The notes under the pieces are model-generated. The model was not told the origin of the DNA. It saw only the letters and a program-made list of their open reading frames with translations, and did not search any database. From Umbilicaria muhlenbergii (lineage: Eukaryota > Ascomycota > Lecanoromycetes > Umbilicariales > Umbilicariaceae), in assembly GCA_000611775.1 (NCBI GenBank), contig KK106983.1, forward strand, positions 1,692,820 to 1,756,819: DNA of 64,000 nt. Direction: 5' to 3'. The position numbers and the translations under genes are program-made. This document shows positions 1 to 64,000 of the stretch, one piece after another. Within the stretch, counting starts at the first letter, position 1; each line of letters begins with the position of its first letter.

Positions 1-1356
1 CCAGCCGTTGGAAGGCAAGAAGGCCGTCTGGATCCACCGCACCCCCTTTCTCTACCGAACCCTGCCCCAGTAGGGGCCTTATCCAGTACTCCTCGGAACT
101 CACGGCTTCTATCCCCTACTCGATCTCCTGGATTACCGCCCTCCACTCCATTATCATTCTCGGAATTTTTCGCAGGTTATGGAGACCGCAGCAGCGCCGG
201 TACGAAAGACCAACTCCAAAGTGATATCTCTGGGAGTCGCCACAGCACCGATTCCATGCAGTCGACGCTAACACCCAGCCGTGATGGTCAAAACCGAAAC
301 ACGCAACTCATGGCTCGAAAGACCTCCAGCGGCTCCGGCGCGCAATCGAATCTCCGCTTCAGCGCCCTAATGGTCAGCCGCTGGCTCTCCTTCGGCCGCG
401 TCCTCTTCAGCCCCGCCCACACCGAAATCCAACACAGCCGGCAAAACCGCGTCCTCGTCCTCGATGGCCTCGGCAACGACGACTGGTCATTCTACTGCGC
501 CCTCACCTACCCCTCCGCCCTCATCTACAACCTCTCCGCCTTCCAGCCCGCCCCCGCCCCAAACAACACGGACAATCCATCATCATTCGCCCACGACCGA
601 CCCCCACCCAACCACCGCCAAATCCACCATGCCAGCATCGGCCACCCCTTCCCCTTCCCCAAAGGCTTCTTCACCGCCGCCGTCTTCCGCTTCCCCCCCG
701 CCTCCTCCGACCCCGCCTACCGCAACGCCATCTCCGAATGCAAGCGCGTCCTCCGCCCCGGCGGCTACCTCGAACTGAGCGTCCTCGACATCGACATGCT
801 CAACATGGGCAACCGAGCCCGCCGCGCCGTGCGGAGCCTCAAACTCCGCATGCAGGCCCTCGACCCGGACGTCAGTTTGCAGCCAGCGAGCGATGCGCTG
901 CAGAAGATGTTGGGGCGCAGGGGGTTCGAGAATCTGAATCGCTGCATGGTCGGGGTGCCGGTCGCGGGGTTGGTGTCGGATTCGCGGGCGGGGAGTTTTG
1001 GTGAGGGGGAGCGGGCGTGGGCCGATTTGTTGAGGGATCAGTCGAGGAAGGGGGATGAGGGGATTACGAAGATGGTGGCGAGGGTGGGGAGGTGGTGGTA
1101 TACGCAGTGTTATGAGGTCGGGGTTTTGGAGGGGGAGTCGGGGGGAGAGGGAGAGGAAGAGAGAGGGGAAGAGGGGGAGGACGGGGAGGGGAGGGGGAAG
1201 GGTGTGGAGAGGGAGATGGAGAGGGAGAGGGTCCGGAGTATTTGGGAGGATAGAGCACTGCTGAAGGAATGCGAGAGGAGGGAGACGGGGTTTAAGTTGC
1301 TCATTTGCTATGCGCAGAAGCCGGTTGCGGCTAGGAGGAGGACGGTTAGTGTTTAG
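1..1356 (+). CDS. SAM-dependent methyltransferase-like protein, 5' partial
   Basis: The frame is open from the first base of the window to the stop at 1354-1356, so the true start lies upstream; the Met at 256 is internal. The N-terminal part is Ser/Pro-rich and probably disordered. From about 360 the sequence looks like a class I methyltransferase fold: a segment ending VLVLDGLGNDDW in place of the usual Gly-rich motif I, then CKRVLRPGGYLELSVLD (about 740-790), the post-motif seen in Methyltransf_11 proteins, then a helical C-terminus. A Glu/Gly/Arg-rich insert (about 1125-1230) lies near the end. The Gly-rich SAM-binding loop is weak, so activity is uncertain. Codon third positions change from almost all C to almost all G/T near 885. 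Family-level assignment is fair; the substrate is unknown. Confidence 0.75.
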   Translation, partial: PAVGRQEGRLDPPHPLSLPNPAPVGALSSTPRNSRLLSPTRSPGLPPSTPLSFSEFFAGYGDRSSAGTKDQLQSDISGSRHSTDSMQSTLTPSRDGQNRNTQLMARKTSSGSGAQSNLRFSALMVSRWLSFGRVLFSPAHTEIQHSRQNRVLVLDGLGNDDWSFYCALTYPSALIYNLSAFQPAPAPNNTDNPSSFAHDRPPPNHRQIHHASIGHPFPFPKGFFTAAVFRFPPASSDPAYRNAISECKRVLRPGGYLELSVLDIDMLNMGNRARRAVRSLKLRMQALDPDVSLQPASDALQKMLGRRGFENLNRCMVGVPVAGLVSDSRAGSFGEGERAWADLLRDQSRKGDEGITKMVARVGRWWYTQCYEVGVLEGESGGEGEEERGEEGEDGEGRGKGVEREMERERVRSIWEDRALLKECERRETGFKLLICYAQKPVAARRRTVSV

Positions 1357-3851
1357 TTTTGGGCTGGGACCCGAAAAGAAACGCATAAAAGAAATCAGAT
1401 TGGAGAAAGGGGGAGGCGGGGGGAGACGGGGGGCGGGAAGAGCAGACGAGAGGGCCACACGTCCATAATAATGAGCTGACGATACACGAAGACGACTACG
1501 ATACGATCCATATTTGCGGCATTTTGCATAGCGTCCGGCCTTTTCTTTTCCACCATTTCTCGTCCTTGTTTTCTGCGTTTGCATTCAATCCGGCATTTTC
1601 CAGCAACTTGTCTATTCGATGGCATATTCATGAAGACGCGATGGCGCAAGCCGTGTATGATTATGACTGTTATGATCACATGGTGGGAGGGGAGGAAGGA
1701 AGGAAGGACGGAAGGGGGGAAGGGAGGGCACTTGCTGGCAATGATGCTATGAGTAAAGCAGAAGGTAATCAGTACGAGGACGAGAGGTTCGGTTCTGGAT
1801 GGGAGTGCTTGATGCACGGATTCTTAGGGAGGATGATTGAGGAGGGGTTGGGCAGACATAGGCTGGCTTATGTGTCGGTGTAGATAGTCGAAGACAGCAT
1901 GGGGGAGATGGAGAGGCCGAGAGGCCGGGGAGGAAATAATATAATAAACAACTGTGAGACGGTATGAGAAATCTCTTTGGAGAAGTCGCCATTGAAGCTT
2001 CTATCAAACAAACCGGAGCTATCGACCGAGCGGAAACATCACACAACATCGGTCCTGCCAACCTCAAGTCAAACCCTCGCCTCACACCCACAACAGCCCC
2101 ATCCCCTCCCCAACCTCGCCCCCATCCTACCCCAAGCCTCATGCCCTCATCCTGCATCCCCCCCCTCCCTTCCTCCCCTTCCTTCCTTCCGTCCTCCACT
2201 CCCTCACCATCACCTCCCGCCCGTCCCCCNNNNNNNNNNNNNNNNNNNNNNNNNNNNNNNNNNNNNNNNNNNNNNNNNNNNNNNNNNNNNNNNNNNNNNN
2301 NNNNNNNNNNNNNNAGCAGCAGCACAGCCGTCCACTCCGAAGCTGACAGAACGGGCGTGAGAGATGTGCGAGGGAAGGGCGTAGCGGTGCGCTGCGGTGG
2401 CGGTGGGGATAGAGGAAGGAGAAAGTGGGGATAGGGGAGAGTAGATGAGGAAGGAGGCTTGTGGGTGGGAAGAAGGAGGAGGAGGATAAGGCGGGGAGGT
2501 AGGGAGGGAAGAAGGGAAAGGGGGGGATTAGAATTGGAATAGAAGAGATGATATGAGAGAGGTGGGGATGGGGGATGGGGCGGCGAGGGAGGGGGATGAT
2601 GATGATGATGGAAGACGGGGCGGGATGATGGAAGAGGTGGTGAGGGGGGATGGGAATAGGAGGAGGGGAGAGGAAGGACGGTGCAGGATGGGGTGAGGGA
2701 GGACGGGGGAAGAGGTAGCGGGTGGGGAGAGGAAGGACGGTGGCAGGATGTGGGGAGGGAGTGCTTGAGCATGAAGGTGAAGGTGGAGTGAGAAGCTGAG
2801 ATGCTGGAAAGGATGCAGGCGGAGTAAAGCGTTGGCGGTGCTGGGGCGGGCACCGCCCGACATAGCAGTACGAAGACAGAACATACCGTGGTGTGTTGGT
2901 GGGTACTGAAGAACTAGTCAGTGAGGTCGATGCCGAGACCAGGACTGTGGCTTCGTTACCGTGATAGAGAAGAAAAGTCCAAACAGAAGACCATGCGGAG
3001 AGTTCGAAAGCTCATCAACGGCGAGACTCCCTACATAGCAACCCATAAAGATCCCATGTATTGATTTGTGCTAGCGAGTCGAACCAACAATCGACATCAC
3101 TATATCTATCTGTACACTGACTGGCCGCGCCAGCGTATCTGCACACACAAGAAAAATAAATAATGAAGCCGTGCAAGCAAAACCGCTACGCGTCATGCCA
3201 CCCCCGGCCCACCATTTTGTACGTATCAAGCAAGCAAGTTCACCAAGCACGCACGACTGGTCTAACCCCATCCGCAACCGCAGCGCAACGACCGTCCGTC
3301 GTGCAACCAGCTTCAAAACGACCAGAAGGACGAACAATCCATCCATCCATCCATCCACCCGGCCCGCTCCCCCGCCATCCCCACTCTACGCATCCCCATC
3401 TCGGACCCCTCTCCGCCTAACCAACGAACCCGCGAGTAAGATATAGAAAAGAGTCGTAAGAGGCAAATGCACGGTGAGCCGCTCCGCCAGCCTTCGGCCG
3501 TTAAAGATATTAAAAAAAAAAAAAAAAACAGCAAAAGCCTCGCAATCGCTATGCCGACTGAACCAAAAAAGCAGGAAACATCGTGCTCTCAAGCGTGACA
3601 GCGCGGGCCGAAACAGAATCCTGTAAACTTTTCCCCGACGAACGGTAGAACTTCTGGCCTGGTAAGACAACAGAAGAAGGTGCAAATTAGATTACAAGAA
3701 AAGGATGCGAAGGCCTTGGTAAGTAGGATGCCATGTTGGGGGTGGGGGAGAGGTCGAGCGACCGTGGATGGGTGATGGTAACGAGTAGCGAGCGCGGCTT
3801 GGATTAGACTTGTTTTGTCGATCTACGTCGAAGCCAGGTTCTTGTACGGAT
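1357..3851. other. Intergenic spacer with strand-asymmetric low-complexity DNA and assembly gap
   Basis: This lies between two convergent genes. The + strand is C-rich at about 2060-2229 and purine-rich (GGGA/GGA) from about 2320 to 2790; a gap of 85 N separates the two. A long minus-strand frame crosses the gap (2853 to 1747) but is mostly Pro/Ser/His low complexity with no recognisable domain, so I do not call it a gene. An A-run lies at about 3512-3527 and an ATCC repeat at about 3338-3357. Nothing else is supported. Confidence 0.6.
2230..2314. other. Assembly gap (85 N)
   Basis: Run of N between a C-rich and a purine-rich tract. The flanks suggest sequencing drop-out in skewed low-complexity DNA. 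The true length is unknown. Confidence 0.95.
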
Positions 3852-5762
3852 TTAGGCGGCTTGAGGTTGCCCACGACCTCTTGGTGTTATATTGCCTCCT
3901 CGTCCACGGGGTGTGAAGCCGCCGCGGCCTCCATCCTTCTGGAACCCACCACGTCCTTGGCTGCCTGGACGACCGTCGGGACCTCCACGACCGCCTCGCA
4001 TCCCACCTCTGTTCTGGCTGTAGCCGCCGCCATAAGCTGTTGGACGTGGACGACGCTCTTCGACATAGATCTGCTCACCCCCGATAGAGTGAGGGTTGGC
4101 GGCGACAGCAGCATTGTAGCCAGCAGCATCGGCAAATTCGACAAAGGCACAGTTCTGTCAAGTAATCAGTAGCTGCTCTTGAAGTTCTTGAGATCTCAGG
4201 GAGGCACGAACCTTCTGTCGGCTGACGTCAAAGTACGCGAGTTTGCCATACTGAAGTAAGGTGTTTTTAAGGATTGAGGCATCGACCTTATCAGTGACAT
4301 TCTTTACGTATCCCAGGACGTTCTGATTATCCCCTGCGGTCGAGACAGATTGGCCACGACCTTGCCTCTTTCCATTCTCTTGACCCGCAGTCTGCCATTC
4401 AGCACCCGAACCCTGTTGGGCCTGACTCGGAGACTCATCGCTTGCAGGAGTAGGTGGAGTGCTTGCCTGCTTTGGGGGAGCCGGGGCAGTTTTCGGTTGC
4501 GATGGTGCAGGCGAGGTCGAGGAGGCAGGACTTGGCACAGCCGGGGGCGCAATGCGGTTGGCGGCGACTAGATTCGCCCAGGTCTTCGGGGCAGCTGGCT
4601 TCGGGGGTGCGACTGGGGTTGGAGCTTGGGCGGGGGTGGCCGAGGCAGCCTTAGGGGGTGATGCCACAGGTGTTGGGTCAGGATCCTTTGGCTTTTCCTG
4701 CTCAACGGCTTCGGCAGCGACATCAGTCTCAGCTGTGTCCGGTGCTATTTCTGTTTCAATTTCAGGTTGATCTTCGCTCTGCGCGATATCAGCTGCAGGG
4801 GCATCTTCCACCACGTCTGCTTCGGCAGTTACAGGGATGGAGACACCGTTTGTGGTGGGAGCATCAGCCGCATCTTCATCCTGTGACCCTTGAGCAGCAG
4901 CAACTTGTTCTTCAAGCTTTTTATCCACCTGTTCAGCATCGTGCTGCTGTGCAGCCAAGTCGTCAGAGCTGCTGAGAGTCTTGATCTCGGCCTCAGGAGC
5001 AGCAGGGGCCGGGGCCTCGCTTTCGGCAAGAGGCTCGGGCTCGATCTCCTCTTCTTCTTCATTGATGTAGCGGAAGATGTCGTTCAGAACGAAATAACCA
5101 TTTGGCTGCTCGGCCAAGACAAAAGTCTGAACGAACTTGCGGTGTGGTGCTGCTTTGTTCGACATCTCGCCTATAACTTGGACGACAAGGTTTCTGTATG
5201 ATTCCTGGGAGTCCACGTTGGATACGCGAACCTTACAGTCTTGAATGTCCAATTCCTTGATGCGCTCGTTGATAGCCTATTGCAATAAGCCAACGCTACG
5301 AAGCTCAGTGGAAGACTTGACAGAACATACACGCTGACCCACAGACACAGTAACTTTCTCGGCCTCGACACCGGACACAAATTGTGAACGTTTCGAGTAG
5401 AAGAGCTGTAATATGATCAATCTGTGAACCTCGTCCGTTCGGATTGTATCCGCCTGGACACTTGAGGCAAAGTAGCTTACATGTAACTTCTCTGGGCTTC
5501 TGCTGAGAGTGGTGTAATACTGCTCGACAAAATACCAGCCGACCTCATCCTTGGAAACACTGCTGCTGCTCTCCTCGGTGCCTGACGGCGCGTTGCTCGT
5601 TGCAGATGGTACATTGCCATTTTGCGCGCCGTAAGCTCCAGACGTGGTGCCTCCAGCAGTATTGCTCGGTGTCTGAGTAGATGGGTGTGCTTCGTTGGTA
5701 CCGTAAGGCTGCTGAGAGCCGTAGGAGCCGTTCACAGATGCCGCTGCCGAGTCGGTTGCCAT
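3852..5762 (-). CDS. nxt3: NTF2-domain and RRM protein, G3BP/Nxt3-like
   Basis: Four exons: 5762-5481, 5405-5331, 5276-4212 and 4154-3852, with in-frame GT-AG introns, giving 574 residues. After a Ser/Gln-rich leader, an NTF2-like domain runs from about residue 73 (VGWYFVEQYYTTLSRSPEKLH) to FVLNDIFRYI. A long acidic then Pro/Ala-rich linker follows, then an RRM starting LGYVKNVTDKVDASILKN with an RNP-1-like stretch NCAFVEFAD across the last intron, and an RGG/GGR-rich tail. This order (NTF2, acidic, Pro-rich, RRM, RGG) is that of animal G3BP and fission yeast Nxt3; budding yeast Bre5 is the related ubiquitin-protease cofactor. Family members bind RNA, join stress granules and partner a Ubp3/USP10-type deubiquitinase. 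The start ATG precedes the leader with no in-frame alternative. Assignment is strong; a role in this fungus is inferred. Confidence 0.93.
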
Positions 5763-7371
5763 GATGGATGTGTAGAGTGTGTGGTGTGTGGGGGAAAAGT
5801 ATCAGATTGAGTTCGAATAGGTACCGAGATGATGTGAGGATGTTGAATTCAGAAGGAGGGTACGAAATGCGGGGAGGACTCGTGGAGGGGATATGACGTT
5901 AAACGAACTAGTCCGGTGAAGCAAGCATTAGCTGAGGCATGCGTTTTGAGGCTTTGGGGTTGCAGGCCGTGTCGGGAGACTCACAAAGAAATGCCGACAC
6001 TGAACACTCGACCAGGTCGCACAAGGATCTCTATGTGAGGTACAAGCAGGTGCAATCGACGGACGATCGCGGAGAGAAGAAAATGGATTTGAGGGTGGGC
6101 TCGCGTGGAAGTGGGCGGGGAGTAAAAGGATTGGAAGACCAGAGCAAAACACGGGATTCTGAGGTCTGGGCCAGCTCAAGAGTATGTGGAGTGAATAGGA
6201 GCTTCGGCGGTATGTGAAGACTCACGTCGTCCGTGGCAGTTGTTCTGTTGGCAGAGTTTGTTCCTGAGATCCAAATGATGCCGGAGCTGGGAGAAAATTA
6301 GATGTCAGCCATGATGGGACTATGGGACTCCGTAGGGCGGCTTGGCGGCCTTCAACTTTCCGAGCGTGGCACGAGCATTGGCAAACGGGCACGAATCCGG
6401 GTACAGTTATGATATGACTATTAAACCGGGGAGAAGACCAGCTGTGAACCACATGAAAAGCACATGCAAACCACATGCCAGCGTGAGATTGCGGACTGCA
6501 TGCCGTGTTGCATAATCACGGTTCCACAAGCTCAGCTCTTAGCACGAAGGATGGCTAGACTTTCACCGTCCATTTCCAAAGACAGTACCGAGCTACCCAC
6601 AGAATAACCCGAGGTCGAGCGAGCGGTGTGCTGCAGACGCAGGCCCAAACCATTGAAAGTTGCCAGTTGGGGGCCCCCAAAGAACCTATAATAATATGCA
6701 GGCAGTTCCTAAGACTACCGAACTATGGTATATTTGTGCCGAGGGTCTCTTGACGTAGAAGCTGCCCCTACCGCCACTGACCAAATGGAAGGCCTTTTCA
6801 AAAGAGTCTGGGGAGCGCATTAGATGACGTGTGAACAGGTGATGACTGCAACAAACTTGCCGGTGGTGAGATACGTCAATCAGTAACATCGTGTTGGATC
6901 TCCTGGCTGTTGCGTTCTGTGCTTGAGGTGTTGAGTAGGCCCCAGCTGATGATTGCACAAACCGTCAAAACGTCCTGGCTGCCATGGCGAGCGAATGGAG
7001 GTATTGGCAGTGAGTATGATTGATTCCCCAATAGCCCCAGCAGATCACTTGAGATGTCTTCAGCAGATGAAATGTATCGATAGCCTCGACTAAAATGTGT
7101 AGTGTGCCGCCTGCAACAGTAAGAACCCATCCACAATCCATCAGCTGCCGGGAGAGAGTATGGTGTACATGGAAACAAGCAGTCAAGACGGGTATTCATA
7201 TGCGCCCACAGGAGCAAGCCCAAGCGACAAGACCAACGCCAAAGGAGAAGGAGAGCAACACCGCCAGCTCTCTCTATGACTACCCGCAAACCCGCAAATG
7301 CACCGACACCGGGTCCCTCGTCATGTGCCACCATGCCCAGGCCGTTTCCTGCAAAACCAGATGGCAGTTGA
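5763..7371. other. Intergenic, no gene seen
   Basis: This holds the promoter and leader of the G3BP-like gene and the 3' flank of the small protein gene at 7372. Open frames here are short, lack splice-consistent extensions and have no recognisable domains. No tRNA or repeat was seen. Confidence 0.6.
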
Positions 7372-7872
7372 TCAGGCCTTTTCAGTAATGACCTTGACCC
7401 TCATCGTCGCATCTTGGTTACCCATTCTTCGACCTAGAGCTTTCTCGACCTTCGCGCCGAGTGCCAGCTTGCTGAGGCTGTCGACCTTTTGTGGCGTGGG
7501 GACGTATCGCTGTTGCTGTAGACGTTTACTCTCGAGGCGGTCGATTACTTGGGTCCATTTTTTGATCTCTTGCAGGCGTGGGTCGCCGTTGGTGAAGGAT
7601 GTCATGGTATTAATGGTGTTTTCGGAGGCGGCAAGCGAGACGCCGCTATAGGTGGAGAACCTGTTGGAAGTGCGATTGGAGGCAACCTGACAAGAGCCGC
7701 ATCAGCTTGTGCAATAGATATTTACAAGCACTATGTGAGAGCCCATGTGGTCTCCGAGATAAGGTGCATCTGAAGGATGGACCGGCGCTGCCGGTTAACA
7801 ATGGCGCGAAAGGAGCATCCGACTTACACTGGGAGACATGATCGGCCGTGAAGATTCAACTGAGCGACCCAT
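7372..7872 (-). CDS. Small conserved-looking protein of unknown function, two exons
   Basis: Two exons, 7872-7828 (15 codons) and 7686-7372, joined in phase 0 by a 141-nt intron starting GTAAGT and ending TTGTCAG, give 119 residues. The second exon is open upstream of its own ATG (7605) back to the acceptor, and the added residues (NRTSNRFSTYSGVSLAASE and neighbours) look coding. This favours the two-exon model over a 77-residue protein starting at 7605. The C-terminal half is basic and helical: GDPRLQEIKKWTQVIDRLES, then LALGAKVEKALGRRMG. There is no signal peptide or membrane segment. I do not recognise the family; the composition resembles short, conserved fungal hypothetical proteins. Confidence 0.72.
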
Positions 7873-9283
7873 CGTGAATGCGTGGACTGTCTGATGTGTG
7901 GTGTAAAGCGGAGAAGAGGTAAGTGGTGGTAAGTGGGTTGGTCTTGTTGTTATGGTGAGTGTTTTGCCGTCGCAAAGTGTACGTTGGCCTCGGTGAGATT
8001 TATCCTCTGTTGGGCGCGGTCGGTGTTTCAGGTAGTTCGCACGACGAACTGCAGATGAACTGCACGACTTTGACGTCAGGTCAGAGGAGCAATGGAAGTG
8101 ATGGAAGGTGGAGATCCCTGCGCCGGCAATGATGACAAGACGGCGAATGAGTAGCACGAGTGGCAAGCTGCGATGAGCGGCCCTGGTTCTCTACTTGTAC
8201 GAGGGTTGGTCGCAAGGCACAACACTAAGAGCGCACTCGAAGCCCGAGGGGCTTGCGCTGCCGGCTGGATCAGGGAGCGAATAAGGTTCGGCCGACGAGA
8301 CGGCGCTAGACCCGGTTCGTCGCCGATCTGGGCAGGCTCGGCAGGCTCGGCAGGCAGCCGGAGACAGGGAGGAGCTGCTTGCTCCAAGCACGGGGGATGG
8401 GCGATGGGCGATGGGCGATGGGCGATGGGCGAAGGGGAGTTGAATTCGTCGGAGCGGATGACGGCTACAGCGACGCTGACGCTGCGAGTGGGTGGGCGCT
8501 GATTTCCATTGAATTCACGGAGTGGGTGGTGGGCCTATGCATTCTTCAGGAGATAGGCAAGCAAGAATCAAGATGGTTGGAAGGCTTGTCACACGGTTTG
8601 ACAGGAGCCGGTATCACAAGCTCCGTCCTGCGTGGCCAAGCACGTAAAAGCAGCCAATCATTCCCGTGCATCCTCCCCCTCGAGCCTTGTTTCCACGTGG
8701 TGCTGCACGCGGGCCCAGCTTGCCACGCGAGCCATCGGAGCAATCAAGGAGATTGAATCGCCATCAACATTCAACAGCCATCGAATTCGTCGTTGCGGAA
8801 CATGCTCCGTGTGTGCGAATATCTTTCCTTACTCGCACCCTGTGCAGCACCGGCTTCTCGCATCAGTGCAATTCGCACACTCTTCAATTGGTCATCGACG
8901 TGGTGTGCGCTCCCGCTGCATCTGGAATGGCGGCGTTTTAATAGCCTCACCTGGATGCAGGCACATAACGAGTCTTCGAAGCTAAGGTGCGAGTAAGTTT
9001 GTAGTGTGGTGTGTCGCCGGATTTAGAGGTGACCTTAGGGTAGACTTTCCTCCTTATCTCTCGTCGCGCGTGTGCCGTCTTGGACGATTTAGATTCCACT
9101 AAGATGCTGCGGGTCATCATGCACTAGAGCAATTCTCCACGAGTCACGTTTCGACTTTCTCCGAGTGCACTTCTATGGTGACAATTCTATACGAAGGTGC
9201 GGAGAAGGGTGTCTACTAGGCAACAGCCAGTTCCGTCATTGGCCTGAACATTCCAGTATCGATTCTTGTTTCTTCACTCGACC
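7873..9283. other. Intergenic, short tandem repeats
   Basis: Between the divergent small protein gene and the TPR-like gene. It holds a triplicated GGCAGGCTC-type motif at about 8333-8358 and about five copies of a GGGCGAT heptamer at about 8395-8432. No supported gene. Confidence 0.55.
8395..8432. repeat. GGGCGAT heptamer microsatellite
   Basis: Near-perfect tandem copies of the heptamer GGGCGAT, visible by eye. It sits in the upstream region of two divergent genes. No function is implied. Confidence 0.8.
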
Positions 9284-11038
9284 ATGACGAGGAAAAAGCA
9301 ATTTCTTCCGAGCAACAAGAAAACAGGCACGCGGAAGCCAGTGGTAAGAACCCTCGGACTATCAGCTAAAGCGTAAGCGCGCGTGTGAGGCTAAGATCTA
9401 CCTGCCACAGGGCCTTGAAACAGCAGACGACTTCCTTGCGGGTATGTTTGGGGTCGTGCAAAGTCTCAGAACGGTCAGTCCTCTGACTATCGGTTAGCTG
9501 GCGTCGATTTCGAGGAAGCCGGAGAGAAATGGCGCGCTGGAGACGCTGCCAAGTCTACCAGGTTCTTCGTACGAGCCATCGAAACATATGATTCGGGCCT
9601 GCAGAAGTTTCCACAGTCCTTTGACCTGGCATACAACAAGTACCCATACAGTCCTTTGGCATGTGGTTGTACTCTCGCTTACAGACACAGGGCTCGAGTC
9701 CAATATGAGATCACTCAGCATCCCAGACTAGCATTGCAGCTGCCTACGCCCTTGATTGGTTTGTTACAAATTGCTCTAGACTCGAACACATATGCGTTAA
9801 ACCTAAACCAGGAGAATGCGGACGTACTCTTGTAGGATCATCTGTCTGTTCGCAAGGCCCGAGTCTGGCTAACGTCACGTAGCAATACTGCTCAAGTACT
9901 CACGAGCTTAGCGGAAGCAGTCAGCGAAGGCAGGCATGCATCGGACGATGCTAGAGACCAAGCATTGAAGATGCTCCAAGAAGCACTCGAGCTATTCCAG
10001 CGATGTCTTACCGTCCAGGAATTTCAATTCACTCAAGCTCAAGAGCAAGCTCAAGAGCAAGAGCAAGAGCAAGCTAATATGGCAGACGAAGATGCTATGA
10101 ATGTCGAAGACGAGTCTACCATGGTTGACAACTCTACTTCTGATGGCTCCGAAGAAGAGCGATGGGCTTCCATCATTGAACCCGTCACTAAAGACTCCCT
10201 ACTCGACACTGCTGTTGCACAGTTGGAAACTCTAACCACTGTCTGTGGGTTGATGAATTCGCAAGGTGTTTCTGGACTTGCATGGATCCAAGAATACTCA
10301 CGCAACCTCCTCCAAGGCAAGATAGCAGCTTACCTCGACGGCACCATCCGGAATCACGAGGTTGCCCTAGCGAGAGCAAACTTCATAGCCGCTTACTCCG
10401 ACGCGAGCTTCCGAGCCAGACAGCTCGATCTTTCAACTTACGAGCGAGACCTCACCACTGCATTCAGCCATGATCTCGATCTCTCGACCGATCCTCAAGG
10501 TCTCTGTGACAGAGCAGATGCCTTGATAGCCTTGAATGCGAGCATCGTCGCTTCTACCGAATATGCCCAGAACGTATCGGGGAAAGAAATCGCTCAAATC
10601 AAGAACCTTCAGTGGGCTTCATTGACAAAGGCCCTGAATGATCTAGCCGCGGTAGCCAAGTTGCCCATGGCCGACAATCTTCCACGCATACACATGCGTC
10701 GCGGCGACTGCGAGCTTCTGCGGCTTCGGTTAAGCGAACAACCCGTTCCTCATGCGACTGCCAGCACGAACAAGAATACGTTGCTCAAGAACGCAAAGGT
10801 GCATTATTCAAGTGCTTCGAAACTGGCAGCAGTCTCTCGATCGCCAGACGATGAGAGAGAGGCAACTGCGAGGGCTGCGGTGTTGGAAGGGTTGTCTTTC
10901 AAGGAAGACAACACGATGGAAATGGCTTCCGAACGTATCGCAGGAAACGAGAATGTCACTGAAGCTCTTGAAGAAATGATCGAAGACGGCTTACTGCCGT
11001 CCGCGGTTCTGGCTCGCCTCTCGGGGCAAAGTACGTAG
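9284..11038 (+). CDS. TPR-like helical repeat protein
   Basis: Five exons: 9284-9343, 9411-9441, 9498-9639, 9691-9831 and 9883-11038, all with GT-AG introns that keep frame, giving 509 residues. The basic N-terminus is MTRKKQFLPSNKKTGTRKP, then GVDFEEAGEKWRAGDAAKS and TYDSGLQKFPQSFDLAYNKA, which read as tetratricopeptide helices; further helical pairs follow. A Gln/Glu-rich run (about QAQEQAQEQEQEQ) and an acidic stretch interrupt the repeats. The layout resembles a poorly characterised fungal TPR family (UPF0656-type), but I am unsure of that name. It is probably a soluble scaffold. It ends 260 nt from the convergent NNF1-like gene. Confidence 0.85.
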
Positions 11039-11297
11039 AGTAAAGACTGGTGAAGAAATCGAGAAATTCTGCAAACCGCACCGCCCGTGATCCGAGTCCC
11101 AAGAAGCCTTGCCTCGAAGCCCCGCCCCCGAGTGTCGTATCCTCCAACGATATCCACAGAAGTATTCTCGGGGCTTCTTCCAAATCCCATCGCACTCCCG
11201 CCCCTGATGATAGGTCACCCGCATGACGCCGCCTCCGCAATATACATGATCCGACTCCCATCCCCCTCGCCCAAACTCCGTCACCCTCTCCCACCCC

Positions 11298-11899
11298 TCA
11301 TAACTTCGCCTCCCTCCCCCCGGGGCCCGCCAACTCCCTCTCCAACTCCAGCACCTCCCTCCTCACCTCACCATCCCCCACCACCCCCTCCATCGCCTCA
11401 TTCGCCCCTTCCAAATCCCTCACCGCTGCTTCCAACCCCTCCACCAACCCCTCCATCTCCTTCCTCTGCGCCAGTATCTGCGTCACCAATTCTTCGTTCG
11501 CCGCTTGCGTAGTGTGTAGTTGCGTGTTCAGGCGGGTTTGCGTAGCAAGGAGATGCGGATGCAGGTGAGACAGGAAGAGAGTGTCAGGGGGCAGGATGTG
11601 CGGTCTGTTCGAGCGTCCAAATTCAGTGGCCTTCCCAAAGAGAGATACTCGACCCCCCGACCCGCCCTCGCTTCTACTTTGCCGATCACTTGCTGCCACA
11701 CGCTCTGCAGTACCTCTGGCGTGTGTTTTGCGGGCGTGGGGAAGCAGGCGGAGAAGTTGGCGTAGGAGCAGGCGCGGAGGGTGTGCGTGAGGGCAGAGTG
11801 GAAGAGTGTGTGGAAGGCGAGGGCGCGGGGGCCGGGTGTTAGGGCGATGGGGGCCGGGGGGGCGGGGGAGGGGGACCGGGAGGGGTGGGGGGGTGGCAT
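11298..11899 (-). CDS. nnf1: NNF1-like kinetochore (MIND complex) subunit, structure uncertain
   Basis: Two frames together carry the NNF1 pattern. The first, from the ATG at 11899, has the hallmark TLRACSYANFSACFPTPA followed by LQSVWQQVIGK. The second, ending at 11298, has LPPDTLFLSHLHPHL and a coiled coil around QILAQRKEMEGLVEGLEAAV. Nnf1 is a subunit of the Mis12/MIND complex linking centromere chromatin to the Ndc80 complex. The frames can be joined by a 47-nt intron after codon VIGK with a poor donor (GTAGAA; about 11675-11629). Then the segment usually carrying an EF-x-I-x-ER helix and a LNxLD helix is largely missing. A sequencing frameshift or another intron is possible. Codon use flips from C-ending to G-ending between the two halves. 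Confidence 0.68.
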
Positions 11900-12339
11900 T
11901 ATTTGGTTGTTGTGCGTGATTGCGGTGGTTGGATGGAGGGTGGTGTTGGTCGGTCGTGCTGTGTGAGGGTATGTTTGTGGGGTTGGAATTGGAATCTTTT
12001 GTTGACGATGGCTATGGATGGGCGCGACGCGGAATCGGGGCTATGGGGATTAAGGTTGGGGACTATGCCTTATGGGGGTTAGCTTGATTTGCTTTGTGCG
12101 ATGGGAAAAGTAGGCGGACCAAACGAGTGGCAGTCTTCGGCTGGCTGTCGTCTCGGAAATATAACAGCCACAACATCTACAATGTCTACTTCGAGGGTGT
12201 GCATATGTCGCTTTCGCTGTTGCAACATTGAGAGGGTCCCCAACTGGAAACTGTGTCCACGAGCCTGAAAGCTTACTTGCCTTAGTACGGCGTGTTTGTA
12301 TTGGTACATAGCTTAAGCTTACGATGATGCTAATGCGTC

Positions 12340-12450
12340 AAAGAAGTCTTTGCGTTGATGCCACAACAGATGCAAGAGCTCTTTCGATATGCGAAAGAAG
12401 TCTTTGAACTGATGCCACCTCAAATATTAGAGCTTGTTCTAATGCTTGAG
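12340..12450 (+). repeat. Diverged 54-bp tandem duplication with an open frame
   Basis: Two adjacent units share AAAGAAGTCTTTG, then TGATGCCAC, then AGAGCT/AGAGCTT. In one frame they read KEVFALMPQQMQELF and KEVFELMPPQILELV, followed by a stop. Upstream the frame is closed by stops, so this is at most the tail of a decayed gene. Confidence 0.5.
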
Positions 12451-12756
12451 TAATTAATCTTTGTGAAAACTTTGATTCCTTACTTAACGTCTTTACTCGA
12501 TCTACTCTATCTCTGTGACATTTCTATTGAAAGGATTCGGTACGCTTTGATTCTGGGCAGCATTAGCTGACTGCCCGGGGATCAAGAGTTCGCCGTCGAA
12601 GGTCATGCAAGATCAAAGAGGTCTCGGTGGTTACACCTGTTCGAATGGTCCTGGGTTTTCTGATAATCTTCAGTTCGTTGTCCCTTACTTGGTTGAATCA
12701 TGGTGCTCTCCATGAGATCCAAGGAATCGAAGATCTTCGGCGAGATTCGTATGATA

Positions 12757-13110
12757 CTACCGGTATGCTTGCTTCATTGCACCGTGTAAGATGCCCGCAG
12801 GTCCAGCAACTTTCATGCAGTCCTTCGTCGGTCGTGGTTCAACGCCTTCCTTGACCCGCGTTTCCTGTGTCGTAAATAGCATTATCCTCTCCCTGCGTAG
12901 CGGCCTTAAAATGTCTCTAGTAATGCCGCCACGTTTCTTGTTGGCCATGTTGAAAGTGACCCGCGTAGCGAGTCCTTCATCTGGCGACCTGTGATATCCA
13001 GCCAGTTCATCATCTTTTTAAACGCCTCGTCGAGCTCTTCCGTGTTCGCCCTCACAGTGCGGTTCGCCTCGTAAAGATGACTGGCGCCTACTATAATTCG
13101 TAGGATACTT
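12757..13110 (-). pseudogene. Possible decayed coding remnant, unknown family
   Basis: On the minus strand one frame reads EANRTVRANTEELDEAFKK and NWLDITGRQMKDSLRG, with continuation in neighbouring frames (for example MANKKRGGITRDILRPLRR). The composition looks protein-like, but the stretch has several stops and frame changes and no recognisable domain. It could be chance. Confidence 0.25.
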
Positions 13111-13583
13111 CACTCCAAAGCATGCTCGTTTTGAAGGTGTCGGCGGACGGTTCAGGCTCTTTCAAAATGTTCTCAACTCGAATGGTCGCTCGCAAGAGCG
13201 CCGAGGATGCAAGACTTATCCGGTCTTGATAACCCGGTCATGCAGGAGCTGGTAAATGTGTAATAGTCATTGAGCGGGCCATAGTCCGTCTAGGAAATCA
13301 TTGAAGTAGTATAGATGCCATCACAAAGTAAACAAACACAACGATCTCCATTATTAGCAGTATTTGATATAGTTTCACCACGAAGGAGATAAGTAGAAAG
13401 AAGTTCAGCGACAGTATAGTTATCAGAGTGAGATATAAATCCTGCAAAAAAGAGAACAGAGAGGAAAGAGCTCCAGCAACAGCATAAAAATAAGAAGTAA
13501 TATGTATATGATTCCCGCTGGGGAAAATAAGAAAGATGGATGCGGACGGCGTATGAGAGGTTTACGTAGGCCTGAATGATACC

Positions 13584-13653
13584 CTGCTTCACAGCCTGTA
13601 GTATTGTGAAGCAGATTTCGCCACTGCCTGTATTGTTGTGAAGCAGGCTTCAC
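13584..13653. repeat. Clustered inverted repeats of TGTGAAGCAG
   Basis: CTGCTTCACA (13584-13593) faces TGTGAAGCAG (13605-13614), an exact 10-bp hairpin stem with an 11-nt loop. A further TGTGAAGCAG (13637-13646) runs into a palindrome, GTGAAGCAGGCTTCAC (13638-13653). This resembles the end of a small mobile element or a relic, but no element boundaries or target duplications could be defined. Confidence 0.55.
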
Positions 13654-13773
13654 CCCTATGGCCAGTGGAATTGTGCCTAGAAACTGCGAGAGGGTCTTTG
13701 GGTTACTTGTTAGCTTTAGAACATATACTTTTTTAGAACATTTAGTTCCTTCATCAAACAGGCCTACTGGCCC

Positions 13774-13821
13774 GTAAGTTTATCCTCATCCCTCTCGTGT
13801 TTCGTTCTAACAGTTCATCAG
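13774..13821 (+). other. GT-AG intron-like insertion in the D-arm of tRNA-Arg
   Basis: 48 nt beginning GTAAGTTT, with TTCTAAC ten bases before the terminal CAG: the 5' splice site, branch site and 3' splice site expected of a fungal spliceosomal intron. It sits between tRNA positions 13 and 14. Its length fits the short introns of this window. Confidence 0.75.
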
Positions 13822-13860
13822 AATGGCAAGGCGCTTGACTACGAATCAAGAGATTGCAGG

Positions 13861-13916
13861 GTAATAAAGTGCAGTCCGAGCAGTTTGGCTAAGAAGTTAA
13901 GCTTACAGTACTGTAG
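13861..13916 (+). other. GT-AG intron-like insertion in the T-arm of tRNA-Arg
   Basis: 56 nt beginning GTAATA and ending CTGTAG, between positions 53 and 54, exactly at the T-stem/loop border. Branch candidates are CTTAC (12 nt from the 3' end) or GCTAAG. The donor is weaker than that of the first insertion. It shares no obvious sequence with the first insertion beyond splice signals. Confidence 0.7.
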
Positions 13917-13939
13917 TTCGATCCCTGCGTAGGTCATCC

Positions 13940-13945
13940 TTTTTT
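13940..13945 (+). terminator. RNA polymerase III terminator of tRNA-Arg
   Basis: Six consecutive T residues four bases after the tRNA 3' end, the usual pol III stop signal. Confidence 0.75.
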
Positions 13946-14140
13946 GGAGTAGTGGAGGCCTGGCAAAAACCTCTCAGCCCTACATTATCGGTAAATTGGT
14001 CTGCGGCGAAACTAGCGGCGGGAGCGCGCCAGCGACGCGACTTTCTGTCTTCTCAGAAGAACCTCAACTTGAGCCTCACTGTTTCTATCTACTAGATCTT
14101 TCGCGATTCTCTTCTTTTGCTCGGCAGTTCCTCACTCAAC

Positions 14141-16075
14141 ATGGAGACTTTCGAGAACATCTACCTGGACTTATCAAAGCAGCCGGGCAAATGCAGGATA
14201 GCGGAAAGCGGTCTTGGCTGGAAGCCATCTGGGGGTGGGGATACCTTCACACTTGACAGCAGCAACATTGGGGCCGCACACTGGAGTCGCGCAGCTAGGG
14301 GCTATGAGCTAAAGATACTGTCGAGGACGTCAGGTGTGGTTCAGCTCGATGGCTTTGAGCAGGAAGTGAGGGAGTCTATCGTTATATATCCTTGAGGCCG
14401 AGCTGACTTTCGCAGGACTTTGATCGCGTCAGCAAGGGCTTCAAGCTTTGGTATGGCCTCACTCTTGAAAACAAGGAGCACGCACTGCGGGGGTGGAATT
14501 GGGGCAAGGGCGAATTCGGCAAGGCAGAGCTTGCTTTCAATGTCCAAAACAGACCCGCCTTCGAGATCCCGTACTCAGAAATTTCAAATACCAACTTGGC
14601 TGGGAAGAACGAGGTGGCGGTTGAATTTTCATTACCGGCAGGCGGTAGTGAGACCGGAACAAATGGACACCTTGGAGGTGCCCGAGGTCGGGGGCGCAAG
14701 GCAGGTGCTGCGAGAGACCAGCTGGTTGAGATGCGCTTCTACATACCCGGTACGGCGACAAAGAAGGTCAAAGACGAGGAGGGCGATGAAAAGAGCGCGG
14801 ATGGAGAAGAAGAGGAGGAGCAAAATGCTGCGAATCTGTTCTACGATACTTTAATGGAGAAGGCAGAGATTGGAGAGGTCGCGGGAGATACGTTTGCCAC
14901 GTTCCTGGATGTGCTGCATCTTACGCCAAGGTTAGTGACTTGACTATTGGCTGATGGACCCGAATCACTGATGTATGTGCAGAGGCCGTTTCGATGTCGA
15001 CATGTACGAGAGCTCCTTTCGACTGCGCGGCAAGACTTACGATTACAAGATCCAATACGAGGCTATCAAGAAATTTATGCTTCTTCCGAAACCCGACGAT
15101 CTCCATACTCTCATTACTATTGGCCTCGATCCACCACTTCGTCAAGGACAGACCAGATACCCTTTCCTCGTCATGCAATTCAAACGCGATGAGGAGGTGA
15201 TAATAGACCTCAATATGACTGAGTACGTCCAATCTACCTCTCCATGGTCCGGCAGATTGCTAATCGACTAAAAGGGAGCTGCTGGAGGAGAAATACAAGG
15301 GGAAACTGCTACCACACTATGAGCAACCGCAGCACTCTGTAGTTGCCCAAGTATTCCGAGGATTGGCAGGCAAGAAGGTTGTAACACCATCAAAGGACTT
15401 TGTCAGCCACCATCAGCAATCTGGGGTCAAATGCAGCATCAAAGCCAACGAAGGGCATCTGTTCTGCTTGGACAAGAGCTTCATGTTCGTTCCCAAGCCA
15501 GCTACATACATTTCCTTCGACAACATCTCAGTCATCGCCATGTCACGCGTTGGTGGAGCCGTATCCGCAAGTCGAACATTTGACATTACGATTACACTCA
15601 AAGGCGGTACTGGTGAACATCAATTCAGCAACATCAACCGGTAAGTACTGTCTTTCTTCACAAAACTAATCAGTTTGAAATAAATAGAACTAATTTGGCG
15701 CTCCTATATAGTGAGGAACAACAACCTCTCGAAGAGTTCTTCAAAACCAAAGGTCTCAAGACCCGCAATGAAATGCTCGACGACTCCAACGCCATCCTTG
15801 CCGCTGCCCTCAAAGACGAGGACATGGCCTCCTCGGAAGAAGAAGTTGTCGCTGCCCGCGCTGACCGAGGCTCCGCCGACGAAGACGAAGAGAGCGTTGA
15901 TGAGGACTTCCAGGCCGATTCGGAAAGCGATGTTGCGGAAGAATACGATTCTGCGCACGAGAGTAGCGGAGGTGAGGATGAGGATATGGCAGATGCGGAT
16001 GGTGGAGCGGATGGGGCCGAGTCAGATCCTCCAGAGGAGGAGAGACCGAAGAAGAAGGCTAAGACTGCGAAGTGA
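14141..16075 (+). CDS. pob3: FACT complex subunit Pob3 (SSRP1 homologue)
   Basis: Five exons: 14141-14365, 14416-14930, 14983-15222, 15275-15640 and 15712-16075, giving 569 residues. The start METFENIYLDLSKQPGKC is the typical Pob3 N-terminal dimerisation domain. Next come the PH-like domains (NNLAGK-type segment ISNTNLAGKNEVAVEF; later FLVMQFKRDEE and ITLKGGTGEHQFSNINRE), then an acidic tail rich in Asp/Glu and a basic end PKKKAKTAK. As in other fungi there is no HMG box; that function is a separate Nhp6 protein. Pob3 pairs with Spt16 to handle H2A-H2B during transcription and replication. A Gly/Arg-rich insert (GGARGRGRKAGA) sits in the middle domain. All introns have consensus ends. Confidence 0.96.
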
Positions 16076-17097
16076 AGTCATTGGTTCGATTGATCTGGTG
16101 ATTACGGGCGGTCTTCTTCATTGCGTGGCGTTCGTGGGACCCTATACGGGTGCTTGGGTAGGGACTGGCAGCATGTGGTAGCAGCCCCTACAATTTAGGA
16201 TGGAATACAATTATCAACGAATAATATTTAGTACTGCATTCCTATCGGTTCTCTGCACGGAACGCTTAGAACGTGCATTTCCCTTCACTCCTGAGGTAAG
16301 AGTATCGGACATAAGTCATGGATAGAGGGAACGTAGCCAGCAGGCATATATACAAAGTGAGTGGCAGTCTCCAGCTGGAGGCCCTTTCAACCACTTAACG
16401 GGCGTTGAGGAGCTGCTAGTTCACTTTTGAGCTTCGTGTTCCGCAATAATGATAAGAGCTCCAGAAATTGCAGTCCCCTGTGGAATTGTTACTGGGGTCT
16501 GCCTAGGTCCCTTTTACTCGGCTTATTTTGACCGTACGTACGCCTGGTACCTAGCACCTCAGCATTATGCACAGTCACCAAGTGTACTCCTACGCTATGC
16601 TCGTTCGAGGGCAGCCTGTGTCGGCGTCAGGAAGTCGACGCGTTTCCGCATATTCCACAAATAGGCACAGATCGTTCAAAGGTTTCCTATGTCGGTGTTA
16701 CGTTGTTGACACATCTCCGTGCATTCCATGAATAGACATAGCTTGTTGGGTAAAGAATCCTGGATATTACTACGCCGCGTAACTACTACCGCTGATTATC
16801 TTGTCTGATTCCACTTTCTTTTCCTTCACTATCATCATCATTATCAGTACAATCGCTTTCATTGCCGTTATCACTGAATGTACGGCTGCTCACCAGCAAT
16901 GCGCGACCCTGTCTGGACATGATTCCTCATCATCCTGCCGAACAGCCTCGTGGAAAGAAGATCTGTTAAGCGGCCGCAACCACCACCAACAACGAAATCG
17001 TCCCTAATTCGCTGGAATCTGCTCCCGCTGTGTTTTCGGATACCTTCACCGAACAGAGTACCTAATCAATTGCTCTCTGCCGTAAATTAACTTCGTG
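16076..17097. other. Intergenic, with a diverged tandem repeat
   Basis: Contains the POB3 3' flank and the bZIP gene promoter. Apart from the repeat at about 16618-16750 no gene or RNA is seen. Confidence 0.55.
16618..16750. repeat. Diverged ~65-bp tandem duplication
   Basis: Two units share TGTCGG, then a CATATTCCACAAATAGGCA / GCATTCCATGAATAGACA segment, then AGATCGTTC / AGCTTGTTG. Many differences are C/T or G/A changes, consistent with ageing or repeat-induced point mutation, but the sample is small. Confidence 0.5.
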
Positions 17098-18721
17098 ATG
17101 ACAGACAACACACCTCCTCCGGACCCAAATGCGGCTGGCCAACAGGGCAAGGGCAGGGTCTCGCTGTGGAAGCGGGCTACTCGGACTTTAGGGGAGGGCC
17201 ACTTGGCCTTTCTGCAGCCTCGAGACAAATCTGCTCAGGGTATACATTATTCTACTGTTCTTGTTTGATGACCTCATCTTGTTTGAAATCGACCCTTCAT
17301 GTTTCTGCGTGGTTGAATTGCTTTTGTATACCAACTCCGCCGCGGCCATGTTTTTCCTTGAGTATTGGCCACCTAAAAACTCTGTAAAATAATACACTTT
17401 CGATAAACGAGGGCACTGATACCAAACGCTAATCCCCTGTTGATAGAGGAAACCTCCGCTTCGGAAGATCCGAAACCGGTGGCTGGAGGAGCGGCACCGA
17501 GCAGACGGCGTGAACAGGTTCGCCTTGCTCAACGGTAAGAAGAATTGTTTATCCCGTTAGCCCAACCTCTGCCTGCACAATAATCTTATTACGCTCCTTT
17601 ACCTGATTCTATTTCCCTTCTAGCACTCACCGTCAGCGTACACAAAACTATATCCAGACCCTTGAGGAGGAGGTTGTTCGCCTTCGAAAGTCAGAGGCAT
17701 CATTGACGAGGGAGAGGGACCGACTTCACCGTTACATTGACAGTCTCAAGACGGTAATCATCGGAAACAACATTCCTCTGCCACCTGAGTTGGACGAACA
17801 ACCTGAAGCGCACTCTCCACCCTGGGGTACAGACGATCCCGAAGATTTGGCAACAGTGTCATACCGTACGGACGACCTGGGCCATCTAAGGCTTCATGTT
17901 AGCATGCCCACAGCGCCAGCAAAGGAAGCTTTCAACTATACGGGTTCCCAAGCCCAACCCGCGAGCCCCTTCAATCCCCAACTTGACGGCCCCAATATAG
18001 CCGACGACGTGGTAATGTCCAATATGTCGAATGGTATGTACACACCAAAAGCGAATGGTTTCAGATTGCGGCTGAATCAATCAGCTTTCTCTCCTATATC
18101 GCCTGGATCCTTCAACACATTTAGCAATCCTCCACCATCAGTTCAGCGAGGGCAGAACATTCCTGCCGTCCCCAATAATCTCGCCAGCGATGAAGTTGGG
18201 CTAGACTTCATATTAGCGTATGGACCTCCGTCACTGTACCTGTGTACATGAGTTAGCATACCTCATCGTTCTCTGACTGGGCTCCAGTCTTGAATATCCG
18301 TGCATGCCTCACATTGTCCATCCTAATGATCAGCTCGCCACAAGTGCATCCAACCACGCATACACAGCCTCGATGACACTCGTACATGATGCACCTCGCC
18401 CACCAAGACCGAACGCATCTTGGAATCTCCCGCGCGCCAACATTCAAACTTTGCTCGACTTGTCTGCGAATCTTCAACTGGATGATGAGATCACACCTGT
18501 GGAAGCGTGGAATCAATTACGCAATCACCCTAGGTTTCCGTGGCTGGACCAGCAGGCTCTTGAAGAGTTGAAAAAGGAGCTCAGTGCGAAAGTCAAGTGC
18601 TACGGGTAATAAAGGCCTCCGTATTATAGAGAGGATTGAACATGAGCTGACTGAGAATAGATTCGGAGCTGTGCTGGAAAGGGCTGTTTTTGACCAGACA
18701 ATACAACGTATATTCAGTTAA
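17098..18721 (+). CDS. bZIP transcription factor with C-terminal fungal (DUF3425-like) domain
   Basis: Five exons: 17098-17239, 17447-17534, 17624-18217, 18288-18605 and 18661-18721, giving 400 residues. A basic region starts near residue 67 (RRREQVRLAQRTHRQRTQNY) and leads into a leucine zipper with heptads around LEEEVVRLRKSEASLTRERD. The basic region lacks the usual NxxAQxxFR form, having VRLAQRTHRQR, as in one fungal bZIP group. The C-terminal region, spanning the fourth intron with DFILALEYPCMPHI and later WNQLRNHPRFPWLD, resembles the DUF3425 domain found behind such bZIPs. Intron 1 is 207 nt, long for this genome, so an unseen extra exon is possible. Targets unknown; nuclear location inferred. 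Confidence 0.88.
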
Positions 18722-19436
18722 GGGCGAGCATTCTCAGAGACGACACAGAAATGGCATCGGAGTCTTATTGCAAGCGAGTTGTCTCTTGTTGTATTGACGC
18801 AATCGAAGAGAATACTGTACTGTATGGATAGCCAGCGGAAATATGGGTGTCTCTTGTTAGATCGAGGTGTAACAGACTCACAAAAGCATCGTCAGCAGAA
18901 TGCTTAGTGCTTCGAGGATTAGATGCCATACACAAGTAACTAGCTATGCTAGTATCCCTGAGTGGATGACAGGTCATCGCAACACGGAGCGGTGGTGAAC
19001 ATCGGCATGCAGTACTGCATGTGTGATGATGCTGTGTATAAGGTAGGTGCTTCTGGCCAATCACGAAGCGATACCGCTAGTCGGGCCGGGCCGGGGTCAT
19101 TCAGCCTCCAGGTAGGCATCACCCATCACGCATCATTTCTCAATAGCAGACATGACTTAAGACTCGTGACTCGAGTATCCCGTTATCATGTCAAGCAGCG
19201 AGCTTGCCTAAAAGGTCGTCCTCACTACTCCCTTGTTTAAGAACCTGGCCCAAGTTTCGTCCCGGCTTAGGCAGTGAGAGTGGGGGGATGACGATGATGA
19301 CAACGAGGGGTACCTGATTAGCACTTCGAAGTTGCAGTCCACACCAACACCAACACCAAATGCAATGCAATAGTTGGCGGCCTATGCATGTATCTAATTA
19401 GGAGGTATTCAGTCGACGCACCTGATAACTCCAGCG
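18722..19436. other. Intergenic, no feature seen
   Basis: Spacer between the bZIP and septin-like genes, both on the + strand. It carries only short, unsupported frames. Confidence 0.6.
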
Positions 19437-21729
19437 ATGCGGCCAACAGTGGCAGACGCTGCCGCAGCAGTTCGTTCGAGAAAGTCCAGCTTCGCCGACC
19501 CTGACATCACGATCCCTTCACCTCCACCGGGGCATGGAACGCCGACAACGTTCTTCATGGCTACGGAGGATATGCTTGAAAGGTCCAACACCAAGTCATT
19601 CGATTCACCAAGTGACAGCACTTTCGGAGTCAAGAGCTTGGAGGAAACAGTAGGGGGAGCTATTACCGGAGATAACGACGAAGAGGACGATAGTGAGGCT
19701 GAGGACAACGAGCACGCAGCTAGACGGCGGTCCACAATCAAGGCGCGGCCAGATCAGGCCCGAGATCAGTCCTCCGACAGCCTGGGACAGCCTCCGTCGA
19801 TAAGCTCCAGCAACCGACCGTCCACCAAATTCTTTCAAAACCCTCAACATATGACGTCCCCATCACTCGCCTCTCCAGCCCCTGGCTCATCATTACCGAG
19901 CAGTCCGAAGTCTACATCCACAAGGTCCTTTAGGCACTCAGACGAGGAGTCTATAGGTGACGCGGCTAGCCAAGCTATAGTATCGAGTGAAGAAGAAGAG
20001 GAAGAAGCGGATATACCATCAGACGCCCGGGAAAGTGATCCGCAACTTATCATGCCTAGCATTCGAATGCCAAGCCGAAGACCGTTCACCGAGCGAGGCA
20101 AAACTATGGGTAGATTGAAAGTGTTGATTGCAGGAGATTCAGGTACGCCATTGCGATTATAGAAGTGATAATTTGAATTTTTACATGACTGACTTACTTG
20201 CCTAGGTATCGGAAAAACATCCCTTATCAAATCGATCGTTCAGATCTGCGAAGACATAGTGCACGTTGATCCGCTTTCTTCCAATCCCCCTTCTATTGAA
20301 ACGCTGCCACCTCGAAAGCCAAAGAGCAGAACGGACAATATAAATCTCAACAGCACATCACAGATCACAGAAGTCTATGCCAGTACTAGGGCGTACCCAT
20401 CGTGGTGGTCAGACTTTGAAGAGAGCAAAGTACTCCGAAGACGGAAGAGTATGGATGGGACAGTGTTGGAGAGGAATCTATGTTTCGTCGACACGCCAGG
20501 TTACAACCGCGGGACTTCAATGATGGAGGGCGTTGATGTCGTTGTGCAATATGTCGAGTCACAATTAGCCAAAATTTCTTCATTGCCTAATATGGGAGAG
20601 GGGGATCTCCTTAGTATGCTAAGTGGAAACGGCGGCCCTCAAGTTGACGTTGTGTTTTATCTTGTCTTGCATCGTAAGTGGCTACGTACTTTCCATATTC
20701 CAGAATTACTTACTGACCGCTTGGGAAGAACTCAAGCCTGTAGATTTGGAGTTTCTCCGACGCCTCTCATCACTTACCAATGTCATTCCGCTGATTGCCA
20801 AGGTCGACAAATTGTCCAAGGAGGAAATTAGCAACATCAAGGCATCTATAGCTGGAGAGCTCAATGCTTCAGGCATCAAGCCTTTTACTTTCGACGCATC
20901 GACGCCGCATTCCTACACCGTTTGCTCGGCACCTTCGAACGATGAGGAGAACATGGACGCTAGTCTTCTCATGTCACCAGATTATGTCCAACCATTGCTT
21001 CCCTCTGAGCTATCCGCACTTGTCGAACAGGTTTTTGAGAGGGATAACATCTCGTGGCTAAGGCACTCCGCAGCGAAGAAATTCATACAATGGCGCCGAA
21101 GGGCTGATGATCCGGCCATGGCCTTAACATCCCCACAAAGCCCTCTAATCTCATTGTATAATCGTATGGGAAGCACAATGTCAAGTTCATCTATGTCTTC
21201 GCCTTCTACGTCGCAAGTCCTTGTGTCATATGCGGGAGGCGCTTCAACATTTGCCCAGGCAAGGTTTGCGGATCATGCCCAACGCGAAGAACGATTGGCT
21301 CAGATCCGGTTGGCCAAGTGGGCAGGGGACCTGCAACGAAGTCTACAGAACGAGCGGGCTCGTTATGAAGCGCTTGCTCGTGGCGAGAGAGCTGTCTGGC
21401 TCACCGAGCGTTTGGGCGAGTGTGTGGTCGACGGTACGCTTGTAGCCGTCAACCAAGACACGGCACTCGTCGAATCATCAGGCAAGGGCATGGTTACATT
21501 GAGGACGACATCGGTCGGTGGAGCTCCTCATCACATGGCGAACGCTGATGATCCACTGGGGCTTTTACGATGGAACGAGGCTATGAAGAAACGAGGGTGG
21601 ATCGCCTTCCAGGTGGTCGGGAGCTTTGGGGTGATAGGTGCTCTTGCTGTTTGGGTTGCTAGAAACTGGATGGGTAATGGTGATGGCCTCATGGACTGGT
21701 ATTCGGGTTGGTGGGGAGGTGGCGAATGA
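19437..21729 (+). CDS. Septin-like GTPase with C-terminal transmembrane segment
   Basis: Three exons (19437-20142, 20206-20673, 20729-21729) give 724 residues. A disordered acidic/Ser-rich N-terminal region of about 220 residues precedes the G domain. The P-loop GDSGIGKT (233-240) spans the first intron, DTPG is at 331-334, and the G4 motif AKVD is at 415-418 (AKAD in most septins). After the G domain come a Ser-rich linker, a charged helical stretch (RFADHAQREERLAQIRLAKW) and a hydrophobic segment WIAFQVVGSFGVIGALAVWV (about 682-701) close to the C-terminus. Core septins are soluble and have a coiled-coil tail; a single tail anchor suggests a membrane-bound, non-core septin. Family membership is good; location is inferred from the hydrophobic segment. 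Confidence 0.88.
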
Positions 21730-22035
21730 GGTTACTGAATGACATTTGAATGGGACATGGGAATTGGAGCATGGTGTTGCTGATGGACGGCGCTTGCAGA
21801 CTACGAGGGGCCTTTTTGAAGGCTACTCTACGTCGGTACTTGAATTTGGCCTTGCTGAGCATCATTGTTTGTACTGCACAGCAATTATACCACACTTTTT
21901 CAATACCTCATACTTAATTGGACCTCATCCAAATGTGCTGTGCCGTGGATTAGTAGTCGGAGTAAGGTAGTGAAGGCGCAGTTCAGCCTCGCGAGGGTGG
22001 AAATGGATGGAACCTTGCCGAACGTGTTTCTATGA

Positions 22036-22108
22036 GCTTCCGTAGCAACTAGCGCGAAGTATAATTCCAGGCGCGAGGAGCTTCATTCGAAACTTCAAAG
22101 ATATAAAT
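22036..22108 (+). promoter_or_regulatory. Heat-shock element candidates and TATA-like box for HSP90
   Basis: GAAACTTC (22089-22096) is an inverted nGAAnnTTCn pair and follows CTTCATTC. Further TTC and GAA units lie upstream, including TTC and TTC separated by seven bases near 22028-22040. TATAAA sits at 22103-22108. Spacing to the HSP90 start fits a heat-inducible promoter read by Hsf1; inferred from motif only. Confidence 0.5.
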
Positions 22109-22232
22109 TTACATCCACTGCAACTTGTCTACTACCAGACATTCTTGTGCACTCACCTGTTCTTCAGCTTCTCTAACGACATTGTCCCTTTGTGATACCC
22201 GTGCTCTCTTCATTGAACCAGAACCAACAACT

Positions 22233-22392
22233 GTAAGTATCCACTGGCGCATCACAACTGCTTACGATCATTCAGCTGGAGCTCAGACGTGTGGACAAGC
22301 TGACGTCTTTTCGTCTTCACCTTGTGGCTACTCTTCCTTACGGGTTCGGCCCACAACGTCGAGCGACTTCTCACTGACAACTTTTTCTGTAG
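22233..22392 (+). other. Probable 5'-UTR intron of HSP90
   Basis: A 160-nt segment with consensus donor GTAAGT, branch-like CACTGACAAC and acceptor TTTTTCTGTAG, ending 23 nt before the HSP90 start codon. The frame upstream happens to stay open, but the strong splice signals favour an untranslated intron. Confidence 0.6.
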
Positions 22393-22415
22393 AATTCACA
22401 TCCATCACCGCAATC

Positions 22416-24635
22416 ATGCCTGGCGAGACTTTCGAGTTCCAGGCTGAGATTTCTCAGCTCCTATCCCTCATCATCAACACAGTCTACTCGAACAAGGAGA
22501 TCTTTCTACGAGAACTTATCTCCAACTCCTCGGACGCTCTAGACAAGATCCGCTATGAGGCTCTTTCGGATCCAAGCAAGCTGGACTCCGGCAAAGACCT
22601 CCGAATCGACATCATCCCAGACAAGGAAAACAAGACTCTTACCATCCGTGACACCGGTATTGGCATGACCAAAGCCGTGAGTACATCTCTTACACCTCAC
22701 CTCTGGTTGCGATAGACTAATTTTCTCAGGATCTTGTCAATAACCTCGGCACCATTGCACGCTCAGGCACCAAGCAGTTTATGGAGGCTCTCACTGCCGG
22801 TGCTGACATCTCCATGATTGGCCAATTCGGCGTCGGTTTCTATTCCGCATACCTTGTTGCCGACAAGGTCACTGTTGTCTCAAAACACAACGATGACGAG
22901 CAATATATCTGGGAGTCGAGCGCCGGCGGTACCTTTACGCTCGAACAAGATGAATCTGGTGAGCAGCTTGGCCGCGGTACTAAGATGATTCTCCACCTCA
23001 AGGACGAGCAGACCGACTACCTAAATGAGAGCAAGATCAAGGAGGTTGTCAAGAAGCACTCCGAGTTCATCTCTTACCCCATCTACCTACACGTCCTTAA
23101 GGAGACCGAGAAGGAGGTCCCCGATGAAGATGCCGAAGAGTCGAAGGAAGAGGACGAGGAGAAGAAGGCCAAGATCGAGGAAGTCGATGACGAAGAGGAG
23201 GAGAAGAAAGAGAAGAAGACCAAGAAGGTCAAGGAGAGCAAGATCGAAGAGGAAGAGCTCAACAAGACCAAGCCCATCTGGACGAGGAACCCCTCCGACA
23301 TTACAGCTGAGGAGTATGGTGCATTCTACAAATCACTGTCAAAGTAAGTTCCCCTCATTCGTCATTGCCCGGTGGAGCCTTTGCTAACGCCTATCTAGTG
23401 ACTGGGAAGATCACTTGGCCGTCAAGCATTTCTCTGTCGAGGGTCAACTCGAATTCCGCGCCATCCTCTTCGTGCCCAAGCGCGCACCCTTCGATCTTTT
23501 CGAGACTAAGAAGACCAAGAACAACATCAAGCTCTACGTTCGCCGTGTCTTCATCACTGACGATGCTACCGACCTCATTCCTGAGTGGCTAAGCTTCGTC
23601 AAGGGTGTCGTCGACTCGGAGGATCTACCTCTCAATCTGTCTCGTGAGACTCTCCAGCAAAACAAGATCATGAAGGTCATCAAGAAGAACATCGTGAAGA
23701 AGACCCTCGAGCTCTTCAATGAGATCGCCGAGGACCGTGAGCAATTCGACAAGTTCTACACTGCCTTCAGCAAGAACATCAAGCTTGGAATCCACGAAGA
23801 CTCCCAAAATCGTCAAGCTCTTGCCAAGCTTCTCCGGTTCAACTCGACCAAATCTGGCGATGAGACCACGTCCCTCACCGACTACATTACCCGTATGCCA
23901 GAAGTCCAGAAGAACATGTACTACATTACCGGCGAGTCTCTTAAAGCCGTGCAGAAGTCGCCATTCCTTGACTCGCTCAAGGAGAAGGGCTTCGAGGTTC
24001 TCTTCTTGGTTGACCCCATCGACGAGTATGCCATGACTCAGCTCAAGGAGTTTGACGGCAAGAAGTTGGTCGACATCACCAAGGACTTCGAACTCGAGGA
24101 GACCGAAGAGGAGAAGAAGCAGCGCGAGGCTGAGGAGAAGGAGTACGAGGGACTGGCCAAGGCCTTGAAGAATGTGCTCGGTGATAAGGTAGAGAAGGTC
24201 GTTGTCAGCCACAAGTTGGTTGGCGCCCCCTGTGCCATCCGTACCGGCCAGTTCGGTTGGTCCGCCAACATGGAGCGTATTATGAAGGCCCAGGCTCTCC
24301 GTGACACCTCCATGAGCTCGTACATGTCATCGAAGAAGACGTTCGAGATCTCGCCCAAGTCACCGATCATCAAGGAGTTGAAGAAGAAGGTTGAGGCTGA
24401 CGGCGAGAACGACCGTACTGTCAAATCGATCACACAGCTCTTGTTCGAGACATCCCTGCTTGTGTCAGGTTTCACCATCGACGAGCCAGCCGGCTTCGCT
24501 GAGCGCATCCACAAGTTGGTGTCGTTGGGCTTGAACGTTGATGAGGAAGCGGAGACTAGCGAGGAGAAGGCTGAGGAGGAGTCGGTAGCCGCGGCCGAGA
24601 CGACTGGTGAGAGTGCTATGGAGGAGGTTGATTAG
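22416..24635 (+). CDS. hsp90: Cytosolic heat shock protein 90
   Basis: Three exons (22416-22676, 22730-23343, 23399-24635) give 703 residues. The N-terminal GHKL ATPase is complete: [54 protein letters not shown] and [17 protein letters not shown]. The charged Lys/Glu linker, middle domain (SRETLQQNK with the catalytic-loop Arg/Gln) and C-terminal dimerisation domain follow, ending in MEEVD, the TPR co-chaperone docking motif that marks the cytosolic form. It folds kinases, steroid-receptor-type and other clients with Sti1, Aha1 and Sba1. Length is typical. It lies 686 bp downstream of the septin-like gene on the same strand; its own promoter has heat-shock element candidates. Confidence 0.98.
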
Positions 24636-25307
24636 ATGCATCAGGTGTTTATGTAACGTCTAACGCACTTCCCTTCGTCACATCACCCACTTGCTTGCTC
24701 TTCCACTTCGTTTCTTCGGGTGTTGGAATCGCATCTCGTGTGCTAGAGCATAAGTTCCTGAGACCCCTGGAGTAGCGGCTGAAGGACTTCTTCATAGCAT
24801 GTACTTTAGTATCTGCAGCACCAGCGTTGACAGGTAGTTAGGACAGAAAAAGCAGAAACCTTTTTAATGTACAGGTTGTCTCCATCTGATTGTGACGTGA
24901 ATATTGAGTAGCTTCGTGTCCAGTAACAATTTAGTTTGTTCTGTTGCGATCACCCAAGGCTAATGCTCTCAAGGGGAATTGGCATCACGAGAGCCAACAG
25001 CCAATATGTCTGTACGAAACCAGGAGTATTACTCCACATCAAGAATTCACAGCGTTTGGATGGAGCTGCTCCTCTCCTGGCTTTTTCAGGTTAGCGCAGC
25101 GAGTTAGGGCTTTCCTCGGTCTTTCGGTCATGACGCGACCTCGTCCATTCACCGGTCGTCTCATAAGGTAAGCTTGGCATTCTCAATTAGTGTCTATATA
25201 GGGCAGTTTCTCTTCTTCCGACTTACTTCTCCCATCCTGTCCTTACACCAGTAACATCTCCAGGCTTCGTTGGCTCAAGCAAAGCAACACGACCGTCGGA
25301 CGCTGCC
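24636..25307. other. Intergenic, no gene seen
   Basis: HSP90 3' flank and promoter of the secreted protein gene; a TATATA-like stretch lies near 25194-25200. No other feature. Confidence 0.55.
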
Positions 25308-27218
25308 ATGTTCTTCAAGATGGCTCAAAGTGTGTTGTTCCTCCTCGCTGTCATCGCACCTCTTCACGTCCACGGCAATCCTGTAGCTCAAGCTTCGTCT
25401 TTGCAGACATCGACCTCGACATCGACTTGTACAACCTACCTACTTCTGAACTCCGTCGTACTTCCGGCTCCTACGACTGTCACGTGGATCTCTTCAACCA
25501 CTTCGACCAGCACTGTTGACTGTGGAGGTTGCTCGTTAGCAGTACAGGTGCATTATGCGTGCTGTCAAGGGGTAAAGACCTGATCATCGTTAGTGACTGA
25601 CTCGTTGGACTAATGAATGTGGAAGATGCCTGCGTACAATGTCACGACCACTATTCCCGTGACGACTTATACGGCTTATGCTTGCTCTGGAACGACATCG
25701 GCACCGTCGGTATGTCTAGTGAAGACACTTGTATGTTCATCGGGGAAACTGATGGATTAGTAGACCTCCACTATTACAGGAACAACCACGGTGCTGGGGA
25801 TGGGATCCACTGTCTCCTCGACGGTAGGTACTCTCGCAATCGAACACATCTCCACTTCTCTTGCTGCAGCTTCCTGATCCCCATAGACGAGCGCACTGTC
25901 TGCGAACGCCACCTGTACCACCATCGAACCCCTCGCTCCAATACCTTCTTGTCCCACTCTTGTTGGTCCGATAGCTGCAAACACAACCCTCTGCCACCAA
26001 TGTCCGACCACTTTCGAAGCGGTACAGACCTGTCCATATTCCTGCCAACTGCCGCCAGTAGAAAAGGATGTGACCTCAGGGCCATTCTGCTCACTTACCA
26101 ACGTCACCGGGCAGATACTCGAACCTGGCTTTGGTCCAGCGCAGTGCCAGCACTGCCTGCCGCCTTGCGATGCATCCATAACCTTAACAACAACCACGAT
26201 GACCACGACGTCGGCGAGCTCAACTACCATCTCATCCTTATCTGTGAGTCCTCCCCATAAGCCTGTCTCGTCATATGCTTCTTGGGTTACATTATACTGA
26301 CCGCAACAGACCAGCACAGAATCTTCAAACGCAACCTGTACCAGCATCGACCCGCTCGCTCCAACACCCACACCTTGCCCGTTTCTCGGAGACAACCCTC
26401 ACTGCACTGAATGCCAGATCACTCCTGCAGGGATGATGAGCTGTCCTTACCTTTGCCAATTTCCGTCATCTGCACCGGGCTCGGAGGCCTCCGGACCTTT
26501 CTGTTCAGATAGCGATGTTGGTGGGCAGGTTCTCGAACCCGGGACTGGTCCGGCGACATGTCAGCGATGCCTGCCACCGTGCAATACATCTTCAATCTCT
26601 ACAACAGTTGCTACGAGCTCAACGTCAATAGCTGAAGGAGATAATGACTCGACCTCGACCTCTAAGACTGACAAGGACTCAACTTCGACCTCTGCAGCTG
26701 ATAAGGACTTGACGTCTACCTCCACCCCCGACAAGGACGTGACATCGACCACTGCAACTGACAAGGGCTCGACATCGAGCTTCACTGCTGACAAGGACTT
26801 GACATCTACCTCCGTTGCTGACGGGGACTCAACGTCAACCTCTACTGCCGATAAGGACTCGATATCGACCTCTGAGGCCGACAAGGTATCCACGTCAAAC
26901 AGTATGGCTGACGTGGTCTCAGTGCCGACCTTCACGGGCGACAAGGACTCAACATCGACCTCTGTGACAGACAAAGACTCGACGTCAACCTCCTCGACCA
27001 GTAAGCAGACGTCAGCGTCAGTCTCAACAAGCAACACAGGGATCTTGGCATCGATAAGCCCCACTTGCACCGTCAAAAAGGCGGAGTGGCCCTTCCAAGG
27101 CCAAGCGAAAGCACCCTATGTAGGTTGGGGTTTTTGGCCCCGCCTCGAACGTCGTCAAGACTCGTATGGCGTACCAGAGTGTGAGCCAAGGGCAACATCA
27201 TCACCGTGGAATACTTAA
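25308..27218 (+). CDS. Secreted Cys-rich, Ser/Thr-repeat protein
   Basis: Five exons, all joined in phase 0: 25308-25571, 25626-25709, 25764-25823, 25887-26243, 26310-27218; 557 residues. The first 23 residues (MFFKMAQSVLFLLAVIAPLH, then VHG) form a signal peptide. Two related Cys-rich modules, one in each of the last two exons, share NATCT, CPYxCQ, SGPFCS, GQ(I/V)LEPG, GPA, CQ and CLPPC. A Ser/Thr-rich tract follows with about 12 copies of a 10-residue unit of type DKDSTSTSxA (about 26637-27000), a likely O-glycosylated stalk. The tail is short and basic/aromatic with no GPI signal. It is probably exported and wall-associated or an adhesin/effector; function is unknown. Exon 3 could use a nearby alternative acceptor. 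Phase-0 exons would permit module duplication by exon copying. Confidence 0.8.
26637..27000 (+). repeat. 30-bp coding tandem repeat (about 12 copies)
   Basis: Inside the secreted protein gene, a 30-bp unit encoding D-K-D-S-T-S-T-S-x-x is repeated head to tail with drift in individual copies. Copies differ in sequence enough that recent slippage is limited to parts of the array. Confidence 0.8.
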
Positions 27219-28690
27219 TCACGTTCAAGCTGTCCATCTTCGGCTATTTTCCGTGTTGGAAGAGGTGAGAGCCTTGGGGTCTAGTACAGTGTGTAGAGTA
27301 GGTTTAGCTACAATGGGGGGAAACTTGGCCGGAATAGATTGCTTCATTGTTGCAGTAAGGAATTGCTAGCAGAGATTTGCTGAAGATTGCTATTGTTTAA
27401 TAGAACGCGCAAGTGCTGGTCTTTGGCTTCGATATACTTTCTGGCTCCTGCATAGCAGCCTAAACCAGTTCCCATTTGATTGAGGGTGTGATGGATCGCG
27501 TGGGAGAGGCGAATAGCGGCATGTGTGCATGCCACCAGTGATATCCAGTTGGGCCGAGGAGATAGCAAAGTCGAGTGCCGTACTACTGCAGCTTGATCTC
27601 CTAGGCTGCCACAGTGACATGCTGCGAGGCCCTGGAAGTACATGCCAGATGCAGGCGAGAGATCTCATATAGCCACATATAGCAATCGAGGAGAAGGAGG
27701 CATCGCATGGATGCCCTGCGGAGTGCCCATGGCAGTGGGGGAATCTGCCCTGCAGCTAAGGACCCCGAGGGTAAGTACGAGGGACAGACAGGCATCCATT
27801 TGGAATCTTCCTTCTCTTGACGGACGGCCCTCCGGTGGCGCTGGTAGCAAATCATGACAAGGCATTGACAGGAGACAGAGCCTTGTCCGGCAGAATTTCA
27901 TCATTGATGCAGAAGAGACAGGGCTTGACAGGTAAGGTACATATGCCTCTTCAATCCCTCGTGGACTTGTGCGACGGTGCGTGAACGCTTTGTCCATCGG
28001 TACAGTCAAAACCGATCAGGTGGAGAAAGCCTCAAAAGCGCAGGATTAGACCCTTGGACTGGGACTGGCTTGAGTGGCCACTTTAGCTGCTGTGCGACGT
28101 TCTTGTTACGAAACAATCCTCGGATTTGCCTTCGTTATGGTTAGCTGACTTCCTACTGGAGGCAAACTTGGTAAAGACCCAGCGCGAGTGAGCCACAACT
28201 TCCAGCCCCTCCCCCACCACCAGACCCGGTCCCTTGTTCAACCATTACTCGACCGTAATTCGCTTCTCGACGTGGGGGGCTGCAAGCCTGCAATCCCCGA
28301 TTCCACTCGTTGTTCATAGGTCCAAGCCAATCCTTCCCGCCTGTGCTAACTCTCTGTTGGTTCCTTTGCGACCTCAATTCGATCAAGCAGTTCACTGCTT
28401 TGCGGCTTTGGAGCAGGGCCGAGAACTTCCTCATCTTTGCACCATGACCTCGACGGCATCATCGCGACAGTGAGGCATACCGTCTTAGCGGCAGTCACAA
28501 CGACACAGGAAACCCGCGTAGGTGCCACACGCGGCGCCTATAGCACACGGAATTCGAATCGCAACCGGCAGGTGACAAGGTCACACCGAACGTCGCTCAG
28601 ACATCCCATACCACTCTCAACTCACTTCGAGGCACTCCGCCCAACTGCTCAGCGGTCGCGAATACTCACGTACGATAGCCGGCACTTGTC
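27219..28690. other. Intergenic / long leader of the bHLH gene
   Basis: No supported gene on either strand. The part from about 28200 likely contains the 5' leader of the bHLH gene. Open frames here lack domain character and splice-consistent extensions. Confidence 0.5.
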
Positions 28691-30919
28691 ATGAACCAAA
28701 CTACAACTCCAGCATGGTCGCCAATGGTCTCAGGTCCAGAGGACGACTTTGCCAATTTCCTCGAGTTTAGCGACCTGCAACTCAATTTCCCGACGTTCGA
28801 TGGAACTCAGAATGAAGACAGCATGCAGCAGGATGCTGTGGTCGGATTAGACACAGCCATGGAGAACGTTGGTGAGCTGATGGAGCTCAAGGAGGGGCAA
28901 GCGCAACAGCAAATGGAGCAACAGGATATGCAGCAACAGCCATCTTCGATGGGCATGATGGAGAATTTGCAAGGCTCGACGGACTCTCTCTTGGATATGG
29001 ATATGCAGGTTCAGCTGTTTCAGGAGCAACAGCAGCAGCACCAGATGCAAGGCCAACACTATCAAAGACACAACATGGTTCCACCCACACCCAACAGTAT
29101 CGAAATGCAGGGAGGGAAAGCGCACTACTACCAACATATGGATCCCCAGGCCCAGGCCATGTACGAGCGGTACAGTCGGCATCAGAAGGACCAGGTATAG
29201 GCGTTACACCTCATCCCTTGCATCACAGCCAGCTAACCTATTTATAGATGACTTTTACACCTTTGGTATCTCCCGCGGTTACTCCTCTCGATACCCAGTT
29301 CCGCATGCCGGAGTTCACCATCCCGGGTGAATACTTCAGTCCTCTTACTTCGCCGGCCTTGGAAGCGCAGAATCACGCCGCGAATCGTTCGGTCTACGGA
29401 GCTGTGCGCAGTGCAGATGCTTCAGAAATGACGTCTCCAATAGACATGAACATTGACCTAGGCACCGCTATTGGAGCTCAAAGCCCTAATCTCATTCGTA
29501 AGCCAAGAAGGAAAGCAAGTACTACATCCACGAAAAACCCCGCTCGCGCGGTAAGGCAATCTCCCGCAATGAAACCTCAAACACGAAGAAGACAAGCATC
29601 CAGCACAAGTATTCCGCCTAAAGAGGTCGCAGAGATTATCGAAGAAGCCAGGAGATCCAAGCAAAACGGCAGCACTTCCCATCCGCACCCAGGAAAGATG
29701 CCACTGCCCTACAGCCAGGATAGCTCCGAGGCCGAATCAGTATCCCCAGAATCTTTGTCCGAGGCTCTTATGCCGCCACCCGCTACACCGCGACCTGGCT
29801 CTGCTGGAAGGTCTCCATATCTGGCTGGAAAGCTAAACGGTTCCAAATCTGCTCCGCTGCTAGCCATGAGCAATGAACCTGCGACACCAGCATCGTTGAT
29901 GAAGATTCGCAAACTGGCTGGCAAGGCTTTAAGCAGACAGCAGTCGTCTTCAAATTTAAGGGAGCAGGCTTCACTCGCCGAGACTGAAATGGAACAAATC
30001 ATGGAGGATATTGTTCTCCCTGAACCGGCCAGGACATCTAAGCCTGATCTTCCACCTATCAATACCGACAGTGCAAATCAGGAAGATCAGACTACGCCAA
30101 CTTTATCAGCTCGGAAACCACCCTACTTTGGTCCTCTCAGTGCACCTCCTACGTCTACGAGCTCTATTTTTCCAAGCCCTCAGCTTGGAGCGTCGCCTTC
30201 GCCGGGTGGATCAATGTCCAGCAAGCGTACGGAGCCCAAGCCTCTCGGCCGCGCGTGTAAAAAGCGCAATACTACTACCTCTGTGCATGTCAGCCCCGCA
30301 TTACGTCCGAAGATTTCTCCAAGCATCAAGCCTCTGCTACCAGAAGGAGGTATGTGAACCACCGTTTCCTAACCCTTACCCCGTGAACATGAATTGATGT
30401 TCATTGGCTATAGCAACGGTGAGCTCCGAAACCTCCGCCCTCCTCCTCGCCTCCAAATCCAACTACCAAAACATCCTCGAGGGCACCCACCTCCCCGGCG
30501 TCTCCTACCCCGAAGCTCTCTCCACCAACCTGACGTCCAAACGCACCTCCCACAAAATCGCCGAGCAGGGACGCAGGAACCGCATCAACAACGCTCTGCA
30601 GGAGATTGCCGCCTTGTTGCCATCGTCCGCCACCCCGGCCACTAACGCCGCCGCCGCCGCCGCCACCACCACCACCAGTAGTCGCGACGGCTCCGGTAGC
30701 AGCGGCCCGGACTCCACCGGCGGGAATCTGACCTCGGGCTCGGCGGCGCAGCAGAGTAACAGTAAAGCCAGCACGGTCGAGATGGCGATCGATTACATCA
30801 AGGCGCTGCAGAAGGAGCTGAAGGATACGAAGGGGAAATTGGAGGCGGCGGAGAAGAAACTCGAAGAGGGTAGTAGTAGTAACGGTAGTGTCGCTGCTGT
30901 GGAGGGTGCGGCGGGTTAG
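28691..30919 (+). CDS. nuc-1: bHLH transcription factor, NUC-1/PalcA/Pho4-like
   Basis: Three exons (28691-29194, 29248-30349, 30414-30919) give 703 residues. A Gln/Met-rich N-terminal activation-like region is followed by a long Ser/Pro-rich middle. The C-terminal bHLH starts near residue 578: KRTSHKIAEQGRRNRINNAL, basic region with the His/Glu/Arg contacts of E-box binders, then helix 1. A long Ala/Ser/Gly loop separates this from helix 2 (SKASTVEMAIDYIKALQKEL), with a short coiled coil after it. The extended loop and flanking PEALSTNLTS segment match the Neurospora NUC-1 / Aspergillus PalcA family, which switches on phosphate-acquisition genes under phosphate limitation. The phosphate role is inferred from family. 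Codon ends move from C to G within the last exon. Confidence 0.87.
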
Positions 30920-31307
30920 GAAGGGGGGGATCAGTTGGGGTGAAATAAATGGAGTTTTGACGGCATGGGGCTTGCGGTTGGCTTTTGGAGAGGGGCTTTT
31001 TTTTTTCTCTTGTGCACAGGTTTTACTCTCGAATACTCGAGGTCATGCGGGCGGCGGCGGCGGTTCTGGTCCTCATCCACTGGCGGGATGTAATAGTTGC
31101 CACTCTTCGTGTGCTTGCAAATGATTGCGGCGGAGAAAACATGATCTACTGGATATAGTGAAATTGTGTGGACTGTATATATTAGTCGTCAAAAAAACAG
31201 ATGGAAAAGTTTCAGCTGGGTTCTTTGCGTTTGGTTTGCGTGTGTCGTGCTGTGTGAATTTTTGAGTGTAAGGGGGGTGAGAAAAGGGCCAAAAAAAAGT
31301 GATCAGA
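30920..31307. other. Intergenic, bHLH 3' flank and tRNA-His 3' flank
   Basis: Contains short homopolymers and a GGC repeat near 31050. No gene seen. Confidence 0.6.
31291..31298 (-). terminator. Pol III terminator of tRNA-His
   Basis: Eight A on the + strand, so eight T on the transcribed sense strand, nine bases past the tRNA 3' end. Confidence 0.75.
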
Positions 31308-31379
31308 TGCTCGTAGCCTGAATCGAACAGGCGTCGTCCCCGCCACAAGGGGATATACTAACCACTATACTATACGAGC
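31308..31379 (-). tRNA. trnH-GTG: tRNA-His(GTG)
   Basis: 72 nt with all arms: acceptor GCTCGTA/TACGAGC, anticodon stem TCCCC/GGGGA with loop TTGTGGC (anticodon GTG), T-arm GCCTG-TTCGATT-CAGGC, discriminator A. No intron. The D-arm TAGTATAGTGGTTAGTAT is like that of yeast tRNA-His. Confidence 0.95.
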
Positions 31380-33508
31380 TGTGATTGATGAGAAGTGAGT
31401 GCTTACTAGTATTAATAACCGGAATAAAATCATGATCGTCCAATCATGCTACTTCCCACAGCCTGAAAACATGCTCTAGGCCATCGAAAAGAATCAATCC
31501 TAATACTCTACACTAAATGCAAATACTCTACACTCAATTCATCACCCAATCTACGAACAACTACCTTGCCCGCACAATCTCCTCTACCGTGGTTCCACTC
31601 CAGCCAGATCCACCGCACTTCCCGATTAGCGAACACATGCTCTAGCCACCGGATTCCGGTGCAATCTAGAGCACCGCCGCTATTATTGCGTGCCCGGTCC
31701 TCGAACCATTACTCCCTTCAACGGAACGACGGACCCTCGATCGAACAGGACATGTTGCCCGACGAACTATTTGCTGCGGCGCCGATGGTTTATTGATGGC
31801 GCTTTGGCGGCGTGTCGAGAAGGGGCAGGTCGGAGCATACTAACGGTGCTCTATTCCGCTAGGTGCTCTAGTAGCTCCAGGGAGGTTTTAGTCGGTGGTG
31901 ATGGGGTGGCACGGTGGGGAAAGTGTATCGGCGGACGCGGGTGTGTGGAGATGGGGTGCCGGGCAGGGGGTTGCGGCGCGAGAGAGAGAGAGAGGGAGAG
32001 AGAAATGGACTGGGAGAGAGAGAGCGGGGTTGAGGTGTCTTTGATGATCGTCCTGCTGGGATGCTGTCTGTTCGATGGACCCGAGATTCGAGCCAAAGTC
32101 GCCTTGGATTACTCCGGCCTCTTTGTGTCGCTCATGCACGCACGCATCGCACGCAACGACGGAATGGTGGAATGGGAAGGGCCAAGCTTTTTCGTTCAGC
32201 CTTGAGCGTGGGTTTGGCGGACCCCCCTTGCCCCCGTGGCCCCCTGCTGGGCGGCGGCAGTGCGAGAGTTGGGTTCGCAACTGCGAGGACATGCAATCTC
32301 CCGCAGTGCCATGGTGCAGCATCCTTGATCCCGGCGATTGCTAGATCTCGTGCGGGTGGAGAGGGCGCTGGGGCGAATGGGAAGGAGAGGGGAGGGTCGA
32401 GGACTGAGGGGAGTTGGGAAGACCGACTCGCTTGGCGCAATTGCCCAGCCATTGCCTGGCCGGTCGAATTGGGGACTCCCGTTCACTTCCCGCGCCGCTT
32501 CTAGGCTGGCCTGCCGGGCGAACAAACGCTGCAAGCCGGCACGCCTGCGAAAGCTGCCTGCCAACGGCGCCCAAAACGACAGGACAAGACGTGACGAGAC
32601 CAGGCAAGAAGGACAAGACCATCATCACTGTAATGACTTTAATCACTTCGATCATTCGATCATCTTATTGTTCCTTCCAGGCGTCCCGAGAGTCCGGAAT
32701 GTGGCATTGTTGGAAGTGGGCAGCTTGGCACGGAACAAAGTCGGTGGGAACGCTTTTTCCTTTCTCTTTGATTGAACTCAATGCAGCTGCAATCATGCAA
32801 GCCACTTCGCATCATTCGACGGCACCAAGGGACGAGGCACTGCGCTCTGCACACCGCGAGCAAAGACGCCTGCCGACATGCCTGCGCACATGCCTGCACG
32901 CACGGGAGAGCTAAGCCTCCACCCCCATGCCCCGTCAATACATGCTAGTCTGCTGCCTTTCCAGCAAGAACCGCTATACTAAGGTAACTGCTCTCCCCCC
33001 CGGGCCAGCAATAGCATGTCAGGTGCGAGGACACACCTACGACTGACGCCTGTGCATCCGGCTTTCACCACCGGACACGACTTTCCCTTTGTCGTCCTTC
33101 ATTCTCCAACTCGAGTCATTCCCTCTCCCACTCTCGTTACAATATCGTCGGTTGAAAGGTGCAGAATCCGGCATATCCTCACCATCTAATACGGCCAGAC
33201 CACGAATAATCCAGAATACACTGCAGCCACTCACAAGATCAGCCCAGTTGATCAGGAAAGACGCCATCTGAGAAGCGTCAAAGAACACATCTAATGCTCA
33301 GGACTCGTCCGCTGCTTCGAGATTGCGGTGCCATTCAACCTCAACCGGCCCTGGTCATGCTTGGACTCCAACAACGACAAAATCAATGATGACAGCGTGT
33401 CGGCTTCATTCGCTCCCAGACCTGAAAAGACCAGCATGCCCCGATATGAAGGCGACAAGCTCCACGGCCGGTCGAAACGCTTCCCCTGCAGCAACAACGT
33501 CTCACAAT
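31380..33508. other. Intergenic, no supported gene
   Basis: Over 2 kb without a recognisable gene. It includes a GA microsatellite (about 31981-32003) and several short, unsupported frames. The last 190 bp carry an open frame that would extend the DUF7729-like protein upstream of the chosen start. Confidence 0.5.
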
Positions 33509-34839
33509 ATGCGGCCACGGCCCGGACGACGACGACGTCCTACTACCGAACCTCTCACCTTCTTACTGGTAATCTTCTCCACCATCCTGTTACTCTCGAC
33601 GTTATGCACGTCAGCAGGAGCAACAGAGGTCCCAGCTCAATTCCGCCGTGGCCCAGCATTCGCCCGACTGGCTCGAAGAGGCGAAATCCTCGTTGATCGA
33701 CGTCCGTTCACACATGTAGCCGTCCAGCGGCGTCAAGGCGGTGATCCTTTCGACACGGGCACTGCGACCTCAACTGTGTCTTCATCGACCTCGTCCTTTC
33801 GAGATGTCTCGACCTACTCCACCACCGCGACGCCTTTGCCTTCCACCGTAACGGCTCTATCCACTAGCTCCGACTCTTCTACCGCAACCGTAATAACCGC
33901 TCCGGCATCCACTAATGTACCGCTACCACGCCCTTTCGATACCAGTCTGGGCAGTAATTTCACCAGTTCGAATTGTCCGAATTTCTTTAATTCTTTCCTT
34001 GGTAATAGTACTTTTAATTCTTGCCTTCCGCTCAGTCTTCTCTTGCAGGTAAGCTCCCCTTTTCCCTGATCTCCTCCTCCAGCCATCTCCCACTTTGTCT
34101 GCACTCACATCTCCAACTCCATCGCCACCAAGCCCATCTCGTCCACAATGCTAACACCAAACCTACACAGAACTCCAACTCCTTCTTCACAGCCTCCAAG
34201 TCCCTCGCCGCCATCACCGCCACCCTCGACGCCACCTGCCACGTCGTCTTCCCCTCCTGCTCCGCCATCATGGCTTCGCTCGCCGCCCAGATCAAAGACG
34301 ACAGCACCTGCGGGCCGGACTACCGCGCTCAGAACCCGCTCGTGCTGCAGGCTTACAACGGCCTCGTGGCTTATCCGCTGCTTTACAACGCGGGGTGTCT
34401 TCGAGACAACTCTTCCACCACCACTTCCACTTCCACCAACGGTAGTGGTAGCGGTATCAGTAGTAATAACACCACCACCCCCAACCCCTACTGTTTCGCC
34501 TCCGCCATCACCAACTCCTCCTCCCCCAGCGATAGCTACATCTACTACCTCCCCCTCGGCGTCTCGTTACCAGGCGGCGCCCGCCCTTCTTGCTCCAACT
34601 GTCTCCAACAAACCGTGGAGGTCTTCCGACAGGGAGCGCGGGATTCGAACCAGCCCGTCGCGGGCACGTATGCGGGCGCGGCCCTGCAGATCGATCTCGG
34701 GTGTGGGCCGGGGTTCGTGAATGCGACCTTGCCCGCTGCGGGGGGAAAGTCGGGGGCCGTTGGGAGGGGTATGGGGAAGGTGGTGGGGGTTGCGGCGGTG
34801 GGAGTGGTGGTGGTGGTGGTGGTGTTGGGGGGGTTTTAG
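33509..34839 (+). CDS. DUF7729-like secreted, GPI-anchor-type surface protein
   Basis: Two exons (33509-34048, 34171-34839) give 402 residues from the chosen start. The frame continues 62 codons upstream to an ATG at 33323, but the Met at 33509 directly precedes an Arg-rich stretch and a hydrophobic signal/anchor (LTFLLVIFSTILLLSTLCTS). A Ser/Thr-rich region leads to a Cys-rich domain starting NCPNFFNSFLGNSTFNSC, with TLDATCHVVFPSC, NPYCFASAITN, YYLPLGVSLPGG, CSNCLQQTVEVF and CGPGFVNATL. This matches my memory of the fungal DUF7729 domain. The C-terminus (VGVAAVGVVVVVVVLGGF) looks like a GPI-attachment signal, so it is probably a plasma-membrane or wall protein of unknown role. Codons switch from C-ending to G-ending near 34650. 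Confidence 0.83.
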
Positions 34840-35559
34840 GCTTGGGAGGGGTGGTGGGGTGGTTTTTTTCTTTCTCGGCACGGCACGGGTGGTTGGGCGT
34901 TTTATACCCTTCTTTTGCATACGCGGGCCTCCGAGGTCGTTCTGCGTCGGCGCTTTTTTTTGAAGGTCTGATGGGTTGGGGGGTTTGGGTGCATTGGGAC
35001 TGGACTGGACTGGACTGGACTCGGATCGGTGGGGGGGGATTGGGAGGGGTTTTTGTTCTTTGCGAACGGGGGCATTTCTTTGGGGGAGGGGGAGCATTTG
35101 GCGACGGCGCTGGATTTTTCTTCGTCTCTCCTTCCTCCTCTTCCTTTTTATTCGCGTTCGCTTCGGCATCAGCTACCTTCTTTTTATACTTTGTTATACT
35201 CTCCCTTCCGTCTCGGTTGGAGAAAGTGGGTGGATACTCCTGTGGCTCTGGCTGTGAGATCGTTGGGAGTGAAGGCATCATGACTCTTGCTTTGACGTGT
35301 ACTTCTTCTTGTCTGTCTTTGCCTGTTGCTTGGACATGATGGGGAGATTATCTGTGACGAAATCATTCCCCTCCCAGGCTATTCTACTACCTACCGCTGA
35401 GTTACTACCTCAGCTTAACACTGATACTGAGGCCTCTTCCATACTTAGTATCTTATCCCTCTTCTCTCTCATCCTTACTCGCTCTCTCATTCACCCGTCG
35501 TCCTTCTCCATCGCGCGCTGAAGATGATGTGTTAGCTTAATCATATCGTCTCAACCTTC

Positions 35560-35815
35560 TCTTTCTTCTTTCTTTTATTTACTCTTCTCTTGTCTCTTCT
35601 CTTCTCCTTCTCTTCTCTTTCCTTTCCTTCCTTCCCTTCCCTTCCCTTCCCTTTCTTCCCTTCCTTCCCTTTCTTCCCTTCCTTCCCTTCCTTCCCTTCT
35701 CTTCTCTTTCCTTTCCTTCCCTTCCCTTCCTTCCCTTCCTTCCTTCCCTCCTCTTCTCTTCCCTCCCATTCCCTCCCATTCCCTCCCCTCCCCTCCTCTT
35801 CCCAACTCCTCGCAC
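35560..35815 (+). repeat. Polypyrimidine tract, TTCCC-type repeat
   Basis: About 250 bp almost purely C and T on the + strand, built from TTCCC/TTCC/TTCTC units. Mirror symmetry in parts makes triplex DNA possible. Confidence 0.9.
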
Positions 35816-36302
35816 ACACACGTATCACCACTTTCTCTTTCCCACTGTCTTCGCGCTCGCCGCGGACGGGGCGTCCGGAGTGCACAGCCCGTTCGTCTGA
35901 GAAGAAAAGAAAGAAAAGAAGCGAAGCCGGGAAGCGAAGAAGAGAAAGAAATCGGCAGCTGAAAAACAACAATGATAGCACTTGGATATCAAACAACACT
36001 GATCACGACTGCACACTTACTATTATTGATAAGGTAGGAGATGGGAATGGGGAACCGGGAACAGGGAACCGGGAGAGCGGGAAAGAAAAAGTGGTGATGA
36101 TGAGAGATGAGAGATGAGAGACAAGAGATTCCATCACCTTGTCACTTTCATTACCCACCCCTCTCATATCATATCATATCATATCATACCCTGAACGCAG
36201 CAAGCAAGCAAGCGCGCGCAACGCCCAGCGCGGTCCGTACGGAAAATCAACAGTGGTACGTACTTCCGACCGGACGCTTGATTGATTGCTTTGGTTGGGG
36301 TT

Positions 36303-36545
36303 GGGGCGGTCACTGGAGGAGGGGAAAGGGGGGGGATGAGAGGGGTGGAGGGGGATGGGGTGGGATTGGAGATGGATGGAGATGGATGGAGATGGAGATG
36401 GGGATGGGGATGGAGATGAGAGTGAGAGTTGAAGATGAGGATGGAGATAGAGATGGGGATGGGGATGGGGATGGGGATGGGTGGTGATGGGGATAGGGAT
36501 GGGGATATGGATGAAGATGGAGATGGAGATGAAGAAGAGAAGGAT
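36303..36545 (+). repeat. G-rich GGGGAT/GGAGAT repeat with G-quadruplex potential
   Basis: Tandem GGGGAT and GGAGAT units on the + strand, including at least four consecutive GGGG runs spaced by AT at about 36454-36480. Confidence 0.85.
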
Positions 36546-37205
36546 AGAGAGAAAGAAGGATAAAGGTCGAGAAAGGCAGAGAGGAGAAGAAGAACAACAA
36601 CAACGACAACAAGAAAAGACAGCACCGCCGCTATCACTACTCTCATCTCTCCCCCCACAAGCATCATCAGATCTTCTTGAATCCATTCATTCATTTTCCC
36701 CCTTCCCCTTCCGCAACACCAGCCAGCCCCTATCGCCGCTTCAACCATCCATCTCGTCAACCACCCATCAACCACCCATCGACCACCCATCAACCACCCA
36801 TCAACCACCACTCATCTTCATATCCATATCTCCTTGTTAAAGCGAGAGAGAGAGAGAGAGAGAGAGAGACAACAACACAGTAGCCACATCACAGCATCTA
36901 TGCATACACACACACACACACCCCTAGTCCAAGTGCAGTAAAACCCACCCTCATCAATTTCCTTAATATATTTTAATTTTAGCCCTTCTCAACCACCCTC
37001 CCCAACCACCAGCCATCTCACCGCCATCGTATCGAATAGTCTCGGTCGTCCATCCCCCAAACCAAAAAAGAGAAAAGAGAAAAGAGAAAAGTAGCCGCAT
37101 TCCCGCCCAAAACTCCCACGCCAAAAACCAAGTGTCAAGTTGTGTCTGATCCATTCGTTCAATCCGCCGTGACGCAACCAACCAACCAACCCAAAAAAAC
37201 AGCGG

Positions 37206-38608
37206 CTACTGATTCACCCTCCCTTTCTTCTTCTTCCCTAACCCCAACCCCCCCCCAATCCCCATGCCCTTCCTCATGCCCCCTTTCCCCACACCGCCCC
37301 CAACGCCTCCAACGCCCCCGAGAGTATTAAACGCCATGGTGCGGGGCGTGACGGGGCTTTTCATGCCGCCGCTCGTGCCGGGCGTGGTGGGTAGGGCGAG
37401 CATTTCCCATTTCTGGTCGTGGGAGGAGGAGGAGGAGGAGGATTCGGGGTCGGAGAGGGCGAGGCGGTGGGCGCGGGTGGGGTGGAGGGAGAGGAGGGAG
37501 AAGATGGTGTGCAGGAGGAAGAGGGTGCTGTGGGTGTGTGGTGTTAGCGGGGTTGATTGCCGTGGGGGCAAAGAGAAGGTCGGGCTGGGAAGAGGAGGAG
37601 GAGGAGGAGGAGGAGGAGGAGGACTGTCTCTTATACACNNNNNNNNNNNNNNNNNNNNNNNNNNNNNNNNNNNNNNNNNNNNNNNNNNNNNNNNNNNNNN
37701 NNNNNNNNNNNNNNNNNNNNNNNNNNNNNNNNNNNNNNNNNNNNNNNNNNNNNNNNNNNNNNNNNNNNNNNNNNNNNNNNNNNNNNNNNNNNNNNNNNNN
37801 NNNNNNNNNNNNNNNNNNNNNNNNNNNNNNNNNNNNNNNNNNNNNNNNNNNNNNNNNNNNNNNNNGAGGAGGAGGAGGAGGAGGAGGAGGAGGAGGAGGA
37901 GGGAACGGGGTGGGGAGGAAGGGGAAAAGTGAGAGGGGAGGAAGGGGGGGAAGGACATACCACAAGCAAACCGTGACGGCAAAAGCCCCCTTCGCTTGCT
38001 GGCAATACCCATGCACCCGCTCGCTCACGGGCGGGCCGCAGCTCTTCGTGATGTACCACGGCGCGCCGGGCTGCGGGTGCGCCGGGTCGCTCATGTCGGG
38101 GGCGGCCTGCGCGTGGATGCTGACGGCGTAGAGGGCGGTGAGGGCGGCGTGCACGACGAAGCTCAGCAGGGGCAGCCAGCAGTCGCAGATGAACATGACG
38201 ACTTTGACGATCGAGACGAACATGGAGAGCACGGAGATGACGACGTTGAAATCGGTGACGCTGGGGTTTCGGGATGGGACCCGGGTCAGTCGAGGGGGGT
38301 ATTTGGGGATTGGGGGTCGGGAGGAAACGAAAGTGAGGAGGGGCTTACAATGCACTCCACGGCAGGGGCGTGTGCACCGGTCGGTAGTTGGCGTAGGCGT
38401 ACAGGATCTCGTTCGGGTTGCTGTTCCAGCCGTGGTTGGCGCCTTCTTGCCACAGCAGCGTGCGGTACAGATCCGGCGCCGCGATGCCGAACAGGGCCAG
38501 CGCGGCGACGGTGAAGGGCACTTCGATGACGAAGAAGGCCGAGAGGGTTTTCGGGTGTCGCCATTCTCGCGGGATGGCCGCGAGCCAGGCGGGGATTCTC
38601 ACTCTCAT
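37206..38608 (-). CDS. Four-TM membrane protein, conserved-looking fungal family
   Basis: Three exons (38608-38349, 38260-37961, 37527-37206) give 293 residues. The start MRVRIPAWLAAIPREWRHPK leads into TM1 (FFVIEVPFTVAALALFGIAA). A segment YRTLLWQEGANHGWNSNP and PNEILYAYANYRPVHTPLPW follows, then TM2 (VISVLSMFVSIVKVVMFICD), TM3 (SFVVHAALTALYAVSIHAQA), the motif DMSDPAHPQPGAPWYITKSC and TM4 split by intron 2. The tail has PGTSGGMKSPVTPRTMAFNT and a Gly/Lys-rich end. Four TMs suggest a MARVEL-like topology; function unknown. Intron 2 contains the second assembly gap, so its length is uncertain, though both splice sites (GTATGT, CACCCACAG) lie in real sequence. Confidence 0.82.
37624..37638 (+). 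other. Nextera/Tn5 transposase-end adapter left in assembly
   Basis: CTGTCTCTTATACAC is the 5' part of the Tn5 mosaic-end sequence used in Nextera libraries. It directly abuts the N run and follows a GGA repeat. This is library artefact, not fungal DNA. Confidence 0.95.
37639..37865. other. Assembly gap (227 N) inside an intron
   Basis: N run flanked on both sides by GGA repeats and on the left by adapter sequence. It lies in intron 2 of the four-TM gene. Confidence 0.95.
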
Positions 38609-39665
38609 CGTGGTTGGGGGTGTGCGGTTTGATGGTCGCTTGGAGCTGCTGCGATGTCGCTATCGCATTCGGATGTTGTCTGTCGCAGTCGGAGGCCGAG
38701 TCCCGTTCGTCGACAACGTGGTGGGCAGCGACAGAAGACAGCTATCTATCGATGGCAACGATGGAGATGAAGACGGAGGAGTGCACCTCCTTCATGAGGC
38801 CCGGGTTGATGCACGCTGGCTTGCATGTCTGGTCGCACAAGCGCCAATGGAGGCCCTCGCCGCTGCCCTGTAACCGCTGAGATGTCGATAGCTCGTAATC
38901 GGCACGGGGCGGGCACAGTTGCGGGCATTGTGCTTGGTGCGTGGTGGCACGAGCTGTCACCCGTGGCCAGTGGGCGCGGCTGCTTCAGACGCTCCAACCG
39001 GGATGAAGGCAGGGATAGACAGCATCGGTGGCAGCGCAGCTCTGCATCGTGATAGGGTCGCGGGGCGGCACACTAAGGCGGGGGAGGGGCCGAGTAATGC
39101 CTCTGCAGTAGCGCAGCATCGAGTCGGCTGGGGCTGGACACCTGCAAGACTTTCACCTGCGCCGGCTTCATCGAGACGGAAGAAACATATAGAAACGTAT
39201 AGCTTCGTAGCCTCACCTTCTCATTCATCGCGAGCATTGCTCTCACCCACTCTACTTTCCGACTTGTTCGTTCAGACTGTTTGGAAATTGTCCACTCACT
39301 CCGTGTATATCTATCTATTCCAAGATGACCCGTTCGGTTCGGAAAGCGCAAAGGGACACAAACTGATGAAGAGATCATATTTCAATCCTCAAATACCTAT
39401 GGTCGACTATAGCATACGTACGTTAAAATGCTCTTAATCGATATCGCTATCCTATCCCCATCCCATCCTATTCGCGACTCCAAAAAGCGCCCGCAACGCC
39501 CGAGGAAGAAAGCACGTTGGACACCACGCCCTCTCCGCACTCCTCCATATGCATCCCATCATATGCCCCATGCCCCATACCCTGTATCCTGTGCCCCTGT
39601 GCAAACGCCTCGCCTCAATGCCATGGGAAACCATTGCTACAACTACAGACCCATCCGTCTCGTCC
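38609..39665. other. Intergenic, no gene seen
   Basis: Upstream region of the four-TM gene and 3' flank of the BCAS3-like gene, both on the minus strand. No supported frame, RNA or repeat. Confidence 0.6.
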
Positions 39666-42600
39666 CTACACCCTCTCCTCCGCAAAGTCGACCACCTCGC
39701 AATCATCCTCGAAGATCTCATCTTCTTCCCTGCCTCGGCCCTCACCCACCTCGCTCTTCCTCCCCCTTTTCCTCCGCGTCGTCACCACCACCTGCTGCCC
39801 CTCCCCGTCCCCCTCGACGTTGATGAGATTCTCCATCTGTCCCCGTCGCCCTTCGCCATCCGTCTCCGTGTCCTCGTCGTCGACGACGGCGGACCCGGCA
39901 CTGATCTTGGTCGCCGGGATCGCTTCGCCAAAGACCCAGGCGGTGGCGTCGTCCAGGTGGTGCGGATCGGGCACCGAAGCATGATCCGAATAGACATGAA
40001 GGTTGATGCGCCGGTCCGTGTGGAACGGTTGGTACGGAGCGTTGGTTTCGATTTCGGCATAGGACAACGGGTGAGGCTTGCTTCTTCTTGTTGCTGCCAT
40101 CGCCTTGTGTCCCGCCCCAGGCGACCAATAGCCGCCGAGTGTGGGTGGACTTTCATCGGCGAGGTAGGCTATTACAATTGGAGTGTTGCTGTCGTCAGAA
40201 ATGTCAGGCAAGATGAGTTCCACCGGTTTTCCGCCAACTACCGATGGGCGTCGCTGGCCGGCTGTGACGCTTGTGCTTTTATGGACACCGTAGATTCTTA
40301 GGATACCTCTACCAATGACAGCAATGTGTCCCCGATTCTTGCCATTCAACCATTTCACGCAGCCCGGAGTAACGGTATGTGGCGGTCCAGGTAGATGAAG
40401 ACGGTTCTCTCCCAGATGACGAATCGTGTTGACAGTACCCGTAGCTGCACCGACAGACTTGCTGAATCCAGCTGCCACTGCCTTTCCCCCTTTCGCGCCA
40501 GCACCAGCCGTGAAGTTGAGAGTGCTCAAACCCGAGACTGCTTTGCCGATGCTTTTGGGACGGGTACGGACGGCGGCAAGAAGAGGTTGAGCTCTGACAT
40601 TTACCATGCCAATCGCTGCACTAATGGCACTTCCGGCCGAGGCTGGCGGAGGAACTGTTTCGGGGTCTTCCCGGCCACGCGAGCTGGGTTGGCCGGGAGC
40701 AGTTGCAGGACGAGCAAGCCGACGAGGTGGAGGCCACCGAAACGCTGATTGAGGCAGATCGAATATGTGTACGGTCCCTCTATCTGTGACAATCGCAAAC
40801 CTCTCTCCACTGGGTTCAGTCCATACCACATCAACCAGACTAGCGACCGTCATCCGGGTAAAACACGCAATCTGGCGAACAACTGGACCTTTCCTCGAAA
40901 AGCTGTCGGCTGACGAGACATGTCCACCATGCACCATGCGCATCAGGTCCCAGACGTGTTGAACATCGCCTTTGGCAGTCGCTGTCAACACACTGAGACC
41001 GCTTGGCGCAAATGATACAAAACTGCATCCGAAGGGGACTTGGAAAGTGGCAACAGGCTGAACGGATACTGGTGGTTTCATCTCCTGGCTTTCAGATAAC
41101 TTCTCAAGGTCCAGAATTGACACTAACGCCGGCTGTGTGCTTGGTCGGTTCGAAGTTTCGTCGTGTGCATGGGTGGGTGGAAAATTCTGTTGACCTTGCG
41201 GAAATGGCGGCGGATGTCTCGTATACAAATCCGTGCCAGGTTGTGCTTGAGGTTCGGGCTTGTTCCAATAGTTTTTCCAAGCCTGCACTCCTTGATCACC
41301 TACCCACCTAGCTCCCTTTATAAATTCCTGTGTCATATCTCGGGCTACCCTATTAAACAGACTCTCCCCTTCCGGCGTGTCCAATTCGCAGGTAACTGGA
41401 GGCTGCGACGGAGCCGTATGCGAAGATAGTCCGGGGATTTTCTGAGCCCCAAGGGGAACCTCGACCGTCCCGTGTAGCGTCGATCGCGCCGAAGGTATTG
41501 GAGGGACGACTGCCAGCCATCGATGGCTTAACGATAGTATTGCAGTACCTGGGCGGCCGTAGGGAAACCCTTCTGTTGAACCGTCCATTTCGGATGACGA
41601 AGAGGATGTAGACCAGCTCCGGACCTTTCTTGAAGGTACGCTGGTCCAGGTCTTGCCAATGCATCTGAAGCTGCTTGCAGAGTTCTCAAGTGCTTTGATG
41701 CAGGTTTCAAACACGAACACTTCTCCACTTGTGCCTGAAGCAACCACGATAAATCTTCCACTTGCGTGGACCGAGATATTTCCATTCGGTAAAGGAGGAA
41801 AGAATAGAGGATCGTCAATAGGTTTATTCATCTCCGTAGTCGGACTGCTAAGCAGAGTCTCAACATGTTGCCGAGTCTTCAATGAGTAAACCTCTACCGT
41901 AGTCTGGTAGTGTGTGACAGTCTTAGGCCGTGTACCTTCAGCAGAATCCAGAGCAAGTAGCATGGAATCGGAAGGGTCAAACAAAGCTTCATCAGAGTGA
42001 TCAGACCTAGGTCTAGTGGGATCGGCACGCTCCTTCGGAAGATGTGGTCCATGCACCACGACTACAACAAGCGGTCGATAGGTTCGGAGAAGATCTGTCC
42101 CCGAGCTGCACGGTAGTATCTTCGCATCAATGACGCCTCCGCGAAGACCATCTAGACGTCCTACAATACTAGGCTTGTCTTTGCCATCGACCTTGTACAC
42201 GTCCAATGCTCCTTCGGACCCTATCAGGAGAACGTTGTCTGTCGAGCCCGAAGACTCGAGACCGACTGCGCTGAGACTATCAAAACCGCAGTAATAGCCC
42301 TCGCCAGCCTTCCTGCCTCCAGTGCGAGATTTCGGTAAACCAAGATCGATATTGGGAGCACCATAGAAATGCGGTTGAGGATGATGCGGCAACGGTGGGT
42401 GCTGAGGGTACGAACGCATTGACGTAGTCCTGCCTGTGCCCGGCGATGTACCTATGTAGTCACCGAAGCTTTGGTAGCCGTTGCTACGCCTTACGGGCTG
42501 ACGTGAAGTGGTTGGTGGCGAATGCGGAGGGGATGCATTGCTGAATCCTCCGCGTATCTCGCCGGGCGATGTGATTCCATCTGGCGGCGATCCAGCTATG

Positions 42601-43086
42601 CTCACACCATTGCTGTAGCCATTCGGAGGACTTCTGCCAAAGGGAACATTCCTTGCCCACTCTGTCGTAGAATCTGACGTATTATTGGCGGTAGGCGTAG
42701 CACCCAAGGCTACCAAAAGAGGAGACGAGATCCCGTGGATGGGACCTAGTGGTGGGGACCTCGGTGTTGGCCAAGCTGAAGGCACAGGTGGTGGGGATGT
42801 CCTATTTGTAGGCAGGTCAGTTTGTATACTGTAGCAATGAGAAACAACAAAGACTATGCTGCCTGGAATACTGCATAGGATACGGGTGCTCTTACAGCTC
42901 TTTCGGAGAGACTCTAGGCGCCCTCTCCTTGTTTGTATCCCCTCGTCCTTGCTCATCCTTCTTCTTTCCCTGTCTTCTCCCTTCCTTTGCAGATTTGCTC
43001 TTCTTCGGCTCTTCGTGATATGCAGGACTGCTATTTCCCGAGTCTTGTTGGTCGTCGGCTGCGGGGTACTCTGATGAGGGGGGCAT
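39666..43086 (-). CDS. BCAS3-family WD40 protein
   Basis: Two exons (43086-42896 and 42801-39666) give 1108 residues. The N-terminus is disordered, Lys/Ser/Pro-rich. A beta-propeller-like region includes YYCGFDSLSAVGLESSGSTD, YRPLVVVVVHGPHLP, YQTTVEVYSLKTRQHVETLL and SISVHASGRF-type blades, then VATFQVPFGCSFVSFAPSGL and AIVTDRGTVHIFDLPQSAFR. The C-terminal part, with TAWVFGEAIPATKIS, fits the conserved BCAS3 domain, and an acidic/basic tail follows. Animal BCAS3 binds phosphoinositides with PHAF1 at the phagophore; fungal relatives are little studied. The family call rests on the propeller, the HGPHLP-like segment and the WVFGE motif from memory, so it is good but not certain. Strand-wise tandem with CWC22. 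Confidence 0.8.
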
Positions 43087-43902
43087 TCAACTCCGCAGAT
43101 AAGGCTCCAAGAATGTTGGAAGAGTATAGTGCTAAGTCCTGATTAATACGTTGATTGCTCGTATAATGTGCTAGAAGGATGCTAACAGCTACCTCGTCGC
43201 AGTTGCACAGGAGCGTTTGGCTGCCTGGAAGCGTCCTGTTGACGGCAATGGACGTGATGCAGCACTATTTGGATCGGCTTGTGACAAAGGCTGTGAGTGC
43301 TGTTTGTGCAAACGTAGAGAGTCTTCACTTGATGCTGGTTCAAGTGATCTATCCGTAGGAGCAGCGTCAGCTGGTTGGAGCAGAAGCACCGGTCAGGCTT
43401 GGCCGCTTTCAGCGATGACGCGCACCAGGCGCTGCAGCTGTTTTTGGGCTCGAATAAGCCGGGTGGCGACAAGGCTAGGTGGTTTGGATTCTAGCGACAG
43501 TACAAGATGAGTCGTGTGCACTCTCGCATGTGGCGAGTTTCTGGTAGGCAATGTTGTTGTGTTGGTAGATTGGAAGCTTGGAAGCTTGGAAGGGGAAGCT
43601 CGAGCTCCCCACGGTCGAGGCCCCGACCCCTCGGCTTTACCAAGCCCGGCTTTATCAAGCCCGGCTAAACTGGTGGGCTGAGGGGCATTCCCGGCACCTG
43701 AGGCATCCGAGGCATCTTCTACCGCGCTGTCGCTTGATCCTCCCTAGGTAGCCTTACGAGCCTCCTGACCGTTCCTGATGAACCGCTGACAGGATAAGAG
43801 CATGACAACCAAAGCAGCTCTTTCACTGCGATAAGGCGCCCATGGCCATGGGAAGTGGCCATCTCGGTTTGATTCCTTGCACATGCTAGCACCAATGCTA
43901 CT
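43087..43902. other. Intergenic with short inverted and direct repeats
   Basis: Between BCAS3-like and CWC22 genes. A near-palindrome GGGGAAGCTCGAGCTCCCC lies at about 43591-43609 and a duplicated AAGCCCGGCTTTA/AAGCCCGGCTAAA motif at about 43639-43670. No gene. Confidence 0.55.
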
Positions 43903-46716
43903 CTACAAGTAATCCTGCGCCCTTGCCCTCCCTGCCTTGCCCCCATCTTCGCCTCCTCTGCCCTTGCCATCACGAGCATTCCCCACCGCTTCATAGCTAG
44001 GACTCCTCCTTCTCCTCGCCACCGGTGATGGCGACCTACGACCATTCCTGCCACCATTGATAGGCGCATCCCATGGGGGCGGGCTATCTGGCGAGGAGCT
44101 GTTCCTTCTTCTCTGATTCCGGGCTGGTGGCGAGACGGATGAGGAACTGTTCCTTCGCTTGTTCCTTGGAGGTGGAGACAGTGAATAGCTATCCTGTCGG
44201 CCGCGTCGGTATGGCAGTGGCGCGCGCTCTCTACCGTCTTTTCTTGCAAGTCGTCTTGGCGGAGGAGAACGTGACACACTGGCACGTCTGCCATCACGTC
44301 TCGGTGGTGGAGAACGTGACACACTCGGACGCCTAGCAAACCTGCGCGGCGGTGGCGTGACCGATCTCGAATAACTTCGTCTCCTCGGTTGCGGCACCGA
44401 CCTGCCGCCGCGAGGAGGAGTTCGCGAGCGCGACGAGTACGAGTACGAGCGACGTCTGGGTTTATCGCCGCGGTCCGCATAAGAATCCCGGCTGCTGGCT
44501 GAGTACGATCGATCTCCACCCTTCCGAACCGCATTGCGTGGCGGTGTGAGTGACAGACGCCTGCCACGGTGCGCCGGTGGCGGGGAGGGAGAGCGTCCAC
44601 GATGCTTTGGTGCAGGCGATGCTGACCTGGAAATTGAGTATTTGCGATCCCGAACACCCTTCCTGGAAGGCGTGCGTGATACGGATCTGCTGTAGCTCCG
44701 GGCACGGCCACGGGTGCGGGAAGGCGAACGCGATCGAGAATATGACCGTGACGATCCTGTGTAAGAGGAGTAGGAAGAATAGCTAGAAACTGATTCGGAA
44801 CCGGAATCAGACTCGAGCTTCGGAGTAGGTAGTGCTGGTATCACTGGCTTCGGCAAGTTCTTCAGATGTTCTCGCATCTCTTCTGTGATCGCACCCATTC
44901 CTATGCTGGTGAAGTAGTTGATAGAGAAGCGAGTGTTTCGTGGATTGTCACGCGGGAATAAGCCCTCGTAACTGGTTTGAAGGACATCATCTTTCAGGCG
45001 AGCCTGGAGCTTCGCCATACCCAATGCCTCCGCAAGGTCCTGGAAGAGTATCTTGATGAAAATACGACTACTTGATGTAGTTTCCTCCTCGTTCAAATGA
45101 ACGATGGACAGGACATGCCAGCCGATAGCATCCGAGCTGAGCATATGACCAAAGAAACGAGCGATGTTTCGAAGTCGATTTGTCTCGTAACGGTGAATGG
45201 TATCATAATATTTGGCGAACGAAGATTCGAACAGCTCTGTCCATAGGCGGTTGAGCTTGGCAAAGCGTTCGCCGATGAGTCCATAGAACTTCGAGTAGGT
45301 CCGTTCTTGCGAGCAACACTCGATAACCATTGAAGGCAGTTCCGTCTCCTGGCCAGGTGGGAGTGTTACTTTCATCAATTTGTGGCAGCACTCTTCGAAG
45401 TCGATACTCGACATGATAGTCAAGTAGATCGTCCTTCGCAAATTGACCAGATCCGTGTTGCTTTGGTCCTTGATCTCCAGCTCCCGTTCCTCCTTGACCT
45501 CTTCATTATCAGAGCTGTCATCACTCTCATACTCGTCATCTTCATCACTGCCGTCCGCTTCTCCCAAGATCTCAGCCTTTAGCTTTTTGTACGCCTCTTC
45601 GTGCTCCTCCCATTCTGGATCAAATTTGAAAACATTCAATCCATCTTGAACATCGATCTCGTCGTCGAGCCCAGTTCGATGCGTAATCTGGTCCTCTTCT
45701 TCAACCAGATCTAACTCCTCTTTTATTGCTGGATTATCTTTGTATTTATCCTTCCGAACCTGGAACAAGACCTCGATCATGTACTGAACCCGCTTGTCGA
45801 TGTCTGATTCGTGTAGAATGCTCCTGAACTGATCGAATACAGCCAACGCAATTGGCCCACTCATCTCCTCCAGATGTTGCCCAACTTCCCTCGTCAACCC
45901 AACTGCGATTTCGACACTGTCATCTGTAGGCTTGTGCAGGAGTAGCAATAATATCTGGGCGGCAACCATCTCGTGTGCAACTTGTTGATTGCAAAGATGG
46001 GCGATGAACGTCGTCGAAGACAGGCAAACAGCTTTATCATTGCGTTTGAAAGCTTTCTTGAACTGCACTATAAGCCGACTGAGCAGTAGCTCACCCACCT
46101 GGGGAAGCTTCGTGTTAACAATAGCAGCCATAGCTGCGTAGATCGGCGTGAACGGCAAGCTCGCAGCCTGAGCCTTCATGATACTCCTGCAGAACAGACC
46201 CCTCCCTCTAATCAAGTTCTCCCCAAACAACTCCGGCACAATGTGCTTGATGTTCGACACGTTAACTTTGTTGATTAAACCGTTTATCGACTTCTTCAAC
46301 GCCTCCCACGCCATACGCTGGTACTCCTTACTTTTCTTATCCGTGATCTGCGCCTGCAGAGCCCGCAGCCTTGCCGGAGGAATATATGTGCCTCCCGATC
46401 GCATGTTGAGTAGCTTCTCATACTCGGCCTTCGCTGCCGCTTGCTTTTCCTCCTCCGTCAACGGTTTTGGAGCAGCGGCTTCTTCGTCGCGTTGGCGCAT
46501 GCGCTCCGCAAGCTGGCGCTCGCGCTCAAACGCACGTTGTGGGTCGACATCTGGAAGGACTGGACCTGCTCGAGCCGGACCTCGGGGTGGCGAGGGTCGC
46601 CGGCGAGGTGAAGGTGAGCGTGATGGAGGCGAGCGCTTCCGCTTGCTTGGGTATGCTTCTGGGGGTGGAGGCGTTGGTAGGCGGACCGCTGATTGCACCA
46701 CCACTGGGTCCTCCAT
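43903..46716 (-). CDS. cwc22: Pre-mRNA splicing factor Cwc22
   Basis: An intronless frame of 937 residues. A Pro/Arg/Ser N-terminus leads into the MIF4G domain (from about residue 130: WEALKKSINGLINKVN, NIKHIVPELFGENLIRGRGL). An acidic linker (about 395-410) follows, then the MA3 domain (LRRTIYLTIMSSIDFEECC; IARFFGHMLSSDAIGWHVL; FPRDNPRNTRFSINYFTSIG). The C-terminal 290 residues are an RS domain with many RSPPPRR units. Cwc22 joins the activated spliceosome and in animals positions eIF4A3 to start exon-junction complex assembly. The long RS tail is like metazoan CWC22; budding yeast Cwc22 lacks it. Head-to-head with DPM2, 349 bp apart. Confidence 0.96.
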   Translation of the reverse strand: MEDPVVVQSAVRLPTPPPPEAYPSKRKRSPPSRSPSPRRRPSPPRGPARAGPVLPDVDPQRAFERERQLAERMRQRDEEAAAPKPLTEEEKQAAAKAEYEKLLNMRSGGTYIPPARLRALQAQITDKKSKEYQRMAWEALKKSINGLINKVNVSNIKHIVPELFGENLIRGRGLFCRSIMKAQAASLPFTPIYAAMAAIVNTKLPQVGELLLSRLIVQFKKAFKRNDKAVCLSSTTFIAHLCNQQVAHEMVAAQILLLLLHKPTDDSVEIAVGLTREVGQHLEEMSGPIALAVFDQFRSILHESDIDKRVQYMIEVLFQVRKDKYKDNPAIKEELDLVEEEDQITHRTGLDDEIDVQDGLNVFKFDPEWEEHEEAYKKLKAEILGEADGSDEDDEYESDDSSDNEEVKEERELEIKDQSNTDLVNLRRTIYLTIMSSIDFEECCHKLMKVTLPPGQETELPSMVIECCSQERTYSKFYGLIGERFAKLNRLWTELFESSFAKYYDTIHRYETNRLRNIARFFGHMLSSDAIGWHVLSIVHLNEEETTSSSRIFIKILFQDLAEALGMAKLQARLKDDVLQTSYEGLFPRDNPRNTRFSINYFTSIGMGAITEEMREHLKNLPKPVIPALPTPKLESDSGSESVSSYSSYSSYTGSSRSYSRSRSPSRTRGRARSYSRSVSRTPSRKGVRDRKYSISRSASPAPKHRGRSPSPPPAHRGRRLSLTPPRNAVRKGGDRSYSASSRDSYADRGDKPRRRSYSYSSRSRTPPRGGRSVPQPRRRSYSRSVTPPPRRFARRPSVSRSPPPRRDGRRASVSRSPPPRRLARKDGRERAPLPYRRGRQDSYSLSPPPRNKRRNSSSSVSPPARNQRRRNSSSPDSPPPWDAPINGGRNGRRSPSPVARRRRSPSYEAVGNARDGKGRGGEDGGKAGRARAQDYL

Positions 46717-47065
46717 ACTGGCGTCTCAGAAGGGGAATATTATAATTCTCTTCTGGCAAAAATCATCATACGCGCTCTCCAGCTGCGAGAAGGTGAGCGC
46801 GAACGAAGTCGTGGAGATGGATGGGAATGGTTGCCAGTTATAACAACAGGATGTGGAGGTGAACCAAAAATGATCCACGGCGCTAGCCGAATTTGGCCTC
46901 AGCCGCCTCGTTCTCACGGCAAAGACCACGAAGCTGGGAGGCCCTCAGACATATTCAAAACTGGTCTGCGAAAGCTACAATTGACGTTTCTTGCTCTCTC
47001 AAGTCAATCCACTCCTTTTCAAAACTATTGCCACTTTACGTTCCTTACGGCAGAAGCTCACTACA
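46717..47065. promoter_or_regulatory. Shared CWC22/DPM2 divergent promoter region
   Basis: 349 bp between two divergent start codons; it must hold both promoters and leaders. No specific box could be assigned. Confidence 0.6.
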
Positions 47066-47466
47066 ATGGTCCGCACCCCTACCTCCCCCTTTTAAAAAAG
47101 TCACCACTAACATCTCCACTCCCAGCTCGACAAACTCGTCGGCGTCGCAATGCTCATAGTAGCTACAACAGTCTTTCTCTACTACACCACATGGACCCTC
47201 CTCATGGTACGCTCCTTTCCAGCCTTCCCACGTTCCTACAAAACCCCACAACATCACTAACATCTCCTCACCAGCCATTTGTCGACCCCGGCCACCCCCT
47301 GCACGACCTCTTCCCACCGCGCGTCTGGGCCATTCGCATACCCGTCATCCTGATACTGCTGGGCTCGGCCGTCGTGGGCAGTTTCCTGAGCGTGGTCATG
47401 ATCAGGAGTAATCGGAAAAAAGCGGCGAAGGCGAAGGCGGTGGCGGCGGGGAAGAAGAAAGCTTGA
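47066..47466 (+). CDS. dpm2: Dolichol-phosphate mannosyltransferase regulatory subunit DPM2
   Basis: Three exons: 47066-47068 (the start codon alone), 47126-47206 and 47275-47466, giving 91 residues. The protein MLDKLVGVAMLIVATTVFLY then YTTWTLLMPFVDPGHPLHDL has the two TM helices and the P-F-V/L-D motif of DPM2; the second helix is IPVILILLGSAVVGSFLSVV, and the tail is Lys/Ala-rich (KKAAKAKAVAAGKKKA). DPM2 stabilises DPM synthase in the ER, which supplies mannose for N-glycans, GPI anchors and O-mannosylation. The first donor, GTCCGC, is weak, but without this intron the ATG frame stops after nine codons, and both introns share a CACTAACATCTCC branch region. Start inferred; the rest is firm. 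Confidence 0.88.
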
Positions 47467-48206
47467 AGAGGGGGAGTATGGTGAAGGAAAGCTATGAGGC
47501 GGGGCGGGGATGGAAGAGCAGGTGCGCGGCCTTTTGGGAGGTCGCATAGGACGTATATACCCATGGAATAATCTACACAGTTTGTTCGGGTGGTATCTTC
47601 TCTTGCATTGAGTACATGGATCGCATTGTTGCTGTGACACGCTCACTGGTTTCGCAGCGTATTGACTGCTTCCGTTGCTGAAGTATCCATGCAGCTAGGG
47701 TTCGTTGCATCAAAGCCGAGATATGTTATTTAAAGGGCCAGAGGCCTTGGCGCCATCCACAAGAGGTCTCACGTCCTAACACCTTTACACTAGTATCCCA
47801 CTCCGCTACGCTACCTTATCAAACCGTTCTCGCAGCTGTCCTTTGCGGTGGTGACTGGCAAACCCCTCTTGACCTTGTCGCCGTTTTGAGCCATTGCAGA
47901 ATTAGCTCATTGACTAGCTTGCAGAAAGCCACTGCTCCTTCCCCGCCCAGTTTTCGTCGAACGCACGCTCGAATTGCTTGCCTAAACCATATATGATGCT
48001 ATTCGAATGATTGGACGATAGAAATTCTGGAACATTAGGCGTATGTCACCCTCATATTCCCTTGCATTCCTGTACTGCCCCGCTTTGAGCTTCGAGTGTA
48101 TCGTACCAAGATCCAAAGGTTGCTGTGTTATCGTGTCGAAAAGAGGAAGCTTTGACTTGGTAGGAGCGGCACGGCTGTAGAATGGAAAGCCGATACGCTG
48201 ATACTG
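47467..48206. other. Intergenic, no gene seen
   Basis: Convergent 3' flanks of DPM2 and the RRM gene. No supported frame, tRNA or repeat. Confidence 0.6.
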
Positions 48207-51200
48207 TTATTTCCTCAACTTTTTCGTCACCCTCTGAGCAAATGCCAATTCAAGTTGGTCTCTCTTTCCTTCCGGTAGGTGGTCCCCTGAATTTAGTGGA
48301 TTTTGGACTTTGTCAGCGGTGCTGTCGCTTGGTGAGTCTACTGGAACACTGGATGCCCCTGGCGCTGCCGTAGTAAAAGGATTTCCTGGACGCACTTCTC
48401 CCATATGATCGACCTGTGTCCCTTCAGCCATTTTATCCAGCGGCGTCTTTCTGTACCTGTGAAATGGACCTCTGGCTGCTCGCAACCTTGCAGCAGCAGA
48501 AGAAGGCTGTAGAGCATGCTGCTCTCTCCCACCAACCCACGCCTCATCATGGATATGGGCTGCACTTTTGGGCAGGTGTTTCTTTTTGCGTTTTGGTGAC
48601 TGGTAGACTTCAGCCTTGATCGAGGCCTTGGGCGAGATCTTCCGATTATGACTTTGGTGGTAATTGCCATACCGTACGCAAATCAAGTTTCCTCGAAGCT
48701 TCGCCCCTGATAGCGCTGAGATTGCGCGCTCGGCTTCCGATGCTGTAGCAAGCAATATGAAGGCATGATTGCTCCGACGATCGTCTGGGAAAAATATTGA
48801 CTCTCTATTGGTTGAAGCAGCTTTTAGTCTACTCTTCCGAATGTTTTGGGAGAAACCTTACATGTGGAAGCCAACAAACAACTCCTCCAATTGTACCTGG
48901 GTGACACCTTGCGGGAGATTACCAACATACAATGTATGTGGCCTATCATTTGTGCTCGCTGCTCCAAGCTCTGGTAGCGACTTCATCGGGTCTACGGGGC
49001 TATCGGACCTCCTCATATCATCACAGTCTCCCGCAATCTGAGCGCTGATTTCAGAGTCAGAACCTGGCACATCATGCATATCCACCGTCTCCACAGCCAC
49101 CTCGTCGATGTTCATGAAGTCACCTGCCACTATCCTTTTCCGTATCCCCACCGTGCTACTCTTCGCAATCACTACACCCTCCACCTGACCCTTATCGGCG
49201 CTGGGAATAGTGAAAGCCGAATCCACAGCTGTGACCTCGCGTTGCACCCCGTCACGAGCTCGAGTGCCTGACGGCTCAGGCTCTTCAAGACTGTTTGTAG
49301 CGGCGAGGGCTAATGCCCGCAGGTCTCCCAGTGTGAATGCATTTGTTTGTTCCACCGTGTGAGGTGCAACACAAGGTTTTTCAAACTCCCCAACTCCCTG
49401 CGTTGCCGCGAGAGCTAATGTCCGCAAGTCTTCCACCGCAGATATATCTGGCTGCTCCTCTTTCGGGGTGCCCACCAGAGACTGTTCAAACTCTGCCAGT
49501 ACCTGGGACTGGACCAAACCAGACACGCATGAATTCTGTTCAGCACTAAGCCCCAACTGGTCGCGTCCTTGAGCCACAGTTGTGGACATCTGAACATCCC
49601 GTATTGCGGCAGGAGCCAAAACTCTCGAACCAGCCGCAGCGGCCATCTTTGACTGGTCGTCTTGATCGGCCATGGCCGTTGGTAGCGGCGGCTCTTCCAC
49701 GTTCCTTGTTGCAGCGAGAGCCAGATCTTGCAGGCTTAGCTGCGAAGTACCCAGCTGTATCAGAAGGACGTCCAATATACTCTCGCCATTGCTCTCGAGC
49801 GTTATTTGCTCGGCTCGATTGGCGATTACAGTACGCGGTTCTTGCCCCTGCGCTTCAGCCCATGAGTCAGCGGTATCCATGACAGTTCCTCCTGTCTCGA
49901 TAACATTTGGAATAGCGATTTTGGTCTTTGAAGGTCCTGCCGTATGTCCACCTTGTGCCAGGCGCGATGTCTTAGAATGGTCGAGAAGCCCGCGCGTCTC
50001 CTTTTCAATTGTCATCGACCGCGCCAGTTGCATCCTGTGCGCTTCTCGTGCCGCCTCTGCCTCTTCAAAGACAGCATATTTTTCAGCTGCCCATGGAGGC
50101 TCAGCGCTAAGCTCGGCTGCTGTTGATGCGGTCTTGCTGTTGCGCACCGCCCAATTCTCAAGATTGTTCTTTGCAATTTCGTCTTGTTCTGGGAATCGAA
50201 GAGGGCTATCGCTCATGGCATTACGATAGCTATCGTCACTTCGCGAATACCCACCATTGGACATTGTCTCATCAGGGTCGATGATCATATCCGCAATTAA
50301 AGATCCCCCACTTTCTTCTCCTATTAGGTTCCTATTCATTCCCATCTCTTCCATCCATTTCTGTACGGCTTCCATCTTCCTATCCTCGGTCCAAACCACC
50401 GATCCAATGGGACATTTGGGGTGTGATCTAGTGTGCTGGGCCTTGGATATCTTGAAGTTCTGTCTTTCTGAACGTTGGCTCCAAGGTACATGCCGTTTGC
50501 CCTCCGGGTCATGAGTGTGTGCCAACCGAGCACCTCTTCGGTTGGTACCCTCATGGCTGGTCTGGTGATTGCCTGTCATACGCGGTGACGGGACTTGAGA
50601 AGGTGCGCCTTGCGTCGAGTCGTCAACAATGCCCATCTCAGCGAGCTTTATCTGGCCAGCCAGCTCCTCAAACTTTTGATCTGCAAGTCCGTTCTCCTCT
50701 TCCCACCTTTGGCGATCGTAGTTGGCCAAATTCTCCCACTCATCTTCACCGAGATCTTCGATCAGTCTAGCCCAATAGTATTGTCGTCTCTTTCTGGTTT
50801 GTTTCAACTCTTCCATCTCGACCTTTAGCGGATGATCTGGAGGAAGTGGACCAATCCTTCGAACCAGTTGGCCTGGTGGAGCAAACGGAGACATTCTTGG
50901 CGGAGACTGACAGTTTGACATAGGCTGCTGGTGAGGTTCATGGTCTTGATCTTGCCGTCTGGAGTCGAGGTTGGCTCTACCGGTCATGCTGCGCGGTCCC
51001 CTAGGTGCGTTTCTCAGTGAAGCTTGATGCCATCCTCTACCACGCTTCTTATGGTAGGGGTCCCATCGCTTTCGCTGCTCTCTTAACATCGTATTCGATT
51101 GACTGGCAACACCTCCCCATTGCTCATCGTTGTGCGATATTACATTCTGCACCTGACGTGAGACGTTTTTCCTCCGAGCTGGCCCTCTCGGAGGACAGAA

Positions 51201-51281
51201 ATTGCGCGGCATTGAGACTAGATGTTTCACAGCCGTGAGAGTGAATTCTGGCTTCACTAGATGCGGAATGGACAATAACAC
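48207..51281 (-). CDS. Large disordered protein with a C-terminal RRM
   Basis: Two exons (51281-48862, 48804-48207) give 1005 residues from the first ATG; the Met at 51212 (PRNFCPPRGPARR follows) may be the true start. The RRM is only complete after splicing a 57-nt intron with acceptor CAATAG: LYVGNLPQGVTQVQLEELF before it and IESIFFPDDRRSNHAFILLA after it, then AERAISALSGAKLRGNLICV. The nearest acceptor (TTTCCCAG) would break the frame. Upstream, residues 140-200 have a charged helical stretch (KVEMEELKQTRKRRQYYWAR, GEDEWENLANYDRQRWEEEN). A motif D-L-x-x-LALAAT occurs three times in the middle. The basic tail is KRKKKHLPKSA-rich. RNA binding is likely; the role is unknown. Confidence 0.8.
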
Positions 51282-51989
51282 ACTTCGGTGTTTCCAAGTG
51301 CTTCAGTAGAAGTGCTTGAGTGCTTCTGTAGTTTGTTCCCAGAGGTCTAGGGCTGTCAAGAGTGTACTCTGAACACGTGACACAATGTAATAAGGGTCTA
51401 GTCCAACAGTGCCATGGGTATCATAGTCAATGGGTGTAATAGACACGTTACAGGCTAAGTTGTTGGTATGTGGTGAGATAGTTGTGATGGATAGATGTAA
51501 GGAAAATAAGGTTGTGTCTGACCATGAGTTAAGATGGTCACTTTCAATGGGAGCCTAGCGTGCCCTAAATGCCAACCGGTCTTCATGCCAGATGTCTGAC
51601 AATCCCCAACGTAGTCAAAGGGTTTAGGCGCGTATGACAGAAGGAATTGGAGGGAAATATGGAAGAGAGCACTGCATCTCACCGCGAACGACAGTTCCGG
51701 AGATTTTGATTGATTGATACTGGTTAAAGGAACATATTCGGAACCTTAGAGAAGAATTAGAATGCGTAACACAACACTCATAAAGTCGTCAACATGAGTC
51801 CCATTATTGCAGCCAAATCTTCGAGCAAGCCAAGCAAGACCACTGGCTATCTATTGATCTAATAACTCGAATTTTCCCCACAATGACCTTGTCTTTCAAC
51901 GCCTAGCTGCCTGGTGATACGGTCAGCGCGGTAGACAGATCAATGGTAATGTGGCAGGTTTACCTATGCTGCCACCATCGATGGTTAGG
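51282..51989. other. Intergenic, no gene seen
   Basis: Promoter side of the large RRM gene and 3' flank of the next RRM gene. A short direct repeat GTGCTTGAGTGCTTC lies near 51311-51328. Nothing else. Confidence 0.55.
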
Positions 51990-53428
51990 TCATAAGGTTG
52001 GAACTCCATCAGGGTCGTCGGCCAGATCACCCATGGATCCGTTAGCGACGATTACTCTAGTTGATGTTGCGCCTTCGGTAGAGGGGCCGGCTATTGTAGT
52101 GGACTTTGGCGTCACTTGCGTCTTGGTGTCTTTATTCAATCGAACCGTGAGCGTCCTGCCCATGAATACTTTCTCGTGGAATTTGTCGATGGCAGCTTTA
52201 GCTTCTCCTTCGCTGCTGAAGGTGACTGTTGCGTTGCACCTTTTGCCTTTGTCTGGGCCTTTCCTCACTTCACACCGTTCCACGTGTCCAACTTGACGAA
52301 ACAGGTCTTCTAAGTCCTTGGACGTGGCATCGTGACTTAGATTATGGACGTACACCCCCCGACGTTCGATTGATACGCAGCCCTGCGCAACGTTTATGGG
52401 GGTACCATCATCATTCTTGTGCATCGGATGAGGTGTAGGCGGAAGCGGTTGCGTACTTGGAATATCTGTATAAGCTACAGGGACTCCGCCGTACATAGGC
52501 ACCATTGGGGTTGCATTAGTAACGCCATATGTAAGGGGTGAAAACGGGGACACTGGGCTGACAGGACCCATCATCTGCGGTGGGCTGATTCGATTTTCAG
52601 GGCTCATCTGAGACTGATGGAGCATTTCAGATGCAGGTGCAAGGCCCCGTACTCCCTGACCACTCCGTTGATACCATTCGGGCACAGTTTGATGCCCTGG
52701 TATCGCCAGCGGACCCGCTGTTGGATAGGGGAACGGTTCCCTAGATGGAATAGGCCTTGCGGGAAGATAGGCATCTGATCCTTGCCATGAGTAGTGGACT
52801 ACCGTCTGTTGGCTCATATGGTGCACAGTTCCAGTGATATTCGGTTGGTGCGCGTTCGGAATAGAATTTAGGGGTAGAACACCGTTGTTGTACCCTCCAG
52901 AGACTGCATTTCCAAGGATGAAACCTGAACCTCGGGCAATTGCGGCGCCATGGGAAGATGAGAAAGTTGTTGCGGATGTCTCTCCTGGCGATGATTGCTC
53001 GGATGGGTTATTTCCAGGCCTGGCATGCCTGGTGTTCACCGGCTGCGTTGGTATTAGACCTGCTGTGAGGGGGTATCCATTCCAAATAAAACCAGATAGA
53101 GTATCTAGTGCGTTGTTATTAAGATTACTCAAAGCTTTTAGATTCATGGAGCAACTTGCTGTACGCCTTCTGAGCATCTTCTTCTCCTTTTATCTCAACT
53201 AACGCCGTCCGTGGCCCTGTGTGGTTTGGCGGTATATTGGCGCGCTTTGGCTCTCCTCCAATGATCGAACGCAAGAGATCTTTAACGTTCTTCCAGACTA
53301 CATGATCTGGGAACTGCAGTTGAGGTGAGATTGTTAGCCTTACAACAATTTGCCGCTGTAGTGTAAGCTAGACTTACGCCCGAAAGGATGAGAACATATT
53401 CTCTGGTATCCTTCCGCCGTTGTGGCAT
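51990..53428 (-). CDS. RNA-binding protein with two RRM-like domains
   Basis: Three exons (53428-53378, 53313-53129, 53028-51990) give 424 residues. The N-terminal RRM-like fold is EYVLILSG-FPDHVVWKNVKD then PRTALVEIKGEEDAQKAYSK. A Pro/Ser/Gly-rich linker with SPVSPFSPLTYG follows, then a classical RRM: GVYVHNLSHDATSKDLEDLF, GHVERCEVRKG, RCNATVTFSSEGEAKAAIDK, MGRTLTVRL. The second intron's acceptor is ambiguous between two AGs nine bases apart, both in frame. The start is the first in-frame ATG after an upstream stop; an extra 5' exon is possible because residues before the Met (NFEADWHKFNQLG) look protein-like. It lies in tandem with the other RRM gene, 708 bp upstream of it. Confidence 0.78.
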
Positions 53429-56400
53429 ACCGAGCTGGTTGAACTTGTGCCAGTCAGCCTCAAAGTTCACTCAAAGGAGATGCTTGAAGTGGAAGCCCAA
53501 CATGATAGAGATGTGTGGGAAGAGGTAACAGATAGCGTCAGAAGCCAGAAGTACTTCGTCGCGCTCCTAAGTACAGCTGCCGTCTGATCAAGGAGGTGAA
53601 AGACTGGGAGCCGAGACCAATCCGTTCAAGAGCTTTGGTAGAGGCAGCAGAAGCTCCGAAACTGACAAGATAGCTGCTAGAGTTGTGGCAGATATGGAAT
53701 GTTCCAGGTTGGAAATCCGCAAAGATCGAGTTCAATTCAATGCGAGCGGAAGGACTGTATGGCTGCTCGTCCACGGAGTTCACTACTCTATAGACAAGAT
53801 AGTTCTCAGGGTTACAAAAAAAAAAGGTCGCTCATACTAGGTCCTTCACAGACAGCTGGAAGGAGAATACCGCCCCAAATCGCAAGAAAACCGCAGAGAA
53901 CATGAAAGAAGAAAGACTGAGAAACAAAAAGAGCATCCCTTATGGCCTTCAAGCTAGAAATTCTTGACTACCCTTGCAGGTTCACAGGTACGGCAGCAAT
54001 CAAGGAGTCAGATAAAATATCGCTCATCTAGGGGAGGCAGAAAAAAGACAGGTTCGATCACAGCTATGGGGTATTCGGCCTCCCGAAGGCGAGGGATGTA
54101 TATGAGGCGCCAAAGCCGCTGAAAGCGAGATATTCAAACCCTAGCAAGCCATTATCGCTACCATCCTTAACGACCCGGATCTCGCAGCTCCAATGAACTG
54201 GCAATCAGACCAATTTCCCGATAGCAACCGGGAGAGTCATACTCGTCAAATGCTGACATGTGGTTCTATTTTCCCCGCACGTATGTATAGTGTGCAGTTC
54301 GAAAAGCGGAGAATATGCACGAGCGGTGCTTTCGAAAAATGTGACAGCTCTCAACATGCGAAGTAGCATTACAAGTGGCAAGCAGCGAACAACGCCGTGG
54401 ATTTTCAGATCCGCTTCCTACGCAGCTTGAGATGCGGATCCCTGCCGCATCGAGTCATGAGCGGTTGTCATGACATGCGGGCAGTTGCATCGGTGGGTCG
54501 AGCGTAGTGCAAGGAGAGACATTGAGGCAATGCTAGAAGCACTATCCATGTTCCCCTTACTCGGAACCCTTGCCACCATACCACCCGAAGCTGTACTTGC
54601 ACCGGTCCAAGAGCGGCCCAGCCAAACATGTGCCCCACGGAGACAAAGACCGTTCACAAGAGTATGTAGATCTTGGGCACAGTCCGGGAATAGACAGGGA
54701 GTTGGTAATCGCTGCTATCCTGAAAATTTGCTCATCAATATGTTAGACGGCTTCGCTAGGATCAGGGGTAGTCAAAGACTGATACCCAAAAAAATTAAAT
54801 ATGTGGAGAAGTGCTATGCATCTCGTGCTGCGTAGATGCATATGGCAGAATATCAGACAGAAGATCAGAGTCAGGACAGGGACAGCAGATAGCAATGGGC
54901 TGACAGTCAAACTTATCTCCACATGGGTGGAGACATGCCTCATTCTAAGGCCTTTTACACACTCGCTCAGTTTCCAGCATGGTGATTGATCAGGGATATT
55001 TGTGGAGGGTTACACAAATGTTATCCATATATCCAGGGGATACTTAAGCGTGGTTGACGCAGGCGAGGTATGGGAGAGACTAGAAATGTGTGTGCCATGT
55101 TCAGACCGGGGCCCCTATGGGGAAGGCGTCGAATAGGCACCCGTGGTTACATGAGCTTATATAACGAAGACTTCCTGCGTCTGCACGGCAGTACAATCGA
55201 TGAAACCCCTGGGCTGCGTGCGTTGGCTGCGCGGGGGAGGCGTCATGTTCTGCCCCCAGCCTTTTATGTACGAGGTACCTCGCATCCTTAGCCTGTCATC
55301 ACGCGATTCACTATCAATCTTCTTGCAAGTCGGCTGCGTGGACAGTAAACCCTTGTGTTCCATGTCTCGGAGAGCCTACCGATGAACAAATAAGCCACCA
55401 ATGGCTGGCAGGCTGGGCAAACCTTGCGCTGTGTGCCGCGCTCGTAGTGGATTGCGCATTTGCGAGTTTTGGATCTCGATCTCGTGGGAGTTGAAAAACG
55501 GGTTCGGGGTCGAAGGGAAGGGAGTACACGTGCATCCTATCCGTGACGGCTGGTGCAAGCACAATGCGGCCGACCTTCTGCAGGAAGTACCAAGGGGCTG
55601 TCCCTCGACCATCGTGTGGATAGCATCGTTTGACACATCACTTTAGATGGCAGGATCTGTTGAGTCCGAAGAAGTCCAGGCTCGTATAAGATCGTCAGAA
55701 TGCGAGTTTCCAGACAGCCAGGCCCAGAACCATTCAGGTCCTCAATTGGAGCAAACATGTCGATTCGTGAGGGTGCGTAGCCATGACAAACTTGTCGATG
55801 CACGTCGAGTTGGCCCGCAATCCGTAACCTAACCCGAAGGTCGAGACTCGACATGCAAATTGGTGTCAGAGTGCCTGGGGCAGTGCTGGCGTCCACCCTC
55901 TAGCATCGACCACTTCTTATTGCATGTACGGCCCTTCTCTTTGTTAGGGCATTACTACTGCCTAACATTAGAGTTTCTGGCTGGACATGAAGATTTTCTG
56001 TCACCACAGTTGACCTCGTACAGACTGACTCGAGCAGAGACCTCGACGGCTCGTCATACTTCGGTGGAATGTCATTCGACACTCAAACAGGGCTCCTCAG
56101 GCTATTCCCGATCATGCCCTTTTATGCTTATTTCCTAGTGTGCGCCCACTGTTCTTAGCCGCGTTACCTTAGGGAAGAGAGACTGGACGCTGCCCGCAAA
56201 GGCCAGGGAATAGGATCAAGCACTATGGGGAGGGCTATGTGCGAGTAATCCGGGTACTGGGTGACCTTCTCAAGTTACTGGGCTTGGGTTCCTGCGATGC
56301 TCAACCGGCGGATCCGAGCACGCGTACCAGGATTTGCTCCATGGAACATCTAGATCTTCACCTTAAGTGGAGTGACCCGCATCCTCACCGAGTCACAGGT

Positions 56401-57053
56401 TCCTTATCACTACGATTGCATGATGGACTACCATGAATCCAGCTTGGTAGTTGTGGGCCAGTATGCTGTGATTGGGTAGAATGTCATACGGAACCATGAG
56501 AATAGTCATCAGAATATAACGGGTTCATTGTCATCGCCGTCATTGTGCTCATCATCAGGATACCAGCCAGTGACACCACAGTGTCTGCAACTCCTGTCAA
56601 GAGTTGCTGTTGCTCCATCACCTACGCATCCCTTGAGCTGTACAATGGCCGTGCCCTCTGATCTTCATACCCATCATTATTCCTTCTCCATCATCAATAT
56701 CTTTCTAAGTCGTACGACTTCGCATGCAGCCGAGAGTGATGCAGTATAGTTGGCGAACAAATTCGGCACATGCCAATGGATGTCCATCACGAAGGGAGCT
56801 GCGGCCTCAAGCGCCCACAGCAACTCGTTATCCTCCATCGACCTGAAATTAGACTACCTTGTCCCTCCTTTTTCCAATGGTAGTGTTGCCGTGGAGGGGA
56901 TGAACGAGTGATTGTTTGTGGAGAGGAAAGCTCGCTTTCGTCTTCGTGCGTGTGGGACCCAGCGAAGCCCGTCCGTTCGGGTAGTGGATACATCCATGTT
57001 TCGAGTTATAAGTAGAGCGAGGTTGCGGCTTGACCTTTGGTCTCGTCGGTCGT
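53429..57053. other. Gene-poor region, no supported gene
   Basis: 3.6 kb with short frames in all six phases but no recognisable domain, consistent splice pattern or RNA gene. An A-run lies near 53816-53825. It could hold non-coding transcripts or degraded sequence; I see no defined element. Confidence 0.5.
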
Positions 57054-57359
57054 TCACTTCTTAAAACCGACCAGCGTAGCACAACGGTTGCAGTAGTATA
57101 AATTGGTCCCGAAGCGTACTACACCACCTGACGACGTCGATGCGGTATCGATACTGAGAGACCGCTGGCAGCGCGAGCAGCGCACTATATCGAGGGAGTT
57201 CATTCGTGATCCAGGATCTGACGAAAACAAGGACGAGTTTGAGCTGTCGTCGCTATCTATGGCGCTGTCGATGACGGCTTGCACTGGGTGGGTTTTGGGT
57301 CTGCTGGCGTCTTTGTGGGCGGCTTGAGTCTGCAATTGAAGCAGATTCGCAACGTTCAT
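57054..57359 (-). CDS. Small zinc-ribbon-type protein
   Basis: A single exon of 101 residues. The N-terminal half is polar with a Ser/Asp stretch (SAIDSDDSSNSSLFSSDPGS). The C-terminal half has CSRCQRSLS and YYCNRCATLVGFKK, two CxxC knuckles 30 residues apart, as in a zinc ribbon. No signal peptide. Unlike surrounding frames the composition is clearly protein-like, and it ends naturally just after the second knuckle. I do not recognise a named family; similar short fungal proteins with a terminal zinc ribbon are known as hypotheticals. Confidence 0.78.
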   Translation of the reverse strand: MNVANLLQLQTQAAHKDASRPKTHPVQAVIDSAIDSDDSSNSSLFSSDPGSRMNSLDIVRCSRCQRSLSIDTASTSSGGVVRFGTNLYYCNRCATLVGFKK

Positions 57360-59778
57360 AACGGCGGGGAGTCCTGGAAGGGACTTGATGGAGATTGTCT
57401 GCTGAAGGAGAGCTTCGCGGCGTGGTGGACAAAAATCACTTGAGAGAACGCCACAGGGAAAGGTGCGGATATACGCCCCGTGCCTGAAGGTTGGTAGAAG
57501 CGATGACTCGTACGTGAAGAGAGAACACTATGCTCATAAAAGAGGAGAGAACAGGATCACGGAATCGATTGAATTGACGGAGGTATTGATGCTCTGTGGG
57601 TTCACGTTGTTATCGTGGGAAGCGCTCAATATTTCATTATTACGGGGATGCCATGACGCGATGGCAATCGTCGATGCCCACTCCCACCAAGCGGTAGAGA
57701 AGGGCTTAGTGGATGTTACACTTAACGGTACAGATGGCAAATGCCATGTCCAAGGGATGGCATTCGCGGGAGTCACGGCCGATGACAGCGTGGCTCAAGA
57801 TCTGGGGGGCACCGCTCCGCGCGTCAAAGTAAAGTATGACCAAGTTAAGGCTTCAGATGCAAGTTCATGCTAACAACGTAGCAGCTTACAAGCCGAGCTA
57901 ACAGGATCTTAAAACAGCGCAAGGCATGGCAGGTAAGAGTCAGGATTCAGGCTTCTTCGATCTGTTCGGGTTATTCGCCTTTCTTGCAAAGCACGGACAC
58001 GTCTACGCCTGACATTCGATTGACTTTCATTGGTGGAGCGGCATCGATGGGGATTCCAACCACGTCGCGACGGTCGCCCCCATGCCTGATGCTTGATGCC
58101 GTTTGAAGCCTTCGGACCGAGCGTTGCAGCTCGCATCGAGTCAGTCGATAAGCCTTCGTTCCATGGATTCCATGCTCGTTAGGCAGGGAAGACCCCCATG
58201 CCTTGAGGCTTTCAGGCCAACTGTCCAGTCCCGGGCTTCGAAATCTCTGAAATATCGTTAAGGATCACTAAACTCGCACATTCTGATCGGCAGATCAGCC
58301 ACCACCCGCTTCCCCAGCAATCTCGGTCTGTTACAATACGGAGTACCGCGCCGCCAGCGGCTCGCTTCACGTACCACGTACTCGTACCCCGAGCACGGTG
58401 CGACGGCGAGGCTTGCCACAGGAGGATGGATGCATTTGATAAAGGTTCATTTGTGGGGGCTGTCGTTCTCTCTACATGCCCGTACTCGGAGGGGCGAATA
58501 AGTACGGAATACGCCGTTGCGATTCTACCATAGTAGAGTAAGACCATTTATTCTGGATGGTGTCGAAATGGAATATCCACCCCGAGCCGATCAAGCTTTG
58601 CCTGAGAGAGTTGCTACCGCCCGAGCAGTGTTCGCGTGATTCTTGTCTTCCACCTACGGCACTGGGTCCCTACTACTAAACGTAGATTCCTGCTGTGGAG
58701 CAGGTTCTGTAGAATTCTGTGGAATAATGGCACTCCTCTCTGAACCCTGCTGGTCCAGATCCAAAGGTGCATGCAGTGATTAGGCGGGAACGCACACTCA
58801 AAAAAAGCATCTGCATATACTCTGATATGCAGTACTGTGATGTATTCGATGGATGTGTAAACACTAGCATGACATGGCCGACAGAGCTCTGCAACAAATT
58901 GTAACGGTGCAAGCTATCAGGGCCTAAACGGAAGAAAGGGGTAGGTTCAGATGAGGAGTACTCTAGAAAGCAGCCATCGCGACTCAGCGAGGTGAACCAA
59001 GGAAAGGATTGAACAAATAGGGCCAAGGGTGGCTTGATACGGTAAGAAGCTACGTAGAGCTGAAGCTCAATTCAGAACCAGTTGAGATGAACCGAGTGGT
59101 TCTTGCGGTAAAGCTTATGAGATACCCACGCACTCCACGATACCTTCCCGGATGTGATCGTTAAGTGATCGGAAGAACACCGTAGGCGGCGTCAAGCATA
59201 AGTCCTCCTTAATTGCACTCTTGGACTCGTACCTCCGGAGAGGTAAACTCGTACTCGAAGACAGCATGAGGGAAGATGCCGGAGATGAGCCGCCTGCCGA
59301 GGAGGACCTTTACGGCACTTGCTTCCAGGTTTTTACCTGGAATTATTAATTGCGCCGCAAACCTGCAAATCAATTAAAAAAGCTTGTGCTTGTGCTTGTG
59401 CTGCGTCATGATGATACTGGGATGAGTTTCTTCTGACATTATGCGAAATTCAAGCCTTGGCTGCCTCACGACGTCAAAAACTGCAGAGCCCGAAGATTTC
59501 ATGCCACGTTTGCTTGCATTCGACTTCTCTCATCCTATTCCAGGCGCATGACTTGCAGTGCTCCTCAGGTCAAAAAATCAGCTCTGCAACTCCCAACGGA
59601 CTCTTGTGGCACAGACAAATCGCTCACTGTTTGCTCCATAAACCCCCGCCTCTTACACTCTTTCCTCGGTTTCCGAAATCACTTATCGATTAGATCACCG
59701 CAAAACCCCCCAAAGGATCCTTGGGCGTTCTCATACCGGTCGTGAATCCGTTACAATCCTACTTCTCTTACCAACAGT
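57360..59778. other. Intergenic, no supported gene
   Basis: About 2.4 kb upstream of both the zinc-ribbon gene (-) and the 6-phosphogluconolactonase gene (+). A GCTTGTGCTTGTGCTTGTGCT microsatellite is near 59381-59402. A 136-codon + frame at 57463 has no recognisable character and is not called. Confidence 0.5.
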
Positions 59779-60570
59779 ATGGGCAAGCCACCGAACCTGT
59801 ACGCCTTCAGTGACACCAATGCGCTGGCAAAGACACTCCGCGCATATGTGTTATCATGTCAGAACGCCGGCCTGGAGCGCCACGGGGCTTTCAAGGTAGC
59901 CGTGTCCGGTGGTTCTCTACCGAACACTCTTGCAAAGGCGTTGCTAGATCCTGGGAACGGTGGTCCTGAAGACAGCATCAACTTCTCAAAGTGGGAGATA
60001 TTTTTTGCCGACGAGCGCGCCGTGCCTCTTGATCACAGTGATAGCAACTACAAACTCCTCAAAGACGAGCTTCTGGATAAGATCCCGGAAGATCTCGGGA
60101 AACCTGTCGTTCACCCCATTGATGTTCAATATCTGCATGATGTGCAGGAAATGGCCGATCAATACCAAGAAGAGCTCATGCGCTCCTTCGCTGCAAAAGA
60201 CAGTGTGAAGCTCCCTATCTTCGACCTCCTCCTACTTGGATGTGGGCCGGACGGACACACTTGCTCACTCTTTCCCAATCACGAGCTACTGCGAGAGTCA
60301 GATGCCTGGGTGGCCCCCATCGAAGACAGTCCCAAGCCACCCAAAGCACGCATAACTTTGACGCTACCGGTGGTCACTCACGGCATCAAGATCGCATTCG
60401 TGGCCACTGGTGAGGGGAAGGCAGGGATATTAAAGGAAATCTTGGATACCGACGAGGGGAGGAGTTTACCATGCGGATTGGTCAACGAAGGTGGAGCCGA
60501 TCGGGTGAGCTGGTTCACCGACGCAAAAGCAGTGAACGGGGTTGGTTTCCCCAAGAGAGGAAGTCTGTAG
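59779..60570 (+). CDS. sol3: 6-phosphogluconolactonase
   Basis: A single exon of 263 residues, the normal length for the Sol/DevB family. Motifs are VAVSGGSLPNTL (residues about 40-51), the catalytic-site region FFADERAVPLDHSDSNY (75-91), and the family signature GCGPDGHTCSLFPNH (154-168), with His160 as the likely catalytic base by family analogy. The protein hydrolyses 6-phosphogluconolactone in the second step of the oxidative pentose phosphate pathway, supplying NADPH in the cytosol. No targeting sequence. The start ATG is close to an upstream stop and gives the standard N-terminus. Confidence 0.97.
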   Translation: MGKPPNLYAFSDTNALAKTLRAYVLSCQNAGLERHGAFKVAVSGGSLPNTLAKALLDPGNGGPEDSINFSKWEIFFADERAVPLDHSDSNYKLLKDELLDKIPEDLGKPVVHPIDVQYLHDVQEMADQYQEELMRSFAAKDSVKLPIFDLLLLGCGPDGHTCSLFPNHELLRESDAWVAPIEDSPKPPKARITLTLPVVTHGIKIAFVATGEGKAGILKEILDTDEGRSLPCGLVNEGGADRVSWFTDAKAVNGVGFPKRGSL

Positions 60571-61083
60571 GAGTGGATGGATGACCGACGAGATGATGAT
60601 ACCATGATGTCTTAGCGAAGGATAATGGGATATTTACCACTAATTGGTCCCTAACACGGCGTTGGATCATCGAAAAATGTTTTGATTCAAAATTTAAAGA
60701 AAATTCATGTGATTGATTAAGGGCAGTTTTTGCAGTCCACTATGTCCGTGACATACGATTCGAATACGAGAGCGTTCTTATCTCTAGCTTATGAGAAAAT
60801 CACCAGGGCCGGCTTACATCACAGACATGCATCTAACGAGAATCTAAGTCAGGTAACCACAAACACAGGAAAATTTGCAACGAGTGCTTCTGGTGCTTAT
60901 GCTAACAAAACCCTTGAAATTGGTATGTGAAGAGTGTGAGAGAGGACCTAATCGGGCTAGTTCATCCCGGCTACTTCCGTCCACCTGCATTCGCCAATTA
61001 GATGGAGAAGCCGATAAACACCAAGCTTTACCTCCGTACTGCTGGACCGGAGAGTGTTTTCTACCACACGCTATATCTCAATC
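60571..61083. other. Intergenic, no gene seen
   Basis: 3' flank of the lactonase gene and promoter of the next + strand gene. AT-rich near 60660-60720. Confidence 0.6.
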
Positions 61084-62930
61084 ATGCCTATTCCGCTACG
61101 GAAGAGCTCTACACGATTGAGAGAGCGACAAGTCAGTAGCGTCGGAGGTATACAAGAGGTACGCGCAAGACTCACCGCCATAGTATCATACGCTGATTGT
61201 AATCTAAACAAACACAGTCCGGCGTAACAGCCCCGAAGCTTCGGCCAGTGCCATATAACCGTGAATCGAACCAGGAAAGGCGAGACAGACGGGCGACAGC
61301 CAACCTGAGTCCTGGCGGTAATGAGACCGTTGGCGGAGGAAAGCAAAGTACTAGGCGTGGAAGCATGTTGCCCCAAAGAAGAGATGTGAAACCTAAAATC
61401 TCAGGAATAGAGGTGGTAGCTGGAGGCACAAGGGTGGCGATGGACCAGTCTATGATTACCAAGAAAGATGAGAGCACGCAAATTGCTGCCGAACCAACAT
61501 CCTCAGTTGTGGATTTACCCACCGCGAGCACGAACAGTACGGGAGAAGCTTCCAAATCCAAGCCCAGAGCAGTTGTAAGCTCTTGTACCGCTGTTTCAAA
61601 AGCTATGGGACCCCCTAAAGCGTTGGGAAGATCACAGTCTGTACGAAAATCGGACTTCGGTGGAATCAGCGCCAAGAATACCTCACAAGGCTATAGAACG
61701 CATGTTTCAGCTAACACTAATCTACAAGCTTCAGCACTTCCAGCTCACACCCCTCATCGCCGCATTCCATCGCTTACAAAAACTGGCGTGCAATCGTCAT
61801 TGCGCTCTGTTCTTGGTAAAGCTAGTGCAGCCGCGAACCAGCACAGCCGGCTTGATTTCAATGTATCTGGAAGTGGAGCAGAGGCAATGCAGGACACAAG
61901 CTGCAGTTCTGTGAAGACATTGAAAGACGCGAAACAAAAGACTACAATCAGCAGTACGCAGAGGGCTAGTAGTGCTAGCAGTGGATCTGTACCCCCAAAA
62001 AGTCTAGACATGCTCAAGGACGAAGATCGCAACTATAAGCCTCAAACTAGGATTTCCACAGCACTAACTGGACAACAAGCTAAGCCCCTACGCCCTGTGT
62101 TTACGACACTGCAGCAACATTTCACACCCAAGAAGAACTTGAAACCTCCAACGACCTCATACCTTGTGCGATCTCCACACAAGCAGCCAGGAGCGGATAT
62201 CCTAGCACCAGAAACCATTAGCTTGCAAACGGAACTATTGCAGATGCACGTTCTACATCGGTCTTCATACACCGTGCAGTCTCAATGGGAACGCAGCGCC
62301 GAACGACTGTTTCGGCAACGGTTCGAAAATCTTGTTGGGCACTGTGCGGGAATCAGAACCAAAGAACATGATGCGCAAGAGCGTCTAAACATGCTGGCGT
62401 TGACGGATTGGTGTCAGGACTACTCCAACCTCCAGCTCGCTGAGAAGGCACAAGTACTTTCCCAGACCATTCAGGATGTGCTAGTGATGACGGACTCTGG
62501 AGGCAAATACACCCGCATTGTAGCAGTCTTTGAGCAGTGGTTCACGTGGTCTTCACGGCTGTTGCAGTCACGCGAGGGAAGACAAATCGCTGCTGGAGAA
62601 GAAGTCGAATTCGTCGAGGACTTAGGTGATGGCTGGAGAGCAGAATTTGCAGTCCTGCAGAGGAAAATCGCCTCCATGACCCGAGAATATAGTCGCTTGG
62701 GACCAGCACGAGAAGGCTCAAGCCTCGCGTTCATCTTGCAATCACTCAGAGAAATGATTGTCGCCATGCAAGACGAGATTGCATCTATGCTTATTATCGA
62801 GACGCAAATCATTGCGCAAGAGCAAGCCTGGGTAGCCGAATTGACAGACAAGTTGACGTCCGATATTAGTAGTGACTTAATCTCATCAGAGGCTTCTTTG
62901 CGCAAGGGTGTCTGGCAGGAAGTGGGCTGA
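61084..62930 (+). CDS. Conserved-looking helical protein of unknown function
   Basis: Two exons (61084-61158, 61218-62930) joined in phase 0 give 595 residues. The short first exon encodes MPIPLRKSSTRLRERQVSSV. This start is preferred over the internal Met at 61248 because the frame stays open to a clean acceptor (AAACACAG) and the joined residues are basic like the rest. The first 290 residues are Ser/Lys/Arg-rich and disordered, pI-basic. From about 300 (FTTLQQHFTPKKNLKPPTTS) a helical domain follows with ISLQTELLQMHVLHRSSYTV and later coiled-coil segments to the C-terminus. A basic disordered head plus coiled-coil body recalls microtubule-linked subunits such as HAUS8/augmin, but this is only an architectural likeness. 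Confidence 0.8.
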
Positions 62931-64000
62931 TATGATATATCAGGCAATTCATTTCGATACGGACGCTGTGATGGTTGAATCCACAACATGACGGCCCAGT
63001 TGCGTTGCAGGGCTGCTGGATTTACTTCCCTTCGTCGTGGCGAACGTGGAAAGAAGTTGATTAAGGAGTCCCTAATACGGCAAGCGAATTAACTTCGTGG
63101 TGACGATCACTGCCGTGAGTGTCCCATCCATCAATAATGTATGGTCCGCCTCTCAAGAATACGCCTCCTTTGCCACCAAGCGCATTTTGCGATATCATTC
63201 TATGGCATGATCATCTCCGATACGTGCAGAGTCTGCCTTCTCAGTGCATTTCTGAGAATCTTCGGGTTCGTCGAGCTCCAGGTCCCTCATGCCCGAGGAC
63301 CAAAGCGCCTCAATTATGATATAATCGTATGTCTCTCCCGATGTTACGAGAGCTGCGCAGCTTTTGGTAAAGTGCTCCAAGCCTCTGATGTGGAAGTCAG
63401 GACGGGAATTGATGTCCACGTTCAGTTCAAATGCTGCATGGAGATGCTTGGAGCCCAGGCCAAGAAATTGCGGCATGCTCACGGTAATGCACAAGAGATG
63501 TCAGTCCGGAAGGGCGCGTAGTGCATACAAGGCAAAGTTGCTCGATATGGAAGGATTGAATTTCTGGACGAGTAGAACCTGGCACCGGACCAAGTCTGCA
63601 TTCCGGGCGATGGGTTTGCTAGACGTTGATATAAGTTAGTATCGAATGTCACAGGATTTCCATGCTAGAGAGCGAAAAAACTTGCTTAGTGTTTCATAAA
63701 GCCATGTAGTCTCTCACCTTGATTTTCGAGAAGACGTATTCAATCCTGTAGGATTTAGCCACCTTGTTTTAAGCGGTGGGCAATAGTTTGACGAAAGGGG
63801 TATGGTTCAATATTTCGCCGCTTCCACCCCCCCGGGCATTCCGCCTCAACGTCACTTCTGACAATCGATAGACGGCGAAGCTTCATAGCATTTCGTGCTT
63901 GCTGAACAATCTAACCAACTTTCACTGAATCACAAAATCTCTTTGGACATGATCCCGTGTGGTTGCTGTCCTGAGGGCGGAGGTTCGAACTGACGGAAAC
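62931..64000. other. Window end, no firm gene
   Basis: A minus-strand frame 63494-63195 (from an inner ATG near 63476: MPQFLGLGSKHLHAAFELNV, then EHFTKSCAALVTSGETYDYI) has moderately protein-like composition but no domain and no clear upstream exon. It may be the end of a gene starting beyond the window, or chance. Nothing else is seen. Confidence 0.35.

Follow-up and report, generated by a model that had tools for sequence, protein, structure and literature searches.

A tRNA-Arg(ACG) gene split by two insertions with features of spliceosomal introns in a filamentous ascomycete

A 64-kb stretch of fungal DNA, the whole of which was analysed and is called the window here, carries a tRNA-Arg(ACG) gene that is split by two intron-like insertions (Table 1). 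When both are excised, the three exons join into a 72-nt tRNA-Arg(ACG) that is accepted by ARAGORN and called tRNA-Arg(acg); the split tRNA, with the exact coordinates and product proposed for it in the first-pass annotation of this DNA, is confirmed as a real observation. Intron 1 is strongly supported and intron 2 moderately supported as a spliceosomal-type intron. The locus is probably a live gene that has been invaded twice by U2-type introns and whose precursor, probably a Pol III transcript, would be processed to the tRNA by the spliceosome; transcription, splicing, and function of the gene are the most likely reading of its sequence. Spliceosomal introns in structural RNA genes are already known, and the tRNA as host appears to be new.

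Results

The insertions divide the gene within the D arm and the T arm, leaving the anticodon arm and variable loop together in the central exon (Table 1). In the joined tRNA, 20 of the 21 stem pairs are formed (acceptor, 7/7; D, 3/4; anticodon, 5/5; T, 5/5), and all invariant bases in our cloverleaf descriptor are present. The initial claim that all stems pair thus holds for the acceptor, anticodon, and T stems, while the D-stem has a C-A mismatch at 13-22. The boundary of intron 2 can be moved by 1 base (GG..TA) without any change in the joined product. In the unspliced window, both ARAGORN and Rfam at gathering scores list an intact tRNA-His at 31308-31379 as the sole tRNA, and Rfam with permissive settings found no tRNA at 13500-14100; the prediction that standard finders would miss the gene was correct for these two programs, to which it is limited here. 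In the description of tRNAscan-SE 2.0, noncanonical introns are searched for in candidates found with the archaeal model (PMC8450103, excerpt).

Table 1 Features of the split tRNA-Arg(ACG) locus (upstream distances are counted from the tRNA 5' end)
Feature	Coordinates	Strand	Description
TATA-like ATATAC	13723..13728	+	-38 to -33
TCATCAA, possible Pol III initiator	13751..13757	+	-10 to -4; the tRNA-His gene has the same word at -12
Exon 1	13761..13773	+	Acceptor 5' strand and D-stem 5' strand (positions 1-13); first half of A box
Intron 1	13774..13821	+	48 nt, at 13/14; GTAAGT...TTCTAAC (likely branch A 13810)...CAG
Exon 2	13822..13860	+	D-loop, D-stem 3' strand, anticodon arm (ACG), variable loop, T-stem 5' strand
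Intron 2	13861..13916	+	56 nt, at 53/54; GTAATA...CTTAC (likely branch A 13905)...TAG
B box in unspliced DNA, AGTTCGATCCC	13915..13925	+	Full consensus 8/9, core 7/7; consensus from general knowledge
Exon 3	13917..13936	+	T-loop, T-stem 3' strand, acceptor 3' strand, discriminator A
T6 run, likely Pol III terminator	13940..13945	+	3 bases after the tRNA
POB3 (FACT subunit), first coding exon	14141..14365	+	ATG 204 bases downstream of the tRNA

To compare the joined tRNA with chance, pairs of GT..AG excisions, each of 42-100 nt, were enumerated and scored with a strict cloverleaf descriptor that was built from general tRNA invariants after the sequence had been seen. Among the 159,232 pairs on the real + strand, the split tRNA-Arg locus ranks best with its 20/21 stem pairs, and the one further descriptor pass on that strand (13 pairs) is an alternative excision at the same locus. 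The maximum was 6 stem pairs among the 182,121 pairs of the real minus strand and 12/21 on 287 shuffled strands, where 42,037,448 pairs gave 451 descriptor passes; on the strength of the shuffled strands, a chance origin of the joined tRNA was rejected. ARAGORN by itself is less decisive and is insufficient to decide against chance. Applied to double excisions, it gave 0 matches in 4 shuffled strands and 6 loci in 116 in a larger run (16,953,016 pairs); on the real strands there were 6 matches, every one at the tRNA-Arg locus, and 3 further ones on the minus strand that lean on the real tRNA-His. Single GT-AG excisions of 42-100 nt gave 1 ARAGORN locus on shuffles, and the 14,142 and 14,691 such excisions on the two real strands yielded no tRNA with a single intron of this kind. 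When the demand for GT and AG was dropped at the tRNA-Arg locus, 10 of 2,504,738 excision quadruples tied at 20/21, corresponding to 5 boundaries for intron 1 times 2 for intron 2, and one of these is GT-AG/GT-AG.

Both insertions have GT..AG ends. As yardsticks we used 12 introns of window genes (50-71 nt), including four from POB3. Ten of the short introns inferred in window genes (50-70 nt) have 7-11 nt after the branch A; these were preselected for a CTRAY site, so that just the branch distance is informative. The likely branch site of the POB3 intron at 15641-15711, placed by eye, is more distant. Intron 1 has a GTAAGT donor, a CTAAC branch site with 11 nt after the branch A, and a CAG acceptor. 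The combination of a GTAAGT donor with a CTRAY site that leaves 7-11 nt after its A occurs in 2 of 14,216 GT..AG segments (overlapping, 42-70 nt, both window strands), namely, intron 1 and the segment 23344-23398, which reading frames indicate to be an intron preceding an Hsp90 exon. Intron 1 is 2 nt shorter than the shortest yardstick intron. It has no stable hairpin (-0.4 kcal/mol; 79/200 shuffles fold as well).

The signals of intron 2 are weaker: its donor is GTAATA, its branch site CTTAC lies in an AGCTTAC context with one mismatch to CTRAY, and its acceptor is TAG. The CTTAC candidate (A 13905) has 11 nt after the A, the same distance as in intron 1; the other candidate, CTAAG (A 13892, 24 nt after), also has one mismatch. 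The GT..AG ends of intron 2 hold by choosing one of its two equivalent boundaries. The original description of two spliceosomal-type introns therefore stands firmly for intron 1 and with less strength for intron 2, whose donor is weak and whose branch site is imperfect. The length of intron 2 falls inside the yardstick range, and it forms a hairpin of -14.1 kcal/mol (11/200 shuffles as good). A perfect 12-nt palindrome, TACAGTACTGTA, lies close to its end (13904-13915); a 10-nt palindrome of different sequence is described for Hypoxylaceae sister introns (PMC8469720, excerpt).

In mean local similarity to the 12 window introns, 29 of 1,500 controls equaled or exceeded intron 1 and 15 of 1,500 did so for intron 2, and in best single similarity the introns were not outstanding (284/1,500 and 125/1,500 controls equal or better). 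The word CCTCAT occurs in intron 1 and in 3 of the 12 window introns (at 23344, 29195, and 18218) versus 14 of 1,500 control GT..AG segments, the word having been picked post hoc. An in-register comparison of 12 bases on either side of the junctions revealed no target-site duplications flanking the introns, and both insertions are seamless in the sense used for fungal introner-like elements. Bulge-helix-bulge (BHB) motifs, strict or relaxed, full or half, were absent at both junctions and at the shifted boundary of intron 2, and BHB introns were rejected; in a calibration of this test with 5,000 random pairs, 3.7% passed the relaxed full form and 18.3% the relaxed half form. The annotation had suggested looking for the two insertion sequences elsewhere; a match search within the window found no sibling copies there, the best other matches being 15 nt with one mismatch for intron 1 and, its own palindrome aside, 10 nt for intron 2. 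Nor was close similarity found between introns 1 and 2, and the idea that they are close relatives of each other was rejected.

The internal promoter of the gene is partly preserved, with the A box cut by intron 1 and the B-box core kept. The terminal AG of intron 2 supplies the bases that make the B-box core complete before splicing (Table 1); a B-box score of at least 8/9 is expected 0.02 times per 225 positions. Upstream of the gene, the A/T content from -45 to -28 is 15/18, compared with 13/18 at the tRNA-His gene, and at least 13 is reached by 2.7% of the 18-mers in the window. The word TCATCAA has 18 occurrences on both window strands, 2 of which directly precede the window's two tRNA genes; in the single assembly with fungal contigs, which gave 31 tRNA matches, it was upstream of 0 of the 8 tRNA genes examined, and these may include nonfungal ones. 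The T6 run reported after the tRNA is present just beyond exon 3 (Table 1).

Two other candidate signs of Pol III transcription were discarded. There is no T4 run inside 13761-13936, which is uninformative, as 69.8% of 9,023 windows of 176 nt also lack T4. At 13886 in intron 2, a word scores 7/8 as an A box, which is also the score of the A boxes in the joined gene and in tRNA-His; it was rejected as a substitute A box, with 0.71 such words expected per 225 positions and its position being 125 bases into the gene.

The DNA upstream of the split tRNA contains tandem duplications of 32 nt (13590-13653, 81% identical) and 16 nt (13715-13747, 88%), the TATA-like element sitting in the first copy of the latter, as well as a 15-nt inverted repeat (87%) at 13566-13580 and 13753-13767, the right arm of which overlaps the tRNA 5' end.

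Both introns are positioned at the 5' edge of a loop. In folding calculations on the unspliced RNA, a complete cloverleaf from which the two introns loop out is 3.2 kcal/mol above the optimum. In a test devised after the positions had been seen, 1,157 placements of both introns were sampled, which is about half of the grid and includes the real placement; 14 of them matched or undercut the real cloverleaf energy, and 62 matched or undercut the real cost. The predicted folding gives a hint only that the real placement is favorable for the cloverleaf.

The window comes from the nuclear genome of a filamentous ascomycete (Pezizomycotina). The spliced translation of POB3, the gene that begins downstream of the tRNA, matches the yeast FACT subunit over residues 3-469 of the 471 submitted, and the best match of its first 194 residues is a PDB chain named POB3N, which we take to be from Chaetomium and hence from Pezizomycotina. 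Two N runs (2230-2314 and 37639-37865), presumably assembly gaps, are both >11 kb from the tRNA-Arg locus.

Discussion

In the course of events that we favor, two U2-type introns would have entered the gene by insertion, for example through reverse splicing: the first interrupts the A box between positions 13 and 14, and the second interrupts the B box between positions 53 and 54. Transcription would start near -10 to -4 and stop at the T6 run, yielding a precursor of ~176 nt plus leader and trailer. Pol III is the most likely polymerase because the upstream elements and the terminator are kept and the DNA itself contains an entire B-box core, with Pol II read-through as the alternative. The precursor may fold as a cloverleaf with two looped-out introns, or it may be met unfolded by the spliceosome; since the cloverleaf can form around the introns, end trimming could precede or follow splicing. 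Both introns would be spliced out as lariats in the ordinary way, with ease in the case of intron 1 and less easily in that of intron 2; RNase P, RNase Z, and CCA addition would complete a normal tRNA-Arg. We give roughly an even chance to the fuller proposal that this is a spliceosome-matured cytosolic tRNA whose gene tolerates the interruption of both promoter boxes. Within that reading, the introns would be tolerated because intron 2 keeps the B-box core intact, the upstream elements carry initiation, and the cloverleaf remains foldable around introns at the loop edges. Two separate insertions in a gene whose exons still give a full cloverleaf suggest that it stayed alive after the first insertion, although the intact cloverleaf may simply reflect recent insertions.

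We regard the main rival explanation as possible but doubtful: mobile introns, introner-like or reverse-spliced, would have entered one redundant tRNA-Arg(ACG) gene, and this copy would be silent or its transcript decayed while other copies supply the tRNA. Several tRNA-Arg(ACG) genes are usual in fungi, and the split copy may therefore be dispensable. A dead copy would accord with the cut A box and the weak signals in intron 2, and insertions in eukaryotic D and T arms are described as lying mostly in one of many synonymous genes and as marking supposed pseudogenes (PMC4090602, excerpt). It fits poorly with a joined tRNA that retains its pairs and invariant bases, with the retained B-box core and Pol III-like flanks, and with two intron-like insertions whose boundaries both permit an exact tRNA. 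The same flanks speak to another scenario, in which the tRNA lies inside a Pol II transcript, such as a long POB3 5' leader, and is released as a by-product of ordinary mRNA splicing or never released. POB3 begins a short distance downstream in the same direction, and it is established that spliceosomes normally act on Pol II transcripts; the T6 run directly behind the tRNA and the upstream elements resembling those of tRNA-His point instead to Pol III, and we consider the Pol II scenario improbable.

Eukaryotic nuclear tRNA introns are conventionally assigned to the tRNA endonuclease, and the insertions might be noncanonical introns removed by that enzyme, as in Cyanidioschyzon merolae and nucleomorphs. 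The tRNA genes of these systems likewise have as many as three introns each, found in the D and T loops or arms, together with interrupted A and B boxes, a TATA-like upstream element, and a T-run (PMC3978253 and PMC4090602, excerpts), with C. merolae introns lying in the D, anticodon, and T loops (PMC3978253, excerpt). Both introns of the split tRNA-Arg lie at a 5' loop edge, and 53/54 is among the known archaeal intron positions, while 13/14 is absent from the cited portion of an open-ended list of such positions that closes with "etc." (PMC4090602). However, C. merolae junctions form a BHB for the splicing endonuclease (PMC3978253, excerpt), whereas the split tRNA-Arg has no BHB at either junction and has GT, branch site, and AG instead, with full spliceosomal signals in intron 1; moreover, the yeast enzyme is described as cutting at 37/38 alone (PMC4033280, excerpt). 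The endonuclease route is disfavored, and we regard it as very improbable. For a chance or assembly artifact we found no argument; the N runs are distant, and the shuffled-strand results and the intron signals leave it a very small likelihood.

U6 snRNA genes, which give rise to Pol III transcripts, carry spliceosomal introns in some fungi, and reverse splicing has been proposed as the source of these introns. Fungal structural RNA genes such as ascomycete rDNA and the Rhodotorula U2 snRNA gene are likewise cited as cases of U2-type introns within functional noncoding RNA genes (PMC2586383, excerpt). In contrast to the rDNA, U2, and U6 hosts, the host here is a tRNA gene, and both of its internal promoter boxes are interrupted. 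Capnodiales introner-like elements and Hypoxylaceae sister introns are reported to be seamless, to lack flanking duplications, and to have stable or symmetrical structures (PMC8469720, excerpt). Intron 2 matches these elements in part, and better than intron 1 does. Unlike introner-like elements, the tRNA introns have no sibling copies in the window and intron 1 lacks a stable hairpin, so that the suggested status of the gene as a target of introner-like elements is unproven. In the introner literature, the word "tRNA" has 0 occurrences in the main texts of PMC4457414, PMC8469720, and PMC9860276, and no nuclear tRNA with spliceosomal introns was found among the matches listed in the open-access literature, which does not prove absence.

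If the gene is processed as proposed, a spliceosome-dependent tRNA would link two RNA-processing systems that are considered separate, spliceosomal introns would be able to invade and persist in a gene with internal promoters, and the locus would provide a natural test case for the splicing of a Pol III transcript. Such split tRNA genes may be commoner than known and possibly widespread yet unseen, because common eukaryotic tRNA annotation seems not to search such intron positions. Neither ARAGORN nor Rfam, as run, detects the present gene, and the tRNA gene counts of intron-gaining fungi are perhaps incomplete.

In comparative searches, degenerate tRNA-Arg patterns gave 0 matches in viral_contigs and 0 in genome_contigs, and the DNA flanking the locus gave one plasmid match (37 bases, E 0.5). 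No POB3 relative was present in viral_contigs, and genome_contigs contained one, L001 (NYXK01000009.1, 113,958 bp). ARAGORN, Rfam, and a blastn search with the joined tRNA as query all found no tRNA in L001; an excision scan of this contig gave no descriptor pass (2,473 and 2,532 single and 24,522 and 27,781 double excisions), and a 28-base exon 2 pattern had no match with up to 3 mismatches in the assembly to which it belongs. L001 is titled as a contig of a Deltaproteobacteria metagenome-assembled genome and encodes a fungal-type POB3 relative that is 66% identical in the best segment; it is apparently fungal material that contaminates a bacterial genome in GTDB.
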